DNA of 64,000 nt from Pseudanabaena sp. PCC 7367 (GTDB taxonomy: Bacteria; Cyanobacteriota; Cyanobacteriia; Pseudanabaenales; Pseudanabaenaceae), in contig NC_019701.1 of assembly GCF_000317065.1 (NCBI RefSeq), positions 2,385,001 through 2,449,000 on the forward strand, in the 5' to 3' direction. A program made the position numbers and the translations under genes. Positions within the stretch are counted from its first letter, which is position 1. Every line of letters starts with the position of its first letter. Below the pieces are notes generated by a model, which saw only the letters and a program-made list of their open reading frames with translations, had not been told where the DNA came from and did not search any database. Of the stretch, positions 1-64,000 are shown one piece after another.

Positions 1-690
1 GGCATAATCCACGCCCCGGTGATAATAGTCATTGGCAAACTCACCATTGTAATAGCGTCGTACGCCAAAAACCGTGGATACCGAGCCCTGGCTGGGGCGA
101 ATAAAGGCTCCTTGCCAGAATTTTTGAGGGCTGACAATTTTCTTGAAGGCATCAACCCGATCGAACTCATGGTCTGTCCCCTCGATCGAGCTTTTGCTAG
201 GGCTGAGCCAGATGCTTTGGGTGGGATAGCTGCGATTTTGTAAATTTACGTTATAAGCCTGAGAGCCAGATGGCATAACTACTTGTACTTGCTTAAGTCC
301 CGGTGCATCGAGGGGTGTGGTTGGTAGCAATGCGCGCCAGCGATTAGGAGCGATCGCAAAGGCTGGGTATTGCTTTTGCTTGAATAATACATAGGGGTTG
401 GTATTAGTGGCCTGATTGGGGGGCATATTGATCACCACCGAGATCGTATCGCCTAGCTCTGGATTGGGGGGCGAAATGGCAATCTGTTGGGCAGAAACCA
501 GCGCCGGTTGCAGCAGGGCGGGGGCGATCGCCAATAGCAAGCTTGCCATCAACAAGCCCATGAATCTAAGCCGTTTAGGTTGAGTTAAAACAGCTTGAAA
601 TTTAGCCAGTAGGTTAATTGGCGTAAAGCGATCGTAAATGGTTTGTAATTCAGCCTGCAGACGAGCCGCCAGCACAAAATCGTGAAACAT
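1..690 (-). CDS. M23-family peptidase, membrane-anchored or secreted (C-terminus outside window)
   Basis: Open reading frame read leftward from an ATG at 690 and still open at position 1, so only the first 230 residues are present. Residues about 40-66 form a hydrophobic segment ending in LVSAQQ, which could be a signal peptide or anchor after a 40-residue cytoplasmic leader. Residues about 70-150 look like a beta-rich extracytoplasmic domain. The last visible residues contain VFGVRR, then YYHRGVDYA, the usual start of the M23 (lysostaphin/LytM) metallopeptidase fold, with His and Asp of the zinc-binding H-x(3)-D motif. Inferred role: cutting peptidoglycan cross-links in the periplasm. The second catalytic motif (HxH) would lie beyond the window. 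Family assignment is good; the exact substrate is unknown. Confidence 0.8.
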   Translation of the reverse strand, partial: MFHDFVLAARLQAELQTIYDRFTPINLLAKFQAVLTQPKRLRFMGLLMASLLLAIAPALLQPALVSAQQIAISPPNPELGDTISVVINMPPNQATNTNPYVLFKQKQYPAFAIAPNRWRALLPTTPLDAPGLKQVQVVMPSGSQAYNVNLQNRSYPTQSIWLSPSKSSIEGTDHEFDRVDAFKKIVSPQKFWQGAFIRPSQGSVSTVFGVRRYYNGEFANDYYHRGVDYA

Positions 691-937
691 GCAATTTATC
701 CCTGATTGCCTTTGCGATTAAATCAGCATTGTAATCGATCTGGGAATGAGATCTTTACTTTATATCCAAAAGTTATTCCTAAGATCATCTAAAGCATAAG
801 TATTGGCGGCATTGCATAATCTAGAGACGAAAATGCGATCCACAAAAACATCAAATATATGCCTAATCTAAGTTTGACCGATCGCTTAATTGTTAAATCA
901 TCTTACCAATGTCCAATGTCCAACGCCGTATTAGTGA

Positions 938-2611
938 TTAAACATCTGCCAAATGGCGATGCACAAACTGCACACAAATGGAGCCCTCGCCAACCCCCGA
1001 TGCAACCCGCTTAATTGAGCCATGCCGTACATCACCCACCGCAAAAATACCCGGCATATTAGTTTCCAGTAAAAAGCGATCGCGTTCTAACGGCCAGGGG
1101 AGATCTTTACCTACATCGGGGCCGGTATAAATAAAGCCGCGTTCATCTCGCTCAATCACACCATCTAGCCAATCGGTACTGGGGGTTGCACCAATAAAAA
1201 TAAACAGGGAATTAGTGTCGAAGGTTTTGATTTGATCGTTCTGGCTATCCTTGACCAAAATTGCTTCGAGGCGATTGTTGCCCTTGGCTTCGAGCACACT
1301 ATGAAACGGTAAAACTTCAATATTTGCAGTGTCCTCAATTTGATCGATCAAATACTGAGACATGCTCTTAGTCAGCGATTCACCCCGCACCAGAATCCGC
1401 ACCCGACTGGCATATTTAGAAAAATGCATGGCTGCCTGCCCCGCTGAGTTAGCGCCACCCACCACATATACATCCTCATCTCGGCAAGCTTCTGCCTCGG
1501 TTTGCGCCGCGCCATAATATACGCCAGCACCAGTAAAGCGATCGATCTGGGGCACAGTCAGCCGCCGCCAGGATACACCCATCGCCAGAATCATCGCATG
1601 ACAACTAATCTCACTGCGATCGGATAGGGTAATGATTCGATAATTATCTTCAACCCGAATTGAGGTGGCTTCCTGGGGGGTCAAAATTTCTACGCCAAAA
1701 CGTTTGGCCTGGGTCACCGCTCGCCGCGCCAGATCGCTACCGCTCAGCCCCACCGGAAAGCCAAGATAGTTTTCAATCCGGGAACTAGTGCCAGCCTGAC
1801 CACCGGGAGCCTCCCGCTCGATCATTACGGTGCGCAGCCCTTCGGAAGCACCATAAACCGCCGCCGCCAAACCAGCCGGCCCTCCACCCACAATCACCAG
1901 ATCATAAAAGGGCTTGGTTGCTTCGGTTTGCATCCCCACTTGCTGAGCCAATTCAGCCGGACTGGGCTTGACCAGCTTTTCACCGCTGGGCAGCAACACC
2001 AGAGGTAAACAAGGGTTATTTTTTTCGCCAGCATAGGTGACTAATTGCTGGGCTTCATGGTTATTTTCAATGTCCAGCCAGCGATAGGGAACCTGGTTAC
2101 GGGCTAGGAAATCGCGCAGGTGATGGGAATCCGGCGACCACCGATCGCTAATTACCTTGACCCCCTGGAATTCGGGCTTGAATTTGGCTTGCCAATCATG
2201 GAGTAAATCATCCACCACTGGATAGAGTTTTTCCTCTGGTGGGTCCCAGGGTTTGAGCAAATAATAGTCGAGCTGGGTGTGATTAATGGAATCGATCGCG
2301 GCATTGGTATCCGCATAGGCAGTCAGGAGGGCACGTTTGGCTAGGGGGAAAATTGCGATCGCCTCGGTTAAAAATTCAACCCCGCTCATGCCTGGCATTC
2401 TTTGGTCTACTAAAAATAACGCGATCGTATTGCTGCGGAGTTTTAGTTGCTGCACCGCCTCCAAAGCAATAGCCCCAGAATCAGCCCGCACAATCCGAAA
2501 GCGATCGCCATATTGCTGGCGGAGATCTCTGGCAATGGCTTGCAATACGGCTGGATCATCATCCACCACAACGATCGCAGGCTTTTTTGCCCCAACTCGC
2601 TTTTCAACCAT
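938..2611 (-). CDS. Response regulator fused to a thioredoxin-reductase-like flavoprotein
   Basis: 557 residues in three parts. Residues 10-135 are a receiver domain with VDDDP, phospho-acceptor Asp69 (FLVDQRMPG) and Lys120 (LLKPW). Residues 150-228 look like a glutaredoxin/thioredoxin-fold segment without a CxxC. Residues 225-557 are an FAD/NAD(P)H oxidoreductase of the thioredoxin-reductase family: FAD motif GGGPAG (232-237), second dinucleotide motif VVGGANSAGQ (about 373-382) and GDVRHG near the end. The redox-active CxxC expected between the two nucleotide motifs is absent; the sequence there is YYGAAQTEAEAC. Electron transfer by the classical thioredoxin reductase mechanism is therefore unlikely, and flavin-based signalling or NAD(P)H oxidation is possible. 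Fusions of this type are known as 'fused response regulator/thioredoxin-disulfide reductase'. It is a single-gene unit with no histidine kinase beside it. Confidence 0.88.
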   Translation of the reverse strand: MVEKRVGAKKPAIVVVDDDPAVLQAIARDLRQQYGDRFRIVRADSGAIALEAVQQLKLRSNTIALFLVDQRMPGMSGVEFLTEAIAIFPLAKRALLTAYADTNAAIDSINHTQLDYYLLKPWDPPEEKLYPVVDDLLHDWQAKFKPEFQGVKVISDRWSPDSHHLRDFLARNQVPYRWLDIENNHEAQQLVTYAGEKNNPCLPLVLLPSGEKLVKPSPAELAQQVGMQTEATKPFYDLVIVGGGPAGLAAAVYGASEGLRTVMIEREAPGGQAGTSSRIENYLGFPVGLSGSDLARRAVTQAKRFGVEILTPQEATSIRVEDNYRIITLSDRSEISCHAMILAMGVSWRRLTVPQIDRFTGAGVYYGAAQTEAEACRDEDVYVVGGANSAGQAAMHFSKYASRVRILVRGESLTKSMSQYLIDQIEDTANIEVLPFHSVLEAKGNNRLEAILVKDSQNDQIKTFDTNSLFIFIGATPSTDWLDGVIERDERGFIYTGPDVGKDLPWPLERDRFLLETNMPGIFAVGDVRHGSIKRVASGVGEGSICVQFVHRHLADV

Positions 2612-3491
2612 TTGGCATCCTAGTTTTAAAATTGGCTATCGATCATAGTTTCGCACATTCAGCCAAGTTACTTGCAAGGCGAATCTTAATCAAAATTTAA
2701 AGACTCAAAGCCATAGCATATAGACAAACCAAGTCAATATGTGTAGTATCCTAGAGGAGAACTTTTAGATAAATAAACGACTTTCAAACATCACACTAGA
2801 GTTTGTTATCTATTTTCTAACATCGATCGGCGAAGCTCCTTAGTTCGCTACCAACTCTACGCCTGCAAGTTTAGTAACTGCAAAGGTAGCCACAATCCCA
2901 GAGCCGCTCCCAAGATTCCACCATGAAAATTTTTTGATGCAGATTTCGCCATAATGATCGCGGTGACCTCAGATCATGCTTGTTAATACCAGTCAGATCC
3001 AATTGTTTGAATCAGAGTTTTGCCTAGAGCGATCTGTATCCAGCCAGCTTTGGCTTTTGGATCGCAGCGGTAGCTTAGATAGCTTGGATCGCAATGGTTT
3101 AAGACTCTTGCATCGGTCATGCTCAACTAATTAGCAGGTTATCCTACCCCCGGATTTTTGAGATTTTAGCCCATCTGATTTGTCTAGATTTACCCACGAA
3201 ATCACACCCAAGGAAATACTAGATAGCTCTAGATAGCTAATGATGTGGTAATTGATCAAGCTAATCCCGTCAGGTGGCAACGCATTTTTTAGCCAGTTTA
3301 ATAACCTTGTTCAGTGTTCAGTTTATGGCGATGGAGCGAGAAGCATCAAGTCGATTACTCAAAACACAGGCGCACAGTCAGAAACTTAAACCAGACCAGA
3401 ATTAAGACCAGTTAAAGACATTGAAGATATTGAAGATATTGATATTTAAGCCAACTTAACCAACCTAAATTTAAATCAAGGAGTGAGGGCA
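2612..3491. other. Gene-free spacer of about 880 bp
   Basis: I see no convincing coding frame and no recognised RNA between the divergent flavoprotein and HNH genes. A short perfect hairpin (GCGAA/TTCGC) lies at 2830-2848. A purine-rich AAGGAG just upstream of 3492 serves the HNH gene. The spacer is large enough for an undetected small RNA or long leaders. Confidence 0.5.
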
Positions 3492-4031
3492 GTGACCTAC
3501 GCCAAGAATTTCTCAGAGCCAGAAGTTTTGAAACATGCCGTGGTAGTCTTTTCCAGAAACTATTTACCGATCGCCAGGGTGAATATGCGGCGGGCGATCG
3601 CCTTGCTGGTAACCGGTCGAGCCGAACCGATCGATAGCATGGGTGGTCGTACCTGGTCTGTCCTTGCGCCTAAGTTTGTGCTCAAAGTACCGGAACATAT
3701 TCGCCTCACGATCGGCAACACGGAACGGCTGTGGAAGGTGCCGCCAGTCAATCGCCGCGAAGTCCTCCGGCGCGATAATCACTCCTGTCAATATTGCGGT
3801 GCAGCTAAGCATCTCACCCTTGATCATGTGATGCCGCGATCGCGTGGTGGTGGTCATTCCTGGGAAAATCTGGTGGCAGCCTGTGAACGCTGTAATCACT
3901 CCAAGGGGAATCGCACCCCTGCAGAAGCCGGAATGCGCTTAGTTAAGCAACCCAAGGCACCTATGCACCCAGCGATGGCCTTTGCGGAGCAGTTCTGGCG
4001 CGATCATAAACAACAAATTGATATTGAATAG
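3492..4031 (+). CDS. HNH endonuclease family protein
   Basis: 179 residues with a C-terminal HNH fold: CQYCG supplies the first zinc pair, LDHVMPRSRGG the catalytic His region, and ACERCN followed by KGNRTP the second zinc pair and the final Asn/His helix. The N-terminal half (VVVFSRNYLPIARVNMRRAIALLVTGRAE) is typical of a widespread cyanobacterial single-gene HNH family. I chose the GTG at 3492 because AAGGAG at 3478-3483 lies 8 bases upstream; a GTG at 3483 would overlap that ribosome site. The fold cleaves DNA with a divalent metal, but the biological substrate is not known. No methylase or toxin partner lies beside it, so restriction or homing activity is not indicated. It probably acts in housekeeping DNA processing. 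Confidence 0.85.
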   Translation: MTYAKNFSEPEVLKHAVVVFSRNYLPIARVNMRRAIALLVTGRAEPIDSMGGRTWSVLAPKFVLKVPEHIRLTIGNTERLWKVPPVNRREVLRRDNHSCQYCGAAKHLTLDHVMPRSRGGGHSWENLVAACERCNHSKGNRTPAEAGMRLVKQPKAPMHPAMAFAEQFWRDHKQQIDIE

Positions 4032-4210
4032 TTGCTTAGATCCTGCTTAGACCTGTAGTTTCATAACTTCAGCGAAGGGAATGGTAAGAGCTTGCTTCGG
4101 GCTAGATGGGCTGAGATTGCGCTTATGATCCTGATGCTGCCAATGCTGCCAATGATTAAATAGCTTCACTAACCGCCAGTTAGATCAAAGTGCTAGTAAG
4201 CAATAGAATC

Positions 4211-4585
4211 TTAGGAGTCAGTATCGATCGCATATTTTTTTAACTTGTCCAACTCCACCACCTGGAGTGCTTTTTCATGGGTAGCCGCCAACACCACTGG
4301 TGGTGCTACGCCCGCCTCCAACGCCTCACGCCAACGGGATACACAGAGGCACCAGCGATCGCCTGCCTTGAGGCCAGGAAAATTAAATCCAGGTCTAGGC
4401 GTGATTAAATCATTACCCCGCAACCTACTAAAATCTAGAAACTCATTGGTTACCTCGGCGCAGACGACATGGCTACCGAGGTCTTGATCGCCCGTCTCAC
4501 AAAAACCATTGCGATAGAAGCCGGTGAGCGGAGAGCCACAGCAAAATTCTAATTTTTGACCCAATACGTTTTTTGCTTCTGTCAT
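4211..4585 (-). CDS. DUF2237 family protein
   Basis: 124 residues spanning the whole of a small conserved family of unknown function (DUF2237, COG3651). Visible hallmarks are the opening NVLGQKLEFCC, the central GSHVVCAEVTNEFLDFS, PGLKAGDRWCLCVSRW, and a final acidic segment with PPVVLAATHEKAL. Several cysteines are conserved in the family (two after LEF, one in VVCAEV, two in WCLCVSRW), so metal or redox binding is possible but unproven. It has an ATG start and is a monocistronic unit on the opposite strand to its neighbours. It is probably cytoplasmic, as there is no signal peptide. Confidence 0.82.
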   Translation of the reverse strand: MTEAKNVLGQKLEFCCGSPLTGFYRNGFCETGDQDLGSHVVCAEVTNEFLDFSRLRGNDLITPRPGFNFPGLKAGDRWCLCVSRWREALEAGVAPPVVLAATHEKALQVVELDKLKKYAIDTDS

Positions 4586-4753
4586 GTTGCTAGATGCTCC
4601 TGAGTCGTGATCTTAAATTGTAGGAAATCCTGTTAATGTTGTGAATGTCAAAGTGGCTGAAACTATTGCTAATAGACTATTGTAACTAGGATTCTCTCGT
4701 TGCTACAGGGGATTTTTGCGGCAATTAAACTCGACCGAAAGAAAGATTAAACC

Positions 4754-5899
4754 ATGTCCCCATCGCCCAGAGTTGCCATATGCATACCTACCTACAATGG
4801 TGCGGCATATATTCGGGCGGCGTTGACCAGTGCGATCGCCCAGGATTATGACAACTTTGCGATTATTATTTCTGATGATCATTCTACTGACCATACCCTG
4901 GCAATTGTGCAAGAAATAGAGCGATCGCAACAAGCTCAATTTTCTCGATCGAGATTGCCATCTGATGCACGTCCCACGATCAAAATTCTTAAACACCCTC
5001 GCCTGGGTTTAGTGGGCAATTGGAATCATTGTGTAAATCATTGCCTAGAAACAGGTCTAGAGACTAGCCTAGAAACAGATAAGTTTAAATATATTAAATT
5101 TTTATTCCAGGATGATTTATTAGCCAACAATTGCCTCAGTCAAATGGTAGCCGCCGCCGAGCAAGACGATCGGATCGGCATGGTGTTCAGCCGTCGCCGA
5201 TTGTTGTTAAGTGATGCAGGTTCAGCTAGATCAGATTTGTTAACTAATCCATCTGTGACCGACTCATCTGCAAATAAATTAGTTAATTCAACGCAACCAG
5301 CAAACTACCAACCAGAACTAATCGAGTCTGATCCTAATGCCCCTGATAATGCCCCTGAGCCGTTACCAGCATCACTGCAATGGCTCCAGAACTTGCATCA
5401 ACATTGGAGCAACTTGCAGCCAATTCAACCTGGATTAGACTTACTCAGCGATCGCAACCTTTGCCGCCAACCTGATAATAAAATCGGTGAGCCTACTAAT
5501 GTATTGATCTCAACTGCCGTTTTTAAGCAGATTGGTCTATTCGATCTGGCAATCCATCAGTTTTGCGATCTGGAGATGTGGTGGCGGATCATGGCACATT
5601 TTAGGGTGGCCTTTGTCGATCAGCCATTGGCTACATTTCGCCTTCACCCTCAACAAACCACCAATAGTAATCTGGCTGCCGATCGCATTTGGGATGAAAT
5701 CTACGCGGTTTGGTTAAAGTTAATTTGTGCGGATGTCTATGCACCAATTCCCCAGCCAGTGCGCGATCGAATTTTGCGCCATTTAATTACTAGCCTTATG
5801 CGAGAATATCCAAGAAGCATCGTGCGGAGGCAGTGGGAGCGATTGCCCAGGATCAACTCTTTGCTAACTCAGGCATTATCGGTTAAGCTTCACCTTTAA
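4754..5899 (+). CDS. Family 2 glycosyltransferase
   Basis: 381 residues. The N-terminus (VAICIPTYNGAAYIRAAL, then SDDHSTD) is the GT-A nucleotide-sugar binding core of family GT2, and FLFQDDLL supplies the metal-binding DxD-like pair. Residues about 150-215 form a Ser/Asn/Pro-rich linker not needed in the family, after which the fold resumes with EPTNVLISTAVFKQIGLFD and CDLEMWWRI, the acceptor side. It transfers a sugar from a nucleotide donor to a polysaccharide or lipid acceptor at the inner face of the membrane; no transmembrane segment is seen. It lies 25 bp upstream of a GT4 gene on the same strand, so the two probably form one transcription unit for extracellular polysaccharide or glycoconjugate synthesis. 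Donor and acceptor cannot be read from the sequence. Confidence 0.87.
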   Translation: MSPSPRVAICIPTYNGAAYIRAALTSAIAQDYDNFAIIISDDHSTDHTLAIVQEIERSQQAQFSRSRLPSDARPTIKILKHPRLGLVGNWNHCVNHCLETGLETSLETDKFKYIKFLFQDDLLANNCLSQMVAAAEQDDRIGMVFSRRRLLLSDAGSARSDLLTNPSVTDSSANKLVNSTQPANYQPELIESDPNAPDNAPEPLPASLQWLQNLHQHWSNLQPIQPGLDLLSDRNLCRQPDNKIGEPTNVLISTAVFKQIGLFDLAIHQFCDLEMWWRIMAHFRVAFVDQPLATFRLHPQQTTNSNLAADRIWDEIYAVWLKLICADVYAPIPQPVRDRILRHLITSLMREYPRSIVRRQWERLPRINSLLTQALSVKLHL

Positions 5900-5924
5900 A
5901 CCAGCCCAGTAAAACTGTCACAAC

Positions 5925-7298
5925 ATGCGCGTTTTATTTCTCCACAATAATTTCCCAGCTCAATTTCGGCATGTAGCTACCTTGCTTGCCAAAGACCCCA
6001 ATAATGAAATTGTATTTGGCACCAAAACCCCCAACAATGTCCAAATTGAAGGGGTGCGTAAGGTCATGTTTAAGACTAGTCGAGATGCCCACCCCAGCAC
6101 CCATCACTACGTGCGATCGCTGGAAAATGCGGTATTACATGGTCAGGCGGTTTATCGGTTGTGCATCGATCTTAAAAAAGAAGGCTTTGTCCCTGATTTG
6201 ATCTGTGGCCATTCCGGCTGGGGGCCAACGTTGTTTGTAAAGGATGTGTTCCCCGATTCACCCTTGCTGTGTTATTTCGAGTGGTACTACAACGCACGCG
6301 GGTCTGATGCGGATTTCGATCCCAAGGAACCACTCCAGGCCGATGATTATCCCCGGATCAGGTCAAAAAATTCACCGATCCTGCTCGATATCGCCCATTG
6401 CGATTGGGGGCTATCACCCACCTACTGGCAGCGCGATCAATTTCCAAAGATCTTTCATCCCAAAATGTCGGTGCTGCACGATGGCGTAAACACGGAATTT
6501 TTTAAGCCTGTGCCCAATGCCAAGCTGGTACTGCCCGATCTAGATCTATCCCATGTTGATGAGATTGTTACCTATGTGGCAAGGGGGATGGAGCCCTATC
6601 GCGGCTTTCCCCAATTCATTGAAGCGCTGGGACATTTGCAAAAAATGCGCCCCAATTGCCATGCTGTGATTCTGGGCGAGAATCGAGTTTGTTATGGTAA
6701 ACCCGCCCCCAAGGGCACTACCTATAAAGATATGATGCTCGAAAAAGTACCGCTGGATATGTCACGGGTACATTTCACCGGGGGGCTACCCTATGGTCAA
6801 TATTTAAAGGTAATTCAGGCTTCATCGGTGCATGTTTACCTAACCCGGCCGTTTGTATTGTCCTGGTCGATGATCGAATCGATGTCTACGGGTTGTCTGG
6901 TGCTGGGCTCGGATACGCAGCCGGTGCGTGAAGTAATCGAAGATGGCAAGAATGGCCTATTGGTGGATTTCTTCAGTCCCAAGCAAATAGCCGATCGCAT
7001 CTGTGAAGTGCTCGATCATCCCGATCGAATGGCGCAAATTCGTCAAAATGCCAGGGAAACGGTGCTGGAACGTTATGCCCATGCTGACCTGCTGCAAAAA
7101 CAAATCCAATTGCTGATGGATTTGGCTGATGGCAGGTTGCCACCAAGCGTGGGCGGTGATGGTGTGGCAGCGCAGTTAGTTGCCAGTGCCAGTGCCGATC
7201 GTAATGCCAAGGAAAAAGCCGAGACGGCTAAGAAGTCAAGTAAGCAGTCGAAAAAGAAATCCAAAAAAAATCGTGGTTTCAAAGCCTTGCTTAACTAA
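5925..7298 (+). CDS. Family 4 glycosyltransferase with basic C-terminal tail
   Basis: 457 residues with a GT-B fold. The N-terminal half begins MRVLFLHNNFPAQFRH and carries LICGHSGWGPTLFVK. The C-terminal half has YVARGMEPYRGFPQFIEAL, then IESMSTGCLVLGSDTQPVREV followed by EDGKNGLLVDFF, which covers the usual donor-binding acidic motif of GT4 retaining enzymes. The last 35 residues are a Lys/Ser-rich tail (KKSSKQSKKKSKKNR) that may bind acidic lipids or nucleic acid; this is an inference. It shares a transcription unit with the GT2 gene upstream, with a gap of 25 bp. Probable role is polysaccharide or glycolipid assembly. The exact sugar is unknown. Confidence 0.88.
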   Translation: MRVLFLHNNFPAQFRHVATLLAKDPNNEIVFGTKTPNNVQIEGVRKVMFKTSRDAHPSTHHYVRSLENAVLHGQAVYRLCIDLKKEGFVPDLICGHSGWGPTLFVKDVFPDSPLLCYFEWYYNARGSDADFDPKEPLQADDYPRIRSKNSPILLDIAHCDWGLSPTYWQRDQFPKIFHPKMSVLHDGVNTEFFKPVPNAKLVLPDLDLSHVDEIVTYVARGMEPYRGFPQFIEALGHLQKMRPNCHAVILGENRVCYGKPAPKGTTYKDMMLEKVPLDMSRVHFTGGLPYGQYLKVIQASSVHVYLTRPFVLSWSMIESMSTGCLVLGSDTQPVREVIEDGKNGLLVDFFSPKQIADRICEVLDHPDRMAQIRQNARETVLERYAHADLLQKQIQLLMDLADGRLPPSVGGDGVAAQLVASASADRNAKEKAETAKKSSKQSKKKSKKNRGFKALLN

Positions 7299-7541
7299 GC
7301 TCTGTGATTGGTGTTTAGGTGCAGCTATATACAGAACACCCCACACCAAAACCACAAAGAGATTTAAGTGTAGGGCATTCTTGGGTGGGACACACCCCCC
7401 TCTAATTACCCAGGCGACTGAAATTCTGGGCAATTAGATCAATTCTACAATGCCCAATTTGAGTGCGTATGTAACTACTTGCGTATTATTCATCGTCTGT
7501 AGGCTGATTTTGCATAGAGAGAGAGTAAGTTAAGTTATCCC

Positions 7542-8069
7542 TTATCTCCGCCGTCTTGCCTCTGTGCTATTGGCAAGCTCCCTTCTCACGCCTGACAGAG
7601 TGCCACCATTTACTAAATATTCTTGATAGGTGCGAATGCCATTATAATCGGCTTCCCGACCCAGAATATCCCAGTAGGCACGTTGAATGTCGCCCACTCC
7701 CTCCTGGGAATATGCCAATTGATGGCGTACCCAACTAATATCCCTACCGCGCTCTAGCTCTCGCAAATAAGTATTCACGCCGCCATAGTCGGCATCACGG
7801 CCAAAAATATCTCGATAGGCTTGATTGACCTGCTGCTGCATCCGATTGCGATCGAAGTTGCGATTGACATTGCCGTTGTAATTATTGTGGTGCTCCCGAT
7901 AATTGTTATGGTCACGATGGGCTTCGTTACGCCAGGCATGGTTAGCATCATGACAATACATGCGGCCATTTTGCCACCAGCAATTAGTCTCAGCCTGTGC
8001 CACTTCCGCCACGCCGATCGCCATCATTGAAGTTGCGATCGCCACTAAGCCTATTCTTAGATATTTCAT
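7542..8069 (-). CDS. Small secreted protein with two DUF4214-like repeats
   Basis: 175 residues. Residues 1-26 are a clear Sec signal peptide ending AQAE. Residues 27-80 are rich in Trp, Asn and His (CWWQNGRMYC, then YREHHNNYNGN), probably exposed or metal-binding. Residues about 83-170 hold two copies of a short helical repeat: AYRDIFGRDADYGGVNTY and AYWDILGREADYNGIRTY. This pattern matches the DUF4214 family, found in bacterial surface and S-layer-associated proteins. The product is expected in the periplasm or outside the cell. No operon partner is visible. The link to DUF4214 is from the repeat pattern only. Confidence 0.68.
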   Translation of the reverse strand: MKYLRIGLVAIATSMMAIGVAEVAQAETNCWWQNGRMYCHDANHAWRNEAHRDHNNYREHHNNYNGNVNRNFDRNRMQQQVNQAYRDIFGRDADYGGVNTYLRELERGRDISWVRHQLAYSQEGVGDIQRAYWDILGREADYNGIRTYQEYLVNGGTLSGVRRELANSTEARRRR

Positions 8070-8201
8070 TCAATAAACCTCTTTCATGAAATAGATGCTT
8101 CAATCTGGCCTTAAGCCAAGGCCATAAAGTCTGTAAAGAATTGGCTGTCACTATATAGTAATGCTTTATATATTAGGCTAGAAAAGTAAAATTCCTGATA
8201 G

Positions 8202-8402
8202 TGACCCTGTCTCGAAAAAGTTAAAAATACAGGAGGATGTCCAAATGACAAAAAAACACGCCAGCTATTTATAGCCGAGCAAAAAGCTGAAGCAGTAGCG
8301 ATCGTAAAAAGCTTAGGTAATCTAATCAGCCAGGTGGCAAAAGAAATGGGTTTGAGTTGCGGGAGCAAGCTGTTGCGCATCAGGTTTATGCGTAACTTCT
8401 AG
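8202..8402 (+). pseudogene. Remnant of an IS3-family transposase orfA
   Basis: A ribosome site (AGGAGG) precedes an ATG at 8245 that opens MTKK and then hits a stop within nine codons. Removing one base shift in the A-run at 8250-8256 gives TRQLFIAEQKAEAVAIVKSLG, then LISQVAKEMGLS, ending at 8402. This is the helix-turn-helix start of IS3/IS911-type OrfA (usual consensus MTKKTRR, then EQKAEAV). A run of eight As instead of seven would restore the frame, so a one-base deletion is likely, followed by loss of the rest of the element. TGACCCTGTCTCG at about 8202 may be the old left terminal repeat. It lies just outside the nitrogen island. No right end or orfB is present. Confidence 0.7.
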
Positions 8403-8527
8403 CTTACCAATACCGACTTTTAAACAGCATTCTCTTTTACTGCCAGGTTAATCATCGAGGCTATATATGCTAGTTTCTTCTCTACTTGCAACAGCGCACT
8501 TATGCAATTAGCAAACTTCATGAGTTC

Positions 8528-9205
8528 TCAAATGCTCTCTAGAAGCATATTTGAAGTTGCAACTGCACCAAAAACTCCTCCCTGCATTTTTATCATACTC
8601 AAGGCGGCAAGATAGTTTTGATAGTCGGTAGCACCCGTGCAATCGGCAAGTACAAGGCATTCATAGCCGCGATCGTTGGCTTCCCGCATCGTGGTATGCA
8701 CACAGACATCGGTAGTAATACCAGTCAAAATCAGATTCTGAATCCCTTTGCCCCTCAGCAACAAATCTAAGTCCGTTGCATAGAAAGCCCCTTTGCCAGG
8801 TTTATCAACGATGGTCTCGCCGAATAAGGGTGCCAATTCAGGAATAATTTCCCAACCAGGCTCACCCCGCACTAAGATTTTGCCGCAAGGCCCTTGATCA
8901 CCAATCCCTGCGCCAATTTGACGACTCCGCCATCGTTTATTAGCTGGTAGATCGGACAAATCCGGTCGATGTCCTTCGCGGGTGTGAATAATATAGAACC
9001 CCTTCTGGCGCATAGCTTCAAGCACTTGCTTAATCGGCTCCAAAGGGGCTCTCGTTAGGGATAGATCATAGCCCATTTTATCCACATAGCCACCGACCCC
9101 GCAGAAGTCAGTCTGCATATCAATGATGATCAAGGCGGTGTTATCGGGGCGCAGATCGCCATTGTATGGATATTTATAGGGGTCTGAGTTGATGTATGTA
9201 GCCAT
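8528..9205 (-). CDS. biuH: Biuret-hydrolase-like cysteine hydrolase (isochorismatase superfamily)
   Basis: 225 residues from the ATG at 9205. An alternative in-frame ATG at 9235, inside a hexamer repeat coding MDMDMDMD, would add ten. The catalytic set of the cysteine-hydrolase superfamily is visible: Asp33 in DMQTDF, a Lys in DKPGKGAF and nucleophile Cys168 in [16 protein letters not shown]. The stretches [20 protein letters not shown]-like (about 73-92) and [12 protein letters not shown], as I remember the family, match biuret amidohydrolases rather than isochorismatase or nicotinamidase. Predicted reaction: biuret + water to allophanate + ammonia, in the cytoplasm. It follows formamidase on the same strand by about 10-40 bp. 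The product allophanate would be consumed by the split allophanate hydrolase at 14.1-16.0 kb. Ureidoacrylate hydrolase (RutB type) is the main alternative. Confidence 0.75.
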
Positions 9206-9212
9206 TTGGGTA

Positions 9213-9239
9213 TCCATATCCATATCCATATCCATGTAT
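9213..9239. repeat. Hexamer tandem repeat at the start of the biuret-hydrolase gene
   Basis: About four copies of CATATC (TATCCA in other phase). On the minus strand they encode Met-Asp-Met-Asp repeats, giving several in-frame ATGs in the 10-40 bp gap after the formamidase stop. Slippage here could change N-terminal length or translational coupling. Confidence 0.7.
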
Positions 9240-9245
9240 CCACAG

Positions 9246-10265
9246 CTAAGCCTTGACTGCTTCGGAGATTTCTTCGCCAGCATAGAGGCGATCGGGGACT
9301 GGGAAACCACAGGAAGTACCATCTGTATAAACCACTTCTTCTTCCCAGGGCAATCGATAGTTGCCATCGACTAAGTCTTTCATATAGGTATATGGACAGT
9401 CCTGGGCACCACCTTTCACCGCCACATAGCCACGGTGGCCAAACTGGTAAATATTATTTTCCACTGACCAATGCTGACGGGCTTCTCTGACTAGATCGGG
9501 ACGCACTTCGGCGGTAATGATTTCATCGGGGCGATTGCCACCGGTTACCAACGGCGTACCATCATAGTTAATAATCATGCCTTCGCCCATCGAGTCAAAG
9601 GTGCCATCACTACCGCACATACAAACTGAGGCAGTATAAATTAGGTTGCAGAAAGCATTAGCCTGGTTGGTGATTTGCCAAGAATGGCGGATTGGCGCAG
9701 TATATCCCGCTGTGCGAATCATGATTTCGGCTCCTTTATAGGCACATTCACGCGCCATTTCGGGGAACATGCCATCATGGCAAATAATTAGAGCTAGCTT
9801 GCTGCCGTTGGGTCCTTCACAGACAGGGATACCAATGTTGCCAGGCTCCCAGGGCTCAACCGGAACCCAAGGATGCAGCTTACGATAATACAGCTTGATC
9901 TCGCCTTGGTTATCAATAATTAGACCACTGTTGTAGGGGTTGCCTTTGGGGTTATATTCCATGATCGAAAAGCAACCCCAGATGTCATTCTCCTGACAGG
10001 CTATCTTGAATGCCTCCACCTCTGGCCCATCCAATCGACACATGATTTCTGGATTGGTATCCATCGAAAGACCATGCAAGGAGTATTCTGGGAAAACTAC
10101 CAGATCCATGGTGGGCAGGTTACGTCGAGCTTTTGCCACCATGTCGCAGATCTGTTTAGTTTGGGCAGAAAGATCGGCTGGGGTGACAACATTGGGTAGT
10201 TGCAATTGCACCATACCCAGCACCACACCATTAGGAGCTTTATTTAATCCACCAAGTCCACTCAT
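9246..10265 (-). CDS. amiF: Formamidase (AmiF-type, nitrilase superfamily)
   Basis: 339 residues, the usual length for AmiF. The nitrilase-superfamily triad is in place: Glu60 (VVFPEYS), Lys129 (YYRKLHPW) and Cys162 ([10 protein letters not shown]). The segments [17 protein letters not shown] and [17 protein letters not shown], together with the C-terminal [18 protein letters not shown], fit formamidase (formamide to formate + ammonia) better than the longer-chain aliphatic amidase AmiE, from recall of both families. It is cytoplasmic. It sits third in the run nitrile hydratase beta, alpha, formamidase, biuret hydrolase, 141 bp after the alpha subunit gene. The pairing suggests that nitrile hydratase makes an amide, possibly formamide from HCN, that this enzyme hydrolyses. 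Activity on other short amides cannot be excluded. Confidence 0.87.
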
Positions 10266-10406
10266 TTTTATTATTCCCTGCTTAAACTTCTATTTACAGC
10301 AATTAACAGTCAAAAATAGCGAAACCGTTGTGAGCGTCTTGCGATCGCCCTATCTACTTAATTGTCTACCTGCCGATCCTTGGAAATATGCTGGATTGAA
10401 ATTCCG

Positions 10407-11117
10407 TTATGATTCATGATTTTTATTATTTTTACTTGGCTCTTCGGCAAAAGCAACACCAATCATGCTATCGCGGGTCACTAATTTAATCAGGTCTTCT
10501 TCTGCCCACCCATCAGTGTTTGGGGGGCGGTTGGGAATTACTAAATAGCGAGTATCCGCATTGCTATCCATCACTCTGATTTCAACTTCAGCAGGAACGA
10601 TCGTGCCGAATTCCTTTTCTAATACCCCACGCGGATCGATCACGACCCGATTGCGATAGGCCGTGCTCTTATACCAGGATGGGGGATGGTAGCCTAAGAT
10701 CGCTCTAGGATAACAGGAACATAAAGTACATACTACGACGTGATGAATATGTTCTGTATTCTCAACTACCTGGAGGTTTTTTATTTCCACCGTGTCGATA
10801 TCCAGTTCTCTGCAAGCTGCTTTCCCATCTACCAAAGCCCGGGCTTTGAACTCAGGATCTAGCCAGGCTCTTGCCACCAGCCGAGCGCCTAGCATGGGTG
10901 TTACCGAGTCTTCGCGCTCGATTTCCTTGCGGACTTCAGCGGCAGTAAAATAACCTTTTTGCTCTAAAATCCGTTCGATGGCGTGAGTTCTTTGCGCCCA
11001 ATAAGCCTCGTCATTATTGATAGGGGCGTGATCATGATCATGGTCATGTTCTGGCTCGTCAGGCACTTCGCTAGAATTAGCAAAAGGATATTTATTTTGA
11101 ACTTGAATATCTTCCAT
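10407..11117 (-). CDS. nthA: Nitrile hydratase alpha subunit, cobalt type
   Basis: 236 residues. The metal claw VCTLCSC lies at 129-135 (Cys130, Cys133, Ser134, Cys135). Thr before the second Cys marks the cobalt type; iron enzymes have VCSLCSC. The following YPRAILGYHPPSWYKS and VIDPRGVLEKEFG are standard alpha-subunit features. The two outer cysteines next to Ser are normally oxidised after translation. Residues 21-30 read EPEHDHDHDH, a His/Asp run that could collect metal. It catalyses R-CN + water to R-CO-NH2 together with the beta subunit encoded 99 bp upstream. Thiocyanate hydrolase gamma shares the claw, but the single-chain beta partner favours nitrile hydratase. No P14K or P47K activator gene is nearby. 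Confidence 0.9.
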   Translation of the reverse strand: MEDIQVQNKYPFANSSEVPDEPEHDHDHDHAPINNDEAYWAQRTHAIERILEQKGYFTAAEVRKEIEREDSVTPMLGARLVARAWLDPEFKARALVDGKAACRELDIDTVEIKNLQVVENTEHIHHVVVCTLCSCYPRAILGYHPPSWYKSTAYRNRVVIDPRGVLEKEFGTIVPAEVEIRVMDSNADTRYLVIPNRPPNTDGWAEEDLIKLVTRDSMIGVAFAEEPSKNNKNHES

Positions 11118-11216
11118 AGTTTAGTAATTCTTGGATCTGGGATCTTTGCGCTGATAGGGCTGTGGCTATTACGATCGCAATCTTGAACAATCTTAAACTC
11201 AAGCTTCAATCGACTT

Positions 11217-11915
11217 TTAATTGATTTTAGTAAGCCAATGTTCATATAATTCACTGCAAAGCGTATCTTTAGCATTAGCAGGCAAGCAAGCATCTCCCCA
11301 CAGATCCGCTAGCTCAAACCGCACCAGATATAACGGCATTACGGTAATCGGGTTGGCTAAATGGGCAACTTCTTCTGGATTCGGGTAGTTCCCTTGGATT
11401 TGAGCGATCGTGCCCTGTTTACCTAAGATATAGACTGGCGTACGGACATGTCCTGACTTTGGCAGTGATTCAACTTTCACCTTGTCTCCCACGTTGAATT
11501 TGAAGTTATTCTCATTGGGTGCAACTTTCTCAACTTTATAAGGAAAAGGAATTGGTGGTTGCTGGCCTAGAGCCGCTGGAACAGGAATAGAGCCTTGCGC
11601 TAATTCTTCTTCTGTAAAGAACCCCATCTCACAAAATAGCTTCTCGATCGCCAACAGTCGCCTTTCACCATAGGCAGGTAACCTCTGTTTAAGAGAATTT
11701 GGAATCCGTGCCGGCAACTGCCCAGTTGTAAACATACCATCAACTTCCTCAGCCGCCCTTCTAACCGGGTCCATACTGGGTAGTTGTCCCTTGGCAATCA
11801 TCAGATTATGCATAGAAATAATATGCTTCTCAAACCTGGCGATCGCAACTTCATCCGTATCTATAGATGATTTGTCTAGATGGCTATGGGGAACTCTTTG
11901 ATGTAATGAATCCAC
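11217..11915 (-). CDS. nthB: Nitrile hydratase beta subunit
   Basis: 232 residues, a normal length. The N-terminal helical half contains FEKHIISMHNLMIAKGQ and a segment on glutaryl-like helix packing around YGERRLLAIEKLF. The C-terminal half is the SH3-like barrel typical of the family: FNVGDKVKVE, then SGHVRTPVYILGKQGTIAQIQG, ending MPLYLVRFELADLWGD. The start is a GTG with no strong ribosome site. It is the first gene of the island's leftward operon, in the beta-then-alpha order usual for cobalt nitrile hydratases. It forms the hydratase heterodimer with the downstream product in the cytoplasm. A fused thiocyanate hydrolase alpha/beta pair is the alternative reading. Confidence 0.87.
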   Translation of the reverse strand: MDSLHQRVPHSHLDKSSIDTDEVAIARFEKHIISMHNLMIAKGQLPSMDPVRRAAEEVDGMFTTGQLPARIPNSLKQRLPAYGERRLLAIEKLFCEMGFFTEEELAQGSIPVPAALGQQPPIPFPYKVEKVAPNENNFKFNVGDKVKVESLPKSGHVRTPVYILGKQGTIAQIQGNYPNPEEVAHLANPITVMPLYLVRFELADLWGDACLPANAKDTLCSELYEHWLTKIN

Positions 11916-12410
11916 AACATTCTAATAGTTTTTAATAAAACAATTCGAGTAACAAGAATCACAATCTATTCAGTCTATAGTTCTGAATTCAACAGCTCAA
12001 TTAATAATTAGAATACTATTTCTGATTGAGTTGCTATTGATGTCCCAGCAGCAAAATATGAAATAAGCCAACCTCAAGCCAGACCTAATCCGTGTCAGCC
12101 TTGCAAGCCTTATCTTGCTAAATATTTTTGCTTTCCTATAGAAACTAATCAATAACTAATCAATACGTTGATGACTGATAGTAACTTGTAGTAATTCAGG
12201 CTAACTTTATTTACGGTTGTTAATTTAGCTTAGTTTGGTTATTGAATCTAATAGAAATGAAATCGCAAAGTTGAGGATCAAAATGTAGTGGTGGCTACAT
12301 CAAGTAAAAGTAATGGCACTTACTAATGTTTAAAGACGGAAGTCCCGAATCTGAAAGTTTCTCGCTTCATTGCCTGTTCTCACCCCATTAGCCCCACTTA
12401 ATCTCTTGCT
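11916..12410. other. Divergent intergenic region of the nitrogen island
   Basis: This 495-bp gap separates the leftward nitrile hydratase operon from the rightward binding-protein gene, so promoters for both should lie here. It contains a perfect NtcA box at 12284-12299. Weak one-mismatch relatives lie at 11949-11962 (GTA-N8-CAC), close to the nitrile hydratase start, and at 12181-12194 (GTA-N8-TAA). No gene is seen in it. Confidence 0.6.
12284..12299 (+). promoter_or_regulatory. NtcA binding site (TGTA-N8-TACA)
   Basis: The sequence is TGTA, eight bases, TACA, the full palindromic consensus for the cyanobacterial nitrogen regulator NtcA. About 22-25 bases further on, TACTAA/TAATGT (12321-12329) can serve as a -10 box, giving the spacing of a class II NtcA-activated promoter. 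The binding-protein gene starts at 12411, so the leader would be roughly 75 bases. This predicts induction under nitrogen limitation. Confidence 0.78.
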
Positions 12411-14003
12411 ATGGTTATTAAAAATAAAGGCTTGTTAGATTCCACTGCAACGGCAATTTTAGATCGCAATGCATGCCCTTGCGGCCAACCCCACTCAACC
12501 GCCGATCACTGGCAATTTGCTAACAGTATGCCAACGGACCCGGTGGATTTAACCGCTGATTTGGCGAAGATGTCGCTGATTAAGCCAGAAGCATTTTCCC
12601 TGGCCGATCGCATTACTGTGGCTGAAATGAGAGAGGCTCTGTTTTTTAAGCAGGCTGGACGTGGGAATAGTCGGCGCGAGAAACTATGCCGTGACTTGGC
12701 CGCTCAAGCTGGAGGATTGAGTAATGCTATGGCCGCAGCCTTTGGCCCCCAGGCAGGTATTTTCTTCGGCGATGTGATGCGTAAGAATCAGTTCACCCGG
12801 CGGCGCTTTCTCAGAAATGTGTCGATCGGCGCGGCTCTGGTGACTTTGGCCAGTTGTGGCAGTAATCCCGACACACCACCAGAGGCAACGGTAGATAGTT
12901 CCGCAGTTGATGGTTCAAATTTAGAGAAAACAACTTTAAGAGTTGGTTTTATTCCAATTACCTGCGCTACACCAATTTTGATGGCGGGGCCATTAGGGTT
13001 GTATGAAAAACATGGTTTAGAAGTTGAGCTAGTCAAGCTACCCAGTTGGGCGGCGGTGCGTGATGCGATGATTGCCGGGGAATTAGATGCATCCCACCTG
13101 ATTGCACCGATGCCAATCACAATGACACTGGGACTAGGTTCAGCTCCCTTTGATACCCGCACGGTGACCATTAGTAATTTGAATGGGAATGCGATTACGG
13201 TTGCCAATCGCCACAAAGAAACTGTCAAGGGTCCGGCAGATTTCAAGGGATTTAGAATTGCTTTACCATTCCCCCACTCAACCCATACTCTGCTTTTACG
13301 CTACTATTTGGCCACTGGTGGACTCAATCCCGATACCGATGTGCAGCTTGATGTGGTTCCTCCGGCTGATACCGTGGCTCAAATGGCGGTTGGTGAACTG
13401 GATGCGATGTTGATCGCTGAACCCTTTAACCAGCGCCTAGTTGCTGAGGGCGCGGGCTATATTCACATGCTAAGTAAAGAGATTTGGCCAGGGCATCCTT
13501 GCTGCATTCTTAGTGCCGGTCAGGAATGGATTGATACTAATCCCAATACCTTCGATGCGATGACAAAGGCAGTATTAGAGGCTTCTTATTTTGCGAAGGA
13601 TAAGAGTAATAGACCAGAGATTGCTCAGACCTTGGCTTCTAGACAATTCCTGAATCAGCCCGAAGATGTGCTTCAATCTATCTATACTGGTAAATATGAT
13701 GATGGGAATGGGAATACTCAAGATATTCCCGATCGCGTAGATTTTGATCCCTACCCTTGGAAAAGCTTTGCCTATTGGTTGACTACTCAGATGGTGCGCT
13801 GGGACTATGTACCAGGCGATCAGGCTGATTACAATGCAATAGGCGATCTTTACCTCACGGAAGTTGTCCAGAGATTGGGCGGTGAATTGGGATTAGATGT
13901 ACCTACGGACGAGCTTAGATCTGAGAATTTATTGTTTGATGCGTTTGATCCTAGCGATCCGGATGCTTATTTGAATGAGCAAATCGAAACCTATGGTGTT
14001 TAA
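12411..14003 (+). CDS. CmpA/NrtA-type ABC substrate-binding lipoprotein with N-terminal extension
   Basis: 530 residues. Residues 155-500 are the nitrate/bicarbonate/sulfonate-type periplasmic binding fold: TLRVGFIPITCATPILMAGPLG, then AALPFPHSTH-like and GELDAMLIAEPFNQR. Before it lies a Tat-lipoprotein signal, twin arginines in TRRRFLRN (129-136) and lipobox LASC with Cys149. About 120 residues precede the signal, with C-P-C-G and two His at 22-33 (possible metal site). The extension would stay in the cytoplasm unless translation begins at Met123. No permease or ATPase gene is near, so it must share a transporter encoded elsewhere or act as a sensor. Downstream of an NtcA box and inside the amide/nitrile island, its ligand is probably a small nitrogen compound (inference). 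Confidence 0.83.
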   Translation: MVIKNKGLLDSTATAILDRNACPCGQPHSTADHWQFANSMPTDPVDLTADLAKMSLIKPEAFSLADRITVAEMREALFFKQAGRGNSRREKLCRDLAAQAGGLSNAMAAAFGPQAGIFFGDVMRKNQFTRRRFLRNVSIGAALVTLASCGSNPDTPPEATVDSSAVDGSNLEKTTLRVGFIPITCATPILMAGPLGLYEKHGLEVELVKLPSWAAVRDAMIAGELDASHLIAPMPITMTLGLGSAPFDTRTVTISNLNGNAITVANRHKETVKGPADFKGFRIALPFPHSTHTLLLRYYLATGGLNPDTDVQLDVVPPADTVAQMAVGELDAMLIAEPFNQRLVAEGAGYIHMLSKEIWPGHPCCILSAGQEWIDTNPNTFDAMTKAVLEASYFAKDKSNRPEIAQTLASRQFLNQPEDVLQSIYTGKYDDGNGNTQDIPDRVDFDPYPWKSFAYWLTTQMVRWDYVPGDQADYNAIGDLYLTEVVQRLGGELGLDVPTDELRSENLLFDAFDPSDPDAYLNEQIETYGV

Positions 14004-14056
14004 ATTATTTAAGTGAATGTTAGGTCTAAATTTAAATTAAATGTGAGGCTAATTAA

Positions 14057-14506
14057 CTAGCTATTACTAGCGCTTTTACTATCACTTAGATAACTGCGCC
14101 AACCGCCGCAGGCAGAAATATCGATCGCGGTTTTGATTCCTTCCGCCTCACAAATAAACCCTTTCACCTGTTTGCCCGATTCTAGGGTGATTGTGCCAAT
14201 CCCTAGTGGGGCTGGAATCAGGGCTACAAAAGAGCCAAAATTTACTAAAGGCATTTCCCATACCTCCACCTCGATCCCATGGCCAGTTTCCTGCTTGGGA
14301 TCGATTCTCATTAGACCTGGCTTAGGTAGCTTAGTGCCAGTTAGGGCATAAAGCTTGTATATCGGTGCAGTATGGGTTGCGGCAACCAGATGAGCCTGCC
14401 GATCGACTAGTTGATAGTTGAGCGGTTCGCCATCTAAGTGAGCCCCAACTACTGCCACTTCGATCATGGCTGCTGGATCTGGATCTTGCATTTGGCGATC
14501 GGGCAT
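14057..14506 (-). CDS. Allophanate hydrolase C-terminal domain as a stand-alone protein
   Basis: 149 residues. The sequence from residue 15 on (EVAVVGAHLDGEPLNYQL, TAPIYKLYAL, PKPGLMRI, IEVEVWEMP, FGSFVALIPAPLGIGT, then a closing GGWRSYL) is the family normally fused behind the amidase domain of allophanate hydrolase (AtzF/DUR1,2). In known fused enzymes this domain promotes decarboxylation of the N-carboxycarbamate left after deamination. Here it is a separate gene 75 bp after the amidase gene, same strand, same probable operon. Combined length with the amidase (626 residues) is close to a whole AtzF of about 600. The break falls in the linker, so both domains look intact. Confidence 0.85.
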   Translation of the reverse strand: MPDRQMQDPDPAAMIEVAVVGAHLDGEPLNYQLVDRQAHLVAATHTAPIYKLYALTGTKLPKPGLMRIDPKQETGHGIEVEVWEMPLVNFGSFVALIPAPLGIGTITLESGKQVKGFICEAEGIKTAIDISACGGWRSYLSDSKSASNS

Positions 14507-14581
14507 ATTTTTAGTTCCCCCTCAACTAGATTAATTAGAATGACTCTATTAACGACTTTATTTATATTTGTTATATTTGCA

Positions 14582-16015
14582 CTATTGGCTGACTTGGTGA
14601 TAGGTTATGGATGTGTTACCTAAAGGCAGATTGAGCTGTTGTTGGTATTTAGTACCCAGGCTAATCAGCAAGTTTTCATTAAACGCTGGCGCGATGAGAG
14701 TAATCCCAAACGGAAGATGATCGGTTCTGAATCCAGATGGAATAGCGATCGCGCAGAGGTCGAGTAGATTCACAAAATTAGTGTAGTAGCCCAGATTCGT
14801 ATTTAGCTGCAATGGCTCCTCATTTACCTGGCTGATTTGGTAGATAGTCGGTGTGGTTGGCACTAATAATAGATCCATCTTTTGCCATTCCGCCGCCGCC
14901 GATCGCTGATGGGACTTTAACTTATAGATCGATTCAAACACATCCACCGCTGTGTATTTATTCGCGCCAAGGATAATTTGGCTAGTTATTTCTAAGGTTT
15001 GGTCGGCGCTATGTTCAAAAAATGAGGCCAATGCTGCTAAACGCTCGGCGACCCAGGGGCCAGAATAGAGCAATTGGGCGGCATCATAAAATGGTTGATA
15101 GTCGATCTCTACTTGCTGTCCACCGATCGCTTCTAAATGGCTAATGCTGGTGGTGAACAGTTGCTGATATTCCCGATCGCCAAAGAATTCCAGCCAATCT
15201 TGAGTAGGGACACCAAACCGAAACCGAGATAATGATTGGGATGAGGATTTTGGTAATGCTTGTTGATTTGCTGGCAAAGGCCGATCGCGGCAGTAGATAT
15301 CTTGATGATCAAATCCCTGACATGCTGCTAATACCAGTTCTGCATCATTGCAGCTCAACGCAAAAATACTCACGCAATCGAGCGATCGACAGGCAGGCAC
15401 TACGCCTCGATTACTAATCAGACCGCGACTAGGCTTGAGACCCACAATGTTATTAAATGCGGCCGGTACTCTGCCCGACCCGGCTGTATCCGTTCCCAAA
15501 GCAAAACTAACTAGACCCGCTGACACCGCCACTGCCGAACCAGAACTAGAACCACCACTAATGTAGCGATCGTCAAAGGGATTTTGACAAACTCCATAGG
15601 GCGATCGCGTGCCTACTAAACCAGTGGCAAATTGATCTAAATTAGTTTTGCCGATTAACAAAGCACCAGCGGCTAGTAGTTTTTCCACTACCATTGCATC
15701 CTCAGTTGGCATATAACCAAATGCAGGGCAAGCAGCGGTGGTTAAAACACCGTTCGCATCAATATTATCCTTAAGCGCAAATGGAATCCCAAATAAGGGT
15801 AGGGATGGCATATCCTGGCGCATTGCCTCTAGCTGAGCTGCTGCCTGCAATACCTGCTGTTTGGGCAAAAGAGTAATCCAGATGGGATTATGCTCATGGG
15901 TGGCAATCCGTTCGTAGATCAGTTCCACGATCGCTGTTACAGATTGCCCTGAACGATAGGCCAGCAGCAGGGTATTAATATCCAGACTAATATTACTTAT
16001 GCCCTCTAAATCCAA
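14582..16015 (-). CDS. atzF: Allophanate hydrolase, amidase domain
   Basis: 477 residues of the amidase-signature family. The Ser-cisSer-Lys triad is complete: Lys82 (FALKDNID), Ser156 (GGSSSGS) and Ser180 (GTDTAGSGR). FGIPFALKDNID and the TAACPAFGYMP segment that follows match allophanate hydrolase amidase domains rather than GatA. It hydrolyses allophanate, releasing ammonia, with the second domain encoded by the next gene. Start is a TTG at 16015 without a clear ribosome site, so the first residues are uncertain. A near NtcA match (GTA-N8-TAT) lies at 16033-16046. It faces the binding-protein gene and supplies the last step for biuret made allophanate by the hydrolase at 8.5-9.2 kb. There is no urea carboxylase or cyanuric acid hydrolase gene in the window. 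Confidence 0.87.
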   Translation of the reverse strand: MDLEGISNISLDINTLLLAYRSGQSVTAIVELIYERIATHEHNPIWITLLPKQQVLQAAAQLEAMRQDMPSLPLFGIPFALKDNIDANGVLTTAACPAFGYMPTEDAMVVEKLLAAGALLIGKTNLDQFATGLVGTRSPYGVCQNPFDDRYISGGSSSGSAVAVSAGLVSFALGTDTAGSGRVPAAFNNIVGLKPSRGLISNRGVVPACRSLDCVSIFALSCNDAELVLAACQGFDHQDIYCRDRPLPANQQALPKSSSQSLSRFRFGVPTQDWLEFFGDREYQQLFTTSISHLEAIGGQQVEIDYQPFYDAAQLLYSGPWVAERLAALASFFEHSADQTLEITSQIILGANKYTAVDVFESIYKLKSHQRSAAAEWQKMDLLLVPTTPTIYQISQVNEEPLQLNTNLGYYTNFVNLLDLCAIAIPSGFRTDHLPFGITLIAPAFNENLLISLGTKYQQQLNLPLGNTSITYHQVSQ

Positions 16016-16135
16016 GTTAGCGAATTTATTTTGTACATTGATCTATTGTTCTAATCAGAGATCACAACGTCTTCAGATAAGAATTAAAGCCAAGTAAGCA
16101 GCTTCAAGCATAGCATCTCTTCATGGATAGGGAAG

Positions 16136-16690
16136 TTAGGAATCATCTACTTTTGAAACTTGCATGTAATCGATCGATTTGCACATCAAAAAATGGGGGA
16201 TTTTGCCATAGAGAGTATGGGCAGATTCAAGGACTTGGTAATTATGGTGCTGATAGAAGCGCACCGCCTCGGCTCTGGCCTTGAGGATGATTTGCTGGAT
16301 TGGTTGCGATCGGCCATATTGCTCCAATGCCATTAGAATCTGGCTACCGATACCCTGCGATCGATAGTTGGGATGTACTGCCATATAACGGATTTGTGCT
16401 GTTTGTGGATCTTGTAAATGTAACCTGCCCACGCCGATGATTAATTGGTCTACATCTTGCTTGCTGGAAGCCGAAATATCAGCGTAACCGACGCGATCGG
16501 ATTGAAGATCCTGGTCAATATCATCCAGATTATCCAGAACCGCGATCAAATGGTAGCTTTGCGATTCCTGGTCATCGCGTTCACTGCCAGGTGGTTGAGC
16601 CCAGGGCGATCGCAATACCAGCCAGCGTAAATAGTAATACTGGCGAAATTCTAACTTGGTAATCGGCGATCGAATTTGGATCTTGCTCAA
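16136..16690 (-). CDS. GNAT-family N-acetyltransferase
   Basis: 184 residues. Acetyl-CoA binding motif A is clear: QIRYMAVHPNYRSQGIGSQIL, followed by helix and AVRFYQHHNYQVL of motif B. The N-terminus (EFRQYYYLRWLVLR) resembles the cyanobacterial GNAT subfamily in which this aromatic stretch precedes the core. Residues 40-75 hold a short polar insertion. The start is a TTG at 16690, 13 bp downstream of recJ on the same strand, so co-transcription with recJ is likely. The acetyl acceptor is unknown. Confidence 0.8.
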   Translation of the reverse strand: MSKIQIRSPITKLEFRQYYYLRWLVLRSPWAQPPGSERDDQESQSYHLIAVLDNLDDIDQDLQSDRVGYADISASSKQDVDQLIIGVGRLHLQDPQTAQIRYMAVHPNYRSQGIGSQILMALEQYGRSQPIQQIILKARAEAVRFYQHHNYQVLESAHTLYGKIPHFLMCKSIDYMQVSKVDDS

Positions 16691-16703
16691 ATTAATTAAA
16701 AAT

Positions 16704-19226
16704 CTATAAATTCCCTACAGGTAGATCCTGGTCAGGTTGAACTGGTTGCATAGGCAACATTTTGGCGATTACCTGCTGGTCAAAATAGCGCTGCCGAAAG
16801 ACCAACTCATCGACGGCGGCAATGAACTCATTCACCTTGAGCAGGGCAGCACTATCAACCATCTCTTGATGTTCTTCTCTGGTCTCTGCATCAGGGGCTA
16901 CCGAATTTTGCTGGCCGAAAGAAATATGCTGCAATTCATTGTCATCGATCGCTGCCGACCAACCACAATAATCAAGTGCCGCCAAGCCTAGATCAATAAT
17001 TTGGGAATTACGATCGCCAATGCCTAAATTGCTGCTCAAAGTAGCGATCGAAATGCTCTTGCCGGTGCGCTCCAAATACTTGGCGATTCCCACCAGTCTT
17101 TGCCAGATTCCCCAGCCGTTCAATTGCTGGGGCGGTGCATAGGTGAGAACGATCGGCTTTGCTTGCTCCTGCGCCTCGTTGAGCAAATTCTCCAACTCTT
17201 GCCAACTAGTGGGACAGCGATCGCAAATAACCACTGCCTCAAGCGCCAGGTCTAAGGATTTTGGTGATAAAGATTTTGGTGATTCTGATTCTGATTCCGA
17301 TTCTTTTAATGAAAATATGCCAACTTGACCGCGATAATCCAGTAATTCAATATTCTTGGTCACATTTGGAGATTGGGGCGATCGGGGTAATTCCTGGCTG
17401 AATTGATTGAGGTAGCGATCGCCCAAACTATCGCCATTATTAGCATAAGCCGCGATCGGACTGGTGGTGTGAACCTGACCAAAATCCAGCAAGCGCACTT
17501 GATATTCGCGCTTATAAGCATTGTCAACCAATTCCACTACTACATCACAGGGCATTCCTATCTCTGGCAATTCATGGCTGTAATGCCCCCACCAATGGCC
17601 ATTAATCTCGCCCGTTTCATCAATTAGGCAAAACTCAGTTTTAATATATTCCACCTTCTGGCCTTTGCGATTCTTAAGCTTGGCATTGAATTTGCGATCG
17701 AACCAGCAGTTCTTAACCAGCAGTTTGGGAATTGGATTACCCATCCCAAATGGTTCTAGTTGCTTGAGCTGTCGGAACATCAACTGACCTAAATCCTTAA
17801 TTTTTACGACCAGATCAATCTCTAATCGCTGTACCTGGGTTTGTAAATATTCACGGCTATATTGACTCCAGAACCTTTGTTCGATCGCCGCCTTGAACAA
17901 GGGCAAATTCTCCGCCGCAAGGCTCATTCCTGCCGCCAAGGGATGACCACCAAAACTATTCAAAAGATGTTCCTGGCCTTTGATTAACTCGTAAAGATTA
18001 ATACCCTGGGGCGATCGGGCACTCCCCCTGGCGATCCCATCTTCAAGTTGGAGCAAAATCACCGGGCGGGCATATTCACCACTAACTTGACCAGCCACCA
18101 ATCCCAAAATCCCCGCTGACCATTGGGCATCCGCCAGAATAATTACGCCTTGGGTGGAGAGATCGAGTTGGGCGATCTTGGCCTGAGCCTGGTTATAGAT
18201 GCTCTTTTGGAGGGCTTTGCGCTGGGTGTTGGCTAGTTCGGCCAGTTCTACTAATCGGGCGCAGGTTTGCGGATCTTTGCTGGTCAGTAACGCCACACAA
18301 TTACTCACATCACCCCAGATCCGGCTAATTGAATTGATCCGGGGCGCAATGCCAAAGCTGATGTCGGTGGGGCGATCGCCCGCCCGTTTGCATGCTTCGA
18401 GCAGTTGCCTGATTCCTTCCCGTTCCTTGTGCTTAAGTTGCTCAATCCCAATTTGTGCCAGATAGCGACAATCCCCCACCAGTGCCACCAGATCAGCCAC
18501 CAGACCGATCGCCAGCAGGTCTAATAGCTTCGCCAAGGGTTGCTGGGGAATGTCTGGCATCGCTGCATACAATGCCTCAACTAACTTATAGGCAACCGCC
18601 ACACCAGAGAGGTGATAGAGCGGATGATTTGGTTCTAAATAACGGGGGTTAATAATTGCTACTACCTTTGGGCGTTGGGCTGGCAGGGTATGGTGATCGG
18701 TGATGATTACATCAATGCCCAGCGATCGGGCATGTTCAATTTCTTCTATGTCGGTGCTGCCCGTATCGCAGGTGATAATCAAAGAACAATCAGGATGTTC
18801 AGTTAGCAGATGATCGATTCCTTTGATCGAAAGGCCGTGGGATTCATACTGGCGATTGGGAATAAAAAAGAATAGTTCTTCATTCTGGGCAAAGAACTGC
18901 CCCAGGCCATCCCAGAGCAAAGCTGTAGCCGTAATTCCATCCGCATCAAAATCACCCCAGATCGCTACCTGTTCGCGGTGGTCGATCGCTTGTTTAATGC
19001 GCTCGATCGCCAGTTCCATTTCTTGCCCAAAGGCTGAGCCGCTAGTGGGTACATATAGCTCAGGGTTAAGGTAAGCCTCGATCGCTGGTTCCGATTGAAT
19101 CCCTCGCTGCCACAACAAGATCGCCGCAGCTTGACCGACCCGATCGATTAACCAGGCTGGTGGTTCCGGCTGTGGTAGAAGTTGCCAGTTTTTGGGTTGC
19201 TCTGGTGCAGAGATTTCAGACACCAT
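16704..19226 (-). CDS. recJ: Single-stranded-DNA-specific exonuclease RecJ
   Basis: 840 residues from the ATG at 19226, which gives the N-terminus MVSEISAPEQPKNW; an upstream ATG would add 18 untypical residues. Manganese-binding DHH-family motifs are present in order: GDFDADGITA (about 90), CDTGSTD (about 153), TDHHTLP (about 177) and LLAIGLVADLVAL (about 240). The DHHA1 domain with FGGHPLAAG follows around 420. It degrades single-stranded DNA 5' to 3' in recombination and mismatch repair. The C-terminal 250 residues form an extension common in cyanobacterial RecJ, here containing a Ser/Glu run (SESESESPKSLSPKSL). The product is cytoplasmic. A GNAT gene follows 13 bp later. Confidence 0.93.
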   Translation of the reverse strand: MVSEISAPEQPKNWQLLPQPEPPAWLIDRVGQAAAILLWQRGIQSEPAIEAYLNPELYVPTSGSAFGQEMELAIERIKQAIDHREQVAIWGDFDADGITATALLWDGLGQFFAQNEELFFFIPNRQYESHGLSIKGIDHLLTEHPDCSLIITCDTGSTDIEEIEHARSLGIDVIITDHHTLPAQRPKVVAIINPRYLEPNHPLYHLSGVAVAYKLVEALYAAMPDIPQQPLAKLLDLLAIGLVADLVALVGDCRYLAQIGIEQLKHKEREGIRQLLEACKRAGDRPTDISFGIAPRINSISRIWGDVSNCVALLTSKDPQTCARLVELAELANTQRKALQKSIYNQAQAKIAQLDLSTQGVIILADAQWSAGILGLVAGQVSGEYARPVILLQLEDGIARGSARSPQGINLYELIKGQEHLLNSFGGHPLAAGMSLAAENLPLFKAAIEQRFWSQYSREYLQTQVQRLEIDLVVKIKDLGQLMFRQLKQLEPFGMGNPIPKLLVKNCWFDRKFNAKLKNRKGQKVEYIKTEFCLIDETGEINGHWWGHYSHELPEIGMPCDVVVELVDNAYKREYQVRLLDFGQVHTTSPIAAYANNGDSLGDRYLNQFSQELPRSPQSPNVTKNIELLDYRGQVGIFSLKESESESESPKSLSPKSLDLALEAVVICDRCPTSWQELENLLNEAQEQAKPIVLTYAPPQQLNGWGIWQRLVGIAKYLERTGKSISIATLSSNLGIGDRNSQIIDLGLAALDYCGWSAAIDDNELQHISFGQQNSVAPDAETREEHQEMVDSAALLKVNEFIAAVDELVFRQRYFDQQVIAKMLPMQPVQPDQDLPVGNL

Positions 19227-19909
19227 AATTGAAATACCAATATTTATGGGTTGTCTATAGATTAGTGATGGGCTAATCACGTACTAATCAGTTGGTGGTA
19301 GTGGTTATTGGGTTATTAATAATTAATATTAGATTCTATGGCTTAAATCATCTAGATCGACCTCGATCGCCACAACTTAATTGCAAGCGTTGCACATTGG
19401 CAGGATGATTTAGCGATGCAGCGATCGGTCAAACTGATATCAGGCAGATGTTCGATATTTTTGTGAGCAACATTGTTAGCCCTGGATTAGGCAGCCTAAC
19501 CGCAATGCCGACAGCGATTGTTTATTAATAGTGTTTAATCTGTTCAATCGGGCTTGATCTTTGATCTAACCTTAGCTTAAATGTCAGTTTAGGGGAACTT
19601 GGGCAGGCTTGCTTCAGTCAATCCAGTCAATCGAGTTGGTTTAGATTTTTAGATTGCTTTCCCCTGATTACTTCGCAGCGGATCAAACCCGATTGTTAAT
19701 GATATTGTGCATCATTTCGTATTGCTAGCTAATTGCCTTAAGCGATCGCCCTTAGTTGATCAGCATTACAACTTTTGGATTAGCTCTAATTCCTTAAGCT
19801 GAAATGACAATAGCCATTTGTTTATAACTTGGCTTAACTTAACCTTAGTGACGCAATACCCAGAGTATAGAAGTAAGACTCAACTATTCGATATTCGAGA
19901 CCTAGTCAA
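19227..19909. other. Gene-free spacer
   Basis: About 680 AT-rich bases between the recJ start and the end of the glutaredoxin-like gene. No credible reading frame, RNA or repeat was recognised; it should contain the recJ promoter. Confidence 0.5.
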
Positions 19910-20179
19910 TCAATTCTGGTATTTCTGTAATAATTCTTCCAGCTTTACCACCGGTGAGCGCGGTGACAAACGAGGTAGGGGTTCTTCAGTCGGCGGTGTG
20001 TTAGCCTCGTTTACCCAACACAATACCGGCACCTCGTATTGATACTTTTCAAACCAATTGAGACTATCGGTAATTTGCCGAATTTCTAGTTCAAACGATA
20101 CTGCCTCAACCTGCTCTAGCTTTTCTTGCAAGCCCTCACAGAGATGGCAACCAGGTTTGGTATAGAGAATTAATTTCAT
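19910..20179 (-). CDS. Glutaredoxin-like (DUF836) thiol protein
   Basis: 89 residues from the ATG at 20179 (a TTG one codon earlier is less likely). It begins MKLILYTKPGCHLCEG, the beta strand and redox CxxC (CHLC) of the glutaredoxin-like DUF836 family. The cis-Pro strand follows as YEVPVLCW. It is expected to act in the cytoplasm in dithiol-disulfide exchange. Small proteins of this family are common and poorly characterised. It is monocistronic, flanked by long spacers on both sides. Confidence 0.82.
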   Translation of the reverse strand: MKLILYTKPGCHLCEGLQEKLEQVEAVSFELEIRQITDSLNWFEKYQYEVPVLCWVNEANTPPTEEPLPRLSPRSPVVKLEELLQKYQN

Positions 20180-20182
20180 CAA

Positions 20183-20810
20183 GTTTAATACGGTGAATAC
20201 AAAATACTAGCAGCCAGAGGATGAGCCGCAAAAATGCTGGCGATCGATTGCGTTTTTAGCCCATTTAGCATATAATTCCGGCCGATCGGGCGGCTGTTTT
20301 TATTTAGTAGGCAACATCTAGCAATCAGCATTAATGTTTGGCACTCACTAACAATTACATCGCAATTGATTATAGCTCTATAGCCTTCAGCCTGGAACTC
20401 ACATCCCCCTCTGACCCACGTTAACTGTTAACCGAGAGCATTGCTCTAACCATCAATTACTAATATTTAATATTTAGTATTTGATTGTGTTGAATCAAGA
20501 TCAAACACCCGTTGAACCTGGAAAATATCACTCTAATTATTAATGAATCTGATTCCGGTAGTAATTGAATCTAGTACCGATCGGTCAATCGCTGGTGCTG
20601 ATCCGGCCAAACGATCGCGTTCATCAAGTCCCTCACTCACCACCGAGATTCTACTATTTGGCTATTTGGCTATTTAGCAATTCAAATCGATTCACTAAAT
20701 CTAGTCTAAATCCGATCTGCTAGTTCTAGTTTAGCCAAAAGCTTATTTGTTTATATCCGTCTTGACTATAGTTCGCAAGTTCGCATCATTCCTCATCACC
20801 ACAGAAAATT
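20183..20810. other. Gene-free spacer
   Basis: About 630 bases between the divergent glutaredoxin-like and M23 peptidase genes. I found no gene, tRNA or clear hairpin with a T-run. Promoters for both neighbours should lie here. Confidence 0.5.
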
Positions 20811-21749
20811 ATGTTGCAACGATCGCCAAAATCCCATTCACCCAAGGCCACTAAGCCTAAGCATAATCAGGCTCAAAAGCAGACCCAAAAGAAGTCCAAC
20901 AAACAAGCCTGTATTTTGGGAAGTTTTCTAGCCACTTCACTGCTAGCACCAATCCTGTCGCCGATCGCCTGGGCTGCAAACCGCCTCGAAACCTTTGTGT
21001 TTAACGTCAGCGAAAGCCGGATTGAGTTTGTCACCAAAGACAAAGTACGGCCAATGGGCAAGATCATTGAGAACCCGACCCGTCTGGTGATCGATTTACC
21101 TGGCACTACCTATAAAGGCCCTACCCTGCGCAGAGATGTGGGGAATGGCGTGAAGGCGGTACGAGTTGGCCAACCAGAGCCAGATATGACCCGGATGGTG
21201 ATCGAATTTGATCCCAACTATCAACTCCAGGATGGCCCCTTGCGGATGAAGGCGATGTCTACGCCAAGTCGGTGGGCGATCCAACTACCCGATTCAGTGG
21301 CCAAAACTGGTGATATTAGTGCGGCTCCTTTTGTGTGGCCGTTAATTGGCGAAATTACTTCTGGGTTTGGTTGGCGCGTACATCCCATTTCTGGCAATCG
21401 CAAACTGCATAAGGGCATTGATGTGGCAGCCCCGACTGGTGCGCCGATCCTGGCCGCCGCCGATGGGATTGTTACCTTTGCCGGATGGGATGATGGCGGT
21501 TATGGCAATGTGGTGGAACTGACCCATGCAGATGGATCGCTGACCCTATATGCGCACACTAGTAAAATTTTGGTGCGTAAAGGGCAGAGCATTCAACAGG
21601 GGCAACCGATCGCCCAGGTGGGTAGTACGGGCTGGAGCACAGGGCCACACTTGCATTTTGAGGTGCAATCGGGCAGCAAAAAGGTAATTGACCCGATGGC
21701 ATTCTTGCCGCTGCGGTATGTGGTGTTTAATATTGTGGCGCAAAGTTAG
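20811..21749 (+). CDS. AMIN-domain M23 peptidase
   Basis: 312 residues. A Lys/Gln-rich cytoplasmic stretch (1-32) precedes a hydrophobic signal segment (33-55) ending AWAAN. Residues 57-160 form an AMIN domain (VFNVSESRIEFVTKDKVRP, then NPTRLVIDLPG), which in other proteins binds peptidoglycan and directs cell-wall enzymes to sites of division or secretion. Residues 175-295 are an M23 metallopeptidase: FGWRVHPISG, HKGIDVA (zinc His and Asp), then YAHTS and HLHFE (second zinc pair and catalytic His). All catalytic residues are present. Probable role is periplasmic endopeptidase in septal or sheath wall remodelling. It lies 86 bp before cobB on the same strand, with no functional link evident. 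Confidence 0.9.
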   Translation: MLQRSPKSHSPKATKPKHNQAQKQTQKKSNKQACILGSFLATSLLAPILSPIAWAANRLETFVFNVSESRIEFVTKDKVRPMGKIIENPTRLVIDLPGTTYKGPTLRRDVGNGVKAVRVGQPEPDMTRMVIEFDPNYQLQDGPLRMKAMSTPSRWAIQLPDSVAKTGDISAAPFVWPLIGEITSGFGWRVHPISGNRKLHKGIDVAAPTGAPILAAADGIVTFAGWDDGGYGNVVELTHADGSLTLYAHTSKILVRKGQSIQQGQPIAQVGSTGWSTGPHLHFEVQSGSKKVIDPMAFLPLRYVVFNIVAQS

Positions 21750-21835
21750 CCAAAGGTTAGTTAGCGTGAGGTTGGCGATCGGCTAGACTTACTTAATTAG
21801 TGAGTTAAGCGGATTGAGCAGGAGCAGAAAATAAT

Positions 21836-23236
21836 TTGGCGATCGCAATTGCCGGAACCCATAGCGGGGTTGGTAAAACCACAGTTACGCTGGCGATTTT
21901 GGCGGCTTTGCAGCGGTGGGGGCAAAAAATTCAATCGTTTAAGGTAGGACCCGATTACATCGATCCGATGTTTCATGGTGCGATCACGGGTCGATCTTGC
22001 CGTAATCTCGATCCAGTTTTGACCAGCAATCGCTATGTGCAAGCTTGCTTTACCCAACATAGTGCGATCGCCGATGGCGCAGTGATCGAGGGGGTGATGG
22101 GTTTATTTGATGGCGCAGCCAGTAGCGAGGTGGCTAGCACTGCTCAGGTGGTAAAGCTGCTCAATCATGCCTCTAAGCAAATATCTAACGATCGTATAAC
22201 TAGCGATCGCAAACCCGCTGTTTCGCTGCTACTGGTAATCGATTGTGCCAAGATGTCTCGATCGCTGGCGGCGCTGGTTTATGGCTATGCAAATTTTGAT
22301 CCGGATTTGCAAATTGCTGGCATCATTCTCAATCAGGTGGGAAGCGATCGGCATAAGCAAGTGCTCAGTGAAGCGATCGCGCCGTTGCATATCCCGATTG
22401 TGGGTGTGATTCCTCGGCAAGTAGAAATCAAATTAAGCGATCGGCATCTAGGATTAGTCCCCACCGAGGAGGTTGGTAATTTTAATCAGATTGTCGATCG
22501 CCTGGCGGAATTGGGCAAAACTTGCTTCGATTGGGACAAGCTATTGCCGCTGGTGCAGACAAATTCTGAGCAGTTAGCGGGGAAGCATGAGCCGATCGCC
22601 TCTTGTGATCTATCTCAACCCAAATCACCCGCCAGAATTGCCGTTGCCCGCGATCGTGCTTTTAATTTCTACTATGCTGATAATCTGGATTTGCTGAAAT
22701 CCCTAGGCGCAGAGCTTCTTTTCTGGAGCCCATTAAAGGATCAAAAATTACCGGAAGGCACAACGGGGTTATATTTGGGTGGCGGCTTCCCGGAGATGTT
22801 TGCGGCGGAGTTGAGCGCGAACCAGGGGGCGATCGCCTCGATCCAACAACATACCCATTTACCAATCTATGCAGAGTGCGGCGGGTTGATGTATTTGAGT
22901 GAGTCGATTACTAATTTTGCGGGGGAAACTTTCCCGATGGTGGGGGTGCTGCCGACGCAAACAGTGATGGCGAAGAAACTAACGTTGGGGTATCGGCGTT
23001 GTGCTTTGCAAGATCCTAATAATGATTTGAGTGATAGTAAGACCTATTGGGGGCATGAGTTCCATCGATCGCAGTTAACGATCGAACCAACCGAGCCTGT
23101 TTACAAGTTGGCTAATTATGCGGGTGAGGCGATCGGGTTTGATGGCTGGAGGGTGAACAGGGCGATCGCTACTTATACTCATTTTCACTGGGGCGATCAG
23201 CCTGAGTTGGCAAGTTTTTTGTGGGGGTATGTCTAG
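21836..23236 (+). CDS. cobB: Cobyrinic acid a,c-diamide synthase
   Basis: 466 residues, normal for CobB/CbiA. The N-terminal ATPase part opens with IAGTHSGVGKTTVTLAIL (P-loop), then FKVGPDYIDPMFH. The C-terminal class I glutamine amidotransferase part carries LYLGGGFPE, the catalytic Cys in YAECGGLMYL, and the His in YTHFHWG. It uses ATP and glutamine to amidate the a and c side chains of cobyrinic acid in cobalamin (pseudocobalamin) synthesis. Start is a TTG at 21836; no ATG fits the conserved N-terminus. No cobalamin riboswitch is visible in the 86-bp upstream gap. Other cob genes are not in this window. Confidence 0.93.
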   Translation: MAIAIAGTHSGVGKTTVTLAILAALQRWGQKIQSFKVGPDYIDPMFHGAITGRSCRNLDPVLTSNRYVQACFTQHSAIADGAVIEGVMGLFDGAASSEVASTAQVVKLLNHASKQISNDRITSDRKPAVSLLLVIDCAKMSRSLAALVYGYANFDPDLQIAGIILNQVGSDRHKQVLSEAIAPLHIPIVGVIPRQVEIKLSDRHLGLVPTEEVGNFNQIVDRLAELGKTCFDWDKLLPLVQTNSEQLAGKHEPIASCDLSQPKSPARIAVARDRAFNFYYADNLDLLKSLGAELLFWSPLKDQKLPEGTTGLYLGGGFPEMFAAELSANQGAIASIQQHTHLPIYAECGGLMYLSESITNFAGETFPMVGVLPTQTVMAKKLTLGYRRCALQDPNNDLSDSKTYWGHEFHRSQLTIEPTEPVYKLANYAGEAIGFDGWRVNRAIATYTHFHWGDQPELASFLWGYV

Positions 23237-23242
23237 CTAAAA

Positions 23243-24259
23243 CTAACGATACTCATCGCCACAATCGCCGATGATCGCAAACAGATCCTTCGATTTAGCT
23301 GAGATCTGATCAATGCTAGCCTTATCTTCATCATCTAGCGCAAAATCAAACACCCTGGCATTCGCGGCAATATGCTCCGAAATGCTGAGCCTCGCCCCCA
23401 CGATCGCTCCGGCCACGGTTGGCTGTTCCAGGATATAGCGCACCGCCACATTGGCAATACTGACGTTATGCTTTTTAGCGATCGGCTGCAACGTAGTCAA
23501 CAGCGATTGAAACAATTGCCACCCACCCCAGGCATCGATCATCCGTTTATATTTGCCCTGCGAAACCGTTTCCAGTTGCCAGCGCCCAGGCTCCGATTTG
23601 CCCACATACTTATCCGCCAGCAAACCACCACAGAGGGTGCCATAGGCCAGCAATTGAATATTATTGGCTTGGCAGAAATCAATCATGGCAACCTGGGGAC
23701 GGCGATCGACGATCGAGAATTGCACCTGATTGGACACAATCTTGATCCCATTTTTCACAATTATTTTGAGGCGTGGTGTATCAAAGTTGGTCAGCGCCAG
23801 ATGTTTGATCTTGCCCTCCTTTTGCAAATCCACCATGTGCCCCAATGCATCCAAATAGGCACGATCGCCATAATCCCACCAGTGGAATTGGAGTAAATCC
23901 AGGGCTTCCACATCCATCCGCTTGAGGGAAATATCAATATTCCGCTCCACAACCTGGCGGGTCATTTTGCCGGGGCGGGGCACCCATTTGGTAAAGGCTT
24001 GCAAATTATTCAGGGCTGCCTGACCTTGCCGATCGCGCAGTTGCCGCCGGAACTCACCGATCAAATCTTCAGCGGGGCCATAGTGATCGGCCAGATCCCA
24101 GGTAGTAAAACCAGCATTGAAATAATCAAACATGCGATCGATCGCTTGGCTTGGGTTGATCTTGCCGTGGCCACCGGATACCTGCCACATGCCATTCAAA
24201 ATCCGGCAGATGGTGAGGTCTTCAGTGAATTGAGTTCTGCTCTGGGCTGGTAGTTGCAT
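23243..24259 (-). CDS. Aldo/keto reductase
   Basis: 338 residues with a TIM-barrel aldo/keto reductase pattern. DLADHYGPAED carries the catalytic Asp and Tyr; FTKWVPRPG supplies the Lys. The sequence LDLLQFHWWDYGD matches the His strand, and the cofactor-binding end has VRYILEQPTVAGAIVGARLS. It is expected to use NADPH to reduce a carbonyl in the cytoplasm. It resembles the plant/cyanobacterial branch related to L-galactose dehydrogenase-like enzymes, but the substrate cannot be assigned. It converges on cobB with a 6-bp gap. Confidence 0.87.
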   Translation of the reverse strand: MQLPAQSRTQFTEDLTICRILNGMWQVSGGHGKINPSQAIDRMFDYFNAGFTTWDLADHYGPAEDLIGEFRRQLRDRQGQAALNNLQAFTKWVPRPGKMTRQVVERNIDISLKRMDVEALDLLQFHWWDYGDRAYLDALGHMVDLQKEGKIKHLALTNFDTPRLKIIVKNGIKIVSNQVQFSIVDRRPQVAMIDFCQANNIQLLAYGTLCGGLLADKYVGKSEPGRWQLETVSQGKYKRMIDAWGGWQLFQSLLTTLQPIAKKHNVSIANVAVRYILEQPTVAGAIVGARLSISEHIAANARVFDFALDDEDKASIDQISAKSKDLFAIIGDCGDEYR

Positions 24260-24687
24260 TGGCGATCTAATTTTAGTAATATTTCTTAATAATCTATTTT
24301 AGAATGTAATCTGATCATACGAGCAGCGATCATACTTTTCTTGAGCTTGGGCGATCGGGTTTGATCCAGATTGTTGATTGATATTGGCGCTAGCAATCTC
24401 AAGTATTACGATCGAATAGAGATTATATTTCTCAAAGTATTTTGCCCTGATTAGATTTGATTAGATTAGTTATAGGGGAAAAATAATAGAATACTTATAA
24501 GCTGCTAATACTTGGTGCTTGCAACTGTGGGTATGATTAGTGTGTGGGATGATGAAGTGTTAAATAGATCCATGCTAATCAATTGATTTAGGGATTATGA
24601 GAATTTTTTAGTTGTTTAATTTGGCGACCTAAATTAGTAAGCCAACAATTTTGATTAGTATTTGAGTAATAAAGGCATAGGTAATTA
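24260..24687. other. Gene-free divergent spacer
   Basis: About 430 AT-rich bases between the aldo/keto reductase and exoribonuclease starts. No RNA gene or repeat recognised. Confidence 0.45.
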
Positions 24688-26727
24688 GTGGACAAGGGCA
24701 CACTGGTAGAAGTAAAACTGCATGGCGATCGCCGTCTGGCAGTGGTGGAGCGACCAGAAGGCAAAAAGCACATTCAGGTAATCGATGAAAATGGCACTGC
24801 CCATGTAGTACATCCGCGCGAAGTAGAATATGTGGTAAAGGTTGATCCTGAAAGTGATAGCCCCGTAAAATATAGTTCACAAAAAATCCCCAAGTTTACC
24901 GCTGAAGCTGAGCAATATATCGATCCATCTGCCCTAGAAATAGCCTGGGAATTGCTCAGTGAAGATCCAGATCAAGCCACGGTTTCCCCAGCGCAACTAG
25001 CTAATCTGCTGTTTTCCGACACATCTGCGGTGGCCACCTATGCTGCTTATAAATTACTAAGCGAGGATAAACTTTATTTCAAAAGCAAGGGACAGATTTA
25101 TGAACCGCGATCGGCTAGCCAGGTAGCAGAGATCAAGCATCAAATTGAAGTGGCTGAGCAACGGGCACAGGAAGTAGAAAACTTTTTCCAAAAGCTCCGC
25201 GACAAAATAAGTGGAGAGGCAGTAGAGTGGACAAGTAGCGATCGCCGTAAACTTGAAAGCCTAGAGCGATATGCTACCCACGGCAATGAATCCTCAGATA
25301 AATCAGTAGCGATCGACATCTTCAAAACCCTCAAACGCGATCGCACCGAAACAGCCGCGTTTAACCTATTGGTTGATCTGGGCATCTGGTCTGTACACGA
25401 AAATATGTTTTTACGAAGGAGTCAAGTGCCGAGTGTATTTCCCGAAGCCGTTACCGCCAGGGCGCAAGAGTGTCTTGACTCACCCATAATCGACCCAATG
25501 GCGCGGATCGATCTGACGCATTTACATGTCTATACGATCGATGACGAGTCCACTACTGAAATTGATGATGGCCTTAGTGTTGAAACGCTGGCTGATGGTA
25601 GGCACAAGTTATGGATTCATATCGCTGATCCAACCCGCTGGTTAGAACCAGGCGATCTGCTCGATCTCGAAGCGCGGCGGCGTGGTACAAGTTTATATTT
25701 GCCAACGGGGATGATCCCGATGTTTCCGCCTGTCTTGGCGACTGGGCCGATGAGTCTGGTGCAAAAGCAGGTTTGCCATGCACTGTCGTTTGCGGTGGAA
25801 TTAGACGAAGCTGGAGCGATCGTTGATTTTGATGTCCATACCAGCCTGATTAAGCCCAACTACCGGCTTACCTATGAAGACACCGAAGAGATGTTACATC
25901 TGGGGGTGGAGCAGGATTTAGACTTACTGGCCAAATATGCCCGACTGCGCAATCAATGGCGGCGATCGCAGGGGGCGATTAATATCAATTTGCCCGAAAC
26001 GATCGTGCGGGTCGATCCCAATGACACCGATCAATTGACTTTGCATCTGCTAGAAAATTCATTCTCGCGGCAACTGGTGGCGGAAATGATGATCCTGGCT
26101 GGGGAGGTGGGTGCTAAGTTTGCTCAACAAAACAGTATCCCAGTGCCCTATCGGTTTCAAGAACAGCCGGATCTGCCTTCCGAAGAGGTGATCGTGCAAT
26201 TACCACCGGGGCCAGTGCGAGAATTTGCGATCTGTCGGCGGATGACGCGGGGCGAGCTGAGTATTAATCCATTTCGTCATGCAGGTTTGGGTTTAGATGC
26301 CTATGTGCAGGTTACCTCGCCGATTCGTAGATATAGCGATCTGCTGACCCATTTCCAGTTCAAAGCCCATCTGCGTGGTGAACCGTTGCCCTATCAGGAG
26401 CAAGATTTAGACACATTATTAAAAATGATCGATCCGGCTACCTACGAAGCTACCCAGATCGAACGGCAAACGGTGCGCTATTGGAGTTTGGAATATTTAC
26501 GCCGTCAGGGCAAGAAGGTATGGCAAGCGCTACTGCTGGATTGGCTGCGCGAGGATGAACGATTGGGGCTATTGCTGCTGGAGGATCTGGGTTTGAAGTT
26601 GCCGATCCGAATGATGCGGGATGCCTATGTGGGCGAAAGCTTGAATGTGGTGGTGAGCAATGTCGATCCGCGCCAGGACATTATTAACTTTGAAGTGGTG
26701 CAAGCACCGATGCTTCATGCCAATTAA
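24688..26727 (+). CDS. RNase II/R family exoribonuclease
   Basis: 679 residues from a GTG at 24688 (DKGTLVEVKLHGDRRLAVVERPEGKKH), which matches the conserved start of the cyanobacterial RNB proteins. The RNB catalytic domain spans about 270-600. It opens with IDLTHLHVYTIDDESTTEIDDGLS, which contains the magnesium-binding Asp cluster, followed by LWIHIADPTRWL. Later it carries YVQVTSPIRRYSDLLTHFQ, the RNA-binding Arg and Tyr motif. It degrades RNA 3' to 5' one nucleotide at a time. The length is shorter than E. coli RNase R, and the N-terminal cold-shock domains are reduced. It is a monocistronic gene. Confidence 0.9.
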   Translation: MDKGTLVEVKLHGDRRLAVVERPEGKKHIQVIDENGTAHVVHPREVEYVVKVDPESDSPVKYSSQKIPKFTAEAEQYIDPSALEIAWELLSEDPDQATVSPAQLANLLFSDTSAVATYAAYKLLSEDKLYFKSKGQIYEPRSASQVAEIKHQIEVAEQRAQEVENFFQKLRDKISGEAVEWTSSDRRKLESLERYATHGNESSDKSVAIDIFKTLKRDRTETAAFNLLVDLGIWSVHENMFLRRSQVPSVFPEAVTARAQECLDSPIIDPMARIDLTHLHVYTIDDESTTEIDDGLSVETLADGRHKLWIHIADPTRWLEPGDLLDLEARRRGTSLYLPTGMIPMFPPVLATGPMSLVQKQVCHALSFAVELDEAGAIVDFDVHTSLIKPNYRLTYEDTEEMLHLGVEQDLDLLAKYARLRNQWRRSQGAININLPETIVRVDPNDTDQLTLHLLENSFSRQLVAEMMILAGEVGAKFAQQNSIPVPYRFQEQPDLPSEEVIVQLPPGPVREFAICRRMTRGELSINPFRHAGLGLDAYVQVTSPIRRYSDLLTHFQFKAHLRGEPLPYQEQDLDTLLKMIDPATYEATQIERQTVRYWSLEYLRRQGKKVWQALLLDWLREDERLGLLLLEDLGLKLPIRMMRDAYVGESLNVVVSNVDPRQDIINFEVVQAPMLHAN

Positions 26728-26849
26728 ATTAGCTCAACTAAAGCTGATATTAAATCTTGCTGGATACCCTTGATAAACATGCTTGTAACCGCTACTCATC
26801 TTGCGTTGCATATGCTGAAGATCCAGAGTATTTGAGCTTTAAGCCTACC

Positions 26850-28136
26850 TTATTTTTTGTCAGTGCGATAACCCAAGTCCATTAACTGGGTGCGAGACGA
26901 TCGCCACTTCGATTGCACCTTTACAAACAGCTCCAGATGTACCTTTCCCATGATCATTTTCTGGATTTGTTGACGCGCCTCGCTGCCAATTTGCTTCAGC
27001 ATCTGTCCGCCTTTGCCAATTAAGATCCCCTTCTGGGATTTACGCTCTACATAGATCGTCGCCATCACCCTGGTAATATGCTCTAGTTCATCAACTCGAT
27101 CGATGCCCACCGCCACAGAGTGGGGCACTTCTTCGCGGGTGAGGAATAAAATTTGCTCGCGGATTAACTCGCCCATAATAAATCGCTCCGGTTGATCGGT
27201 AACCAGATCGGGGGGGTAGTAGTAGGGGCCTGGTTCCAGCCGATCGCAAATCGCATCCAGTAGCTGATCCAAGCCTTGCTTAGTCAAAGCCGAGAATTTT
27301 ACCGTGTCCCAGCCCAGGTGATCGGCATAATCCAGATAGCTGCGACAGGTTTCGATCTGATCGAGATGGTCTAGATTAACTGCGATATCTTGATCAGAAT
27401 TATTGATATTTACCGAATTTTCTTTGCTTGCGCTAGTTTCAAGCTCAGGATTAGCAAGATTGACGGGATGATCTGAACCACCAGATTGATCGCTATGATG
27501 ATTAGCTTTTTGTTGATTTGCTAAGCCCTGATCTGCAGCCTTGCTAATATACTGCTCACTTTCGATCTTTGGGCTTTCGATTTTTAGGACTTGTGGCTGT
27601 TCAACCTTGCTTAAATTCCTGGTAGCGTTTGATTCTTGATCAATATCTAAATCAGTATTTAAGCGATCGCCTTGATTAACAACATCTTCATCGCCAAGAT
27701 CGCCAGGATTTTCCTGCTCAGTATTATTAGCCTCAATCAACTGGTCAATTTTATTTAAACCCAGCAGCACCGGAGTACCAGCCTTCTGGATCAAATCGGC
27801 AATGAAGCGATCGCCCTTGCCCAACTTGGCATTACTATCCACCAACCAAACCACCAGATCCACCGTGGCGATCGCCCGCTTGGCATTGCCCACAATCACT
27901 TCACCCAGCAAATGGTGCGGTTTATGAATTCCTGGTGTATCAACCAGAATAATCTGCGCCCGATCGAGGGTGAGAATCCCCTGGAGGCGATTGCGCGTGG
28001 TTTGTGCCACCGGCGAGGTGATCGCAATCTTTTGGCCAATTAAGGCATTCATCAGGGTTGACTTACCCACATTTGGCCTGCCCACCAGCGCCACGAAACC
28101 AGACTTGAATTCAGGGTCAGCGGTAGGGATCAGCAT
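26850..28136 (-). CDS. era: GTPase Era with a large acidic insertion
   Basis: 428 residues against about 300 for the family. G1 GRPNVGKS (19-26), G2 region AQTTRNR, G3 DTPGIHKP (66-73) and G4 NKID (128-131) are normal. Then about 125 residues rich in Asn, Asp, Gln and Glu (136-260, bases 27357-27731) interrupt the domain before YLDYADHLGWDTVKFSAL, the G5 region. The C-terminal KH domain is present with GILIGKGGQMLKQIG (about 380-395). Era binds the 3' end of 16S rRNA and assists 30S assembly. The reading frame is clean through the insert, so this is a real insertion and not an assembly error. The insert lies in a loop before the last strand, so the GTPase core can still fold. Confidence 0.92.
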   Translation of the reverse strand: MLIPTADPEFKSGFVALVGRPNVGKSTLMNALIGQKIAITSPVAQTTRNRLQGILTLDRAQIILVDTPGIHKPHHLLGEVIVGNAKRAIATVDLVVWLVDSNAKLGKGDRFIADLIQKAGTPVLLGLNKIDQLIEANNTEQENPGDLGDEDVVNQGDRLNTDLDIDQESNATRNLSKVEQPQVLKIESPKIESEQYISKAADQGLANQQKANHHSDQSGGSDHPVNLANPELETSASKENSVNINNSDQDIAVNLDHLDQIETCRSYLDYADHLGWDTVKFSALTKQGLDQLLDAICDRLEPGPYYYPPDLVTDQPERFIMGELIREQILFLTREEVPHSVAVGIDRVDELEHITRVMATIYVERKSQKGILIGKGGQMLKQIGSEARQQIQKMIMGKVHLELFVKVQSKWRSSRTQLMDLGYRTDKK

Positions 28137-28423
28137 TGATTTTTCAAGGGACTAGACAGGATCGATTTGGGCATATTTAAATTTCTAACTTATGGTGATT
28201 AGATTTAGTAATTCAGACCACAACAACCACAAACGGCTGAGGGAAAAGTACAAATTTGAGTTTACTTGAGTTTAAGACAACAGATTAATTATCTCTTGCG
28301 GAGCGATCGCCAGAGGCCAATGATTCAGGAGCTTAACTATTGCATCCTTGAAAAGTAGCTACTTAGATTTTTAAGTAACAATGCTATGGGTAAGTCAAGC
28401 AGACATAAATTAAATCTCATGAA

Positions 28424-28497
<74 letters not shown>

Positions 28498-28674
28498 CGA
28501 TCGAAACTGCTTTAAATTTGCTAATTACTTTGCGATTAAAGCAAGCAATTGCAACTCTATTGTACCTATTATCTTAAATAGCTACTTTTAAAATTGCAGC
28601 CTAATGATTATACACTCTTTGCCCAATTTGGCTGCACTGATTAATTAATTACCTAACCAAGATTCAGCCCATAT

Positions 28675-29223
28675 TTAACCCAGATTTAACATCGTGAGGC
28701 TCGAAGTCTGGTTCTGGAGCGAACTTATTGCCAGGGCGATCGTTTTTTCAGACAACTCAATTCGATTTAATTTAACCAGTTGCTCATCCAGGAAAATATC
28801 ACGCACTACCGCATTGCCCTTTTTGCTAGATGGCGTTTCATAGAAAACCTCAGCGATCCCAGCGGAGATAATTAGCTTCAGGCAATTTAAGCAGGGCTCC
28901 AGGGTCACATAGATTTTGGCTCCGCTAGTGCTCTCGCCGCTTTTGGCCGCCTGAGCGATCGCATTGGCTTCAGCATGTACCGCCCGCGAAGGTAGCGATT
29001 GACTGGAGCTGCAACTGTCCAGGCCAGGATAGCAATAACCGAGATCGATACAATGGGCGGATTTGGAAGGGGGGCCATTGTAGCCGGTGGCCAGGATTTG
29101 TTTGTTTTTGACAATCACCGCACCCACTGGAAAAGCCAAACAGGTCGAACGAGTTGCAGCTAGCTTGGCCAGCATCATGAAGTATTCATGCCAATCGGGG
29201 CGGTGGCGATCGCTAGGATTCAT
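28675..29223 (-). CDS. dCMP deaminase family protein
   Basis: 182 residues of the zinc-dependent cytidine/deoxycytidylate deaminase fold. His83-Ala-Glu85 (HAEANAI) is the zinc and proton-shuttle motif, and PC(110-111)LNC114 supplies the two cysteine ligands. An N-terminal FPVGAVIVKNKQILATGYNGPP and the CIDLGYCYPG segment fit the dCMP deaminase (ComEB) branch. Predicted reaction: dCMP to dUMP + ammonia, feeding dTMP synthesis. It lies 34 bp from the ABC permease gene on the same strand and could be co-transcribed with it, with no clear functional tie. Confidence 0.88.
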   Translation of the reverse strand: MNPSDRHRPDWHEYFMMLAKLAATRSTCLAFPVGAVIVKNKQILATGYNGPPSKSAHCIDLGYCYPGLDSCSSSQSLPSRAVHAEANAIAQAAKSGESTSGAKIYVTLEPCLNCLKLIISAGIAEVFYETPSSKKGNAVVRDIFLDEQLVKLNRIELSEKTIALAISSLQNQTSSLTMLNLG

Positions 29224-29257
29224 AAATAACTAAGAAACTCATAACTAAGCTTATCTC

Positions 29258-30178
29258 TTATCTCTCCTTTGCCTGCACCTTACGATTCAGAAAATCAGTA
29301 ATTAAGGCAATAATTAAACTGAGGGTCAGATAGCCCAACATTAAGATTGCAATCCCTTCCACTTCTTTGCCAGTCTGGTTACTAACGGTCGAGGTGATTT
29401 TATAAAAATCATCATAGCCAGTTACAGCAGCCAAGCTGGAGTTCTTCGCCACATTTAAGTATTGACCAGTTACAGGCGGAATAATAATCTTGAGTGCCTG
29501 GGGAAAAACCACCAATCGCATTGCCAGGGTTGACTTTAGCCCCAGAGCTTTGGCGGCCTCCCACTGTCCCTTGGAAACCGACTCAATCCCACCGCGCACA
29601 ATCTCACCAATAAAGGCTGCCGTGCTCAAGCTCAAGCCCAATACGATCGCGGCTAATTCCGGAGGGAGTTTTAATCCAGTGCCTGCCAGGGCAATCCCAG
29701 TCACATCAAAGGTGACCAGGCCAAACAAACTCAAAGGTTCTTGGGGGGCGGGGAGCAACAGTAATAAGCCATAGATGAAAGCCAGTTGTAGCACTAGTGG
29801 AGTATTCCGAAATGCTTCCACATAAACCAATGCGATCTTGCGTAGTAGCCAGTTTTCCGACAAACGGCACACGCCGATCGTAATGCCAATCACCGTAGAT
29901 AGGAAAATTGAAACGATCGTTACTTTGATCGTATTGATCATACCGATCGTAATTGCCCGAATGTAGGGGTCGGTGGGGCTATAGGAAATCGGCGTATCGG
30001 CAATTTGGAACGAAGCCTCCGATTGCAAAAAGCCAAAGCCGATCGTTAAGCCTTTTTCAGTGAGGTTAAATACCAGGTTATTCCAGGCACCAATGAAGAT
30101 GACAACTACGCCCACACACAGCACTACCTGGAGAATAATCCGCCATTGCCTGCCGATCTTTGTTGCTATTGACCCCAT
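29258..30178 (-). CDS. Amino-acid ABC transporter permease (AapQ/NatG type)
   Basis: 306 residues from the ATG at 30178; an upstream ATG adds 32 residues that do not fit the family. There is one N-terminal membrane helix (18-40). A periplasmic loop (TEKGLTIGFGFL, then SYSPTDPY) follows, as in AapQ-like permeases. The HisM/GlnP-type membrane domain comes next, with the EAFRNTPLVLQL segment. The coupling loop (GGIESVSKGQWEAAKALGL) docks onto the ATPase. It should import polar or neutral amino acids together with a second permease, binding protein and ATPase, none of which is adjacent. In cyanobacteria NatG belongs to the N-II system, whose genes are often scattered. Confidence 0.87.
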   Translation of the reverse strand: MGSIATKIGRQWRIILQVVLCVGVVVIFIGAWNNLVFNLTEKGLTIGFGFLQSEASFQIADTPISYSPTDPYIRAITIGMINTIKVTIVSIFLSTVIGITIGVCRLSENWLLRKIALVYVEAFRNTPLVLQLAFIYGLLLLLPAPQEPLSLFGLVTFDVTGIALAGTGLKLPPELAAIVLGLSLSTAAFIGEIVRGGIESVSKGQWEAAKALGLKSTLAMRLVVFPQALKIIIPPVTGQYLNVAKNSSLAAVTGYDDFYKITSTVSNQTGKEVEGIAILMLGYLTLSLIIALITDFLNRKVQAKER

Positions 30179-30487
30179 CTTGAATCGATCGCCCTTACTA
30201 ATTTGCCATGTTTCTAAGAATATACCTTGTCTATGGATACAGATACCATAGCGATCGCTGATGCGATTGTGCAATCTAAACCTAAATACCCACCTAAATC
30301 CTCAGCTTGGCGAAGCTGTGGCTACGGGATTCTGGAGTCAGTGTGAAGGTAATAGCAATTACCACAATAGCGATCGCTAACCTTAATATCTCAAATATCT
30401 CAGCAAGATTGCGAAACTGATCTAAAACAATTGAACATCAAGTAATTTAATTAGCTTTAAATGCCAGTTAACTACCACTCAAATAAA
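30179..30487. other. Short gene-free spacer
   Basis: About 310 bases. GGCGAAGCTGTGGCTACGGG (30309-30328) resembles dispersed cyanobacterial repeat fragments. No gene seen. Confidence 0.4.
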
Positions 30488-30850
30488 TTAGGATTTGCTT
30501 TCTGGAGTGGGTAAAGAATTATAGTTATTACCAAATACCGGAGCCGGATCAAGATTGGCAATTTGAAAGAATTGATCAGGTGAAATGAGCGGCTTGAAAT
30601 TGCTAGGATCTTCCCAATGCTTTAGTAACTGATGCACTTTTTTAATAAACGGCAGCCCCCTGATTGACGGGATCTCAGACCAGGTAGCGGCGATCGTTTC
30701 CACCAGGGCTAGCTCAATTTGTGGCGACATATAAGCCTGGAGTAGATCGGTTAAATAATCATTGAAATCAGCAATTTCATCACCATATAACTGGTAACTA
30801 TCAACAATATACTGCACCCGTTGGCGACCGATCTTTTCCCAAAGTTCCAT
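30488..30850 (-). CDS. Conserved-looking hypothetical protein
   Basis: 120 residues that I do not recognise as a named family. It has an ATG start and no signal peptide or membrane helix. The first 95 residues look mainly helical, with QYIVDSYQLYGDEIADFNDYLTD-like amphipathic patterns (split here) and a compact hydrophobic core. The last 25 are Pro/Asn/Ser-rich and probably disordered. Codon use and composition resemble the neighbours, so it is likely a real cytoplasmic protein. It is divergent from the SbcC-like gene 235 bp away. Confidence 0.6.
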   Translation of the reverse strand: MELWEKIGRQRVQYIVDSYQLYGDEIADFNDYLTDLLQAYMSPQIELALVETIAATWSEIPSIRGLPFIKKVHQLLKHWEDPSNFKPLISPDQFFQIANLDPAPVFGNNYNSLPTPESKS

Positions 30851-31084
30851 AATATAAATCTTATCGGAAAATTGTTGAACTTAGAAGCCCATCACAGGTC
30901 AATTGCACTATATTCTATTAGTATAGTAGACCAGTATGATTAAAGAGCTTAGCTAAAAGATGATCAATCTAGAACTGATTTCTATGTTTGATTGGGTTAA
31001 CTGGGCTGCTCTACTTTCAGATCATTTGTACTAAAGCGATCGCCATTACTTTGCGATTGCTATCCCTTCAATTCATATTCGAGT

Positions 31085-34000
31085 ATGATTCCTCGAAAAT
31101 TAAGCTTAAGAAATTTTTTAAGCTATCAAGAACTGGTACTTGATTTTGCCGGATTGCACACGGCCTGTATTTGTGGTGCGAATGGTGCGGGTAAATCTTC
31201 ACTCTTAGAAGCGATCACCTGGGCGATCTGGGGGCAAAGCCGGGTGGCCACGGAAGATGATGTGGTTTATGTGGGGGCAACGGAAGCACAGGTTGATTTT
31301 AGTTTCACTGCCCACGATCGCACCTATCGGATTATGCGGACGCGCCCCCGTGGTAGTGCCACTGTGTTGGAATTTCAAATGCTGGGTGATGGCGGCTATA
31401 AATCCTTAACTGAGCGTGGTCTTAGGGCGACCCAGCAGGCGATTTTGACCCATTTAAAAATGGATTACAATACGTTCGTCAATTCCGCCTATTTGCGGCA
31501 AGGAAGAGCGGATGAGTTTATGCTACGGCGACCGGGCGATCGCAAGCAAATCTTGGTGGATATGCTGAACCTGGCTCAGTATGAGCATTTAGGTGAAAGC
31601 GCTAAGGATGTGGTGCGCGATTGTAAGGCGGAGGCAAATGCGATCGCGGCGGCGCTAGCCAGTTTGCAGGAAACCCTGGCGCAAGAGCAAATCATTCAGC
31701 CACAGTTAGCCCAACTGAATCAAGATTTAGCTGCCCTCAAACTTGTAAATGCCACAACCAAGCAGCAATTGCAAACCAAAGGTAGCGAACAGCAGCAAAG
31801 ACAAAACCAGCAGCAACAGCTTAACTGGCAACAACGCCGATACGATCGCTTGCAGGAAGATTGTCAACGTTTGCAAACCCAGGTGCAGCAACAGCACGGT
31901 CAACTACGCGAACTCGAAGTGATTATTAGCCACAGCGATCGCATTTACCAAGAACATGCCCATTACCAAGAGTTATGTCACCGCGAAGCCGAAGCGAATC
32001 GTAAATCCCAACGCTATCAACAGCTTAATCAAGAGAAAAGCCAACTCCAACAGGCGATCGCAGTTAAGCAAAGTGAATTAAAAGAACAGCTCAAACATGC
32101 TCGGCTGGAATTAGAGCGATTGCAGCAAAAACAACAAGAACTGAATCTGGCGATCGCTAAGGGAACGGAAATAGAAGCAGCGGTGAATAAGCTCCATCAG
32201 GCCAGGGCACAATTGCGCCAATTCGATCGCCTCCAAGCCCAGGCCAGCCCTTTGATCCAACGCCAGCATTCCCTCCAACGCCAATTAGACCAGCATGTCG
32301 CCAAGCTCACTGCCCAATTAGACGCGCAGCGTAAACAACTTCACCAATGGCGATCGCAAACCCAACTAAACCCCGACCTGCTGGCGACCAAGCAGCAAAT
32401 TGACCAGGCAATTAGCCATCTGCAAGCCAGACAAGCCTATCAGAACCAGGTATATGAGAAGGGCTTAGAACGGCGTAGTTTCCTAGAACGGCTCCAGGAA
32501 CGGGCACAAGCCTGCCAAGCGCAATTCTCTGAACTTAGCGATCGCCTCGCTCAATTAAGCCAGCCCCACCAGGCCGATTGTCCCCTGTGCCAGCAATCTC
32601 TGGACCACAATCATCGAGAGCAACTCAAGCAAAAACTAGAACAGGAATATCAATCACTCCAGGCCGAAATCTGGGTAATTAAGGAACAGCAAGCAGCTTC
32701 TGAATGTGAAATTCAAGTCCTCCGCCAGGAATATCGCCAACTCAGCCAGGAGTTAGCCGCCCTGCCCACTTACCTGCAGCAAAAAGGCCATTTGGAAGCG
32801 CAATTGCAAACCAGCAGCAACACCCACAGCCAGATTCAAACCCTGGAGCAAGAAATTGCCCAGCTTGAAACTTGTTTGCAGCAGCAAGACTATTTGCCAG
32901 AAGCCAGAGCTGAGCTTGATCTAGTGGAATCTGGTCTGGCTCAACTGAACTACGATGAACGGAATCATGCACTGGTGCGCGGGGAAGCAGAGCGCTGGCG
33001 CTGGGCTGATCTGAAATTAACTGAGCTTAAAAAAGCGATGCGCGAGCATGAACAGGTCTTACAACAACTGCCCCAACAGCAAGCCCAGGTAGAACTACGA
33101 TCGCAGCGCTTAAACCAACATGCGATCGATTTGGAATTGCAGCAGCAACTAGAACAATGCGATCGGCAACTAGCTCAAATTGGCTATGATCCTGCCACTC
33201 ATCAACAACTGCGTCAGGCTCAAACCCAAGCCCAACCAGCCCTGTTGCACTATCAAGAACTGACGATCGCCAGACAGAAACATCCAGAAGTGCTTAGCCA
33301 ATATCAACAAACTAAGCAGCAATATGCTCAAAAGCAAGCTGATCTGGCGGTGCTCAGTCAAGAGATCGATCGGCTTCAGCAAACCTTGGCCGTAACCCCA
33401 GACCTCGCAGAGGTAATTAAACAACTAGAACAGGAATTGGCTGATCAACGATCGCAAATTGAACAGTTAATTGGCGCGATCGCCCGCTTCCAGCAAACCC
33501 AACAGCAGCTAGAGACCCAGAAAAGCCAGGCCAGCAATCTAGAAACCCGCCTGACTGAGTTGCGCCACCGCCAGCAGATTCACCAGGAACTGCAATATGC
33601 CTTTGGTAAAAATGGCATCCAGGCTTTGATGATCGAAACGATGCTGCCACAAATCGAAGCAGAAACGAATATTTTGTTAGCTAAGCTCAGCAATCATCAA
33701 TTACATGTCAGGTTTATTACCCAAAAGGCGGGCAAACGCAGCGATCGCTTGATCGATACCCTTGATATTGAAATTGCCGATAGCCAGGGCACCCGCCCCT
33801 ATGAAACCTATTCCGGTGGTGAGTCGTTCCGGATTAACTTTGCGATTCGGCTGGCGCTGTCGCGGGTATTGGCACAGCGGGTTGGTGGTAAGCTGCAAAC
33901 GTTGATCATTGATGAAGGGTTTAGTACCCAGGATCATGAGGGCTGCGATCGGTTGGTGGCCGCGATTAATGCGATCGCTGGTGACTTTGCCTGTATTTTA

Positions 34001-34096
34001 GTAATTACCCACATGCCGCAGCTAAAGGAAGCATTTAGCCACCTCATAGAAGTGAGCAAGACAAACATGGGATCAAAAATTAATCTTGTCGCCTAA
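31085..34096 (+). CDS. sbcC: SbcC/Rad50-type ATPase
   Basis: 1003 residues. The N-terminal ATPase half begins IPRKLSLRNFLSYQ and has Walker A GANGAGKSS (33-41). Residues 180-830 are a Gln-rich antiparallel coiled coil, with the zinc hook CPLCQQSL at about 499-506 at its tip. The C-terminal half has the ABC signature YSGGESFRINFAIRLALS (about 905) and Walker B LIIDEGFSTQD (about 940). With the SbcD nuclease it would open DNA ends and hairpins during repair. SbcD is not in the window. The coiled coil is unusually rich in QQ pairs. The gene is monocistronic. Confidence 0.92.
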   Translation: MIPRKLSLRNFLSYQELVLDFAGLHTACICGANGAGKSSLLEAITWAIWGQSRVATEDDVVYVGATEAQVDFSFTAHDRTYRIMRTRPRGSATVLEFQMLGDGGYKSLTERGLRATQQAILTHLKMDYNTFVNSAYLRQGRADEFMLRRPGDRKQILVDMLNLAQYEHLGESAKDVVRDCKAEANAIAAALASLQETLAQEQIIQPQLAQLNQDLAALKLVNATTKQQLQTKGSEQQQRQNQQQQLNWQQRRYDRLQEDCQRLQTQVQQQHGQLRELEVIISHSDRIYQEHAHYQELCHREAEANRKSQRYQQLNQEKSQLQQAIAVKQSELKEQLKHARLELERLQQKQQELNLAIAKGTEIEAAVNKLHQARAQLRQFDRLQAQASPLIQRQHSLQRQLDQHVAKLTAQLDAQRKQLHQWRSQTQLNPDLLATKQQIDQAISHLQARQAYQNQVYEKGLERRSFLERLQERAQACQAQFSELSDRLAQLSQPHQADCPLCQQSLDHNHREQLKQKLEQEYQSLQAEIWVIKEQQAASECEIQVLRQEYRQLSQELAALPTYLQQKGHLEAQLQTSSNTHSQIQTLEQEIAQLETCLQQQDYLPEARAELDLVESGLAQLNYDERNHALVRGEAERWRWADLKLTELKKAMREHEQVLQQLPQQQAQVELRSQRLNQHAIDLELQQQLEQCDRQLAQIGYDPATHQQLRQAQTQAQPALLHYQELTIARQKHPEVLSQYQQTKQQYAQKQADLAVLSQEIDRLQQTLAVTPDLAEVIKQLEQELADQRSQIEQLIGAIARFQQTQQQLETQKSQASNLETRLTELRHRQQIHQELQYAFGKNGIQALMIETMLPQIEAETNILLAKLSNHQLHVRFITQKAGKRSDRLIDTLDIEIADSQGTRPYETYSGGESFRINFAIRLALSRVLAQRVGGKLQTLIIDEGFSTQDHEGCDRLVAAINAIAGDFACILVITHMPQLKEAFSHLIEVSKTNMGSKINLVA

Positions 34097-34125
34097 CCAT
34101 TGCCGTTATATTGTATTAACAATGG
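34097..34125 (+). terminator. Weak inverted repeat after sbcC
   Basis: CCATTG and CAATGG arms separated by 17 bases begin right at the stop codon. There is no T-run, so it is at best a weak terminator or mRNA 3' structure. Confidence 0.25.
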
Positions 34126-34543
34126 AAATAGTGCATAAACGGAGCTTCCAATTATCTGGACTGGTGGCTTTGCCAATTAGCGCTAAATTTCGATCAAAGC
34201 TATCAAACCGCCATAATCATTAGCCTAGCGATCTGGAACTATAGAACTATAGTGAGTGACTAGATCCCAGGATTAATTAGGCATGTCAAGCTAGACATTT
34301 AATTAAAGCAGTCTTTAGCTTACTGAAACAATAACGTTCCTAAGCAACCAACACAACGTTTATGGCAATCTTGTAATAGTGATTGATGCGGCTACTCCTA
34401 CAATTTGGTTTAGCTCTTGCAGGGTTTGAACTTTATTTGAGAATTTACTAGTCCAAAGAGTTTTTTGACTAGCCTAGTCTTGCTTGCATAGACTGTTTGA
34501 CTGCGTTTGTGAATATTGACCCAACCTATGTGGATAGACAAAA
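34126..34543. other. Gene-free spacer
   Basis: About 420 bases upstream of the multi-receiver regulator. No gene or RNA recognised. Confidence 0.4.
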
Positions 34544-37021
34544 ATGAGAATACTGGTTATTGATGTAGATGAGCAGATCGTTACCTCAATTACTGAAGTT
34601 TTGAGTCAGCATCGTCACTTAGTTGATTCAGCCTCAGACTTCAATCAGGGTTGGGATCAAATCCAAGCGTTTGAATATGATCTGCTAATTTTATCGTTTA
34701 CTCTTGCTGAGCAATCCAGCCAATTGGGTGAATTAGGTAAATCATGCGAATCAAGTAAATCAGAGGGGCTTAGACTGTGCCAACGGCTACGCCAGGAAAA
34801 GTATCAAATGCCGATCCTGATGCTAGGGAACCAGAATGATGCGATCGTGGCTGCCCAAGCCCTTGATGCAGGTGCCGATGACTATTTAGCCCAACCATTT
34901 GAATGGCCAGAATTTTTAGCTAGATTCAGAGCCCTGTTGCGCCGTAATAGCACCACAGTAACACCAACTTTGCAGTGGGGACAACTCGAATTAGATCCAA
35001 TTAGTTGTAAAGTGACCTATATTGAAGCGCCAGTCAACCTGAGACCCAGGGAATATAAATTATTAGAGCTATTTATGCGCAATCGCAATCGCATCTTTAG
35101 CTGTGGCGCAATTCTCGATCGGCTCTGGTCATTTGATGATCCACCGGGGGAAGAAACAATCAGAGCCCACATCAAAGGGCTACGTCAGAAATTGAGGGCC
35201 GTTGGCGCTGCTGATCTAATCGAGACGGTCTATGGTTTGGGTTACCGACTCAGGGCGATCGAAAAAAGCGATCCTGCTCTGGCCGATCCTAAAACGGCAG
35301 AAGTAGTTCAGATTAAGATGATTCCTAGTTTGCAGCAGGCGTTGTCTCGCACCTGGGAGAGAATTAAACCCACCATTATCAATAAACTGGCTAGTTTTGA
35401 GCAAGCTCTGCAAGCGATCGAGTCCGGTGACCTAGACCGACAAATCTGCCGGGAAACCCAGGCTGATGTACAGGAATTAGCTAATCTGCTGATTGCTTTT
35501 CAAGCCGAGAAAGCTACCAAAATTGCCAATCAAATCAGTGACTTCTTTGGCGATCAATTGGTGGAATCCAATAATGGCCAGGTACAGATCACGCAAAAGC
35601 AAGATATAAATATAAATCAGTTGATGATTGACCTGCGCCAAGAGCTCGATCGGATTGATCTGGTCGATCGCCATGCCGAGGTGGGGCATGGGGCCACTGA
35701 TTCAACTTCAACCGATTGCTGTGGTGATGATGAAAATGCTCAAGAGCCCGACACGCGATCGCGCTTATATCTAGTTGAAAGCGATGCCGAACTGGTGGAA
35801 AAGCTCCTGTGGGAAGCCACAATCCGCGATATTAATTTAGAGGCTTTCCCGGATACCAATGCAGCACGTAGGGCGATCGAACAGCAGTGGCCGGATATTT
35901 TACTACTCAATCCCAATTGCAGCCGCTCCGTTGAAGATGGGCTGACTTTGCTGACCGAATTAACCAATCTAACTCCTGCGATCCCGGTGGTGGTTATTTC
36001 CGAACAAGGGGATATTGATACTCGTCTTGAGGCAATGCGCCTGGGATGTCGAGCTTTTATCCAAAAGCCCTCATTGCCCGATCATACGATCGAAGTTATC
36101 GTTCAAATTCTGCAAGAAACCGAGGATTGTCTGGCCAAAGTATTAGCAGTGAATGGCGATCAGAAAAGCCTGGGCATTCTCAGAGCCTTGATGGAGCCCT
36201 GGGGGATGCAGTTAACTACATTGAGCAATCCACTGCATTTCTGGGAAGTGCTAGAAAAGGTGTCGCCAGATCTGTTGCTGCTGGATCTAGAAATGCCACA
36301 CATCAATGGCTTTGAGTTATGTCAATTGGTGCGGAATGCACCGCGCTGGTCGGGCTTACCGATTATTTTCCTGTCTAAGCAAACCCAAACCAGTACCCTC
36401 CGGCAAATGTTCAGTGCTGGCGCGGATGACTTTGTCAGTAAGCCGATCGCTGGGCCAGAATTGATTACGCGTATTTTTAACCGGATTGAACGAAATCAAT
36501 TGTTCCGTCGATTGGCTGAACGTGATTCTCTCACCCAACTTCCTAATCGCGCTAAATTTAGTCTTCATCTTAAACGATTACTGGGAATTGCCGAGCAGCG
36601 GGGCAAGGTTGTAGATATTGGTATGATTGCGATCAATGAGCTAGGGCAAATTAACCAGCAATTTGGGTTTGCGATCGGCGATGCCATAATTCGTCAGTCG
36701 GCTGAATTACTCAAAAGATACTTCTGCAACGAGGATATGGTGGGGCGGTGGAGTGGCCGCAAATTTATTGTCTCTATGTATGATATGGAGCCAGGCATAG
36801 GACGCAAAAGAATCGAAGAAGCTGTTTTTGCCCTAAAAAATAAGCCATTTGTAACCACCGAAAGGAAAAAGTTCCACACTGATTTTAGTGGCGGCTTAGC
36901 CAGTTTCCCTGCTGATGGTGAAAACCTCGAGTCCCTTTCTGCGATCGCCGAAGCGGATTTACACCAATCCAGGGTTAAATCTAGAGATGCAAAACAACCC
37001 AGCCAAATTGCTGCTACTTAA
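34544..37021 (+). CDS. Multi-domain response regulator: REC-wHTH-HPt-like-REC-REC-degenerate GGDEF
   Basis: 825 residues. Receiver 1 (1-125) has lost the phospho-Asp (Ser51 in LLILSFTL) and the Lys (Gln117 in LAQPF). Residues 143-238 are an OmpR-type winged helix (LRPREYKLLELFMRN, ending TVYGLGYRL). Residues 255-375 look like an HPt helix bundle without the His (QADVQELAN). Receiver 2 (405-525) has Asn456 in place of Asp and keeps Lys508. Receiver 3 (530-650) is canonical: Asp581 (LLLLDLEMPHINGF) and Lys633. Residues 658-815 are a GGDEF domain (DSLTQLPNRAKF) whose active-site loop reads SGRKF (737-741), so cyclase activity is unlikely. Only receiver 3 can be phosphorylated. The layout resembles cyanobacterial Rre/RpaB-like hybrids that link DNA binding to nucleotide sensing. 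Confidence 0.88.
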   Translation: MRILVIDVDEQIVTSITEVLSQHRHLVDSASDFNQGWDQIQAFEYDLLILSFTLAEQSSQLGELGKSCESSKSEGLRLCQRLRQEKYQMPILMLGNQNDAIVAAQALDAGADDYLAQPFEWPEFLARFRALLRRNSTTVTPTLQWGQLELDPISCKVTYIEAPVNLRPREYKLLELFMRNRNRIFSCGAILDRLWSFDDPPGEETIRAHIKGLRQKLRAVGAADLIETVYGLGYRLRAIEKSDPALADPKTAEVVQIKMIPSLQQALSRTWERIKPTIINKLASFEQALQAIESGDLDRQICRETQADVQELANLLIAFQAEKATKIANQISDFFGDQLVESNNGQVQITQKQDININQLMIDLRQELDRIDLVDRHAEVGHGATDSTSTDCCGDDENAQEPDTRSRLYLVESDAELVEKLLWEATIRDINLEAFPDTNAARRAIEQQWPDILLLNPNCSRSVEDGLTLLTELTNLTPAIPVVVISEQGDIDTRLEAMRLGCRAFIQKPSLPDHTIEVIVQILQETEDCLAKVLAVNGDQKSLGILRALMEPWGMQLTTLSNPLHFWEVLEKVSPDLLLLDLEMPHINGFELCQLVRNAPRWSGLPIIFLSKQTQTSTLRQMFSAGADDFVSKPIAGPELITRIFNRIERNQLFRRLAERDSLTQLPNRAKFSLHLKRLLGIAEQRGKVVDIGMIAINELGQINQQFGFAIGDAIIRQSAELLKRYFCNEDMVGRWSGRKFIVSMYDMEPGIGRKRIEEAVFALKNKPFVTTERKKFHTDFSGGLASFPADGENLESLSAIAEADLHQSRVKSRDAKQPSQIAAT

Positions 37022-37413
37022 ATTACTTAGCCTAAGTTGTTTGCTCAACTTCATCGAGATAAATCAATGGATTAAGTAGATTGCACCCATGGAGGGGTTT
37101 TATTATTTCTTAAGATTGTTTAAAATAATGTTGCTTAATTTGCGATTTAGCTTTGGCTATTTAGCAATTAGCTATGTGTAGTGGCAGCAAAATTGCCCCA
37201 ATTATATTAGCTTGCGATCTTCGCATAATCTAGATTTTGGGCTGGCAAATGGTGATTGGTAAGCAAGATTAGCAGGTTTGACGATCTAGTCTTTGCTGAA
37301 TATTTTGGGTATCTAAGAGGGGATAAATGCACGCCAGACACGGGCTCATTTTGAATCTGAGGTGTTTCTGGTGCGTATAAATTTATATAGGACGGCAAAG
37401 ATAGGAGATGGTT
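37022..37413. other. Gene-free spacer
   Basis: About 390 bases between the regulator and the STAS gene. AGGAG at 37403-37407 serves the STAS start. Nothing else recognised. Confidence 0.4.
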
Positions 37414-37818
37414 ATGATTGGAGTGAAAGACGCTACGGCTTGTCCAGTCGTCAAAATGATTAAACCAAACGGTAGGATTGATCGCAGTAATTATAAAGAT
37501 ATTTATCGGCAGGCGATCGCTGTGATCGAAACTGCTCAACCCAGCTTAAATGAGCAAGCTGATTTCATCCTTGTGGATATGCAAGATGTGCGATTGATTG
37601 ATAGCTGTGGCTTGGGAACCCTAATCGCATTGCTTAAAGCTGCCCGCATCAATGGCAAGCAACTAGCTTTATGCTCAATCCGGCCGAATGTGAAGATGCT
37701 GCTGGGGCTGACCTCTGCATTTAAAGTTTTTAATGTTTTCCCAAGCGATCGCCACTTTTGGGTTGATTTAGAGCGGTTCACCTCAGATGCATGTCCATTA
37801 GCTACCGTTGCTGCCTAG
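37414..37818 (+). CDS. STAS-domain anti-sigma-factor antagonist
   Basis: 134 residues from the ATG at 37414. AGGAG lies 6 bases upstream, whereas an ATG at 37408 directly abuts it. The STAS fold is visible: a strand VVKMIKPNGRID, then FILVDMQDVRLIDSCGLGTLIALLKAAR with the phosphorylatable Ser of the DSxGLG motif, and KQLALCSIRPNVKMLL. Such proteins bind anti-sigma kinases and release a sigma factor or other partner. No matching kinase or phosphatase is adjacent. The preceding large regulator is on the same strand 390 bp away, and the two could belong to one stress pathway (inference). Confidence 0.84.
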   Translation: MIGVKDATACPVVKMIKPNGRIDRSNYKDIYRQAIAVIETAQPSLNEQADFILVDMQDVRLIDSCGLGTLIALLKAARINGKQLALCSIRPNVKMLLGLTSAFKVFNVFPSDRHFWVDLERFTSDACPLATVAA

Positions 37819-37937
37819 ATAAATATACGCAAGAATATATCGCAAGGATACATAAGGATACATAGGGAATTAAGCTATAAGTAGCGATCGACCAGAAAGA
37901 CTAAGATCGCCTGCCTAAGTAATAAATTCCCCACCCA

Positions 37938-38861
37938 ATGTCCAACATCCTAGAACCACTCCAAGAACTAATTGCCAATCCGATCGTAGTCAAAATCCTG
38001 GTGGCAATTATTGGTTTGATTGCGATCGCTTTTTTCTTTCGGCTTCTGCAACGATCGCTCCCCCGTTATATCAAGGATGCCGACACCCGCTATCGTGCCC
38101 GTAAAACGATCGGCTTGGCTGGCTATATCTTGATGATTATTTTTGTGGCCAGTGTGTTTGGTGATAGCCTGGGACAACTGGCGGTGATCTTTGGCGCGAT
38201 CGGTGCGGGGATTGCCTTTGCGCTCCAAGAGGTGATCACCAGTATTGCAGGGTGGGTAGCGATCTCGTTGGGGCAATATTATCAACCGGGCGATCGAATT
38301 TTGTTGGGTGGGGTTCGTGGTGATGTCATTGATATTACGGTGCTACGCACAACCGTGATGGAATGCGGCGATTGGGTTGAGGGGGATTTGTATAATGGCC
38401 GGATCGTGCGGATTGCCAATAGCTTTGTGTTCAAAGAACCAGTGTTTAACTATTCTGCCGACTTCCCTTTTTTGTGGGATGAATTGGTGATTCCGTTGAA
38501 TTATAACAGCGATCGCAAACTAGCTAGAGAACTACTGAACCAGGCTGTATGTGAGGTGATGGGCGATTATATTGAATATGCCCTGAACGAATGGAAAACA
38601 ATGGTGCGGAAGTATTTAATTGAGGATGCAAGGGTTGAACCAATCATTTCGATCGCAGCTAAAGATAGCTGGATGGAATATACAGTTCGCTATGTGGTGG
38701 ACTATAAGGAACGACGCGGCCGGAAGGATATGCTATTTGATTTGATCCTTGACAAAATTGATGCGACAAATGGTAAGGTGCAACTGCCTACGGCAACATT
38801 GGAACTGGTGCGAACTTCGCAATTGAAGGTGCGATTAGATCCAGCGGAACGATCGCTGTAA
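37938..38861 (+). CDS. MscS-family mechanosensitive channel
   Basis: 307 residues. Three hydrophobic segments lie at about 15-35, 55-75 and 80-110. The last carries the Gly/Ala-rich pore helix pattern (AVIFGAIGAGIAFALQEVI) followed by AGWVAISLGQYYQPGDRI, the MscS beta domain start. The cytoplasmic cage domain continues with NSFVFKEPVFNYSADFP. It opens under membrane tension to release solutes on osmotic downshock. No cyclic-nucleotide or Ca-binding extension is seen. It lies 119 bp after the STAS gene on the same strand. Confidence 0.88.
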   Translation: MSNILEPLQELIANPIVVKILVAIIGLIAIAFFFRLLQRSLPRYIKDADTRYRARKTIGLAGYILMIIFVASVFGDSLGQLAVIFGAIGAGIAFALQEVITSIAGWVAISLGQYYQPGDRILLGGVRGDVIDITVLRTTVMECGDWVEGDLYNGRIVRIANSFVFKEPVFNYSADFPFLWDELVIPLNYNSDRKLARELLNQAVCEVMGDYIEYALNEWKTMVRKYLIEDARVEPIISIAAKDSWMEYTVRYVVDYKERRGRKDMLFDLILDKIDATNGKVQLPTATLELVRTSQLKVRLDPAERSL

Positions 38862-39134
38862 CTATAACTATGAACAAGCAAATAAAAGACCAGTCATTCA
38901 GGACTAGTCTCAATTTAAGCTGTCTTTCTATGGGCTATAGGCGCAGTAATCAAATAGAGAGCCGATCGCTACTAAACAAACAGACAATTAATTCTTGGTT
39001 ACAGGCGATCATGCTTTTTCTGCTTCAATTCAGCGTTTTGAATCAAGGTTCAGAACCAGAGCCAAAATAGCGATCGCCCCAATCACCTCAATCATCGTGA
39101 TATTAACAAATTGACTTAATATCTCCCTAACTGA

Positions 39135-40043
39135 CTAACCGACTGAAGTAACCAGAGGAGAATCTATCGCCACAGAGAATAGATTATTGAATACATTTGC
39201 CTGGTTGGTATCTAGAACCACTCCTAGAATCTGGCCATTGAAACTAATAATCGTGTCATTAGTTGCTGCCCCAGCAATATTCGTTGTATCAGATAGACCT
39301 ACGGTGAATCTGCTTGCGCCAGCAATAATAATATAGTCACCAGCGCCAGAACTAAAGTCCAAAATCCGATCGGCAGCTTGGGCATTGGCAGCCAGGACAT
39401 CAGCACGTAGGATAAACGCATCAGCACCACCGCCGCCCTGGAGACTATCGCTACCAAAATCGCCAACTAGAACATCTGAGCCGTTATTGCCAAAGAGCAG
39501 ATCATTACCCTGCCCGCCACGCACAAAATCATTCCCACTGCCGCCAGAGACCTGATCATTATCACGATTGCCGTTGACAATGTCATTCCCAGAGTCGCCA
39601 AACACAAAGTCATTATCCCGGCCACCACGCAGGTAATCATAGCCATTACTACCAGTGAGCTGATCGCTGCCCCGGTTGCCATTCACTACGTCATTGTCGA
39701 TAGAACCAAAAACAACATCATTGCCATTGAGTGCGCGAATCCCACCGGACTGAACTGGCCCAAATCCTGACCAGGTAGGCACATTCTCCGTATCATTATT
39801 ATTAGTGAAGTCCCGAAATGCGCTTTCATTGGGAACAACGGCTGCCCCTTGAGTGATAGTGAATAGATAATTGAATAGGTTTAAACCAGTAAAGTCAGGG
39901 TTGGGTTCGGTGTAGAGGGCAACAGGGGTTGGTGGTGCAGCGGGAATCGTGCCAACACTAGGATGAATGATCGGAGCCGAAAAATTAATATTGCCGTTAT
40001 TATCATCGGAAATAGTGCCGCCGAGAAAAGTTATATTTACCAT
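39135..40043 (-). CDS. RTX-type calcium-binding repeat protein, copy 1
   Basis: 302 residues, no Sec signal. Residues 1-105 form an N-terminal domain (FLGGTISDDN, then HPSVGTIPAAPPTPVALYT). Residues 105-210 hold about nine-residue repeats of the G-x-D/N pattern (LRGGRDNDFVFGDSGND, VSGGSGNDFVRGGQGND), a calcium-binding parallel beta roll. Residues 210-302 form a C-terminal beta domain with ADRILDFSSGAGDYI, typical of type I secretion targets. It is expected to be exported in one step to the cell surface or medium. No transporter genes are near. It is a close paralogue of the gene 550 bp upstream. Confidence 0.85.
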   Translation of the reverse strand: MVNITFLGGTISDDNNGNINFSAPIIHPSVGTIPAAPPTPVALYTEPNPDFTGLNLFNYLFTITQGAAVVPNESAFRDFTNNNDTENVPTWSGFGPVQSGGIRALNGNDVVFGSIDNDVVNGNRGSDQLTGSNGYDYLRGGRDNDFVFGDSGNDIVNGNRDNDQVSGGSGNDFVRGGQGNDLLFGNNGSDVLVGDFGSDSLQGGGGADAFILRADVLAANAQAADRILDFSSGAGDYIIIAGASRFTVGLSDTTNIAGAATNDTIISFNGQILGVVLDTNQANVFNNLFSVAIDSPLVTSVG

Positions 40044-40594
40044 GGGTTAAAAATTTGAGGTGTTTACTTAAATCGTTGAATTATTTCTAAATTACTTAAA
40101 CTGTAAGTAATTGTTTTGTTAGATGGAAGCAAAGCCAAAATCTGCTAGAGCGAATCAGCTAGCTCGCCCTAACTAAATGACTAATACCAATCTTAAGGAA
40201 TAAGAATATGCGAAGAAGTGAGTCAAAACACCAATTACCAGTATTTGTGATCACTCGTCTTTGTGATCACTTCGCAAGTTGAACTTAACCGAACCCTATA
40301 TCCGTCAATTAATACCTTGGCTTACCTTAAGGTTTATTTATCGAGAACATTTAAGACAACTAATCAACCAGCCCAGATTATATTACTATCTTCAGACTTA
40401 TGCCATAGGCCATCTTGTGGATGGAGAAGATCAATTAAATAGTATTCAACAAGTATCCAACAAGTATCCAACAAATAAATATATCCCGGCTTGCAGGGAA
40501 GACGGGATACGGGCGGAGATTCTTATATTACTGATTTGTAACCTAATCAAACAGAGAAAAAGCGAATATGCTTGATTCTTCTTTATTCTTTTTT
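40044..40594. other. Spacer between the RTX paralogues
   Basis: About 550 AT-rich bases. It contains a short tandem repeat (AAGTATCCAACA, about two copies near 40446-40476). An open frame at 40279-40575 has no start signal or recognisable content and is not annotated. Confidence 0.45.
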
Positions 40595-41521
40595 TTAACC
40601 GATCGAAGTTACCAAAGCAGAATCCAAGCCAACGGAGTAGAAATTATTAAACACATCACCAGCGCTGGTTTCCAATACTACGCCTAGCACTTGGCCACTA
40701 AATGTGATTACCGTATCACTCCCACCAGCACCATCAATATTGCGGGAATCATCCAGGCCGATCGTATTGCGGCTTGCTCCATTGGCAACAATATAGTCAC
40801 CTTCACCAGGATTGAAATCCAGAATCCAATCAGCGGCGAATTCATTCTGAGAAAGATTACTTTCGCCAAAGAAGCTGTCGGTGCGGAAGAAGAAGGCATC
40901 AGCATCTAAGCCACCAGAAAGGCGATCGGTGCCAACATCGCCAATTAGGATATCTTCACCATTGCCACCAAAGAGGGAATCATTGTCCTTGCCACCGCGC
41001 AGGAAATCATTGCCATCTTCGCCGAAAATCTGGTCATTGCCGCGATTGCCATTGAGAATATCATTCCCATTGAAACCAAATATTAAATCATTATCACGGC
41101 CGCCACGCAAATAGTCATAGCCAGCGCCACCAAAGAGTTGATCTGCGCCTAGATTGCCATTGACCACATCATTATCAGTGGAGCCATTGATAATATCGTC
41201 GCCATTAAGGGCTCTGATGCCGCCGGATCTAACGGGGCCAAAGCCCGACCAGTTGGGCACAACTTCGTTATCATTGTTGTTGGTGTAGTCCAGAAAAGCA
41301 CTTTCATTGGGAACAACTGCCGCCCCTTGCACGATCGAGAATAGGTAATTCACTAGATCCAAACCTACAAAATCAGTCGTAGGTGGCGTATATAGGGCGA
41401 TCGGGGTTGGGGGTGCAGCAGGGATTGTACCAACACTAGGGTGAATAAAGGGATCTGGCAGATTGAGATTGCCAGTATTGTCATCGGAAATAGTGCCGCC
41501 AAGAAAATTTAAATTTACCAT
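40595..41521 (-). CDS. RTX-type calcium-binding repeat protein, copy 2
   Basis: 308 residues with the same order of domains as copy 1 and strongly similar N- and C-terminal parts (FLGGTISDDNTGN, HPSVGTIPAAPPTPIALYT; later ADWILDFNPGEGDYIV). The repeat region (about 105-215) has the same number of nine-residue turns with different polar residues, and a slightly longer linker (FFGESNLSQNEF) before the C-terminal domain. It is expected to be a secreted calcium-dependent surface protein. Tandem arrangement and matched domain ends indicate gene duplication followed by drift. Confidence 0.85.
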   Translation of the reverse strand: MVNLNFLGGTISDDNTGNLNLPDPFIHPSVGTIPAAPPTPIALYTPPTTDFVGLDLVNYLFSIVQGAAVVPNESAFLDYTNNNDNEVVPNWSGFGPVRSGGIRALNGDDIINGSTDNDVVNGNLGADQLFGGAGYDYLRGGRDNDLIFGFNGNDILNGNRGNDQIFGEDGNDFLRGGKDNDSLFGGNGEDILIGDVGTDRLSGGLDADAFFFRTDSFFGESNLSQNEFAADWILDFNPGEGDYIVANGASRNTIGLDDSRNIDGAGGSDTVITFSGQVLGVVLETSAGDVFNNFYSVGLDSALVTSIG

Positions 41522-42327
41522 TGTTTTATTGTCCTGATTGAGTCTGAGGATTTTGGGTTAGCTTGCTAGACAATTCTTTCTTTGCGTAAGCGCATTAAAA
41601 CTGAAGCGCACGTGATTAGAGGTGGATTATGCAATTCACCGTTTACGATCGATATGCGGTTTTAGAGCCAATAAGTCGAGCTAATTAGAATGAGGCAAAT
41701 CCAGCCAGGTGGTTAGTTCTATCTGGGGATATCAGACGAAATTGCGAGGTGTTTTGTTCCCTAAATTTATGAGGGCTGCCGACGCAGTGCTTTCAATCAT
41801 ACTAGGAATAGAAATGCCGAGAATATCAAAGATGGAAAGGGATCGCGATCGTAGTGGGAAACAGTGCTCTCGCCTATGTTGCCTTAATCAGCTTGAGGTT
41901 AACGATCGCCTTTCAGTTTTCTGCAAATGGCGAAAAAACGAAAAAGACGATCGCTTAATAATTACAGTTCATGTTTTGGCGGAACTGAACTGACATAACA
42001 ACTCCCTATTACATAAGCTCCTCACGGAATAGGGATGAAGGCTTCATATGGATAAAGACTAACCGAAATGCCAAAATGTTTCATTCCCCATTTGTGCTGA
42101 CCTGAATATCCAATCCAGCTTAATTCAGTACCGCTTCGCGCAGTGACTAGTGCAGTTGCCAATCCAGCATTTGCCAGCTAAGTCTTGCATGGCTTCATAA
42201 ATCTGATTTTGACCGAATCGATTGAATCTTAATGTATGGCGATATATATGGCGATCGCTGCATTGGCAAGTTTTTAGTTGATTGCTGGTTGCAAGGTATA
42301 TGGGCTAGATCTAGCTAGAGCCGTAAG
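41522..42327. other. Gene-free spacer
   Basis: About 800 bases between RTX copy 2 and cysS. Fragments such as CCGCTTCGCGCAGTGAC near 42132 look like dispersed repeat remnants. An open frame at 41709-41993 lacks any sign of being real. Confidence 0.45.
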
Positions 42328-43785
42328 CTAACGATGCCAGCGCGTAGTACCATCAGGTTGATCGATCAAGGTAATGCCAAGCTCTTTGAGTTGATCGCGG
42401 AGGCGATCGCTTGCAGCAAAATCCTTCGCCTTGCGGGCTGCACATCTTTGCTGCACCATCGTTTCAATCTGATCATCGCTGACTGTGGCCGAATCGTTAC
42501 TATGATTAGCATTGCTCCGAGCTTCTGGATCGGCAATGAACCCTAAAACATCACTCAAATAGCTCAAGGTTTGCCAAGTTTGCGCCAACACAGCCGAGGC
42601 TAAATCACTTTTACCAGAATGAACTAATTTATTGGCTTCGGCTTTGAGCGGTTTAGCGAGTTCAAACAAAAGCGAAATGGCGATCGAAGTATTAAAATCA
42701 TCATCCATTGCCCCATGAAAGCGATCGAGCAAATTTTGATCTAATTGATCTAGCGCCACCGCTAAGCGATCCCAACCCAATTGATCGCCAAAATCATGCT
42801 TGAATAGCAAGCCATCGCGGATCGTTTCCCAGCCCCTGGTTGCCGCATTAATTGCTTCTTCCGTAAAATCGATCGGCTGGCGATAGTGCGATTGCAAAAT
42901 GAACAGTCTGATCGCCATTGGATCATAATGTTTCAGCAATTCTCGAATCGTGGTGAAATTCCCCAATGACTTCGACATCTTTTCGCCATCAATATTTACA
43001 AACCCATTGTGTAGCCAGTACCTGGCCAAGGGTTGGTGGGTTGCTCCTTCCGATTGAGCGATCTCATTTTCATGGTGGGGAAACTGCAAATCTGCACCAC
43101 CAGCATGAATATCAATTTGATCACCCAAGCGCGATCGCACCATGGCCGAACATTCGATGTGCCAGCCTGGTCTACCCTCCCCCCAGGGCGATTGCCAGAA
43201 AGGTTCGCCTGGTTTCGCTGCCTTCCACAGCGCAAAATCAAAGGGATAGCGCTTTAATTCTTCGCCCACTGCAACCCGACCGCTTGCCCCCGCTTGCATA
43301 TCCGCCAGTTTCCGTCCCGATAGTTTGCCATAGGTGGGGAACTTTTGCACCGCATAGTAAACATCCCCGCCAGCAGCATAGGCATAGTCCTGCGCTTCAA
43401 GGGCTTTAATTAAATCGATGATTGCCTCGATCGATTCCGTGGCACGGGGATATTCATCGGCGGGCATAATATTCAGCCGCGCCATATCTTCGTTATAGGT
43501 GGCAATATAGCGATCGCTGATCTCCTGCATGGTCACGCCCTCTTGCTGGGCACGCTTGAGGATTTTATCGTCGATGTCGGTAATATTCTGGACGTAGCGC
43601 ACCTGGTAATTACGCGATTGTAAATATCGCCGCACCATATCCCAAACCACATAGGCTCTGGCATGTCCCAAATGGCAAAAGTCATAGACCGTCACACCGC
43701 AAACATACATCTTGATCTGCCCTGGCTCCAGGGTTTGCAGTTCTTCTTTCTGACGGGTAAGACTGTTGTAGACTTGCTGGGACAT
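42328..43785 (-). CDS. cysS: Cysteinyl-tRNA synthetase
   Basis: 485 residues from the ATG at 43785; an ATG 12 codons upstream adds an untypical leader. Class I motifs are clear: HLGHA (the HIGH box) after [11 protein letters not shown], whose Cys is a zinc ligand, with WHIECSAM and HHENEIAQ providing the others, and KMSKSLGNF (KMSKS). The C-terminal anticodon-binding helix bundle contains DDFNTSIA. It charges tRNA-Cys. Length and motifs are standard. The gene is monocistronic. Confidence 0.96.
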
Positions 43786-43979
43786 TGGTTTGATTAGATT
43801 ATTGGGGCAGATTTGAATCAATTATGGATTGATGATCGCTGCAATTCCTCAATTAGGAGATTTGCGATCACATTTAAGTTATTTGCAATCACTAAATACC
43901 ATTAAAACCTGAGATTGACCGATCGCCGCATCTTTCGCTTATTGTTTGCTATGTTTGCCACTAGCGATACTTGCGTTGG

Positions 43980-45230
43980 TTAGTTAAGCCGCAACATGGC
44001 ACGATTAATGGTGCGTTTGGGGTATAGCAACAAAGTCTTTTCGATCGGCCTACTGAGAGTCTTCACCAGAGCCGATAACTCCACAATATCCTGCAATCCC
44101 TCTTGGGTTTGAATTTCAATCCCCTGCTGATAGATCGTATAACCTTTGGTTTGAGCCACCCTGATGCCACAATAATATTGAGGATCAACCCCTTTGTGCC
44201 TGAGCCTATTTTGAACTTGCTCAAGCAGTTCAGCTTGCTCGGCCGGTGCTTTGTCACTGATGTCGATCGTTCTGAATAAATCCCGATCCAGATACCGACG
44301 GCACATGTCCATCAAAATGCGATCGCCACTATCCCGCCAGCGATGCACATGATAGCCAAATACAATATCATCCGCCGCCAAATAGTTAGCACAACTGAGG
44401 CGATTGGGATCTTGCAAAATCCAGGCTTTCACCACCGGATCGATCGCTAGGTGCTGGGTCTGTAAAAGATTCGTCGCCCGACGATAGATCTGCTCCAGGA
44501 TAAACCGCGCCGCAATATTTTTGGGATGGTTATAAACCTGTAAATACATAAAATAGCGCACAGTTAAATAATGCTCGATCGCCACTGTGCCTTTTTTGTC
44601 TACGACCAGGCGCTGCGTGATCGGGTCATAATTGAGCGCCATCAAAATCCGATCGAGGTCAAGCTGACCATAGCGAGCGCCAGTAAAATAACCATCGCGT
44701 TGGAGATAATCGAGTCGATCGCAATCAAGCTGCGAGGAAACCAGTTGATGCACGATCGGCAGTTTATAGGTTTTGGTAAACACTTGCTCCAGTCGATCGG
44801 GTAAATCAGCGCTATAACCTTGCAGAATCGCAGTTAAGCTCGATTCATGAATTAATTTAACTGTCCAGAGTTCGTGGTGATTACCCAGGATCTCTTCTCC
44901 AGCATGACTAAAGGGACCATGCCCCAAATCATGTAAAAGTGCCGCCACCAAAACCACCACCCGATGGGGACGCAAGAGGGGATAGCGATCGGCAATGCCA
45001 TCAAATGCCCGCCGCGTCAGTGCCATTACGCCGAGGGAATGGGTAAACCGCGATCCTTCTGCACCATGAAAAGTCAAAAAGGCGGTGTCTAGTTGGCGGA
45101 TGCGCCGCAATCGCTGAAATTCAGGTGCATCGATTAGCCGGATAATAAGTGCTTCAACTGGATCGTCGCCGTTTAGCGTAATCGCTCCATGGAGTGGATC
45201 GTGGTAGGTGCGCGACTTGCCAGGTAACAT
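43980..45230 (-). CDS. HD-domain phosphohydrolase (dGTPase-like)
   Basis: 416 residues. The N-terminus SRTYHDPLHGAITLNGDDP and RLRRIRQLDTA match the YwfO/dGTPase-like branch. SRFTHSLGVM gives the first metal His, LLHDLGHGPFSHAGEE the HD pair, and DCDRLDYLQRDGYFTG the second Asp. The fold hydrolyses phosphate esters, in this branch often deoxynucleoside triphosphates, with two metals. The physiological substrate is unknown. It is monocistronic. Confidence 0.88.
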   Translation of the reverse strand: MLPGKSRTYHDPLHGAITLNGDDPVEALIIRLIDAPEFQRLRRIRQLDTAFLTFHGAEGSRFTHSLGVMALTRRAFDGIADRYPLLRPHRVVVLVAALLHDLGHGPFSHAGEEILGNHHELWTVKLIHESSLTAILQGYSADLPDRLEQVFTKTYKLPIVHQLVSSQLDCDRLDYLQRDGYFTGARYGQLDLDRILMALNYDPITQRLVVDKKGTVAIEHYLTVRYFMYLQVYNHPKNIAARFILEQIYRRATNLLQTQHLAIDPVVKAWILQDPNRLSCANYLAADDIVFGYHVHRWRDSGDRILMDMCRRYLDRDLFRTIDISDKAPAEQAELLEQVQNRLRHKGVDPQYYCGIRVAQTKGYTIYQQGIEIQTQEGLQDIVELSALVKTLSRPIEKTLLLYPKRTINRAMLRLN

Positions 45231-45530
45231 ACATAATATAGTTGAGGCTTGATATTGCGGTTATAGCATAAGTGTAGCCCCAGATCGGCAATCTATCTGC
45301 AATTGAGATAATTTTGGCTCTAGTTGGCGTAAGGCTGTGACTAAAGAACTGCTCTTTAAAAACTTTGCTGGGAGCAAGGAGCTTGAGATCGAGGTTAAGA
45401 AACTCGGTGGTGCTGAACAAGTAAGGATTTAGGAGATAGTTAAATATCTACATCCCAGACAGCTAGGCTATAAATTTTAAATCGATTGCCAATTATCCTT
45501 ACTACTGCATGACTACCCACAACCAGTTTT
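45231..45530. other. Spacer with a possible 31-codon reading frame
   Basis: About 300 bases between the HD-domain and sufR genes. On the plus strand, a GTG at 45337 opens a 31-codon frame ending at 45432 (it begins VTKELLFKNFAGSKELEIEV), with protein-like composition but no good ribosome site. It may be a small protein or the remnant of a longer gene. Confidence 0.3.
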
Positions 45531-46367
45531 TCAATTGCGATTGCTGCTGATTAGATAACCACAGCGATGTTCACCGCCCACCATCCAATGGGTTCGCTCC
45601 ACCTTGCAGCCCTCTAATGCCGCTTCAAACATCTCCAATTCATGGGAGCAAATGCTCGGAAAAGATTCGGCAACCTCAGAAATCGCACAATTATATTCAG
45701 TCAAAATATAATTAGGTTGATCGCCTTGGTCATGGGGATCTTGCTCGAACCACTCCGCCACATACCCTTCCGATCGCCGCAGTTCAGCCAGGTGCGCCAC
45801 CCGATCGCGCAATGAGCCACTACCCAACTTCTGGCGATAGTCCATTGCTTTGCGCAGCCATTGTTTATGTAAAATCTCGCTAACTTGTTCCTTGCCCAGG
45901 GTTTCCGCCAGGGTATCGAGCAGATTGACCGAAAATTGATCATAATTAGCGGGGAAGCGATCGCGCCCAGCCTTGCTTAGCTCATATACATGTTGTGGCC
46001 GACCCATTGCGGTCTTAGCATGATGAGTTGAGGGATTTGAGGGATTGTTTTGATCTTGATTGTCACTATTATTAGCATTATGGGCTGCCATACTATTAGT
46101 CCGATTAGCCCCATTAGCCCCATTAGCCCCATGCTCGGCAAAATCATCTTGATCTTCAACCTCGTCATCCTGCTCATCGGGGTGCTCATCGGGGTGCGAG
46201 ACATGGTAAATCACCAATCCTTCATGCTCTAAATCTTTTAAATGCCGACGGATTGCCTGAACCGAAATATCGAGGTGCTCGGCCAGTTGATGGGCGATCG
46301 CGCTGCCATGCTTCAGCAAATATTGCAGGATATCCTGCTTGGTTGATGTTTTCTCCTTGCTTTTCAT
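45531..46367 (-). CDS. sufR: Iron-sulfur cluster regulator SufR with a low-complexity insertion
   Basis: 278 residues against about 215 in the family. Residues 8-58 are a winged helix (KQDILQYLLKHGSAIAHQLAEHL, shown in part). Residues 59-118 are an insertion rich in D, E, N and A (GANGANGAN), then the conserved GRPQHVYELSKAG resumes. The C-terminal cluster site keeps its cysteines: YNCAISEVA, SICSHEL, EGCKVERTHWM and GEHRCGY. In other cyanobacteria SufR binds [4Fe-4S] and represses the divergent sufBCDS operon when clusters are plentiful. Here sufB starts 613 bp away, divergent as expected. The insert lies between the DNA-binding and sensor parts, so spacing is changed but neither is interrupted. 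Confidence 0.93.
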   Translation of the reverse strand: MKSKEKTSTKQDILQYLLKHGSAIAHQLAEHLDISVQAIRRHLKDLEHEGLVIYHVSHPDEHPDEQDDEVEDQDDFAEHGANGANGANRTNSMAAHNANNSDNQDQNNPSNPSTHHAKTAMGRPQHVYELSKAGRDRFPANYDQFSVNLLDTLAETLGKEQVSEILHKQWLRKAMDYRQKLGSGSLRDRVAHLAELRRSEGYVAEWFEQDPHDQGDQPNYILTEYNCAISEVAESFPSICSHELEMFEAALEGCKVERTHWMVGGEHRCGYLISSNRN

Positions 46368-46593
46368 TGATTATTTCACCAACTCATTCGATCCGATCGC
46401 TGATTTGCATTGTCAGGCCGATTGGCAATTTATGGACTAACTAAAATACCTAAAATACTTAGATTGCTTCGCCAAATGGCAAACAAATATCCTGGTTCAA
46501 TATCTCAGTCAAACAATTACCCACCATTTAGCCAGCTAGGTCGTTAATTATTAGCAGTTAATTACTAATTTACTGAATAAAAAACTACTTTGA

Positions 46594-46607
46594 CAACTTA
46601 CATGTTA
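46594..46607. promoter_or_regulatory. Candidate SufR operator
   Basis: CAAC-N6-GTTA in the sufR-sufB spacer differs by one base from the CAAC-N6-GTTG palindrome described for SufR. It lies 227 bp upstream of sufR and 370 bp upstream of sufB. Confidence 0.5.
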
Positions 46608-46633
46608 CTAAAGTAACCTACAATATAGTTAAG

Positions 46634-46650
46634 AAACAAGTATGTTGTTT
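46634..46650. promoter_or_regulatory. Perfect inverted repeat, second candidate SufR site
   Basis: AAACAA-N5-TTGTTT is a perfect 6-bp inverted repeat 27 bases from the first candidate operator. Its half-site overlaps the CAAC/GTTG type, so it may be a second SufR site or bind another regulator. Confidence 0.4.
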
Positions 46651-46979
46651 TAGTTGCCAAGGAATAATTTGATTGTTTCGATCGGTAGTAATTCGTAGTA
46701 ATTCTTGGGTCAAATCAGGTTTTGGTTAGTTGCAATTAAGTGAAGTGATTAATTACCTATTACCTCATCTTTTGGCTTAGAAACTTACCAGCATCTCGAT
46801 CGAGCATCAATTAGGATAATTCAAAGGTTCTTGCCGATCGCTTAAACATCTCTCTATGTCTGACTAGATCGGGATCAGAGCTGATTAGCGCCAACTAGCA
46901 GCATACGTTTAGAGCCGATCCCAATCCCAGGGGTTAGCCACAAACAAGATCAAGGAGCATTAGGAGCCACACAACTGCC

Positions 46980-48416
46980 ATGACTGCAACGGTTCAAAAG
47001 TTAGTCAATCAGCCATATAAATACGGTTTTGTGACCAAGGTTGAGTCGGATATCATTCCCCGTGGATTGAGTGAAGACGTGATCCGCACTATTTCGGCTA
47101 AGAAAAATGAGCCCGAATTTATGCTGGAGTTCCGTCTCAAGGCTTATCGCAAGTGGCTGACAATGACCGAACCAAGCTGGCCTAATGTCAAATATCCGAA
47201 GATTAACTATCAAGATATTATCTACTATTCTGCGCCCAAGGCTCAAGCTAAAAAGCAAAGTCTGGACGAAGTTGATCCAGCCATGTTGGAAACCTTCGAG
47301 AAGCTGGGTATCCCCTTGTCAGAGCAAAAGCGGCTCTCGAATGTGGCGGTGGATGCAGTATTTGACAGTGTTTCGATCGCCACTACCTTTAAAAAAGACC
47401 TGGCCAAGGTGGGTGTAGTGTTCTGCTCAATCTCCGAAGCAATGCATGAATATCCAGAGCTGATCGAAAAATATCTGGGCAGTGTGGTGCCGATCGGTGA
47501 TAACTTTTTTGCTGCCCTCAACTCGGCGGTATTTAGTGATGGCTCTTTCTGCTACATTCCTAAAGGGGTGAAATGCCCAATGGACTTGTCCACCTATTTC
47601 CGGATTAATAACGGCGATTCGGGACAGTTTGAGCGCACTTTGATCGTGGCCGAAGAAGGTAGCTCGGTCAGCTATCTGGAAGGTTGCACCGCACCAATGT
47701 TTGACACCAATCAGCTCCATGCCGCAGTGGTGGAACTGGTGGCTTTGGATGATGCGGAAATTAAATATTCCACTGTTCAGAACTGGTACGCCGGTAATGA
47801 AGACGGCAAGGGTGGCATCTATAACTTTGTGACCAAGCGCGGTTTGTGTGCGGGTAAGAATTCTAAGATCTCCTGGACGCAGGTGGAAACAGGCTCAGCG
47901 ATCACCTGGAAATATCCCAGTTGCGTGCTGGTGGGTGATAATTCCGTGGGTGAGTTTTACTCCGTGGCGCTAACCAATAACCATCAACAGGCTGACACGG
48001 GCACGAAAATGGTGCATGTGGGCAAAAACACCCGTAGCACGATCATCTCGAAGGGTATTTCAGCGGGGCAATCCAAGAATAGCTATCGTGGCCTGGTTAA
48101 GGTTGGTTCTAAAGCCAAAGGCGCTCGTAACTATTCCCAGTGTGATTCAATGCTAATTGGCGATCGCACCCAGGCCAATACCTTCCCCTACATTGAAGTG
48201 CAGAATAATACTGCCAAGGTGGAGCATGAAGCTTCGACCTCAAAAATTGGCGAGGAACAATTGTTCTATTTCCAACAGCGGGGCATTTCTATGGAAGATG
48301 CGGTCTCAATGATGATCAGCGGCTTTTGCAAGGATGTGTTTAATGAGTTGCCAATGGAGTTTGCGGTTGAGGCCGATAAGCTGCTGGCGCTCAAGCTGGA
48401 AGGCAGTGTTGGTTAA
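46980..48416 (+). CDS. sufB: Fe-S cluster assembly scaffold SufB
   Basis: 478 residues, the usual length. The N-terminus [19 protein letters not shown] (partly shown) and the sequence [20 protein letters not shown] match SufB. Scaffold Cys and Glu/His features occur in the C-terminal beta-helix: YLEGCTAP, then [19 protein letters not shown] and the core [20 protein letters not shown]. It forms the SufBC2D scaffold on which Fe-S clusters are built in the cytoplasm. It is the first gene of the suf operon, downstream of the divergent sufR spacer. A membrane-protein gene (139 bp later) separates it from sufC, and no sufS follows sufD. Confidence 0.95.
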
Positions 48417-48554
48417 GGTTTAGTATAGATTAGCGATCGCTTTTGGCTGATTCATAGCTAGGGCGATCGTTATTTCATCTGATTCAGAAAGCAAAACTCT
48501 GACTAGTTGAATTGATCTGTTGACCTGAATGATTTACTGCAGGAGGAAGAATCA

Positions 48555-48965
48555 ATGCGACTTATTCAAGCGTTTATTAAGTTGAATCGAAGCATATTGC
48601 AAATGCCCCTGCTCTGGCAACTATGGATTCTACTGCTAGTAATCGTTAATGCGATCGTTCCCCTTTTCTTTCTGAGCCATCTAGAAGCCCAAGTTGTAGT
48701 GGCAGCATTCCTGGCTAGTTTCATATTGATGATAGTTCTGACAGCCCGTTATGGTTTCACCAGAATTTTGGGGCTAGGGCATATTTTCTGGATTCCGCTC
48801 CTTTTTTTCCTCGGGCTACACCAGACCAATTTACTAGGTAATAATTTATTCGATACCTGGATGCTGGTTCTGATTATTCTGAACTCGATTTCTTTGATTA
48901 TCGATATAGTTGATGTGAGCCGTTATATTAATGGAGAGCGCTATGAAACTATCCAGGAGCAGTAA
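48555..48965 (+). CDS. Small four-helix membrane protein between sufB and sufC
   Basis: 136 residues, preceded by a strong ribosome site (GCAGGAGGAAG) at 48539-48549. Four hydrophobic segments lie at about 20-40, 47-64, 70-90 and 100-120. The pattern MPLLWQLWILLL, then LEAQVVVAAFL, RYGFTRILGLGHIFWIPLL and LNSISLIIDIVDVSRYINGER matches a family of uncharacterised integral membrane proteins I have seen in other bacteria. I know no function. It lies between sufB (139 bp) and sufC (131 bp) on the same strand, so it is probably co-transcribed. This interrupts the normally contiguous suf order and may link it to Fe-S biology, or it may simply have inserted. Confidence 0.8.
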   Translation: MRLIQAFIKLNRSILQMPLLWQLWILLLVIVNAIVPLFFLSHLEAQVVVAAFLASFILMIVLTARYGFTRILGLGHIFWIPLLFFLGLHQTNLLGNNLFDTWMLVLIILNSISLIIDIVDVSRYINGERYETIQEQ

Positions 48966-49095
48966 AGATCGATACAGCTACCCCGAATGCTGTTCTTTTT
49001 CGATCCCAAATTTGCTGTAACTGTAGTCTAGATCTTAATTTCCATTTCCAAAAACATCTAAATCTAAAATAATCAAAAAATTAACCAAACTCACA

Positions 49096-49884
49096 ATGAT
49101 TGTCGAAAATAGCGAAGTAATCTTAGCGGTCGAAGACCTGACCGCCTCCGTTGATGGAGTAGAAATTCTCAAGGGCGTAAATTTGGAGATTAAGGCTGGT
49201 GAAGTCCATGCGATCATGGGTCAAAATGGCTCCGGCAAAAGCACCTTTTCAAAAGTTTTAGCCGGACACCCGCAATATGAAGTTACGGGCGGCAAGATTG
49301 CTTTCTTGGGACAAGATTTATTAGAACTAGAAGCCGAAGACAGAGCCAGAAGCGGTATTTTTCTTGCCTTTCAATATCCCCTCGAAATTCCTGGTGTCAG
49401 CAATGCCGATTTTCTGCGCACTTCCTACAACTCGCTCCAAAAGCATAAAGGCTTGCCAGAGCTGGATATTCTCGACTTCGATGACCTGGTGCAGGAAAGA
49501 CTAGAAGTAGTAAAAATGAACCCGAGCTTTTTGAGTCGAAGCGTCAATGAGGGCTTTTCTGGCGGTGAGAAGAAGCGGAATGAAATTTTGCAAATGGCGA
49601 TCTTAGATCCCAAATTGGCGATCCTGGATGAAACTGATTCTGGCCTGGATATTGATGCGCTCAAAATTGTGGCCAATGGCGTGAACCAACTATCTAGCCC
49701 CGATAATGCCAGCATTGTGATCACCCACTATCAGCGATTGCTTAACTACATCGTGCCCGACTATGTGCATATTATGTCGGCGGGTAAGATTGCGATCACT
49801 GGTGGCAAGGAACTGGCGGTGCAACTGGAAGAACGCGGCTATGACTGGATCACCGAGAAGGAGACGGCGGAGGTGGCTCAGTGA
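49096..49884 (+). CDS. sufC: Fe-S assembly ATPase SufC
   Basis: 262 residues of the ABC ATPase SufC. Walker A is GQNGSGKST (about 42-50), signature [11 protein letters not shown] (about 155) and Walker [16 protein letters not shown] (about 178); the H-loop His lies in VITHYQRLL. It binds SufB and SufD and powers cluster transfer. It overlaps sufD by four bases (GTGA), which indicates translational coupling. Confidence 0.95.
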
Positions 49885-51335
49885 GCATAAGAGTATCCGA
49901 GTTATCCGAATATCCAGAATCGCCTCAAGCTGCAACTGCTACTGGTGCGATGAATGGTGGCTCTAACCCTAACTTTGTGGATGGTATTGTCAACCAACGG
50001 TTTGATTTAAATCAGCTCCAGGTTAATCCGGAGGCGATCGCCTGGTTGCAATCGATTCGCCAGGAAGCCCAAACTTTGTTGGTGGATCAGGAGCTGCCCC
50101 ACAAAAAGCAAGAGGAGTGGAAATACACTGATTTAAGTGCCGTATTAAAGCGTTCCTATGTGCTGCGCAAGCCCCAGGAATGTTTGCTCGATGCCCTAGA
50201 AAATCCTGGGTTTGAGAAGTTGATTGCCGGGCAGATTGTGCCAGAGGCGGCACGCAGCCTGTTGGTGTTTGTGAATGGTGTATTTTCCCCGCAGTTGTCG
50301 GGGTTGATCGATCTACCGGAAGGGGTGATCGTGGGTAGTTTGGCTCAATTGTGCGCTGATTGTTTGCCAGAGAAAGTGCAACAAAGGCTAGCCGAGTTTT
50401 TGGCGGAGCTAACCGATGCGGATGATTTTTTTGCTAATCTCAACGCCGCTTGCCTCAGTGATGTGGCGATCGCCTATGTGCCTAAAAATGTGGTGATCGA
50501 TCAACCAATCCAGTTTGTCTATGCAGTGACACCGCGATCGGCACAGACGGCCAATATTTCTGTGATTTCCCAACCCCGCTGTCTGGTGGTGGCCGAAACC
50601 GGTAGCAGTATGACCCTGGTGGAAACCTATGTAGGCGAACCGGATCGCAGTTATTTATCTAATTCGGTCGCAGAAATTATGGTGGGTGAAAATGCCGCCG
50701 TGAACCACACCAAAGTTCAGTGGGAAGGCCATGCCGCCTGCCACATTAGCACCACCGCGATCGCTCAGGAGCGTGATAGCCGCTATACTTGCAATGCGAT
50801 TTCTACTGGTGCAAAAATTTCCCGCCACAATTTGCAGGTGCAGCAATGGGCAGGGCAAACGGAAACCCACCTCAATGGTCTGGCCTATATTGATGGCGAT
50901 CGACTCACCGATACCCATTCCGCGATCGCCCATAACTATGCCCACGGCAGCAGCAATCAACTGCACAAATGTATTGTGGACGATCGGGCGCGGGCGATTT
51001 TCAACGGCAAGATCCAGGTGCGGCAGGCAGCCCAACAGACCGACTCCAGCCAGCTGAGCCGCAATTTGCTGCTTTCTGACAAGGCCAGGGTAGACACCAA
51101 ACCGCAATTGGAGATCGTGGCCGACAATGTTAAATGTGCCCACGGTGCTACGGTGAGCCAACTTGACGCAGATGAGATTTTCTATCTCCAGAGTCGTGGC
51201 ATTGATGCGGCCAGTGCGGCAAATATGCTTACCTTTGCGTTTGCGGCAGAAGTGATCCAACGCATCCCGATTCCCCGGTTGCGGCAGGCATTAGAAAAGT
51301 TTGTCCTCTCTAAAACCCGCGCTCACCATAAATAA
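49881..51335 (+). CDS. sufD: Fe-S cluster assembly protein SufD
   Basis: 484 residues from a GTG that overlaps the sufC stop. The N-terminal part has [14 protein letters not shown], and the beta-helical C-terminal core has FLQ-type repeats ending [24 protein letters not shown], standard for SufD. The first 35 residues are a less conserved leader rich in Ser and Pro. It pairs with SufB in the SufBC2D complex and takes part in iron delivery. The operon ends here; the cysteine desulfurase SufS that usually follows is not encoded. Confidence 0.94.
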
Positions 51336-51346
51336 GAATTAACCAG

Positions 51347-53926
51347 CTAGATCTGGCAAACCATCACGGGGCTGATCTCCTGCTTCTTGCCAAACAAAGC
51401 TCTGGGCTTAATTAAGCTGCGCAGCAAGAAATAGATCGAAGCGATCTCACCGGGGGATCGTTGGCGCAACCATTGTCCTGGCCGACAAAATAGCAGCTCT
51501 ACCAATTGGCGATGTTGCTCCAGGGTGACCTGCTCAAACCGTACCTTTAGTTTGGGCAATTCACAACTTCGTTCGCTGGGGGTAATTGTGCCGCGCAGCT
51601 TCAGCCCCACTTCCATAATCTCGATCGTTACGGGCATAGTTTCACCCGGTTGCAGATCCGGCGGCCTGCCAGTTACCTCTACTTCTGCACCAATTTCTGA
51701 GCACATGCTGGTAATGCCCCAGTAAGTTTGATGATTTGAGTTAGCCGTACTAGAGTTTAAATTGGCTGGCATCGCCATAGTTAACTCTTCAACGGTAGAA
51801 CTATGAGCATTATTAGGAGCAATTTCAGCGGTGATCGTAGCTGGATCGCCCAGATCAAGTTCAAGATCGTTGGCAGGGAGAGCGATCGGATCTGGTTTCT
51901 GATCCAGATCGGCTTGATTTAATTGGTGATCTGTCTTTCCTTGGCGATTTGTATGACCATGCTGCTGACCATTTGCTTGATCAATACTTGCTTGATGAAT
52001 ATTTGGTTGTAAGTCTGGTTGAATCAACCTGGCTTCTGGATCTGGCTCGATTTTTACCACCCGACGTAAATTGAACCACTCATAGAGATCGACCCTGGGC
52101 ACATCCAGCATAATCAGCAAACCAATCCCCAACAAGATCAGGTTATAGGTACTCCAGATCCAACCCAGATTCAAGCCTGTGATGTCATCATTGCTGCCAT
52201 AGTCAGATATATGCATAATGCAATTGGCCAGGTTCACCCACAAACTCACCGCCGTCGCCAGAAACAGAAACACCAATGGTAGGGCTAGGCTCCAGTTAAA
52301 CACCAGCCGATCGCGGTTAATACCCTTGGGCGTGACTTTGAAGCCTTTACCAAAGGGCTTGAGCAATGTTTGCAGGGTAGTTGCCGCCACAGGGATGCAC
52401 AGGATAATATCGTAAATTTCGGCGATCGCCACCGATCGGGCACGATAGCTAAACCAGGAAAAGGTGGCCAGATTGACACAATAAACCGGCAGGAAATAGT
52501 AAATAATTTCTTCCAGGTTAGCCTTGACCGGAATAATGCCCAGAAATGAATAGGCTAGGGGAATTAATAAAAATGCCACCCGCGCAAAACTGGTAAACCA
52601 GTGGGTCACGCTACCCAAATGGCCAAACCGCTGCCGCAGGCTCAACCCCCGGATCATAAATGGGTTTTCTTCAATAAAAAATGCCTGCAAGGTGCCCTGA
52701 GCCCAGCGCAATCGCTGCGTTGCCATTGAAGCCATGTCATCGGGTGCGGCCCCCGCACTCAGCTTTTCATCTAAATAGGCCAGGTCATAGCCACAGCCAG
52801 CTAAGCGAATTGAGGTGAAATAGTCTTCACTAAGGGAGCTGGTCACAAACTTACCGCCAGCATTGGCCAAGGCCGATCGCCGGATCACAAATGATGTCCC
52901 TGAACAAACCACACTGCCAGTACCATCGCGGGCAGGCTGAATTTTACGGTGGAATACCTCATGCTCCGGCGCAATAATATTTTCCAGCCCCAGGTTACGG
53001 GCGACCGGGTCAGCATTGTAGTAGGACTGTGGCGTTTGCAACAATGCTAGATTTTGCTTCTGAAAAAAGCCCACCGTGCGTTGTAGAAAATTACGGGTGG
53101 GTACAAAGTCGGCATCAAAACAAACGATCAGCTCGCCGTTAGTCTGGCCGATCGCATGGTTTAAATTCCCAGCCTTGGCATGTTCATTATCGGGGCGGCA
53201 GATATATTCACAGCCCAATTCTGTAGCCAGGGCTCTAATTTCGGGGCGGCGGGTGTCATCGAGCACATAGATTTTTTTGCGATCGTAGTTGATCGCCTGA
53301 CAGCCAATAATTGTGCGGCGCAGAATAAAGGCTGGTTCGTTGTAGGTGGGAATAAACACATCCACGGTGGGATAGTAGGCTCCGGCGGCCACATCCTCAG
53401 CATAGCGATCGGCCTCTTCACTGCGATCGCGCGCCTGGGTAATTAAAAATAATTCCAATGCACCATTGCTAATGCTAAATAGCTCCAGCGCAAATAGACC
53501 AATACTAAACACGCCATTGAGGGGGGTCGCCACATTCAAGGTCGAGAGCGATCGCCAAAGCAAATATCTAGCGTTGAGGATCAGCAAAATCGTCACCATC
53601 GCCAACCGCGACCATTTGATCGGCTCAGGCGAAATTTTGGTGATTGCCAGCGAGATGATCAATAAAATAATCGTTGGTACTGCCAGCAGTCGCCCAGTTA
53701 CCATTGGTGCTTCCAGCCACATTGGTGGATTATCTTGCAGCCATTGCAATTGCCAAAAGATTTGTTCAATCTGGCCAGCGCCACTAAACCAGGCCGCCAC
53801 GATCGCCCCACAAATCAAAATTATTGAAATTAAAACCACCGTAGCGATGCGCGGCTTGAACCAAACTCTGGGATCGGGTATGTCCCAATCTTTCCCAGTC
53901 ACCTTGGAAACGTTTGTCTTTGTCAT
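51347..53926 (-). CDS. Cellulose-synthase-like glycosyltransferase with PilZ-like domain
   Basis: 859 residues. Transmembrane helices occur at about 30-50, 80-95, 105-120 and 135-155, followed by a GT2 core: VFIPTYNEP, YVLDDTRRPEI, FDADFVPT, SLSEDYFTSIR and QRLRWAQGT (the QxxRW motif). More membrane helices follow at about 430-620. Residues 640-720 are a Gln/Asn/His-rich linker. Residues about 735-830 are PilZ-like (SMCSEIGAEVEV), but without a recognisable RxxxR and with Met at the usual Asp/Asn of the D/NxSxxG motif, so c-di-GMP control is doubtful. It would extrude a beta-linked glucan. No BcsB-type partner is adjacent. It converges on sufD with 11 bp between. Confidence 0.87.
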   Translation of the reverse strand: MTKTNVSKVTGKDWDIPDPRVWFKPRIATVVLISIILICGAIVAAWFSGAGQIEQIFWQLQWLQDNPPMWLEAPMVTGRLLAVPTIILLIISLAITKISPEPIKWSRLAMVTILLILNARYLLWRSLSTLNVATPLNGVFSIGLFALELFSISNGALELFLITQARDRSEEADRYAEDVAAGAYYPTVDVFIPTYNEPAFILRRTIIGCQAINYDRKKIYVLDDTRRPEIRALATELGCEYICRPDNEHAKAGNLNHAIGQTNGELIVCFDADFVPTRNFLQRTVGFFQKQNLALLQTPQSYYNADPVARNLGLENIIAPEHEVFHRKIQPARDGTGSVVCSGTSFVIRRSALANAGGKFVTSSLSEDYFTSIRLAGCGYDLAYLDEKLSAGAAPDDMASMATQRLRWAQGTLQAFFIEENPFMIRGLSLRQRFGHLGSVTHWFTSFARVAFLLIPLAYSFLGIIPVKANLEEIIYYFLPVYCVNLATFSWFSYRARSVAIAEIYDIILCIPVAATTLQTLLKPFGKGFKVTPKGINRDRLVFNWSLALPLVFLFLATAVSLWVNLANCIMHISDYGSNDDITGLNLGWIWSTYNLILLGIGLLIMLDVPRVDLYEWFNLRRVVKIEPDPEARLIQPDLQPNIHQASIDQANGQQHGHTNRQGKTDHQLNQADLDQKPDPIALPANDLELDLGDPATITAEIAPNNAHSSTVEELTMAMPANLNSSTANSNHQTYWGITSMCSEIGAEVEVTGRPPDLQPGETMPVTIEIMEVGLKLRGTITPSERSCELPKLKVRFEQVTLEQHRQLVELLFCRPGQWLRQRSPGEIASIYFLLRSLIKPRALFGKKQEISPVMVCQI

Positions 53927-54984
53927 TCTCTGCGATCCAAATAGTTAAGCGATCTGATCTTTGCTAATCATGGACAAGCTATTCTTACATCCATTGATTC
54001 CTACTCCCTCTAGATTCTCTGGTTTAACCTATGCTCATAACCATGTTCATAACTTGTGGATCTAGCCATATACCTGGATCAAGCCAAAAATTAAAATACT
54101 TTAGTTAGCAATCTATCGATCAAGTTGACCTGATTAACCTCAATTTGCTCAACTCCATCGATCAAATGCCATCTAAGTTAAATGTGTTTAATTTAATATG
54201 CTTAATATGCGATCGGGACTAATGATTAAGCCAGCGATCGCTGATGATTGAAGTAATTAAGCAATCCCCAACTTTTACATAATCTACCAATATCTATCAA
54301 TTAATCCTAAATTAGTTGATCTAAATTGGTTGATCTAGCTGGTGGAATTTGCCATCCCAGACCAATCATACCCAATTCAATTTGCCCAATTCAATTTGAG
54401 AGTTGTGAGTTTGCGATCAACCTGATTTAAGAAAGAAATCTCTGGTATGTCCAAGATAACGGTTGAGATCGTGATTTTTGGGCTGCAAGCTTGGACTTTT
54501 GGAGTTCTACTAACTATTTCTACTAACTATTAAGTGCAGGTACGGCAACGGGGACATGATAGCGATCGCTACTATCGGAACTATCTGACGAAACTACGTG
54601 GCTAGGTGGAAAATAGATTTAGCAAATTTTGGCGGTCGGCAACCGTTTAGTAGATTTGGCAGGTAGAATGTATAGCATTAATCAGACCAGATATATAAAA
54701 AAGAGCAATAAGAGTATACCTAGCTTTAGAGCTTTAGATTTCTAGGCTAAATCACGGCAAATTGTCTATTGTTGCTTGGGTGTGGGCGAATATAACTAAA
54801 TGTATTTAATGTATTTAATGTATGTAAACGAGTTGAGTGAACGATATATCTTGGCCTAGTTGGCTTAGAGTTTATTTAGCTTGTTCATGCTTGTTGTTAA
54901 TACCCAGTGGTAATATCTGGCTTAATGTTTGATTCGATTGGCTTAGTCTGTTTTCAACTTGCTGCCAGTTCAATGGTGTGACCC
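53927..54984. other. Longest gene-free stretch, about 1,060 bp
   Basis: AT-rich, between the divergent cellulose-synthase-like gene and the next hypothetical gene. It shows short direct repeats such as TTTAATGTA (three tandem copies near 54800) and CAATTCAATTTG (near 54374), but no gene, tRNA or long hairpin that I can support. Confidence 0.45.
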
Positions 54985-55881
54985 ATGACTAGATATAGCG
55001 ATCGCCCTTATCACAATGATGTGATCAAAGGTGGAAATACACCACCACCGGTCAAAGATGCAGCTCTGGGGGGCTTGGAAGGAATCAGGCGCAGGTTACA
55101 GGTGGCCTCTTCCGAAGATAAAAAAATATCGGTGCTGCGGGATGTGCTGCGTTATGGTCAGGCTGGTAAAGACTTATTAAAGCAAATTATTAAATCTGAA
55201 GCGGGAGCAGTCCAGGTCGCAGCCTATTGTCTGCTTAATTTTGATAGTCAGGCAACTGAAGTTGAATCCCAGGAAATTCTCGGTGTAATTAATGCTGCTG
55301 TGCAGAGGTCGATCGATACTAGGATCGAAGTGCGGCAGATTTCAGTACCCGCCACACAAAATGATTCATCAAGTGATTCATCAAGTGATTCATCAAATGA
55401 ATTAGCGGCTGGAGCCACTAAGATCGCAAAACTTCCTGCCATTGATATGCCTGCGATCGGTGCTAAGTCTAAATTGAAATCAAAACCCAAATCTAGATCT
55501 GATCGACCTGGGCAAACTCCTCATCAAGCCAATCGATCTAATTATGCTCATCAGGGTAAAGAGCCAAATAAACGGGAGCATAATCAACCAGCCCAGCCAA
55601 CCGCTACATCAACATCGCCAGCCAAAGCGCCCTTAAAACCACCAGGTCAGTCAGCGAGCGATCGCACGCCAAAACTACCGCCAATTCAACCCCGACCCCA
55701 GCCCCAAACCAAGCAAACATCACATTCTGGGTATGATACTCAACACAATGGTAGCCAAAATAGTAAATCTCGATCGCCCAAACTGTCCCATAAACACCGC
55801 AAAGACCATAAAAAAAATCAGAACGGCTGGCAAAGATGGTTCAATCAAACCCTGGGGATTTCTGAGCAGACGGACGAGTAA
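54985..55881 (+). CDS. Hypothetical protein with helical N-domain and disordered tail
   Basis: 298 residues. Residues 28-105 look like a compact helical domain (ALGGLEGIRRRLQVASSEDKK, then AVQVAAYCLLNFDS) that I cannot name. It has the feel of a HEAT-like or scaffold segment. Residues 115-285 are Ser/Pro/Gln/Lys-rich and probably disordered, and include a 12-base tandem repeat encoding SSDSSSDSS. It ends EQTDE, 14 bp before the CCA-adding enzyme gene, so the two are probably co-transcribed. No signal peptide is seen. Function is unknown. Confidence 0.72.
   Translation: MTRYSDRPYHNDVIKGGNTPPPVKDAALGGLEGIRRRLQVASSEDKKISVLRDVLRYGQAGKDLLKQIIKSEAGAVQVAAYCLLNFDSQATEVESQEILGVINAAVQRSIDTRIEVRQISVPATQNDSSSDSSSDSSNELAAGATKIAKLPAIDMPAIGAKSKLKSKPKSRSDRPGQTPHQANRSNYAHQGKEPNKREHNQPAQPTATSTSPAKAPLKPPGQSASDRTPKLPPIQPRPQPQTKQTSHSGYDTQHNGSQNSKSRSPKLSHKHRKDHKKNQNGWQRWFNQTLGISEQTDE
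55365..55402 (+). repeat. Tandem 12-mer inside the hypothetical gene
   Basis: Three near-identical copies of GATTCATCAAGT encode the DSSS-type run of the disordered tail. It is a candidate for length variation between strains. Confidence 0.75.
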
Positions 55882-55895
55882 TCCAATCCCTACCA

Positions 55896-57752
55896 ATGCC
55901 TAACCTCGATCTGAAATATTTTTTTGTGTCGCCGCAATCGCAAATAGTCCAGATGGCAGCGACGATCGCCCAGGCTCAGGGGTTCAAGCTCTATGCGGTG
56001 GGGGGAGTGGTGCGCGATCGATTGTTAGAGCTGTTGGCTGCCGATCGAGTGGCTGGCGATCAGTCAGCCGTAGCCCCAACATTTTGCAATGATATTGATC
56101 TGGTGGTTGAAGGTCAAGCGGAGGCAGGTCTTCAGGTGGCGATCGCCCTGCATCAGCAACTTAGCCAATTAGTAACAGCAAATCAGCTTGAATCAGATTA
56201 TGGCACAGCGAGATTATTAACCTTTGCCCAATTCCAAACGGCGGAGTTATTCTGGCCAGATTTTTTTGGTTTGGGTAGTTTTACTCTGGATCTGGCAACT
56301 GCTCGCCAGGAAACCTATGCCCAGCCAGGTGCGAATCCCCAGGTACAGGCCAGCACGATCGACCGGGATCTATATCGCCGCGATCTGACCATTAATGCGT
56401 TGGCGGTGGAGATTTTGCCTGTGGGCAATGATCCATTTATTAACCAAGATCAAAATATCGATATAGTTGCAGGTCAAAATCAGCAAATAGTAATTGCTAA
56501 GCAACAGAATTCACGTCAACCGGGTGAGTTGATTGATCTCTTTGGTGGCTATGAGCATCTGTGCCAGAAACAAGTATATCCAATTCGATCGGGTAGCTTT
56601 GCGGAAGACCCACGCCGGATTTTTCGGGCGGTCAGGTTCGCGCAGCGATTTGGGTTTACGATCGCGCCAACTACAAGGGACGAAATAATTGCTACTACGG
56701 CTAGTGGTCAACATGATCACATCGGTGGGGCTCGGTTGCGATCGGAGCTTAATTATGTGGTGGCGCATCGACCCAGGTTGGCGGCGGAGATGTTGCGATC
56801 GCTAGATGAGCTGGGGGCATTGCGCTGTATCGATCGCACCTTACATATCCCTGGTGATCTAAGCTGGCAACTGCGACGCTTGCGGAAATGGCTAGCCTGG
56901 TTTGCACCAGAATATCCGATCGTCTCTGGGGCAATTGAGTTATTAGTTGCCTATCTGCCTTTGCCTGATCATCTGCACAATGAGCAACCGATCGAGCAAA
57001 TTAACCAAACTAGTCAAATTAATCAGACTCAGCGATCGCAGCCCTTACCAAACTTACCAAAAGCCCTAATCAAGCAACGCCAGCAACAAATAGAGCGGCT
57101 GGATTTACGTTTGACCGCTGAGCAAATTAAGCGACAGGGTAAACTATTGCAACTGGAGCAGGCTTTAGAAAATCTTGGTCAGGAATATTTGGGTGGTTTA
57201 AATGGTGGAGATGGATTGCTACTTAGCCCAAAGCCTCAAGCTAGCCCAAAGGATCAAGAGCCTCAAGATCAGTGGCAAACGCAGCCCGATCTATCCCTGG
57301 CCAGCCAATTTGAGATCCCGATTAATGCAAATATTAATCCGAATATTAATGCCAACAAAATCGAACGACTAATTAAACCCAGCCAGGTAGTAACAACGAT
57401 CGAAGCTTATGATCCAGTAACGATGACGATCGCTGCTGCTCGGCTCGGCAATATTGATCAAGCTAAAAATAGCGATTGGTCAATTAGTAAAAACAGTAAT
57501 GAAAATTCAACCAGCTTAAAAACCTGGCAACTGCGATTGCTGTGGCTATACCTGACCAGATGGCAATATATCAAGTCTCCCCTCAGCGGCCACGATTTAA
57601 AAGAACTGGGGTATAGTCAAGGCAGGACGATCGGCATCTTGCTGCATAAACTGCGTGCCGCTCAGTTAGATGGCCAACTCAACCCATTTGATGGTAGTAG
57701 TTCTCGTGAGGCGGCGGTTAAACTATTGGCAGAATTCGATCGCAACAATTAA
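55896..57752 (+). CDS. CCA-adding tRNA nucleotidyltransferase / poly(A) polymerase family
   Basis: 618 residues. The nucleotidyltransferase head has LYAVGGVVRDRLLE (about 28-41) and the metal pair in NDIDLVVEG (about 65-73). The neck has RRDLTINALAVEIL (about 165) and DPRRIFRAVRFAQRFGF (about 245). Residues about 355-395 and 445-545 are Gln/Asn/Pro-rich insertions (including NANINPNINANK), and the tail ends with SGHDLKELGYSQGRTIGILLHKLRAAQLDG. It adds or repairs the 3' CCA of tRNAs, or in a split system adds only part of it; which activity applies cannot be told from sequence alone. It is probably co-transcribed with the preceding gene. Confidence 0.9.
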   Translation: MPNLDLKYFFVSPQSQIVQMAATIAQAQGFKLYAVGGVVRDRLLELLAADRVAGDQSAVAPTFCNDIDLVVEGQAEAGLQVAIALHQQLSQLVTANQLESDYGTARLLTFAQFQTAELFWPDFFGLGSFTLDLATARQETYAQPGANPQVQASTIDRDLYRRDLTINALAVEILPVGNDPFINQDQNIDIVAGQNQQIVIAKQQNSRQPGELIDLFGGYEHLCQKQVYPIRSGSFAEDPRRIFRAVRFAQRFGFTIAPTTRDEIIATTASGQHDHIGGARLRSELNYVVAHRPRLAAEMLRSLDELGALRCIDRTLHIPGDLSWQLRRLRKWLAWFAPEYPIVSGAIELLVAYLPLPDHLHNEQPIEQINQTSQINQTQRSQPLPNLPKALIKQRQQQIERLDLRLTAEQIKRQGKLLQLEQALENLGQEYLGGLNGGDGLLLSPKPQASPKDQEPQDQWQTQPDLSLASQFEIPINANINPNINANKIERLIKPSQVVTTIEAYDPVTMTIAAARLGNIDQAKNSDWSISKNSNENSTSLKTWQLRLLWLYLTRWQYIKSPLSGHDLKELGYSQGRTIGILLHKLRAAQLDGQLNPFDGSSSREAAVKLLAEFDRNN

Positions 57753-57923
57753 GCAAAATTTGAAATTAAGCAGAAACAATAAACATTTGATAAATATTTC
57801 GTGGCATCACACCCCCTTAAGACAATCAGCCGGAAATCAGCCCCCAATATTCAATATCATAGAGATATAGCATAGATATGCTAAACAACTAATCTGGTTA
57901 CACCCACTCAGGAACAGGCAATT

Positions 57924-59192
57924 ATGAGAGGCGGTATGCGCATCGGCGCGATCTTTGGTATTCCCCTATATATTCATCCCACCTGGCTATTGATTTTATT
58001 TTTGTTGGCCTGGATGTACAGCGAAGGCTATCAGAATGTATCTTCACGGCTAGCGCTCACCTCTGGCCTGGTTACTGCATTTCTGGTATTAGGCTCAATT
58101 CTTTTGCACGAGCTAGGGCATAGTTTGGTGGCCAAGGCACAGGGGATCGAGGTGAAGTCAGTCACTTTATTTTTGTTTGGTGGCATTGCATCGATCGCCA
58201 AGGAACCCAAAGATCCACTCTCGAATTTAGCGCTGGCGGCGGCTGGCCCTTTGGTTAATCTGGTCATAGGCAGCTTTTTGGCAGTCGTAGCTTGGTTTGC
58301 CCTGGGCGATCAGGCTATTCTATTGGGAACCGCCGACCAGACCCAGGAAGTGATTAGTGGCTTGGCGGTAGAACTTGGCGTGGGGCGAGCCCTGGTTAGC
58401 CTAATGGCGCTCAATCTGGCTGTTTTTAATATTGTGATCGGCCTATTTAATTTAATTCCCGCCCTGCCCCTTGATGGTGGACAGGTGCTCAAGTCGATCG
58501 TTTGGAAGATAACTGGTAGCCGCTTTAGTGGCATTCGTTGGGCTGCATATTCAGGTCAGATCATTGGCATTTTTACGATGCTGCTGGGCTTTAGTGCTTT
58601 GTTTGCCCAGGCTCTCAATGGCATCTTCTTTATCTTTGTGGGTTGGTTTGTGTTCAACAGCGCCACGGTGCATCTTCAATATGGCCGATTGCAACAAGCA
58701 TTGCTGGAAATTGATGCAGAATCAGCCATGACCCGCGATTTTCGGATTGTGGATGCGGATATGTCTTTGCGTCGGTTTGCGGATGATTTTTTATTGATGC
58801 AGGAAAAAGACAAACAACCGATCTTTTTTGCGGCCTCAGATGGGCGCGATCGCGGCATGGTGAATGCGGATGAGTTGCGCTATATTGAGCGCGAGCGATG
58901 GGAACAGGAAGATCTGCATAGCATTGTCAAACCGCTCCAGTCCTTGGATGTGGTCGATCTAAGCACCAAAATCCCCAGGGTGATCGACATGCTAGAGCAA
59001 AAAGAATTGCCTTATGTGACGGTTTTGTCTCCGGCGGGCTCGGTCACTGGCATCGTCGATCGTGGTGATGTAATTCGGGCATTGGCTCGGCGCTTGAATT
59101 GGCGCATTCCGGAGGCTTATATTAAACGGATCAAGGCAGAGGGGAAATTTCCGCCAGAATTAAAACTAACTGAAATCACTTCTCAGCTCTAG
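57924..59192 (+). CDS. Site-2 protease (M50) with CBS domains
   Basis: 422 residues. The intramembrane zinc site HELGHSLVA (about 62-70) and the second motif NLIPALPLDGGQVLKS (about 175-190) define the M50/SpoIVFB group. At least six hydrophobic segments lie at 10-32, 45-65, 95-125, 155-180, 210-235 and 240-255. Residues 265-405 carry two CBS-type segments (MTRDFRIVDADMSLRRFADDF, VTVLSPAGSVTGIVDRGDVI) that usually bind adenyl nucleotides. It cleaves membrane proteins such as anti-sigma factors inside the membrane. It overlaps the end of a truncated esterase on the other strand by four bases. Confidence 0.9.
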   Translation: MRGGMRIGAIFGIPLYIHPTWLLILFLLAWMYSEGYQNVSSRLALTSGLVTAFLVLGSILLHELGHSLVAKAQGIEVKSVTLFLFGGIASIAKEPKDPLSNLALAAAGPLVNLVIGSFLAVVAWFALGDQAILLGTADQTQEVISGLAVELGVGRALVSLMALNLAVFNIVIGLFNLIPALPLDGGQVLKSIVWKITGSRFSGIRWAAYSGQIIGIFTMLLGFSALFAQALNGIFFIFVGWFVFNSATVHLQYGRLQQALLEIDAESAMTRDFRIVDADMSLRRFADDFLLMQEKDKQPIFFAASDGRDRGMVNADELRYIERERWEQEDLHSIVKPLQSLDVVDLSTKIPRVIDMLEQKELPYVTVLSPAGSVTGIVDRGDVIRALARRLNWRIPEAYIKRIKAEGKFPPELKLTEITSQL

Positions 59193-59530
59193 TTTTGGTG
59201 GGGATTTTTAGGGGCAAAGTTTTTAGCTGCTGTGGAAATCACCGGTGGAATGGTCTGCTGGCGATCTAGTTTGCTTAAAACTTGAGGAACTTCCCAGGCA
59301 TAAGGACTCAAACCACCTGGCCAAAAAGTGGTGTTGCCATCATTCATATAAACAACCGGATAGCGATCGGTATGGTGATCGTGGTTGTGGGGCAGAAAAA
59401 CATGAACTTTACGCGGCAGATCCTGGCCAGGATCAAGCTGCAAGTTGTCATAGGTATGAAAATAACCACAGTCATGCCCTTCGTCACGTTGCCAAGCGGT
59501 TTGACCATGGTGATGAATTTGGATCGCCAT
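59189..59530 (-). pseudogene. Truncated esterase (alpha/beta hydrolase N-terminal fragment)
   Basis: 113 residues that open like a complete esterase D-type protein: MAIQIHHHGQTAW, then LPRKVHVFLPHNHDHHTDRYPVVYMNDGN and the conserved AWEVPQVLSKL. The frame fails after QTIPPVI; the remaining residues (STAAKNFAPKNPHQN) are unrelated and end at a stop inside the 3' end of the protease gene. The nucleophile elbow and His are missing, so it cannot be an active hydrolase. Full-length members of the family are over 250 residues. The IS21 element lies 98 bp away on the other side, upstream of this gene, and did not cause the truncation. Confidence 0.7.
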
Positions 59531-59575
59531 AACTACATCAAGAGCCTGAATTTATATGGGCAAATATAACAAAAC

Positions 59576-59615
59576 CCATAGATTGAATGAACTTGAGCAT
59601 ACAACCAATCTATGG
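59576..59615. repeat. Inverted repeat next to the IS21 target
   Basis: CCATAGATTG and CAATCTATGG, perfect 10-bp arms 20 bases apart, in the spacer between the esterase fragment and the IS element. It may be a bidirectional terminator without a T-run or a preferred insertion landmark. Confidence 0.55.
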
Positions 59616-59621
59616 ACTTGA

Positions 59622-59627
59622 GGCTTG
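59622..59627. repeat. IS21 target-site duplication, left copy
   Basis: GGCTTG immediately left of the terminal repeat, matching the copy at 62208-62213. Confidence 0.8.
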
Positions 59628-59802
59628 TGTTAGGCGACAATTACCTTGGCGTCTGGATGACGATTACTTGGCATAAAAAGATGATCGCCAGCAAGGATAT
59701 GAGATCGCAAGTGGAGGTAGGCGTCAACTAGAAAAAAAGAGATCAAAACGGGAAAAAAGAAAGACACTAAAGACGTTCAAACAGGAAAGTGGAACGTCAG
59801 CA

Positions 59803-61491
59803 GTGTCAGGTCAATATATAAAACAATATCAAGTGCAAGTGTACAAGAAAGCACGAGAGGTCGGCTGCAATCAAAATGAGTCAGCCGAGATTGCCGGCAT
59901 ATCAGTCCGTAGCGGCAGCCGTATTGAGCAAGGCAAACACCAGCCCAAGAGTAAAGGTGAGCGAGATTGGCGCACCCGCCGAGATCCGCTATCAGGAGTG
60001 TGGGAGGAAGAGCTAGAGCCAATGCTTCGACGTGAGCCTCGTCTAGAGGCGATGACATTGTATGAATATCTAGCCGAGCATTATCCAGGCCAATATGAGC
60101 AACAATTGCGTACCTTACAAAGGCGAGTGCAGGTATGGAAAAGTATCCATGGCAAACCGCAGGAGGTAATGTTTGAGATCCGCCATCAGCCCGGCGAAAT
60201 GGGTCTATCAGATTTTACCGAGCTCAAACAGGTGGAAGTTACCATCAAAGGGAAACAATATGAGCACCTGCTGTACCACTACCGTCTGGCCTACAGTGGC
60301 TGGCAATATGTGCAGGTAATCGAGGGTGGCGAGAGCTTTATCGGCTTGTCTGAAGGATTACAGAATGCGCTGCATGCCTGTGGTGGTGTACCAAAGCAGC
60401 ATCGCACCGATAATTTGAGTGCTGCCTATCGGAATATGGCGGGCAAACGGCATAAACCACTAACCCAATTCTATGCCGAGCTATGTGAACACTATGGCAT
60501 GAGTCCAAGTCGCAATAACCCAGGCGTGGCTCATGAAAATGGCTCCATCGAATCTCCCCATGGACATTTCAAGCGCCGGTTGCGCCAAGCTCTGTATTTG
60601 CGTGGCAGCTTTGAGTTTGAGTCAGTGAGTGCATATCAAGAATTTATCGAGCAGGTGGTTGCCAAGCTCAATTGTAAATGCAGCGCCAAGTTTGCCGAGG
60701 AAAAAGTAACCCTACAACCACTACCGAGATATCGCTGTGCCGATTACGAAGAATTGACGGTGCGGGTGACCTGCCACAGCACCATTTCGGTGCGCTGCAT
60801 TCTTTACACGGTGCCATCAAGACTGATTGGCAGGCAGCTGAATATTCATATCTATCACAACCGCCTGGTCGGTTATTTGGGGCAGCAACAAGTGGTGGAA
60901 CTACCCCGTTTGCGAGTACATGGGTCAGCCAAAATCCGCCGTGCTCGCTGTATTAACTACCGCCATGTAATTGATAGCCTCAGGCGTAAACCCCGTGCCT
61001 TTATTTACTGCACCTGGCAGCAAGACCTATTGCCTAATCAACAATGGCGGCAGCTGTGGCAGAGGTTACAGGCTGATTTTGAAATCGATAATGCAGCGCG
61101 CATCATGGTTGAAGCCCTCTATATTGCTGCCAAGCACGATAGAGAAACTACAGTGGCCGACTATCTTGAAACCCAACTGCAGCAGGGCACTCTCAGCCTG
61201 AAGGCTCTACAGCAACAGTTCCTACTACCCCAGCAGCAATTGAGCGTACCTCAACTAAACGTACAACAACATTCGCTTTCAGCCTATGACCAACTCCTCG
61301 AAACCAAACCCGAACAATACTCTGAGCCTGATACTCAAACAGCTACGACTCTCGCACATGCTCCAACATTGGCAGACTATCGAGCAGAAGGCCACCCAAC
61401 AGCATTGGGCTTACGACCGGTTCTTGCTCGCTCTGTGCGAATTGGAACTGGATTATCGCCAACAGAATCGGATCAAACGAGCTCTCGCTGA
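59803..61491 (+). CDS. istA: IS21 transposase IstA
   Basis: 562 residues from a GTG. The N-terminus has a helix-turn-helix (NQNESAEIAGISVRSGSRIEQ). The DDE nuclease core is visible as MGLSDFTEL (first Asp), HRTDN (second Asp) and AHENGSIESPHGHFKRRL (Glu). It cuts and joins the element ends. The final 68 residues, after the LSAYDQLL that usually ends IstA, overlap istB in another frame. The stop normally found at the istB start (ATGA) is displaced, giving a 206-bp overlap. The tail is probably a by-product of that lost stop. Confidence 0.93.
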   Translation: MSGQYIKQYQVQVYKKAREVGCNQNESAEIAGISVRSGSRIEQGKHQPKSKGERDWRTRRDPLSGVWEEELEPMLRREPRLEAMTLYEYLAEHYPGQYEQQLRTLQRRVQVWKSIHGKPQEVMFEIRHQPGEMGLSDFTELKQVEVTIKGKQYEHLLYHYRLAYSGWQYVQVIEGGESFIGLSEGLQNALHACGGVPKQHRTDNLSAAYRNMAGKRHKPLTQFYAELCEHYGMSPSRNNPGVAHENGSIESPHGHFKRRLRQALYLRGSFEFESVSAYQEFIEQVVAKLNCKCSAKFAEEKVTLQPLPRYRCADYEELTVRVTCHSTISVRCILYTVPSRLIGRQLNIHIYHNRLVGYLGQQQVVELPRLRVHGSAKIRRARCINYRHVIDSLRRKPRAFIYCTWQQDLLPNQQWRQLWQRLQADFEIDNAARIMVEALYIAAKHDRETTVADYLETQLQQGTLSLKALQQQFLLPQQQLSVPQLNVQQHSLSAYDQLLETKPEQYSEPDTQTATTLAHAPTLADYRAEGHPTALGLRPVLARSVRIGTGLSPTESDQTSSR

Positions 61492-62056
61492 GGCTAAATT
61501 ACCTACTGGTAAAAGCTTTACCTCTTTCGATTTTGAACATTGCCCTAGTTTCAAATCAGCGCCACTGATCCAACTGGCACAAGATACGGCCTGGTTGGAT
61601 AGGGCCGAAAACTGCTTGCTATTTGGACCTTCCGGGGTCGGTAAAACTCATCTTGCTGCTGCGCTCGGGCGCTCGATGATTGAAATGGGCAAACGGGTTA
61701 AGTTCTTCTCGGCCTATGCTTTGCTACAACATCTACAGCAAGCCAAACTACAACTTCAGCTTGCCTCTATCCTTGCCAAACTTGACCGCTTTGATTTACT
61801 CATTATTGATGATCTTGGCTATGTCAAAAAATCTGAGGCTGAAACTTCCGTCCTGTTTGAGCTGATTGCTCATCGTTATGAACGCAAAAGCCTCATCATT
61901 ACTGCTAATCAGCCTTTCTCGCAATGGGATCACATCTTTGCCGATGACATGATGACTGTTGCTGCCGTTGACCGCCTCATTCATCATGCTCTCATTGTTG
62001 AAATTCATGCTGATAGTTTCCGTAAACGCAACGCTGTTGAGCGCTCGCAAAAATAA
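61286..62056 (+). CDS. istB: IS21 helper ATPase IstB
   Basis: 256 residues, full length. AAA+ motifs: Walker A FGPSGVGKTHLA (about 112-123), Walker B LLIIDDLGY (about 170) and sensor region ITANQPFSQW. It helps IstA assemble the transposition complex. The ATG at 61286 lies in the sequence CTATGACC, where istA would normally end; here the genes overlap by 206 bp in different frames. Catalytic features are intact, so the element is potentially active. Confidence 0.94.
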   Translation: MTNSSKPNPNNTLSLILKQLRLSHMLQHWQTIEQKATQQHWAYDRFLLALCELELDYRQQNRIKRALAEAKLPTGKSFTSFDFEHCPSFKSAPLIQLAQDTAWLDRAENCLLFGPSGVGKTHLAAALGRSMIEMGKRVKFFSAYALLQHLQQAKLQLQLASILAKLDRFDLLIIDDLGYVKKSEAETSVLFELIAHRYERKSLIITANQPFSQWDHIFADDMMTVAAVDRLIHHALIVEIHADSFRKRNAVERSQK

Positions 62057-62207
62057 TAATCGCTATCAATCCGAATCTTACTGCTCCTTGAGGTTCAACA
62101 TATGCAGTTCCTTTCAGCTTAGTTTTAGTTGTCATTTGCACACGTCATTTACATCCGCTATTTGCCAAGTAATTGACGCCGTCGAAATTGGTAATTGACA
62201 TTTAACA

Positions 62208-62213
62208 GGCTTG
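62208..62213. repeat. IS21 target-site duplication, right copy
   Basis: GGCTTG immediately right of the terminal repeat, matching the copy at 59622-59627. Confidence 0.8.
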
Positions 62214-62352
62214 AATAAATTGTACGGACTTGCCAAGACTTCAGGGTAATCGATCGCACTTAAACTTATGTGCCTAAATTATGTACTTGGCTTACTCAAG
62301 CCTTTGGTACAACAAATTCAAGATGCAAATTCTAGACACCTAGATTAAATAT

Positions 62353-64000
62353 CTAGATATAGACCACATCGTCAGAATTGAGATCGGCGGCACTTTGCTG
62401 GAGGAGTGCGATTAGATCACCACCAAAGAAAATACCCTGACCCATAATATTCCTGCCTTCAACCATCAAGGAGATGGTTTGAGTGGTGTAGTCTGCTGGG
62501 GCACCAACTAGAACGAGTTGATCGCCATCTGGATTAAAGTCAGTAATATAGGCAAAGTCATCATTGCCATTGCCTAAGTAGTAGACTCCTAGCTGGTTAC
62601 CCAACACAAAGACATCATCGCCGCTAAAGCCACTGCCAGTGAGTCGATCGATCTGACCAACCCCTTGCGAAGTGCAAGCTCCATCGAGGGTGTCATTGCC
62701 CTCCCCACCAAGCAGGACATCATTACCATCGCCACCAATCAAAGAGTCATTACCCAGGCCACCATTGATCCGATCGATGCCTTTACCGCCAAAGATCGTG
62801 TCATCACCAAAGTTGCCATTAATGCCTTGATTAGGATCGCCGCCAATAATCAGGTCGCCATTGGGTGTACCAGCAATAAAGGGATCATTCGGTCCACCAA
62901 ACACACCAGGTGAATTAGCAAGTGGTGTAAAGAAGCTGGTATCGGTATCAGTATTATCGAGTGGATTAGCATCCATTTGGCCGATCGGTGTAGCCGTAGC
63001 CGTATTGCTCAAGCTGACACTCAAGCCCAAATCACAATTGACAATGCCAGTGACGGTAACAGTTGCGGTCTCGCCAGCTTCCACCACTACACCGGTTTGG
63101 TCAATATCACCAGTGCCCTCAAATAGGGTTCCTTCAGTGTCAACGATCGTCCAGGATACACCTAGCAACTCAACCGGGAAGGTATCTTCGATCGACACAT
63201 TACTGGCATCTGCGCCGCCATTATTGGTAACTTCGATCGTATAGGTAATTTCTGCGCCAGGTAGTACCTCAAGGGTGGAGCCAGGAGCAGGAGCCTTGTC
63301 AACGGCCAAGTCCACATCAGACAGTTGTTCTACCGCCCCTAGATCAATTATGGCATTGGTAATTCTAGGTGCGCCGCGTTCATCGGTAGTATCGATCGTG
63401 CCAATCAGATCAGCAACCACGGCCGCATCCAGGCCAATACTGGTATAGAAAGTTTCTAGATTAGTTACAGTTTGATTGTAGGTATCATTTGTACCGACAT
63501 CAAAGAGCGGATTATCAGCTACTGCAGGTACCAAACCATCACCAGGCTGTCGCATTGCATGGGTGAGGGGTGATCCGGCAGGCGCTCCATTCAATGCCAG
63601 GGTAGGATCTAAAATTTCGTCAACCCCACCTACGCCTTCAGTTGCAAAGGTAAGTGGGCCACTCGCAAACGTAGACCCAGTATCATCACCCACCAAGTTA
63701 GCGCCTGGTGGGGCAGTATCCAGAAAATCGCCAAATACATCAGGCGAAGCAGGGGCAACATTACCAGCAATAACGTTGTTGCCAGCAAAGATATCACCAC
63801 TATTAAAGAAGCCACCATTATCCGCGAGGGTACTGCGGTAAATCCCACCGCCAATCCCAGAAGCGCCAGCAATAACAGTATTAAAGGCAACGGTTGAGTT
63901 GACGATTACCAATTCACCGGGGCCAGATTGCAAGATACCGCCACCACGGGCATTGGTAGCTGGATCGCCACCGGCAGTATTACTACTTACGGTGCTATTA
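62353..64000 (-). CDS. Large repeat-rich surface protein (N-terminus outside window)
   Basis: The frame is open to the window edge, so at least 548 C-terminal residues are visible. The first part has NSTVSSNT and NSTVAFNTV repeats with GGGI turns, typical of right-handed beta-helix or choice-of-anchor proteins. A DUF11-type domain follows (ITYTIEVTNNGGADASNVSIEDTFP, partly shown; ends NTATATPIGQMDANPLDNTD). Then comes an RTX-like region (NGNFGDDTIFGGKGIDRINGG, LGNDSLIGGDGNDVLLGG) and a C-terminal export domain with FAYITDFNPDGDQLVLVG. It is expected outside the cell, calcium-bound, in adhesion or sheath formation. The IS21 element lies 146 bp from its end. Confidence 0.85.
   Translation of the reverse strand, partial: NSTVSSNTAGGDPATNARGGGILQSGPGELVIVNSTVAFNTVIAGASGIGGGIYRSTLADNGGFFNSGDIFAGNNVIAGNVAPASPDVFGDFLDTAPPGANLVGDDTGSTFASGPLTFATEGVGGVDEILDPTLALNGAPAGSPLTHAMRQPGDGLVPAVADNPLFDVGTNDTYNQTVTNLETFYTSIGLDAAVVADLIGTIDTTDERGAPRITNAIIDLGAVEQLSDVDLAVDKAPAPGSTLEVLPGAEITYTIEVTNNGGADASNVSIEDTFPVELLGVSWTIVDTEGTLFEGTGDIDQTGVVVEAGETATVTVTGIVNCDLGLSVSLSNTATATPIGQMDANPLDNTDTDTSFFTPLANSPGVFGGPNDPFIAGTPNGDLIIGGDPNQGINGNFGDDTIFGGKGIDRINGGLGNDSLIGGDGNDVLLGGEGNDTLDGACTSQGVGQIDRLTGSGFSGDDVFVLGNQLGVYYLGNGNDDFAYITDFNPDGDQLVLVGAPADYTTQTISLMVEGRNIMGQGIFFGGDLIALLQQSAADLNSDDVVYI

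Follow-up and report, generated by a model that had tools for sequence, protein, structure and literature searches.

A candidate NtcA-activated promoter ahead of a CynA-like gene in a nitrile hydratase island of Pseudanabaena sp. PCC 7367

Gene content of the island

The window analysed here comprises 64,000 nucleotides of the genome of Pseudanabaena sp. PCC 7367 and harbors an island of genes for nitrile hydratase, a formamidase-type amidase, a biuret amidohydrolase, and allophanate hydrolase (Table 1), on which a literature search retrieved no publication. The gene for a CynA-like substrate-binding protein stands alone on its strand in this island, and the spacer in front of it (11916–12410, 495 bases) is, as originally predicted, the only divergent one of the island. 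Positions 12150–12410 are single-copy in the genome, which led us to discard an origin of the spacer from a repeat or mobile element.

Judged from its sequence, the product of 12411–14003 is a divergent CynA-like (cyanate-type) binding protein. It groups with CynA of cynABDS operons, separated from nrtA-like comparison proteins by a 100/100 split, and lies apart from the clade formed by the order's remaining CynA sequences. No permease, ATPase, or cyanase gene (cynB, cynD, cynS) lies beside it, and the protein was thus named CynA-like rather than assigned as CynA. Most binding-protein homologues in the order adjoin cynB, cynD, and cynS, and a search in the order for genes of the island next to these homologues found none. 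Since no relative with more than 58% identity was detected among 38 genomes of the order and 386 sampled from the phylum, there is no direct ortholog footprint for the box at 12284–12299 itself. In CynA-type proteins (window 12411–14003; L217–L243, L006–L029), about 125 residues, usually including a Cys-x(1-2)-CG-x2-His-like motif, precede a mid-protein Tat-like RRxFL signal, an odd arrangement with a domain N-terminal to an export signal; RRxFL was present in 37 of 38 of these proteins and the Cys/His motif in 32 of 38.

Some further observations concern the remaining genes. The longest reading frame for BiuH overlaps fmdA by 122 bases (9246–9367), and the conserved match mostly begins at residues 55–58, so that the real start of BiuH probably lies near 9200. 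In other cyanobacteria (loci L110, L122, L147, and others), biuH mostly belongs to an operon for a bmp/nup-type transporter that also contains a second isochorismatase gene and sometimes fmdA; fmdA and biuH of the window are about 70–87% identical to those of such operons, but lack that transporter. The same genome carries a second nitrile hydratase locus (L072, 9258–10704) with CobW-type and FGE-sulfatase-type neighbours.

Table 1. Genes and candidate regulatory sites of the island (positions refer to the 64-kb window)
Feature	Position	Strand	Remarks
Nitrile hydratase alpha, formamidase-type amidase (FmdA), biuret amidohydrolase (BiuH)	8528–11117	-	
Nitrile hydratase beta-like gene	11217–11915	-	Divergent neighbour of the binding-protein gene
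Marginal promoter candidate toward nitrile hydratase beta	11919–11962	-	GTGATTCTTGTTAC (11962–11949), 24 nt, TAGAAT (11924–11919)
NtcA-type box TGTAGTGGTGGCTACA	12284–12299	+	Top matrix rank in 64 kb; footprint at cynA homologues
Second GTAN8TAC core GTAATGGCACTTAC	12310–12323		Overlaps the plus-strand -10; missed by the original prediction
Probable -10 hexamer ACTAAT	12322–12327	+	23 nt after the box; best hexamer of the window in register
Originally predicted -10 hexamer TAATGT (TAN3T)	12324–12329	+	25 nt after the box; less likely
CynA-like substrate-binding protein gene	12411–14003	+	530 aa; NMT1_2 domain; mid-protein Tat-like signal
Allophanate hydrolase, two genes	14057–16015	-	C-terminal domain 14057–14506, amidase part 14582–16015
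GTACATTGATCTAT	16033–16046		Near allophanate hydrolase; rejected as a site

The NtcA-type box and other sites around the spacer

Rechecking the coordinates confirmed that TGTAGTGGTGGCTACA matches the full palindrome TGTAN8TACA at 12284–12299 on the plus strand, with an exact GTAN8TAC core (12285–12298) and both the flanking T and A. For scoring, a 14-mer NtcA matrix was built from the top Anabaena ChIP sites in Table 2 of Picossi 2014 (PMC3898017), and with this matrix the site at 12285 scored 12.3, which is rank 1 in the 64-kb window. GTAN8TAC cores as such are not enriched across the window (8 versus 6.0 expected). Dinucleotide shuffling of the 495-base spacer gave P = 0.012 for TGTAN8TACA, 0.014 for a top matrix score equal to or above the observed one, and 0.004 for at least two GTAN8TAC cores. 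By itself, TGTAGTGGTGGCTACA is modest evidence, being only moderately improbable at about 1% per spacer of such size. Its interior, GTGGTGGC, lacks the T/C at positions 4–5 and the A at positions 10–11 that have been described for the box interior (PMC3898017), and a general sigma-70 scan gave no promoter match near the box.

A -10 box had been proposed 22–25 bases downstream. TAATGT, which has the TAN3T form, does exist at 25 nt, but it is probably two bases off register, and it is the less likely -10 because the spacing of 25 carries no -10 signal in related promoters. The better candidate is ACTAAT at 23 nt, a weak hexamer (4/6 matches) of the xxTAAT form that is common in related cynA promoters; it is comparable to TCTAAT at 22 nt in the strain's own cynA paralogue and in genome G034. 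With this hexamer, transcription is predicted to start near 12333, and the 5' leader would comprise about 78 nt.

Three other sites were evaluated. The second core, at 12310–12323, reached a matrix score of 5.7 (rank 80 in the window) and, read on the minus strand toward nitrile hydratase, lies exactly 22 nt from TACATT (12287–12282); it could act in repression, serve as a promoter element for the nitrile hydratase genes, or be due to chance, the last of which is probably to be favoured. The first of two weaker matches named in the original prediction, 11949–11962 (GTAACAAGAATCAC), has one mismatch in the core and is marginal (matrix score 7.8, rank 31 in the window); the hexamer TAGAAT associated with it has 5/6 matches. 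If this hexamer were used, GTG 11915 would be an unlikely start for nitrile hydratase beta, and the next in-frame start is ATG 11813. The other weaker match, 16033–16046, turned out to be background, with a matrix score of -1.0, rank 1213 in the window, and no -10 in register.

Palindromes upstream of cynA homologues and elsewhere in the genome

In the 400 bp preceding the start of cynA homologues, GTAN8TAC occurred in 14 of 19 cases in the order, where many genomes belong to one genus and are not independent, and in 13 of 27 in the phylum, with start codons chosen by rule; other spacer lengths (2–7 and 9–17) gave 0–3 and 0–4 cases, respectively. The sites extend to four further genera of the order (g1, g4, g5, and g7) and to the phylum set. 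Among 25 related promoters, -10-like hexamers with at least 5/6 matches were found 11 times at 22–23 nt and at none of the remaining distances between 16 and 28 nt. Across the sampled cyanobacteria, cynA-type genes repeatedly have an upstream NtcA box at a fixed distance from the -10.

The strain's own cynA-cynA-permease-ATPase-cyanase locus lies elsewhere in the genome, and its cynA paralogue is preceded by TGTAGCTAACTATACA with TCTAAT at 22 nt. At this locus (L050), tandem cynA genes (7326–8966 and 9468–11090) are located ahead of the permease, ATPase, and cyanase genes, and the NtcA-type palindrome sits between both cynA genes, 53 bp before the second and not before the first.

Genome-wide counts, which rest on pattern searches and retrieved stretches, revealed TGTAN8TACA 38 times in the 4.89-Mb genome (about one per 129 kb) versus 60 for a reversed-pattern control, and matches combining the box with canonical spacing numbered 42 versus 86 in the control, so that neither is enriched. 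Among the other perfect palindromes, those outside long reading frames include sites before ntcA, glnA (two), a LysR gene that we infer to be ntcB, and the strain's cyanate operon; one of the glnA palindromes has TAACAT, and that of the LysR gene TAGCTT, 22 nt downstream. Perfect palindromes also lie inside genes and before unrelated genes, e.g., for phosphoglucose isomerase and a glycosyltransferase, and a palindrome by itself is therefore no proof. NtcA is encoded at C2:1323315–1323893 (381 bits against a cut-off of 245), and three further, weaker CRP-family matches were detected in the genome. When biuH operons from other cyanobacteria, mostly of the bmp/nup-type transporter-biuH-second isochorismatase kind, were searched for an NtcA footprint, no clear support emerged, with an upstream core in 3 of 10 and none with TAN3T in register.

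Interpretation and comparison with known systems

Taken together, we consider it likely that an NtcA-activated promoter, composed of the box at 12284–12299 and ACTAAT as -10, drives the CynA-like gene under nitrogen limitation. This part of the original prediction is well supported by the matrix rank, by the palindromes at NtcA targets of the same genome and, above all, by the footprint at cynA homologues; NtcA binding, the transcription start, and induction by nitrogen limitation are deduced from sequence comparison. Under nitrogen limitation, 2-oxoglutarate would rise and an NtcA dimer would bind TGTAGTGGTGGCTACA, centred about 41.5 bases before the start near 12333, where it would recruit RNA polymerase to ACTAAT and substitute for a -35 box. 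The binding protein, for which the island provides neither permease nor ATPase, may then cooperate with those encoded by the strain's cynABDS operon. In Synechococcus elongatus, nitrogen starvation up-regulates cynDBAS (PMC4973221).

That the palindrome is a chance match, with the binding-protein gene using another promoter and NtcA not being involved, appears unlikely. A probability of about 1% per spacer with many spacers open to inspection and a genome-wide count without excess over the control would fit this reading, but the box precedes a cynA-type gene, a class in which boxes are enriched in two genome sets and followed by a -10 in register. Still less credible is binding of another CRP-family regulator (SyCRP1-like) to the box: CRP-type sites are related palindromes and the three weaker CRP-family matches could provide such a protein, but CRP half-sites are GTGA/TCAC, while both half-sites of TGTAGTGGTGGCTACA are GTA/TAC, the NtcA-type core, and we regard this as very improbable.

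An extension of the preferred promoter model, which we hold to be doubtful although less so than a chance match, is a two-way control region, in which the 12285 box would serve the binding protein and the site at 12310 (minus strand) or 11949 the nitrile hydratase-formamidase-BiuH genes, so that the island would be co-induced. It is consistent with the presence of two cores within the 495-base spacer (P = 0.004 by shuffling), the canonical 22-nt spacing of TACATT from the 12310 core, and TAGAAT at 24 nt from the 11949 site. Furthermore, perfect palindromes occur at related genes of two other cyanobacteria: that of G042, followed by TACGGT at 22 nt, lies ahead of nitrile hydratase beta, and that of G201, followed by TACTCT at 22 nt, lies ahead of ABC genes adjoining isochorismatase-family (biuH-like) and nitrile hydratase genes; with four other genomes inspected, these two cases are anecdotal, but they make NtcA control of the whole island possible. 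On the other hand, the 12310 box scores poorly (5.7, rank 80) and overlaps the opposite -10, which would make the promoters mutually exclusive, canonical-spacing matches remain below the control genome-wide (42 versus 86), and the search at the strain's second nitrile hydratase locus (L072 9258–10704) yielded no suitable NtcA site. A variant with two interleaved, opposite-facing NtcA promoters, each box lying over the other's -10 and the NtcA level selecting between the binding protein and the nitrile hydratase-formamidase-biuret enzymes, seems quite remote. The original proposal, in which the box places the entire island under the control of nitrogen starvation, went beyond the evidence, as the binding-protein gene has no companion on its strand, the 16033 match is background, and the 11949 match is marginal. 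The NtcA-activated promoter preferred here would connect nitrogen starvation, in a way open to experiment, with an unusual gene cluster whose products could liberate ammonia from nitriles, formamide, and biuret.

Compared to class-II NtcA-activated promoters, such as those of glnA, nirA, ntcB, and urtA of cyanobacteria (PMC3898017), the putative promoter shares the GTAN8TAC box, a probable -10 located 22–23 nt downstream, and a box centre near -41.5 of the predicted start; it differs in its -10 of the xxTAAT instead of the TAN3T form and in the second core overlapping this -10. With the promoters of cynABDS operons, it has the downstream gene family and the architecture of box and -10 in common, whereas the gene in the window stands alone without permease, ATPase, and cyanase genes and is found beside nitrile hydratase, formamidase, biuH, and allophanate hydrolase genes. 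As a regulatory switch, the promoter belongs to a known kind, and the same kind precedes many relatives in other cyanobacteria.

Follow-up and report, generated by a model that had tools for sequence, protein, structure and literature searches.

The two domains of allophanate hydrolase (AH) are encoded by separate, adjacent genes in the window, the 64,000-nucleotide stretch of Pseudanabaena sp. PCC 7367 DNA that was analysed. The features of the locus are the following.

8528–9190, minus strand: biuret amidohydrolase gene biuH, the core of a longer open reading frame (ORF) at 8528–9367; the product (BiuH) scores over the curated cut-off.
12411–14003, plus strand: neighbouring gene for a 530-residue ABC substrate-binding protein of the NMT1_2 family, between the AH genes and biuH.
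14057–14506, minus strand: gene for the AH C-terminal-domain (AH_C) protein, ORF 14506–14057, 149 residues, ATG start.
14507–14581, minus strand: intergenic gap of 75 bp with five in-frame stops and a GAGGGGG ribosome-binding-like site.
14582–16015, minus strand: gene for the AH amidase, or N-domain, protein, ORF 16015–14582, 477 residues, predicted TTG start.

ORF coordinates and gap agree with the preliminary description, in which the amidase and the C-terminal domain were separate genes 75 bp apart. The two genes share a reading frame, and read-through from the amidase to AH_C meets six stops, namely the TAG of the amidase itself and the five within the gap (TAA, TAA, TAG, TAA and TGA). In the whole-genome search, where the TIGR02713 match reaches 778.5 bits, these stops are reported between the halves of the match as “1 TGA, 2 TAG, 3 TAA”. 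The GAGGGGG motif ends 10 nt upstream of the AH_C ATG. A promoter/terminator scan found no minus-strand promoter- or terminator-like matches in 14507–14581; two plus-strand promoter-like matches overlap this interval, which is no more than chance. The scan as a whole gave 5 promoter-like matches and 1 terminator-like match and did not exceed the shuffled sequences (5.2 and 2.1).

The amidase protein matches the Pfam Amidase model with 312 bits. On its own, it reaches 636 bits with NF006043, for which the cut-off is 487, and 606 bits with TIGR02713, for which it is 511. Its closest solved structures are the allophanate hydrolases 4cp8, which we take to be AtzF467 (AtzF without its C-domain) carrying a 20-residue tag, and 4gyr, presumably from Granulibacter bethesdensis. 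Lys82, Ser156 and Ser180, which form the Ser-cisSer-Lys triad, are invariant in the seven-sequence alignment A1; the triad is intact, as had been claimed. Tyr317 and Arg325 are also invariant in A1; they are eight residues apart, as are Tyr299 and Arg307 of KlAH, to which we assume that they correspond and to which we ascribe a role in substrate binding.

The AH_C protein matches PF21986 with 160 bits over profile positions 1–122 of 123, and the closest solved structure is the C-terminal part of 4gyr. Its His23 aligns to His492 of KlUA, a residue presumed to be catalytic, and Gly91 and Gly104 align to Gly559 and Gly572 (residue numbers were read from 5i8i, the numbering of which is taken as that of KlUA). 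The histidine is invariant in alignment A2. Each half thus matches its own part of the AH model, and the two domains together cover the AH models almost end to end, which bears out the view of an AH cut into an amidase protein and a C-terminal-domain protein. Both domains in one chain, usual for AH but not universal, are here two ORFs.

AtzF of Pseudomonas sp. ADP and the 4gyr enzyme resemble the AH of the window in both domains, in the triad and in the LLY-GPWVAER motif, but each is one chain rather than the product of two genes. Trypsin cleaves AtzF at Lys467, giving fragments of 48 and 14 kDa (PMC3944691). According to the alignment to 4cp8, combined with this cleavage site, the amidase of the window ends approximately 13 residues beyond the equivalent of the tryptic site, so that the natural break and the laboratory cut nearly coincide; the earlier statement that the enzyme is cut exactly at the domain linker holds roughly.

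Two overlapping cyanobacterial samples, one of 386 genomes (phylum) and one of 388 genomes (class) with some genomes in common, were surveyed for AH. Their union contains 24 genomes with a true AH, of which 14, including that of the window, are split and 9 are fused; the remaining locus is cut off by a contig end, and 14 of the 23 judgeable genomes are hence split. Within the 386-genome sample, an AH amidase occurs in nine genomes, always with an AH_C partner beside or in the amidase gene, and the two parts are split in seven (G000, G060, G085, G185, G241, G278 and G338) and fused in two (G099 and G336). Within the 388-genome sample, 21 genomes carry an AH-type AH_C (E below 1e-43), 12 of them split, 8 fused and 1 unassigned; new loci came from 15 of these genomes, 7 each for the fused and split forms and 1 that ends at a contig edge, and the other 6 had already been counted. 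In the family to which the window genome belongs, AH is found in three of 38 sampled genomes (G000, G509 and G557), and all three are split.

Fused forms prevail among the closest relatives at large. The 80 proteins most similar to the window amidase, out of at least 586 relatives in the genome collection, form an uneven sample: 73 are fused and 6 are split, and AH_C is missing from 1. The six split forms come from Nostoc, Gloeomargarita, Myxacorys (on the same contig as G185) and three Methylophilales (L037, L047 and L073). The notion that AH is a single chain of approximately 600 residues therefore fits most of the other bacteria sampled but fails for many cyanobacteria and for these three Methylophilales. 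The split, presented earlier as a possible novelty, is already common in the enzyme family, which the preliminary description had named as a refutation, given its frequency in cyanobacteria and its presence in three Methylophilales.

The other split loci have the same gene order (amidase, then AH_C), strand and linker break as the window. They differ from it in spacing, and mostly in frame: the two genes lie in different frames in 16 of 18 loci, a few of which are near-identical, whereas the window genes share a frame. In 6 of the 18 loci the genes overlap by 4 nt, as expected under translational coupling; otherwise, spacing ranges from a 31-nt overlap to approximately 300 bp, measured from the start codon nearest the amidase stop. 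As judged from these sequences, the split is a gene arrangement rather than decay.

A few loci stand apart. The AH_C of G278 (L023, 1480–1827) departs from its relatives after approximately model position 98, perhaps through a frameshift, and this copy may be damaged. A genome of the Gloeomargarita-like group (G419, C1, 3027922–3032313) carries two AH-type AH_C copies approximately 4 kb apart, the second within a 462-residue open frame. Adonisia turfae encodes an AH-like amidase on a long tree branch (L098, 9980–11413), and AH_C was not found in the 21-kb locus. Relatives of the AH amidase at below 60% identity are also present on 164 plasmid records.

An 88-row amidase tree requires 5 changes between the fused and split forms and a thinned 58-row tree requires 6, and at least 4 changes are forced by well-supported (starred) branches in each; both trees were built quickly and carry a single support measure, and the direction of change is not given by the tool. 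Fission would be the simpler reading, since fused forms dominate both trees. In the 58-row tree, the window amidase joins those of the split genomes G509 and G557 (support 92, unstarred), and the three join a split Nostoc clade (support 85, unstarred). In the 88-row tree, which lacks G509 and G557, the window amidase is not firmly placed.

According to PMC5770610, sequential reactions are catalysed by the two domains of AH, N and C, and the earlier remark that the split separates the deamination from the decarboxylation step fits this published statement. AtzF467 is as active on biuret as whole AtzF but, unlike the whole protein, is dimeric, and its authors propose a role for the C-terminal fragment in organising the oligomer (PMC3944691). 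The glycine pair Gly559/Gly572 of KlUA, to which Gly91 and Gly104 of the window protein align, sits at the AH dimer interface; changing two glycines at this interface of KlUA/KlAH yields a monomer with severely reduced activity (PMC5770610), so a free C-domain might give less than full activity.

Very probably, then, the locus encodes a genuine two-protein AH, in which the amidase deaminates allophanate and the separate AH_C protein handles the product. The activity of AtzF467, the natural break near Lys467 and the conserved residues of AH_C together argue for a working enzyme. The amidase would deaminate allophanate at its Ser-Ser-Lys site, and the separately translated AH_C protein would process the carboxylated product, with ammonia and CO2 as end products. 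In this reading both proteins would be active, the reactions would follow this order and the genes would be co-expressed; the two proteins may also bind each other. The split would be an old form, inherited in the cyanobacterial lineage of the window and representing one of several independent breaks in the inter-domain linker.

Three other explanations were weighed. The two genes share a frame, as would be seen in a fused gene interrupted by an error of sequencing or by a recent nonsense mutation, the locus then being an artefact or a pseudogene. Yet because six stops interrupt the read-through, no single error could join the genes; both domains are complete, AH_C has its own start codon preceded by a ribosome-binding-like site, the assembly is 100% complete in 2 contigs, and relatives are split too, mostly in different frames. 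An error in 14507–14581, the refutation envisaged in the preliminary description, is effectively excluded by the gap stops and by these relatives, a recent mutation is exceedingly improbable as well, and the two-gene AH is confirmed as a real observation. Equally, the small gene is highly unlikely to have been recruited from among the stand-alone paralogues typified by the “allophanate hydrolase-related” protein (c4763) of E. coli. Such AH_C paralogues are common in cyanobacteria, and the E. coli CFT073 annotation includes one. The c4763 type was defined from aligned sequences by an NGTLMRG-type motif replacing GAHL and by the absence of an AH amidase partner. The window AH_C features the GAHL motif and an adjacent AH amidase, and is approximately 52–61% identical to the C-domains of fused and split AH versus approximately 25–34% to stand-alone paralogues; seven aligned paralogues have GTLM- or GSAL-type motifs at the GAHL position and are devoid of the conserved histidine. 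A c4763-type assignment was rejected on identity and motif.

In a quite unlikely alternative, if less so than the preceding ones, the free C-domain protein takes no part in catalysis and acts as a subunit for assembly or stabilisation, the amidase product decaying spontaneously. The full activity and altered oligomeric state of AtzF467, as well as the organising role proposed for the C-terminal fragment (PMC3944691), are in line with this explanation, and the Adonisia turfae amidase, with no AH_C nearby, indicates that the C-domain may be dispensable. Against it stand the invariance in A2 of the histidine aligned to His492 of KlUA and the fact that 9 of 9 AH genomes of the 386-genome sample retain AH_C, either fused to the amidase or encoded next to it.

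The CFT073 protein, which we take to be c4763 with 5c5z as its structure, is encoded within 9439–15403 of L138, beside genes for carbamate kinase, DUF1116, FdrA, DUF2877 and cysteine hydrolase proteins. It is, like the window AH_C, a stand-alone protein of the AH_C family, and 5c5z matches the window AH_C with an E-value of 9e-11. In contrast to the window AH_C, to which it is approximately 29% identical, it does not have the conserved histidine, and no AH amidase is annotated in the 49-kb CFT073 stretch.

For the two-protein AH of the window, BiuH is probably the source of allophanate in this genome, and allophanate would most likely derive from biuret rather than from urea carboxylase. The best solved match of BiuH is 6azo, listed in the database as “Putative amidase” and named as the Rhizobium BiuH structure in PMC7948467. 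The genome carries urease alpha, and a profile search found no urea carboxylase over the cut-off. The sole strong match is a 456-residue frame the size of a biotin carboxylase, below the cut-off, and urea carboxylase was rejected as the allophanate source. The AH domains of urea carboxylase/AH operons and of the fungal urea amidolyase KlUA are as in the window, but such operons include a carboxylase, whereas the window genome has none over the cut-off and features BiuH nearby. For instance, split AH genes lie directly 3' of urea carboxylase in G338, in G185 and in Methylotenera (L037), and a protein with carboxylase domains is encoded beside AH in Nostoc (L032).

Transporter genes of the SsuA/NMT1 type adjoin AH in the split G085 and Gloeomargarita (L067) loci and in the fused G336 locus, as well as in L098, which has no AH_C. 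The substrate-binding protein of the window begins with an N-terminal part that has no match, followed approximately 130 residues into the ORF by a twin-arginine-like and lipobox-like segment. Nitrile hydratase-type beta and alpha genes, which pass the Pfam cut-offs and fall below the NCBIfam equivalog cut-offs, are located at 9246–11915 and adjoin biuH and a formamidase gene, itself over its cut-off. The nitrile hydratase-type and formamidase genes possibly form a cyanide/nitrile-to-formamide route. A single operon comprising AH, BiuH, formamidase and nitrile hydratase is unsupported, as the substrate-binding gene intervenes on the opposite strand. No AH amidase was detected by tblastn in other cyanobacterial BiuH stretches (L147–L153, L156 and L157).

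The two-gene AH is apparently an undescribed but widespread variant of a known enzyme, with an ordinary explanation. The words “both subunits”, used of AH in Microcoleus vaginatus, could, we suppose, denote a misnamed PxpB/PxpC pair. Alternatively, this wording (“ah, both subunits”, PMC11844795) may be an earlier mention of a split AH. A clear prior description was not found in the literature searched, as far as the accessible text of PMC5770610, PMC3944691, PMC7948467, PMC6219798, PMC12625717 and PMC7558591 goes, and the words “split” and “C-terminal” are absent from the main text, as available, of PMC6737895, in which 308 cyanobacteria were surveyed for AH. The domains of AH can exist naturally as separate proteins, and fused and split forms were interchanged several times; the pathway can therefore persist without a covalent link. 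Searches that expect a single chain of approximately 600 residues would call a split AH truncated, a caution for annotation that bears on the use of biuret- or urea-derived allophanate by some cyanobacteria.

Diverged stand-alone AH_C proteins, here called class B, are those for which the E-value of the best AH_C match falls between 1e-34 and 1e-43. In the 388-genome sample, the genomes of which are not independent, the best AH_C match belongs to class B for 127 of 146 BiuH genomes versus 28 of 242 others, and 16 of the latter 28 carry a sub-cut-off hydrolase of the BiuH family. The best AH_C match is neither AH nor class B in 13 of the 146. In the 386-genome sample, class B occurs in all 11 BiuH genomes without AH, either in the same stretch as BiuH (7 of 11) or elsewhere (G346, G193, G011 and G170), and in only one further genome of the 386. 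Six genomes have both BiuH and AH: G000 and G557 carry no second AH_C, that of G060 is more distant (107 bits), and G467, G509 and G397 show none among the matches listed (down to approximately 131 bits), below which class B may occur. Three aligned class B proteins are devoid of the conserved histidine. It is conceivable, albeit rather unlikely, that cyanobacterial AH is basically a two-component system with a C-domain acting as a free protein, and that class B replaced AH entirely in the cyanobacterial biuret/triuret pathway, converting allophanate (or carboxybiuret) to urea (or biuret) without deamination. The association of class B with BiuH speaks for this reading; the missing histidine, the 13 BiuH genomes with neither type as best match and the non-independence of the genomes speak against it.

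Clusters of BiuH and stand-alone AH_C genes recur in cyanobacteria (L148, 5076–12173; also L149, L150, L151, L156, L164 and L168), usually with a second BiuH-like hydrolase and transporter genes. The second hydrolase is TrtA-like in L148, the sole one tested; it is closest to 6xix/6xj4, which we take to be TrtA structures, and the transporter of this cluster is of the PnrA-like/BPD_transp_2 type. TrtA is the subject of PMC7948467, and related trtA/biuH/transporter clusters have been described in nitrifiers (PMC12625717).
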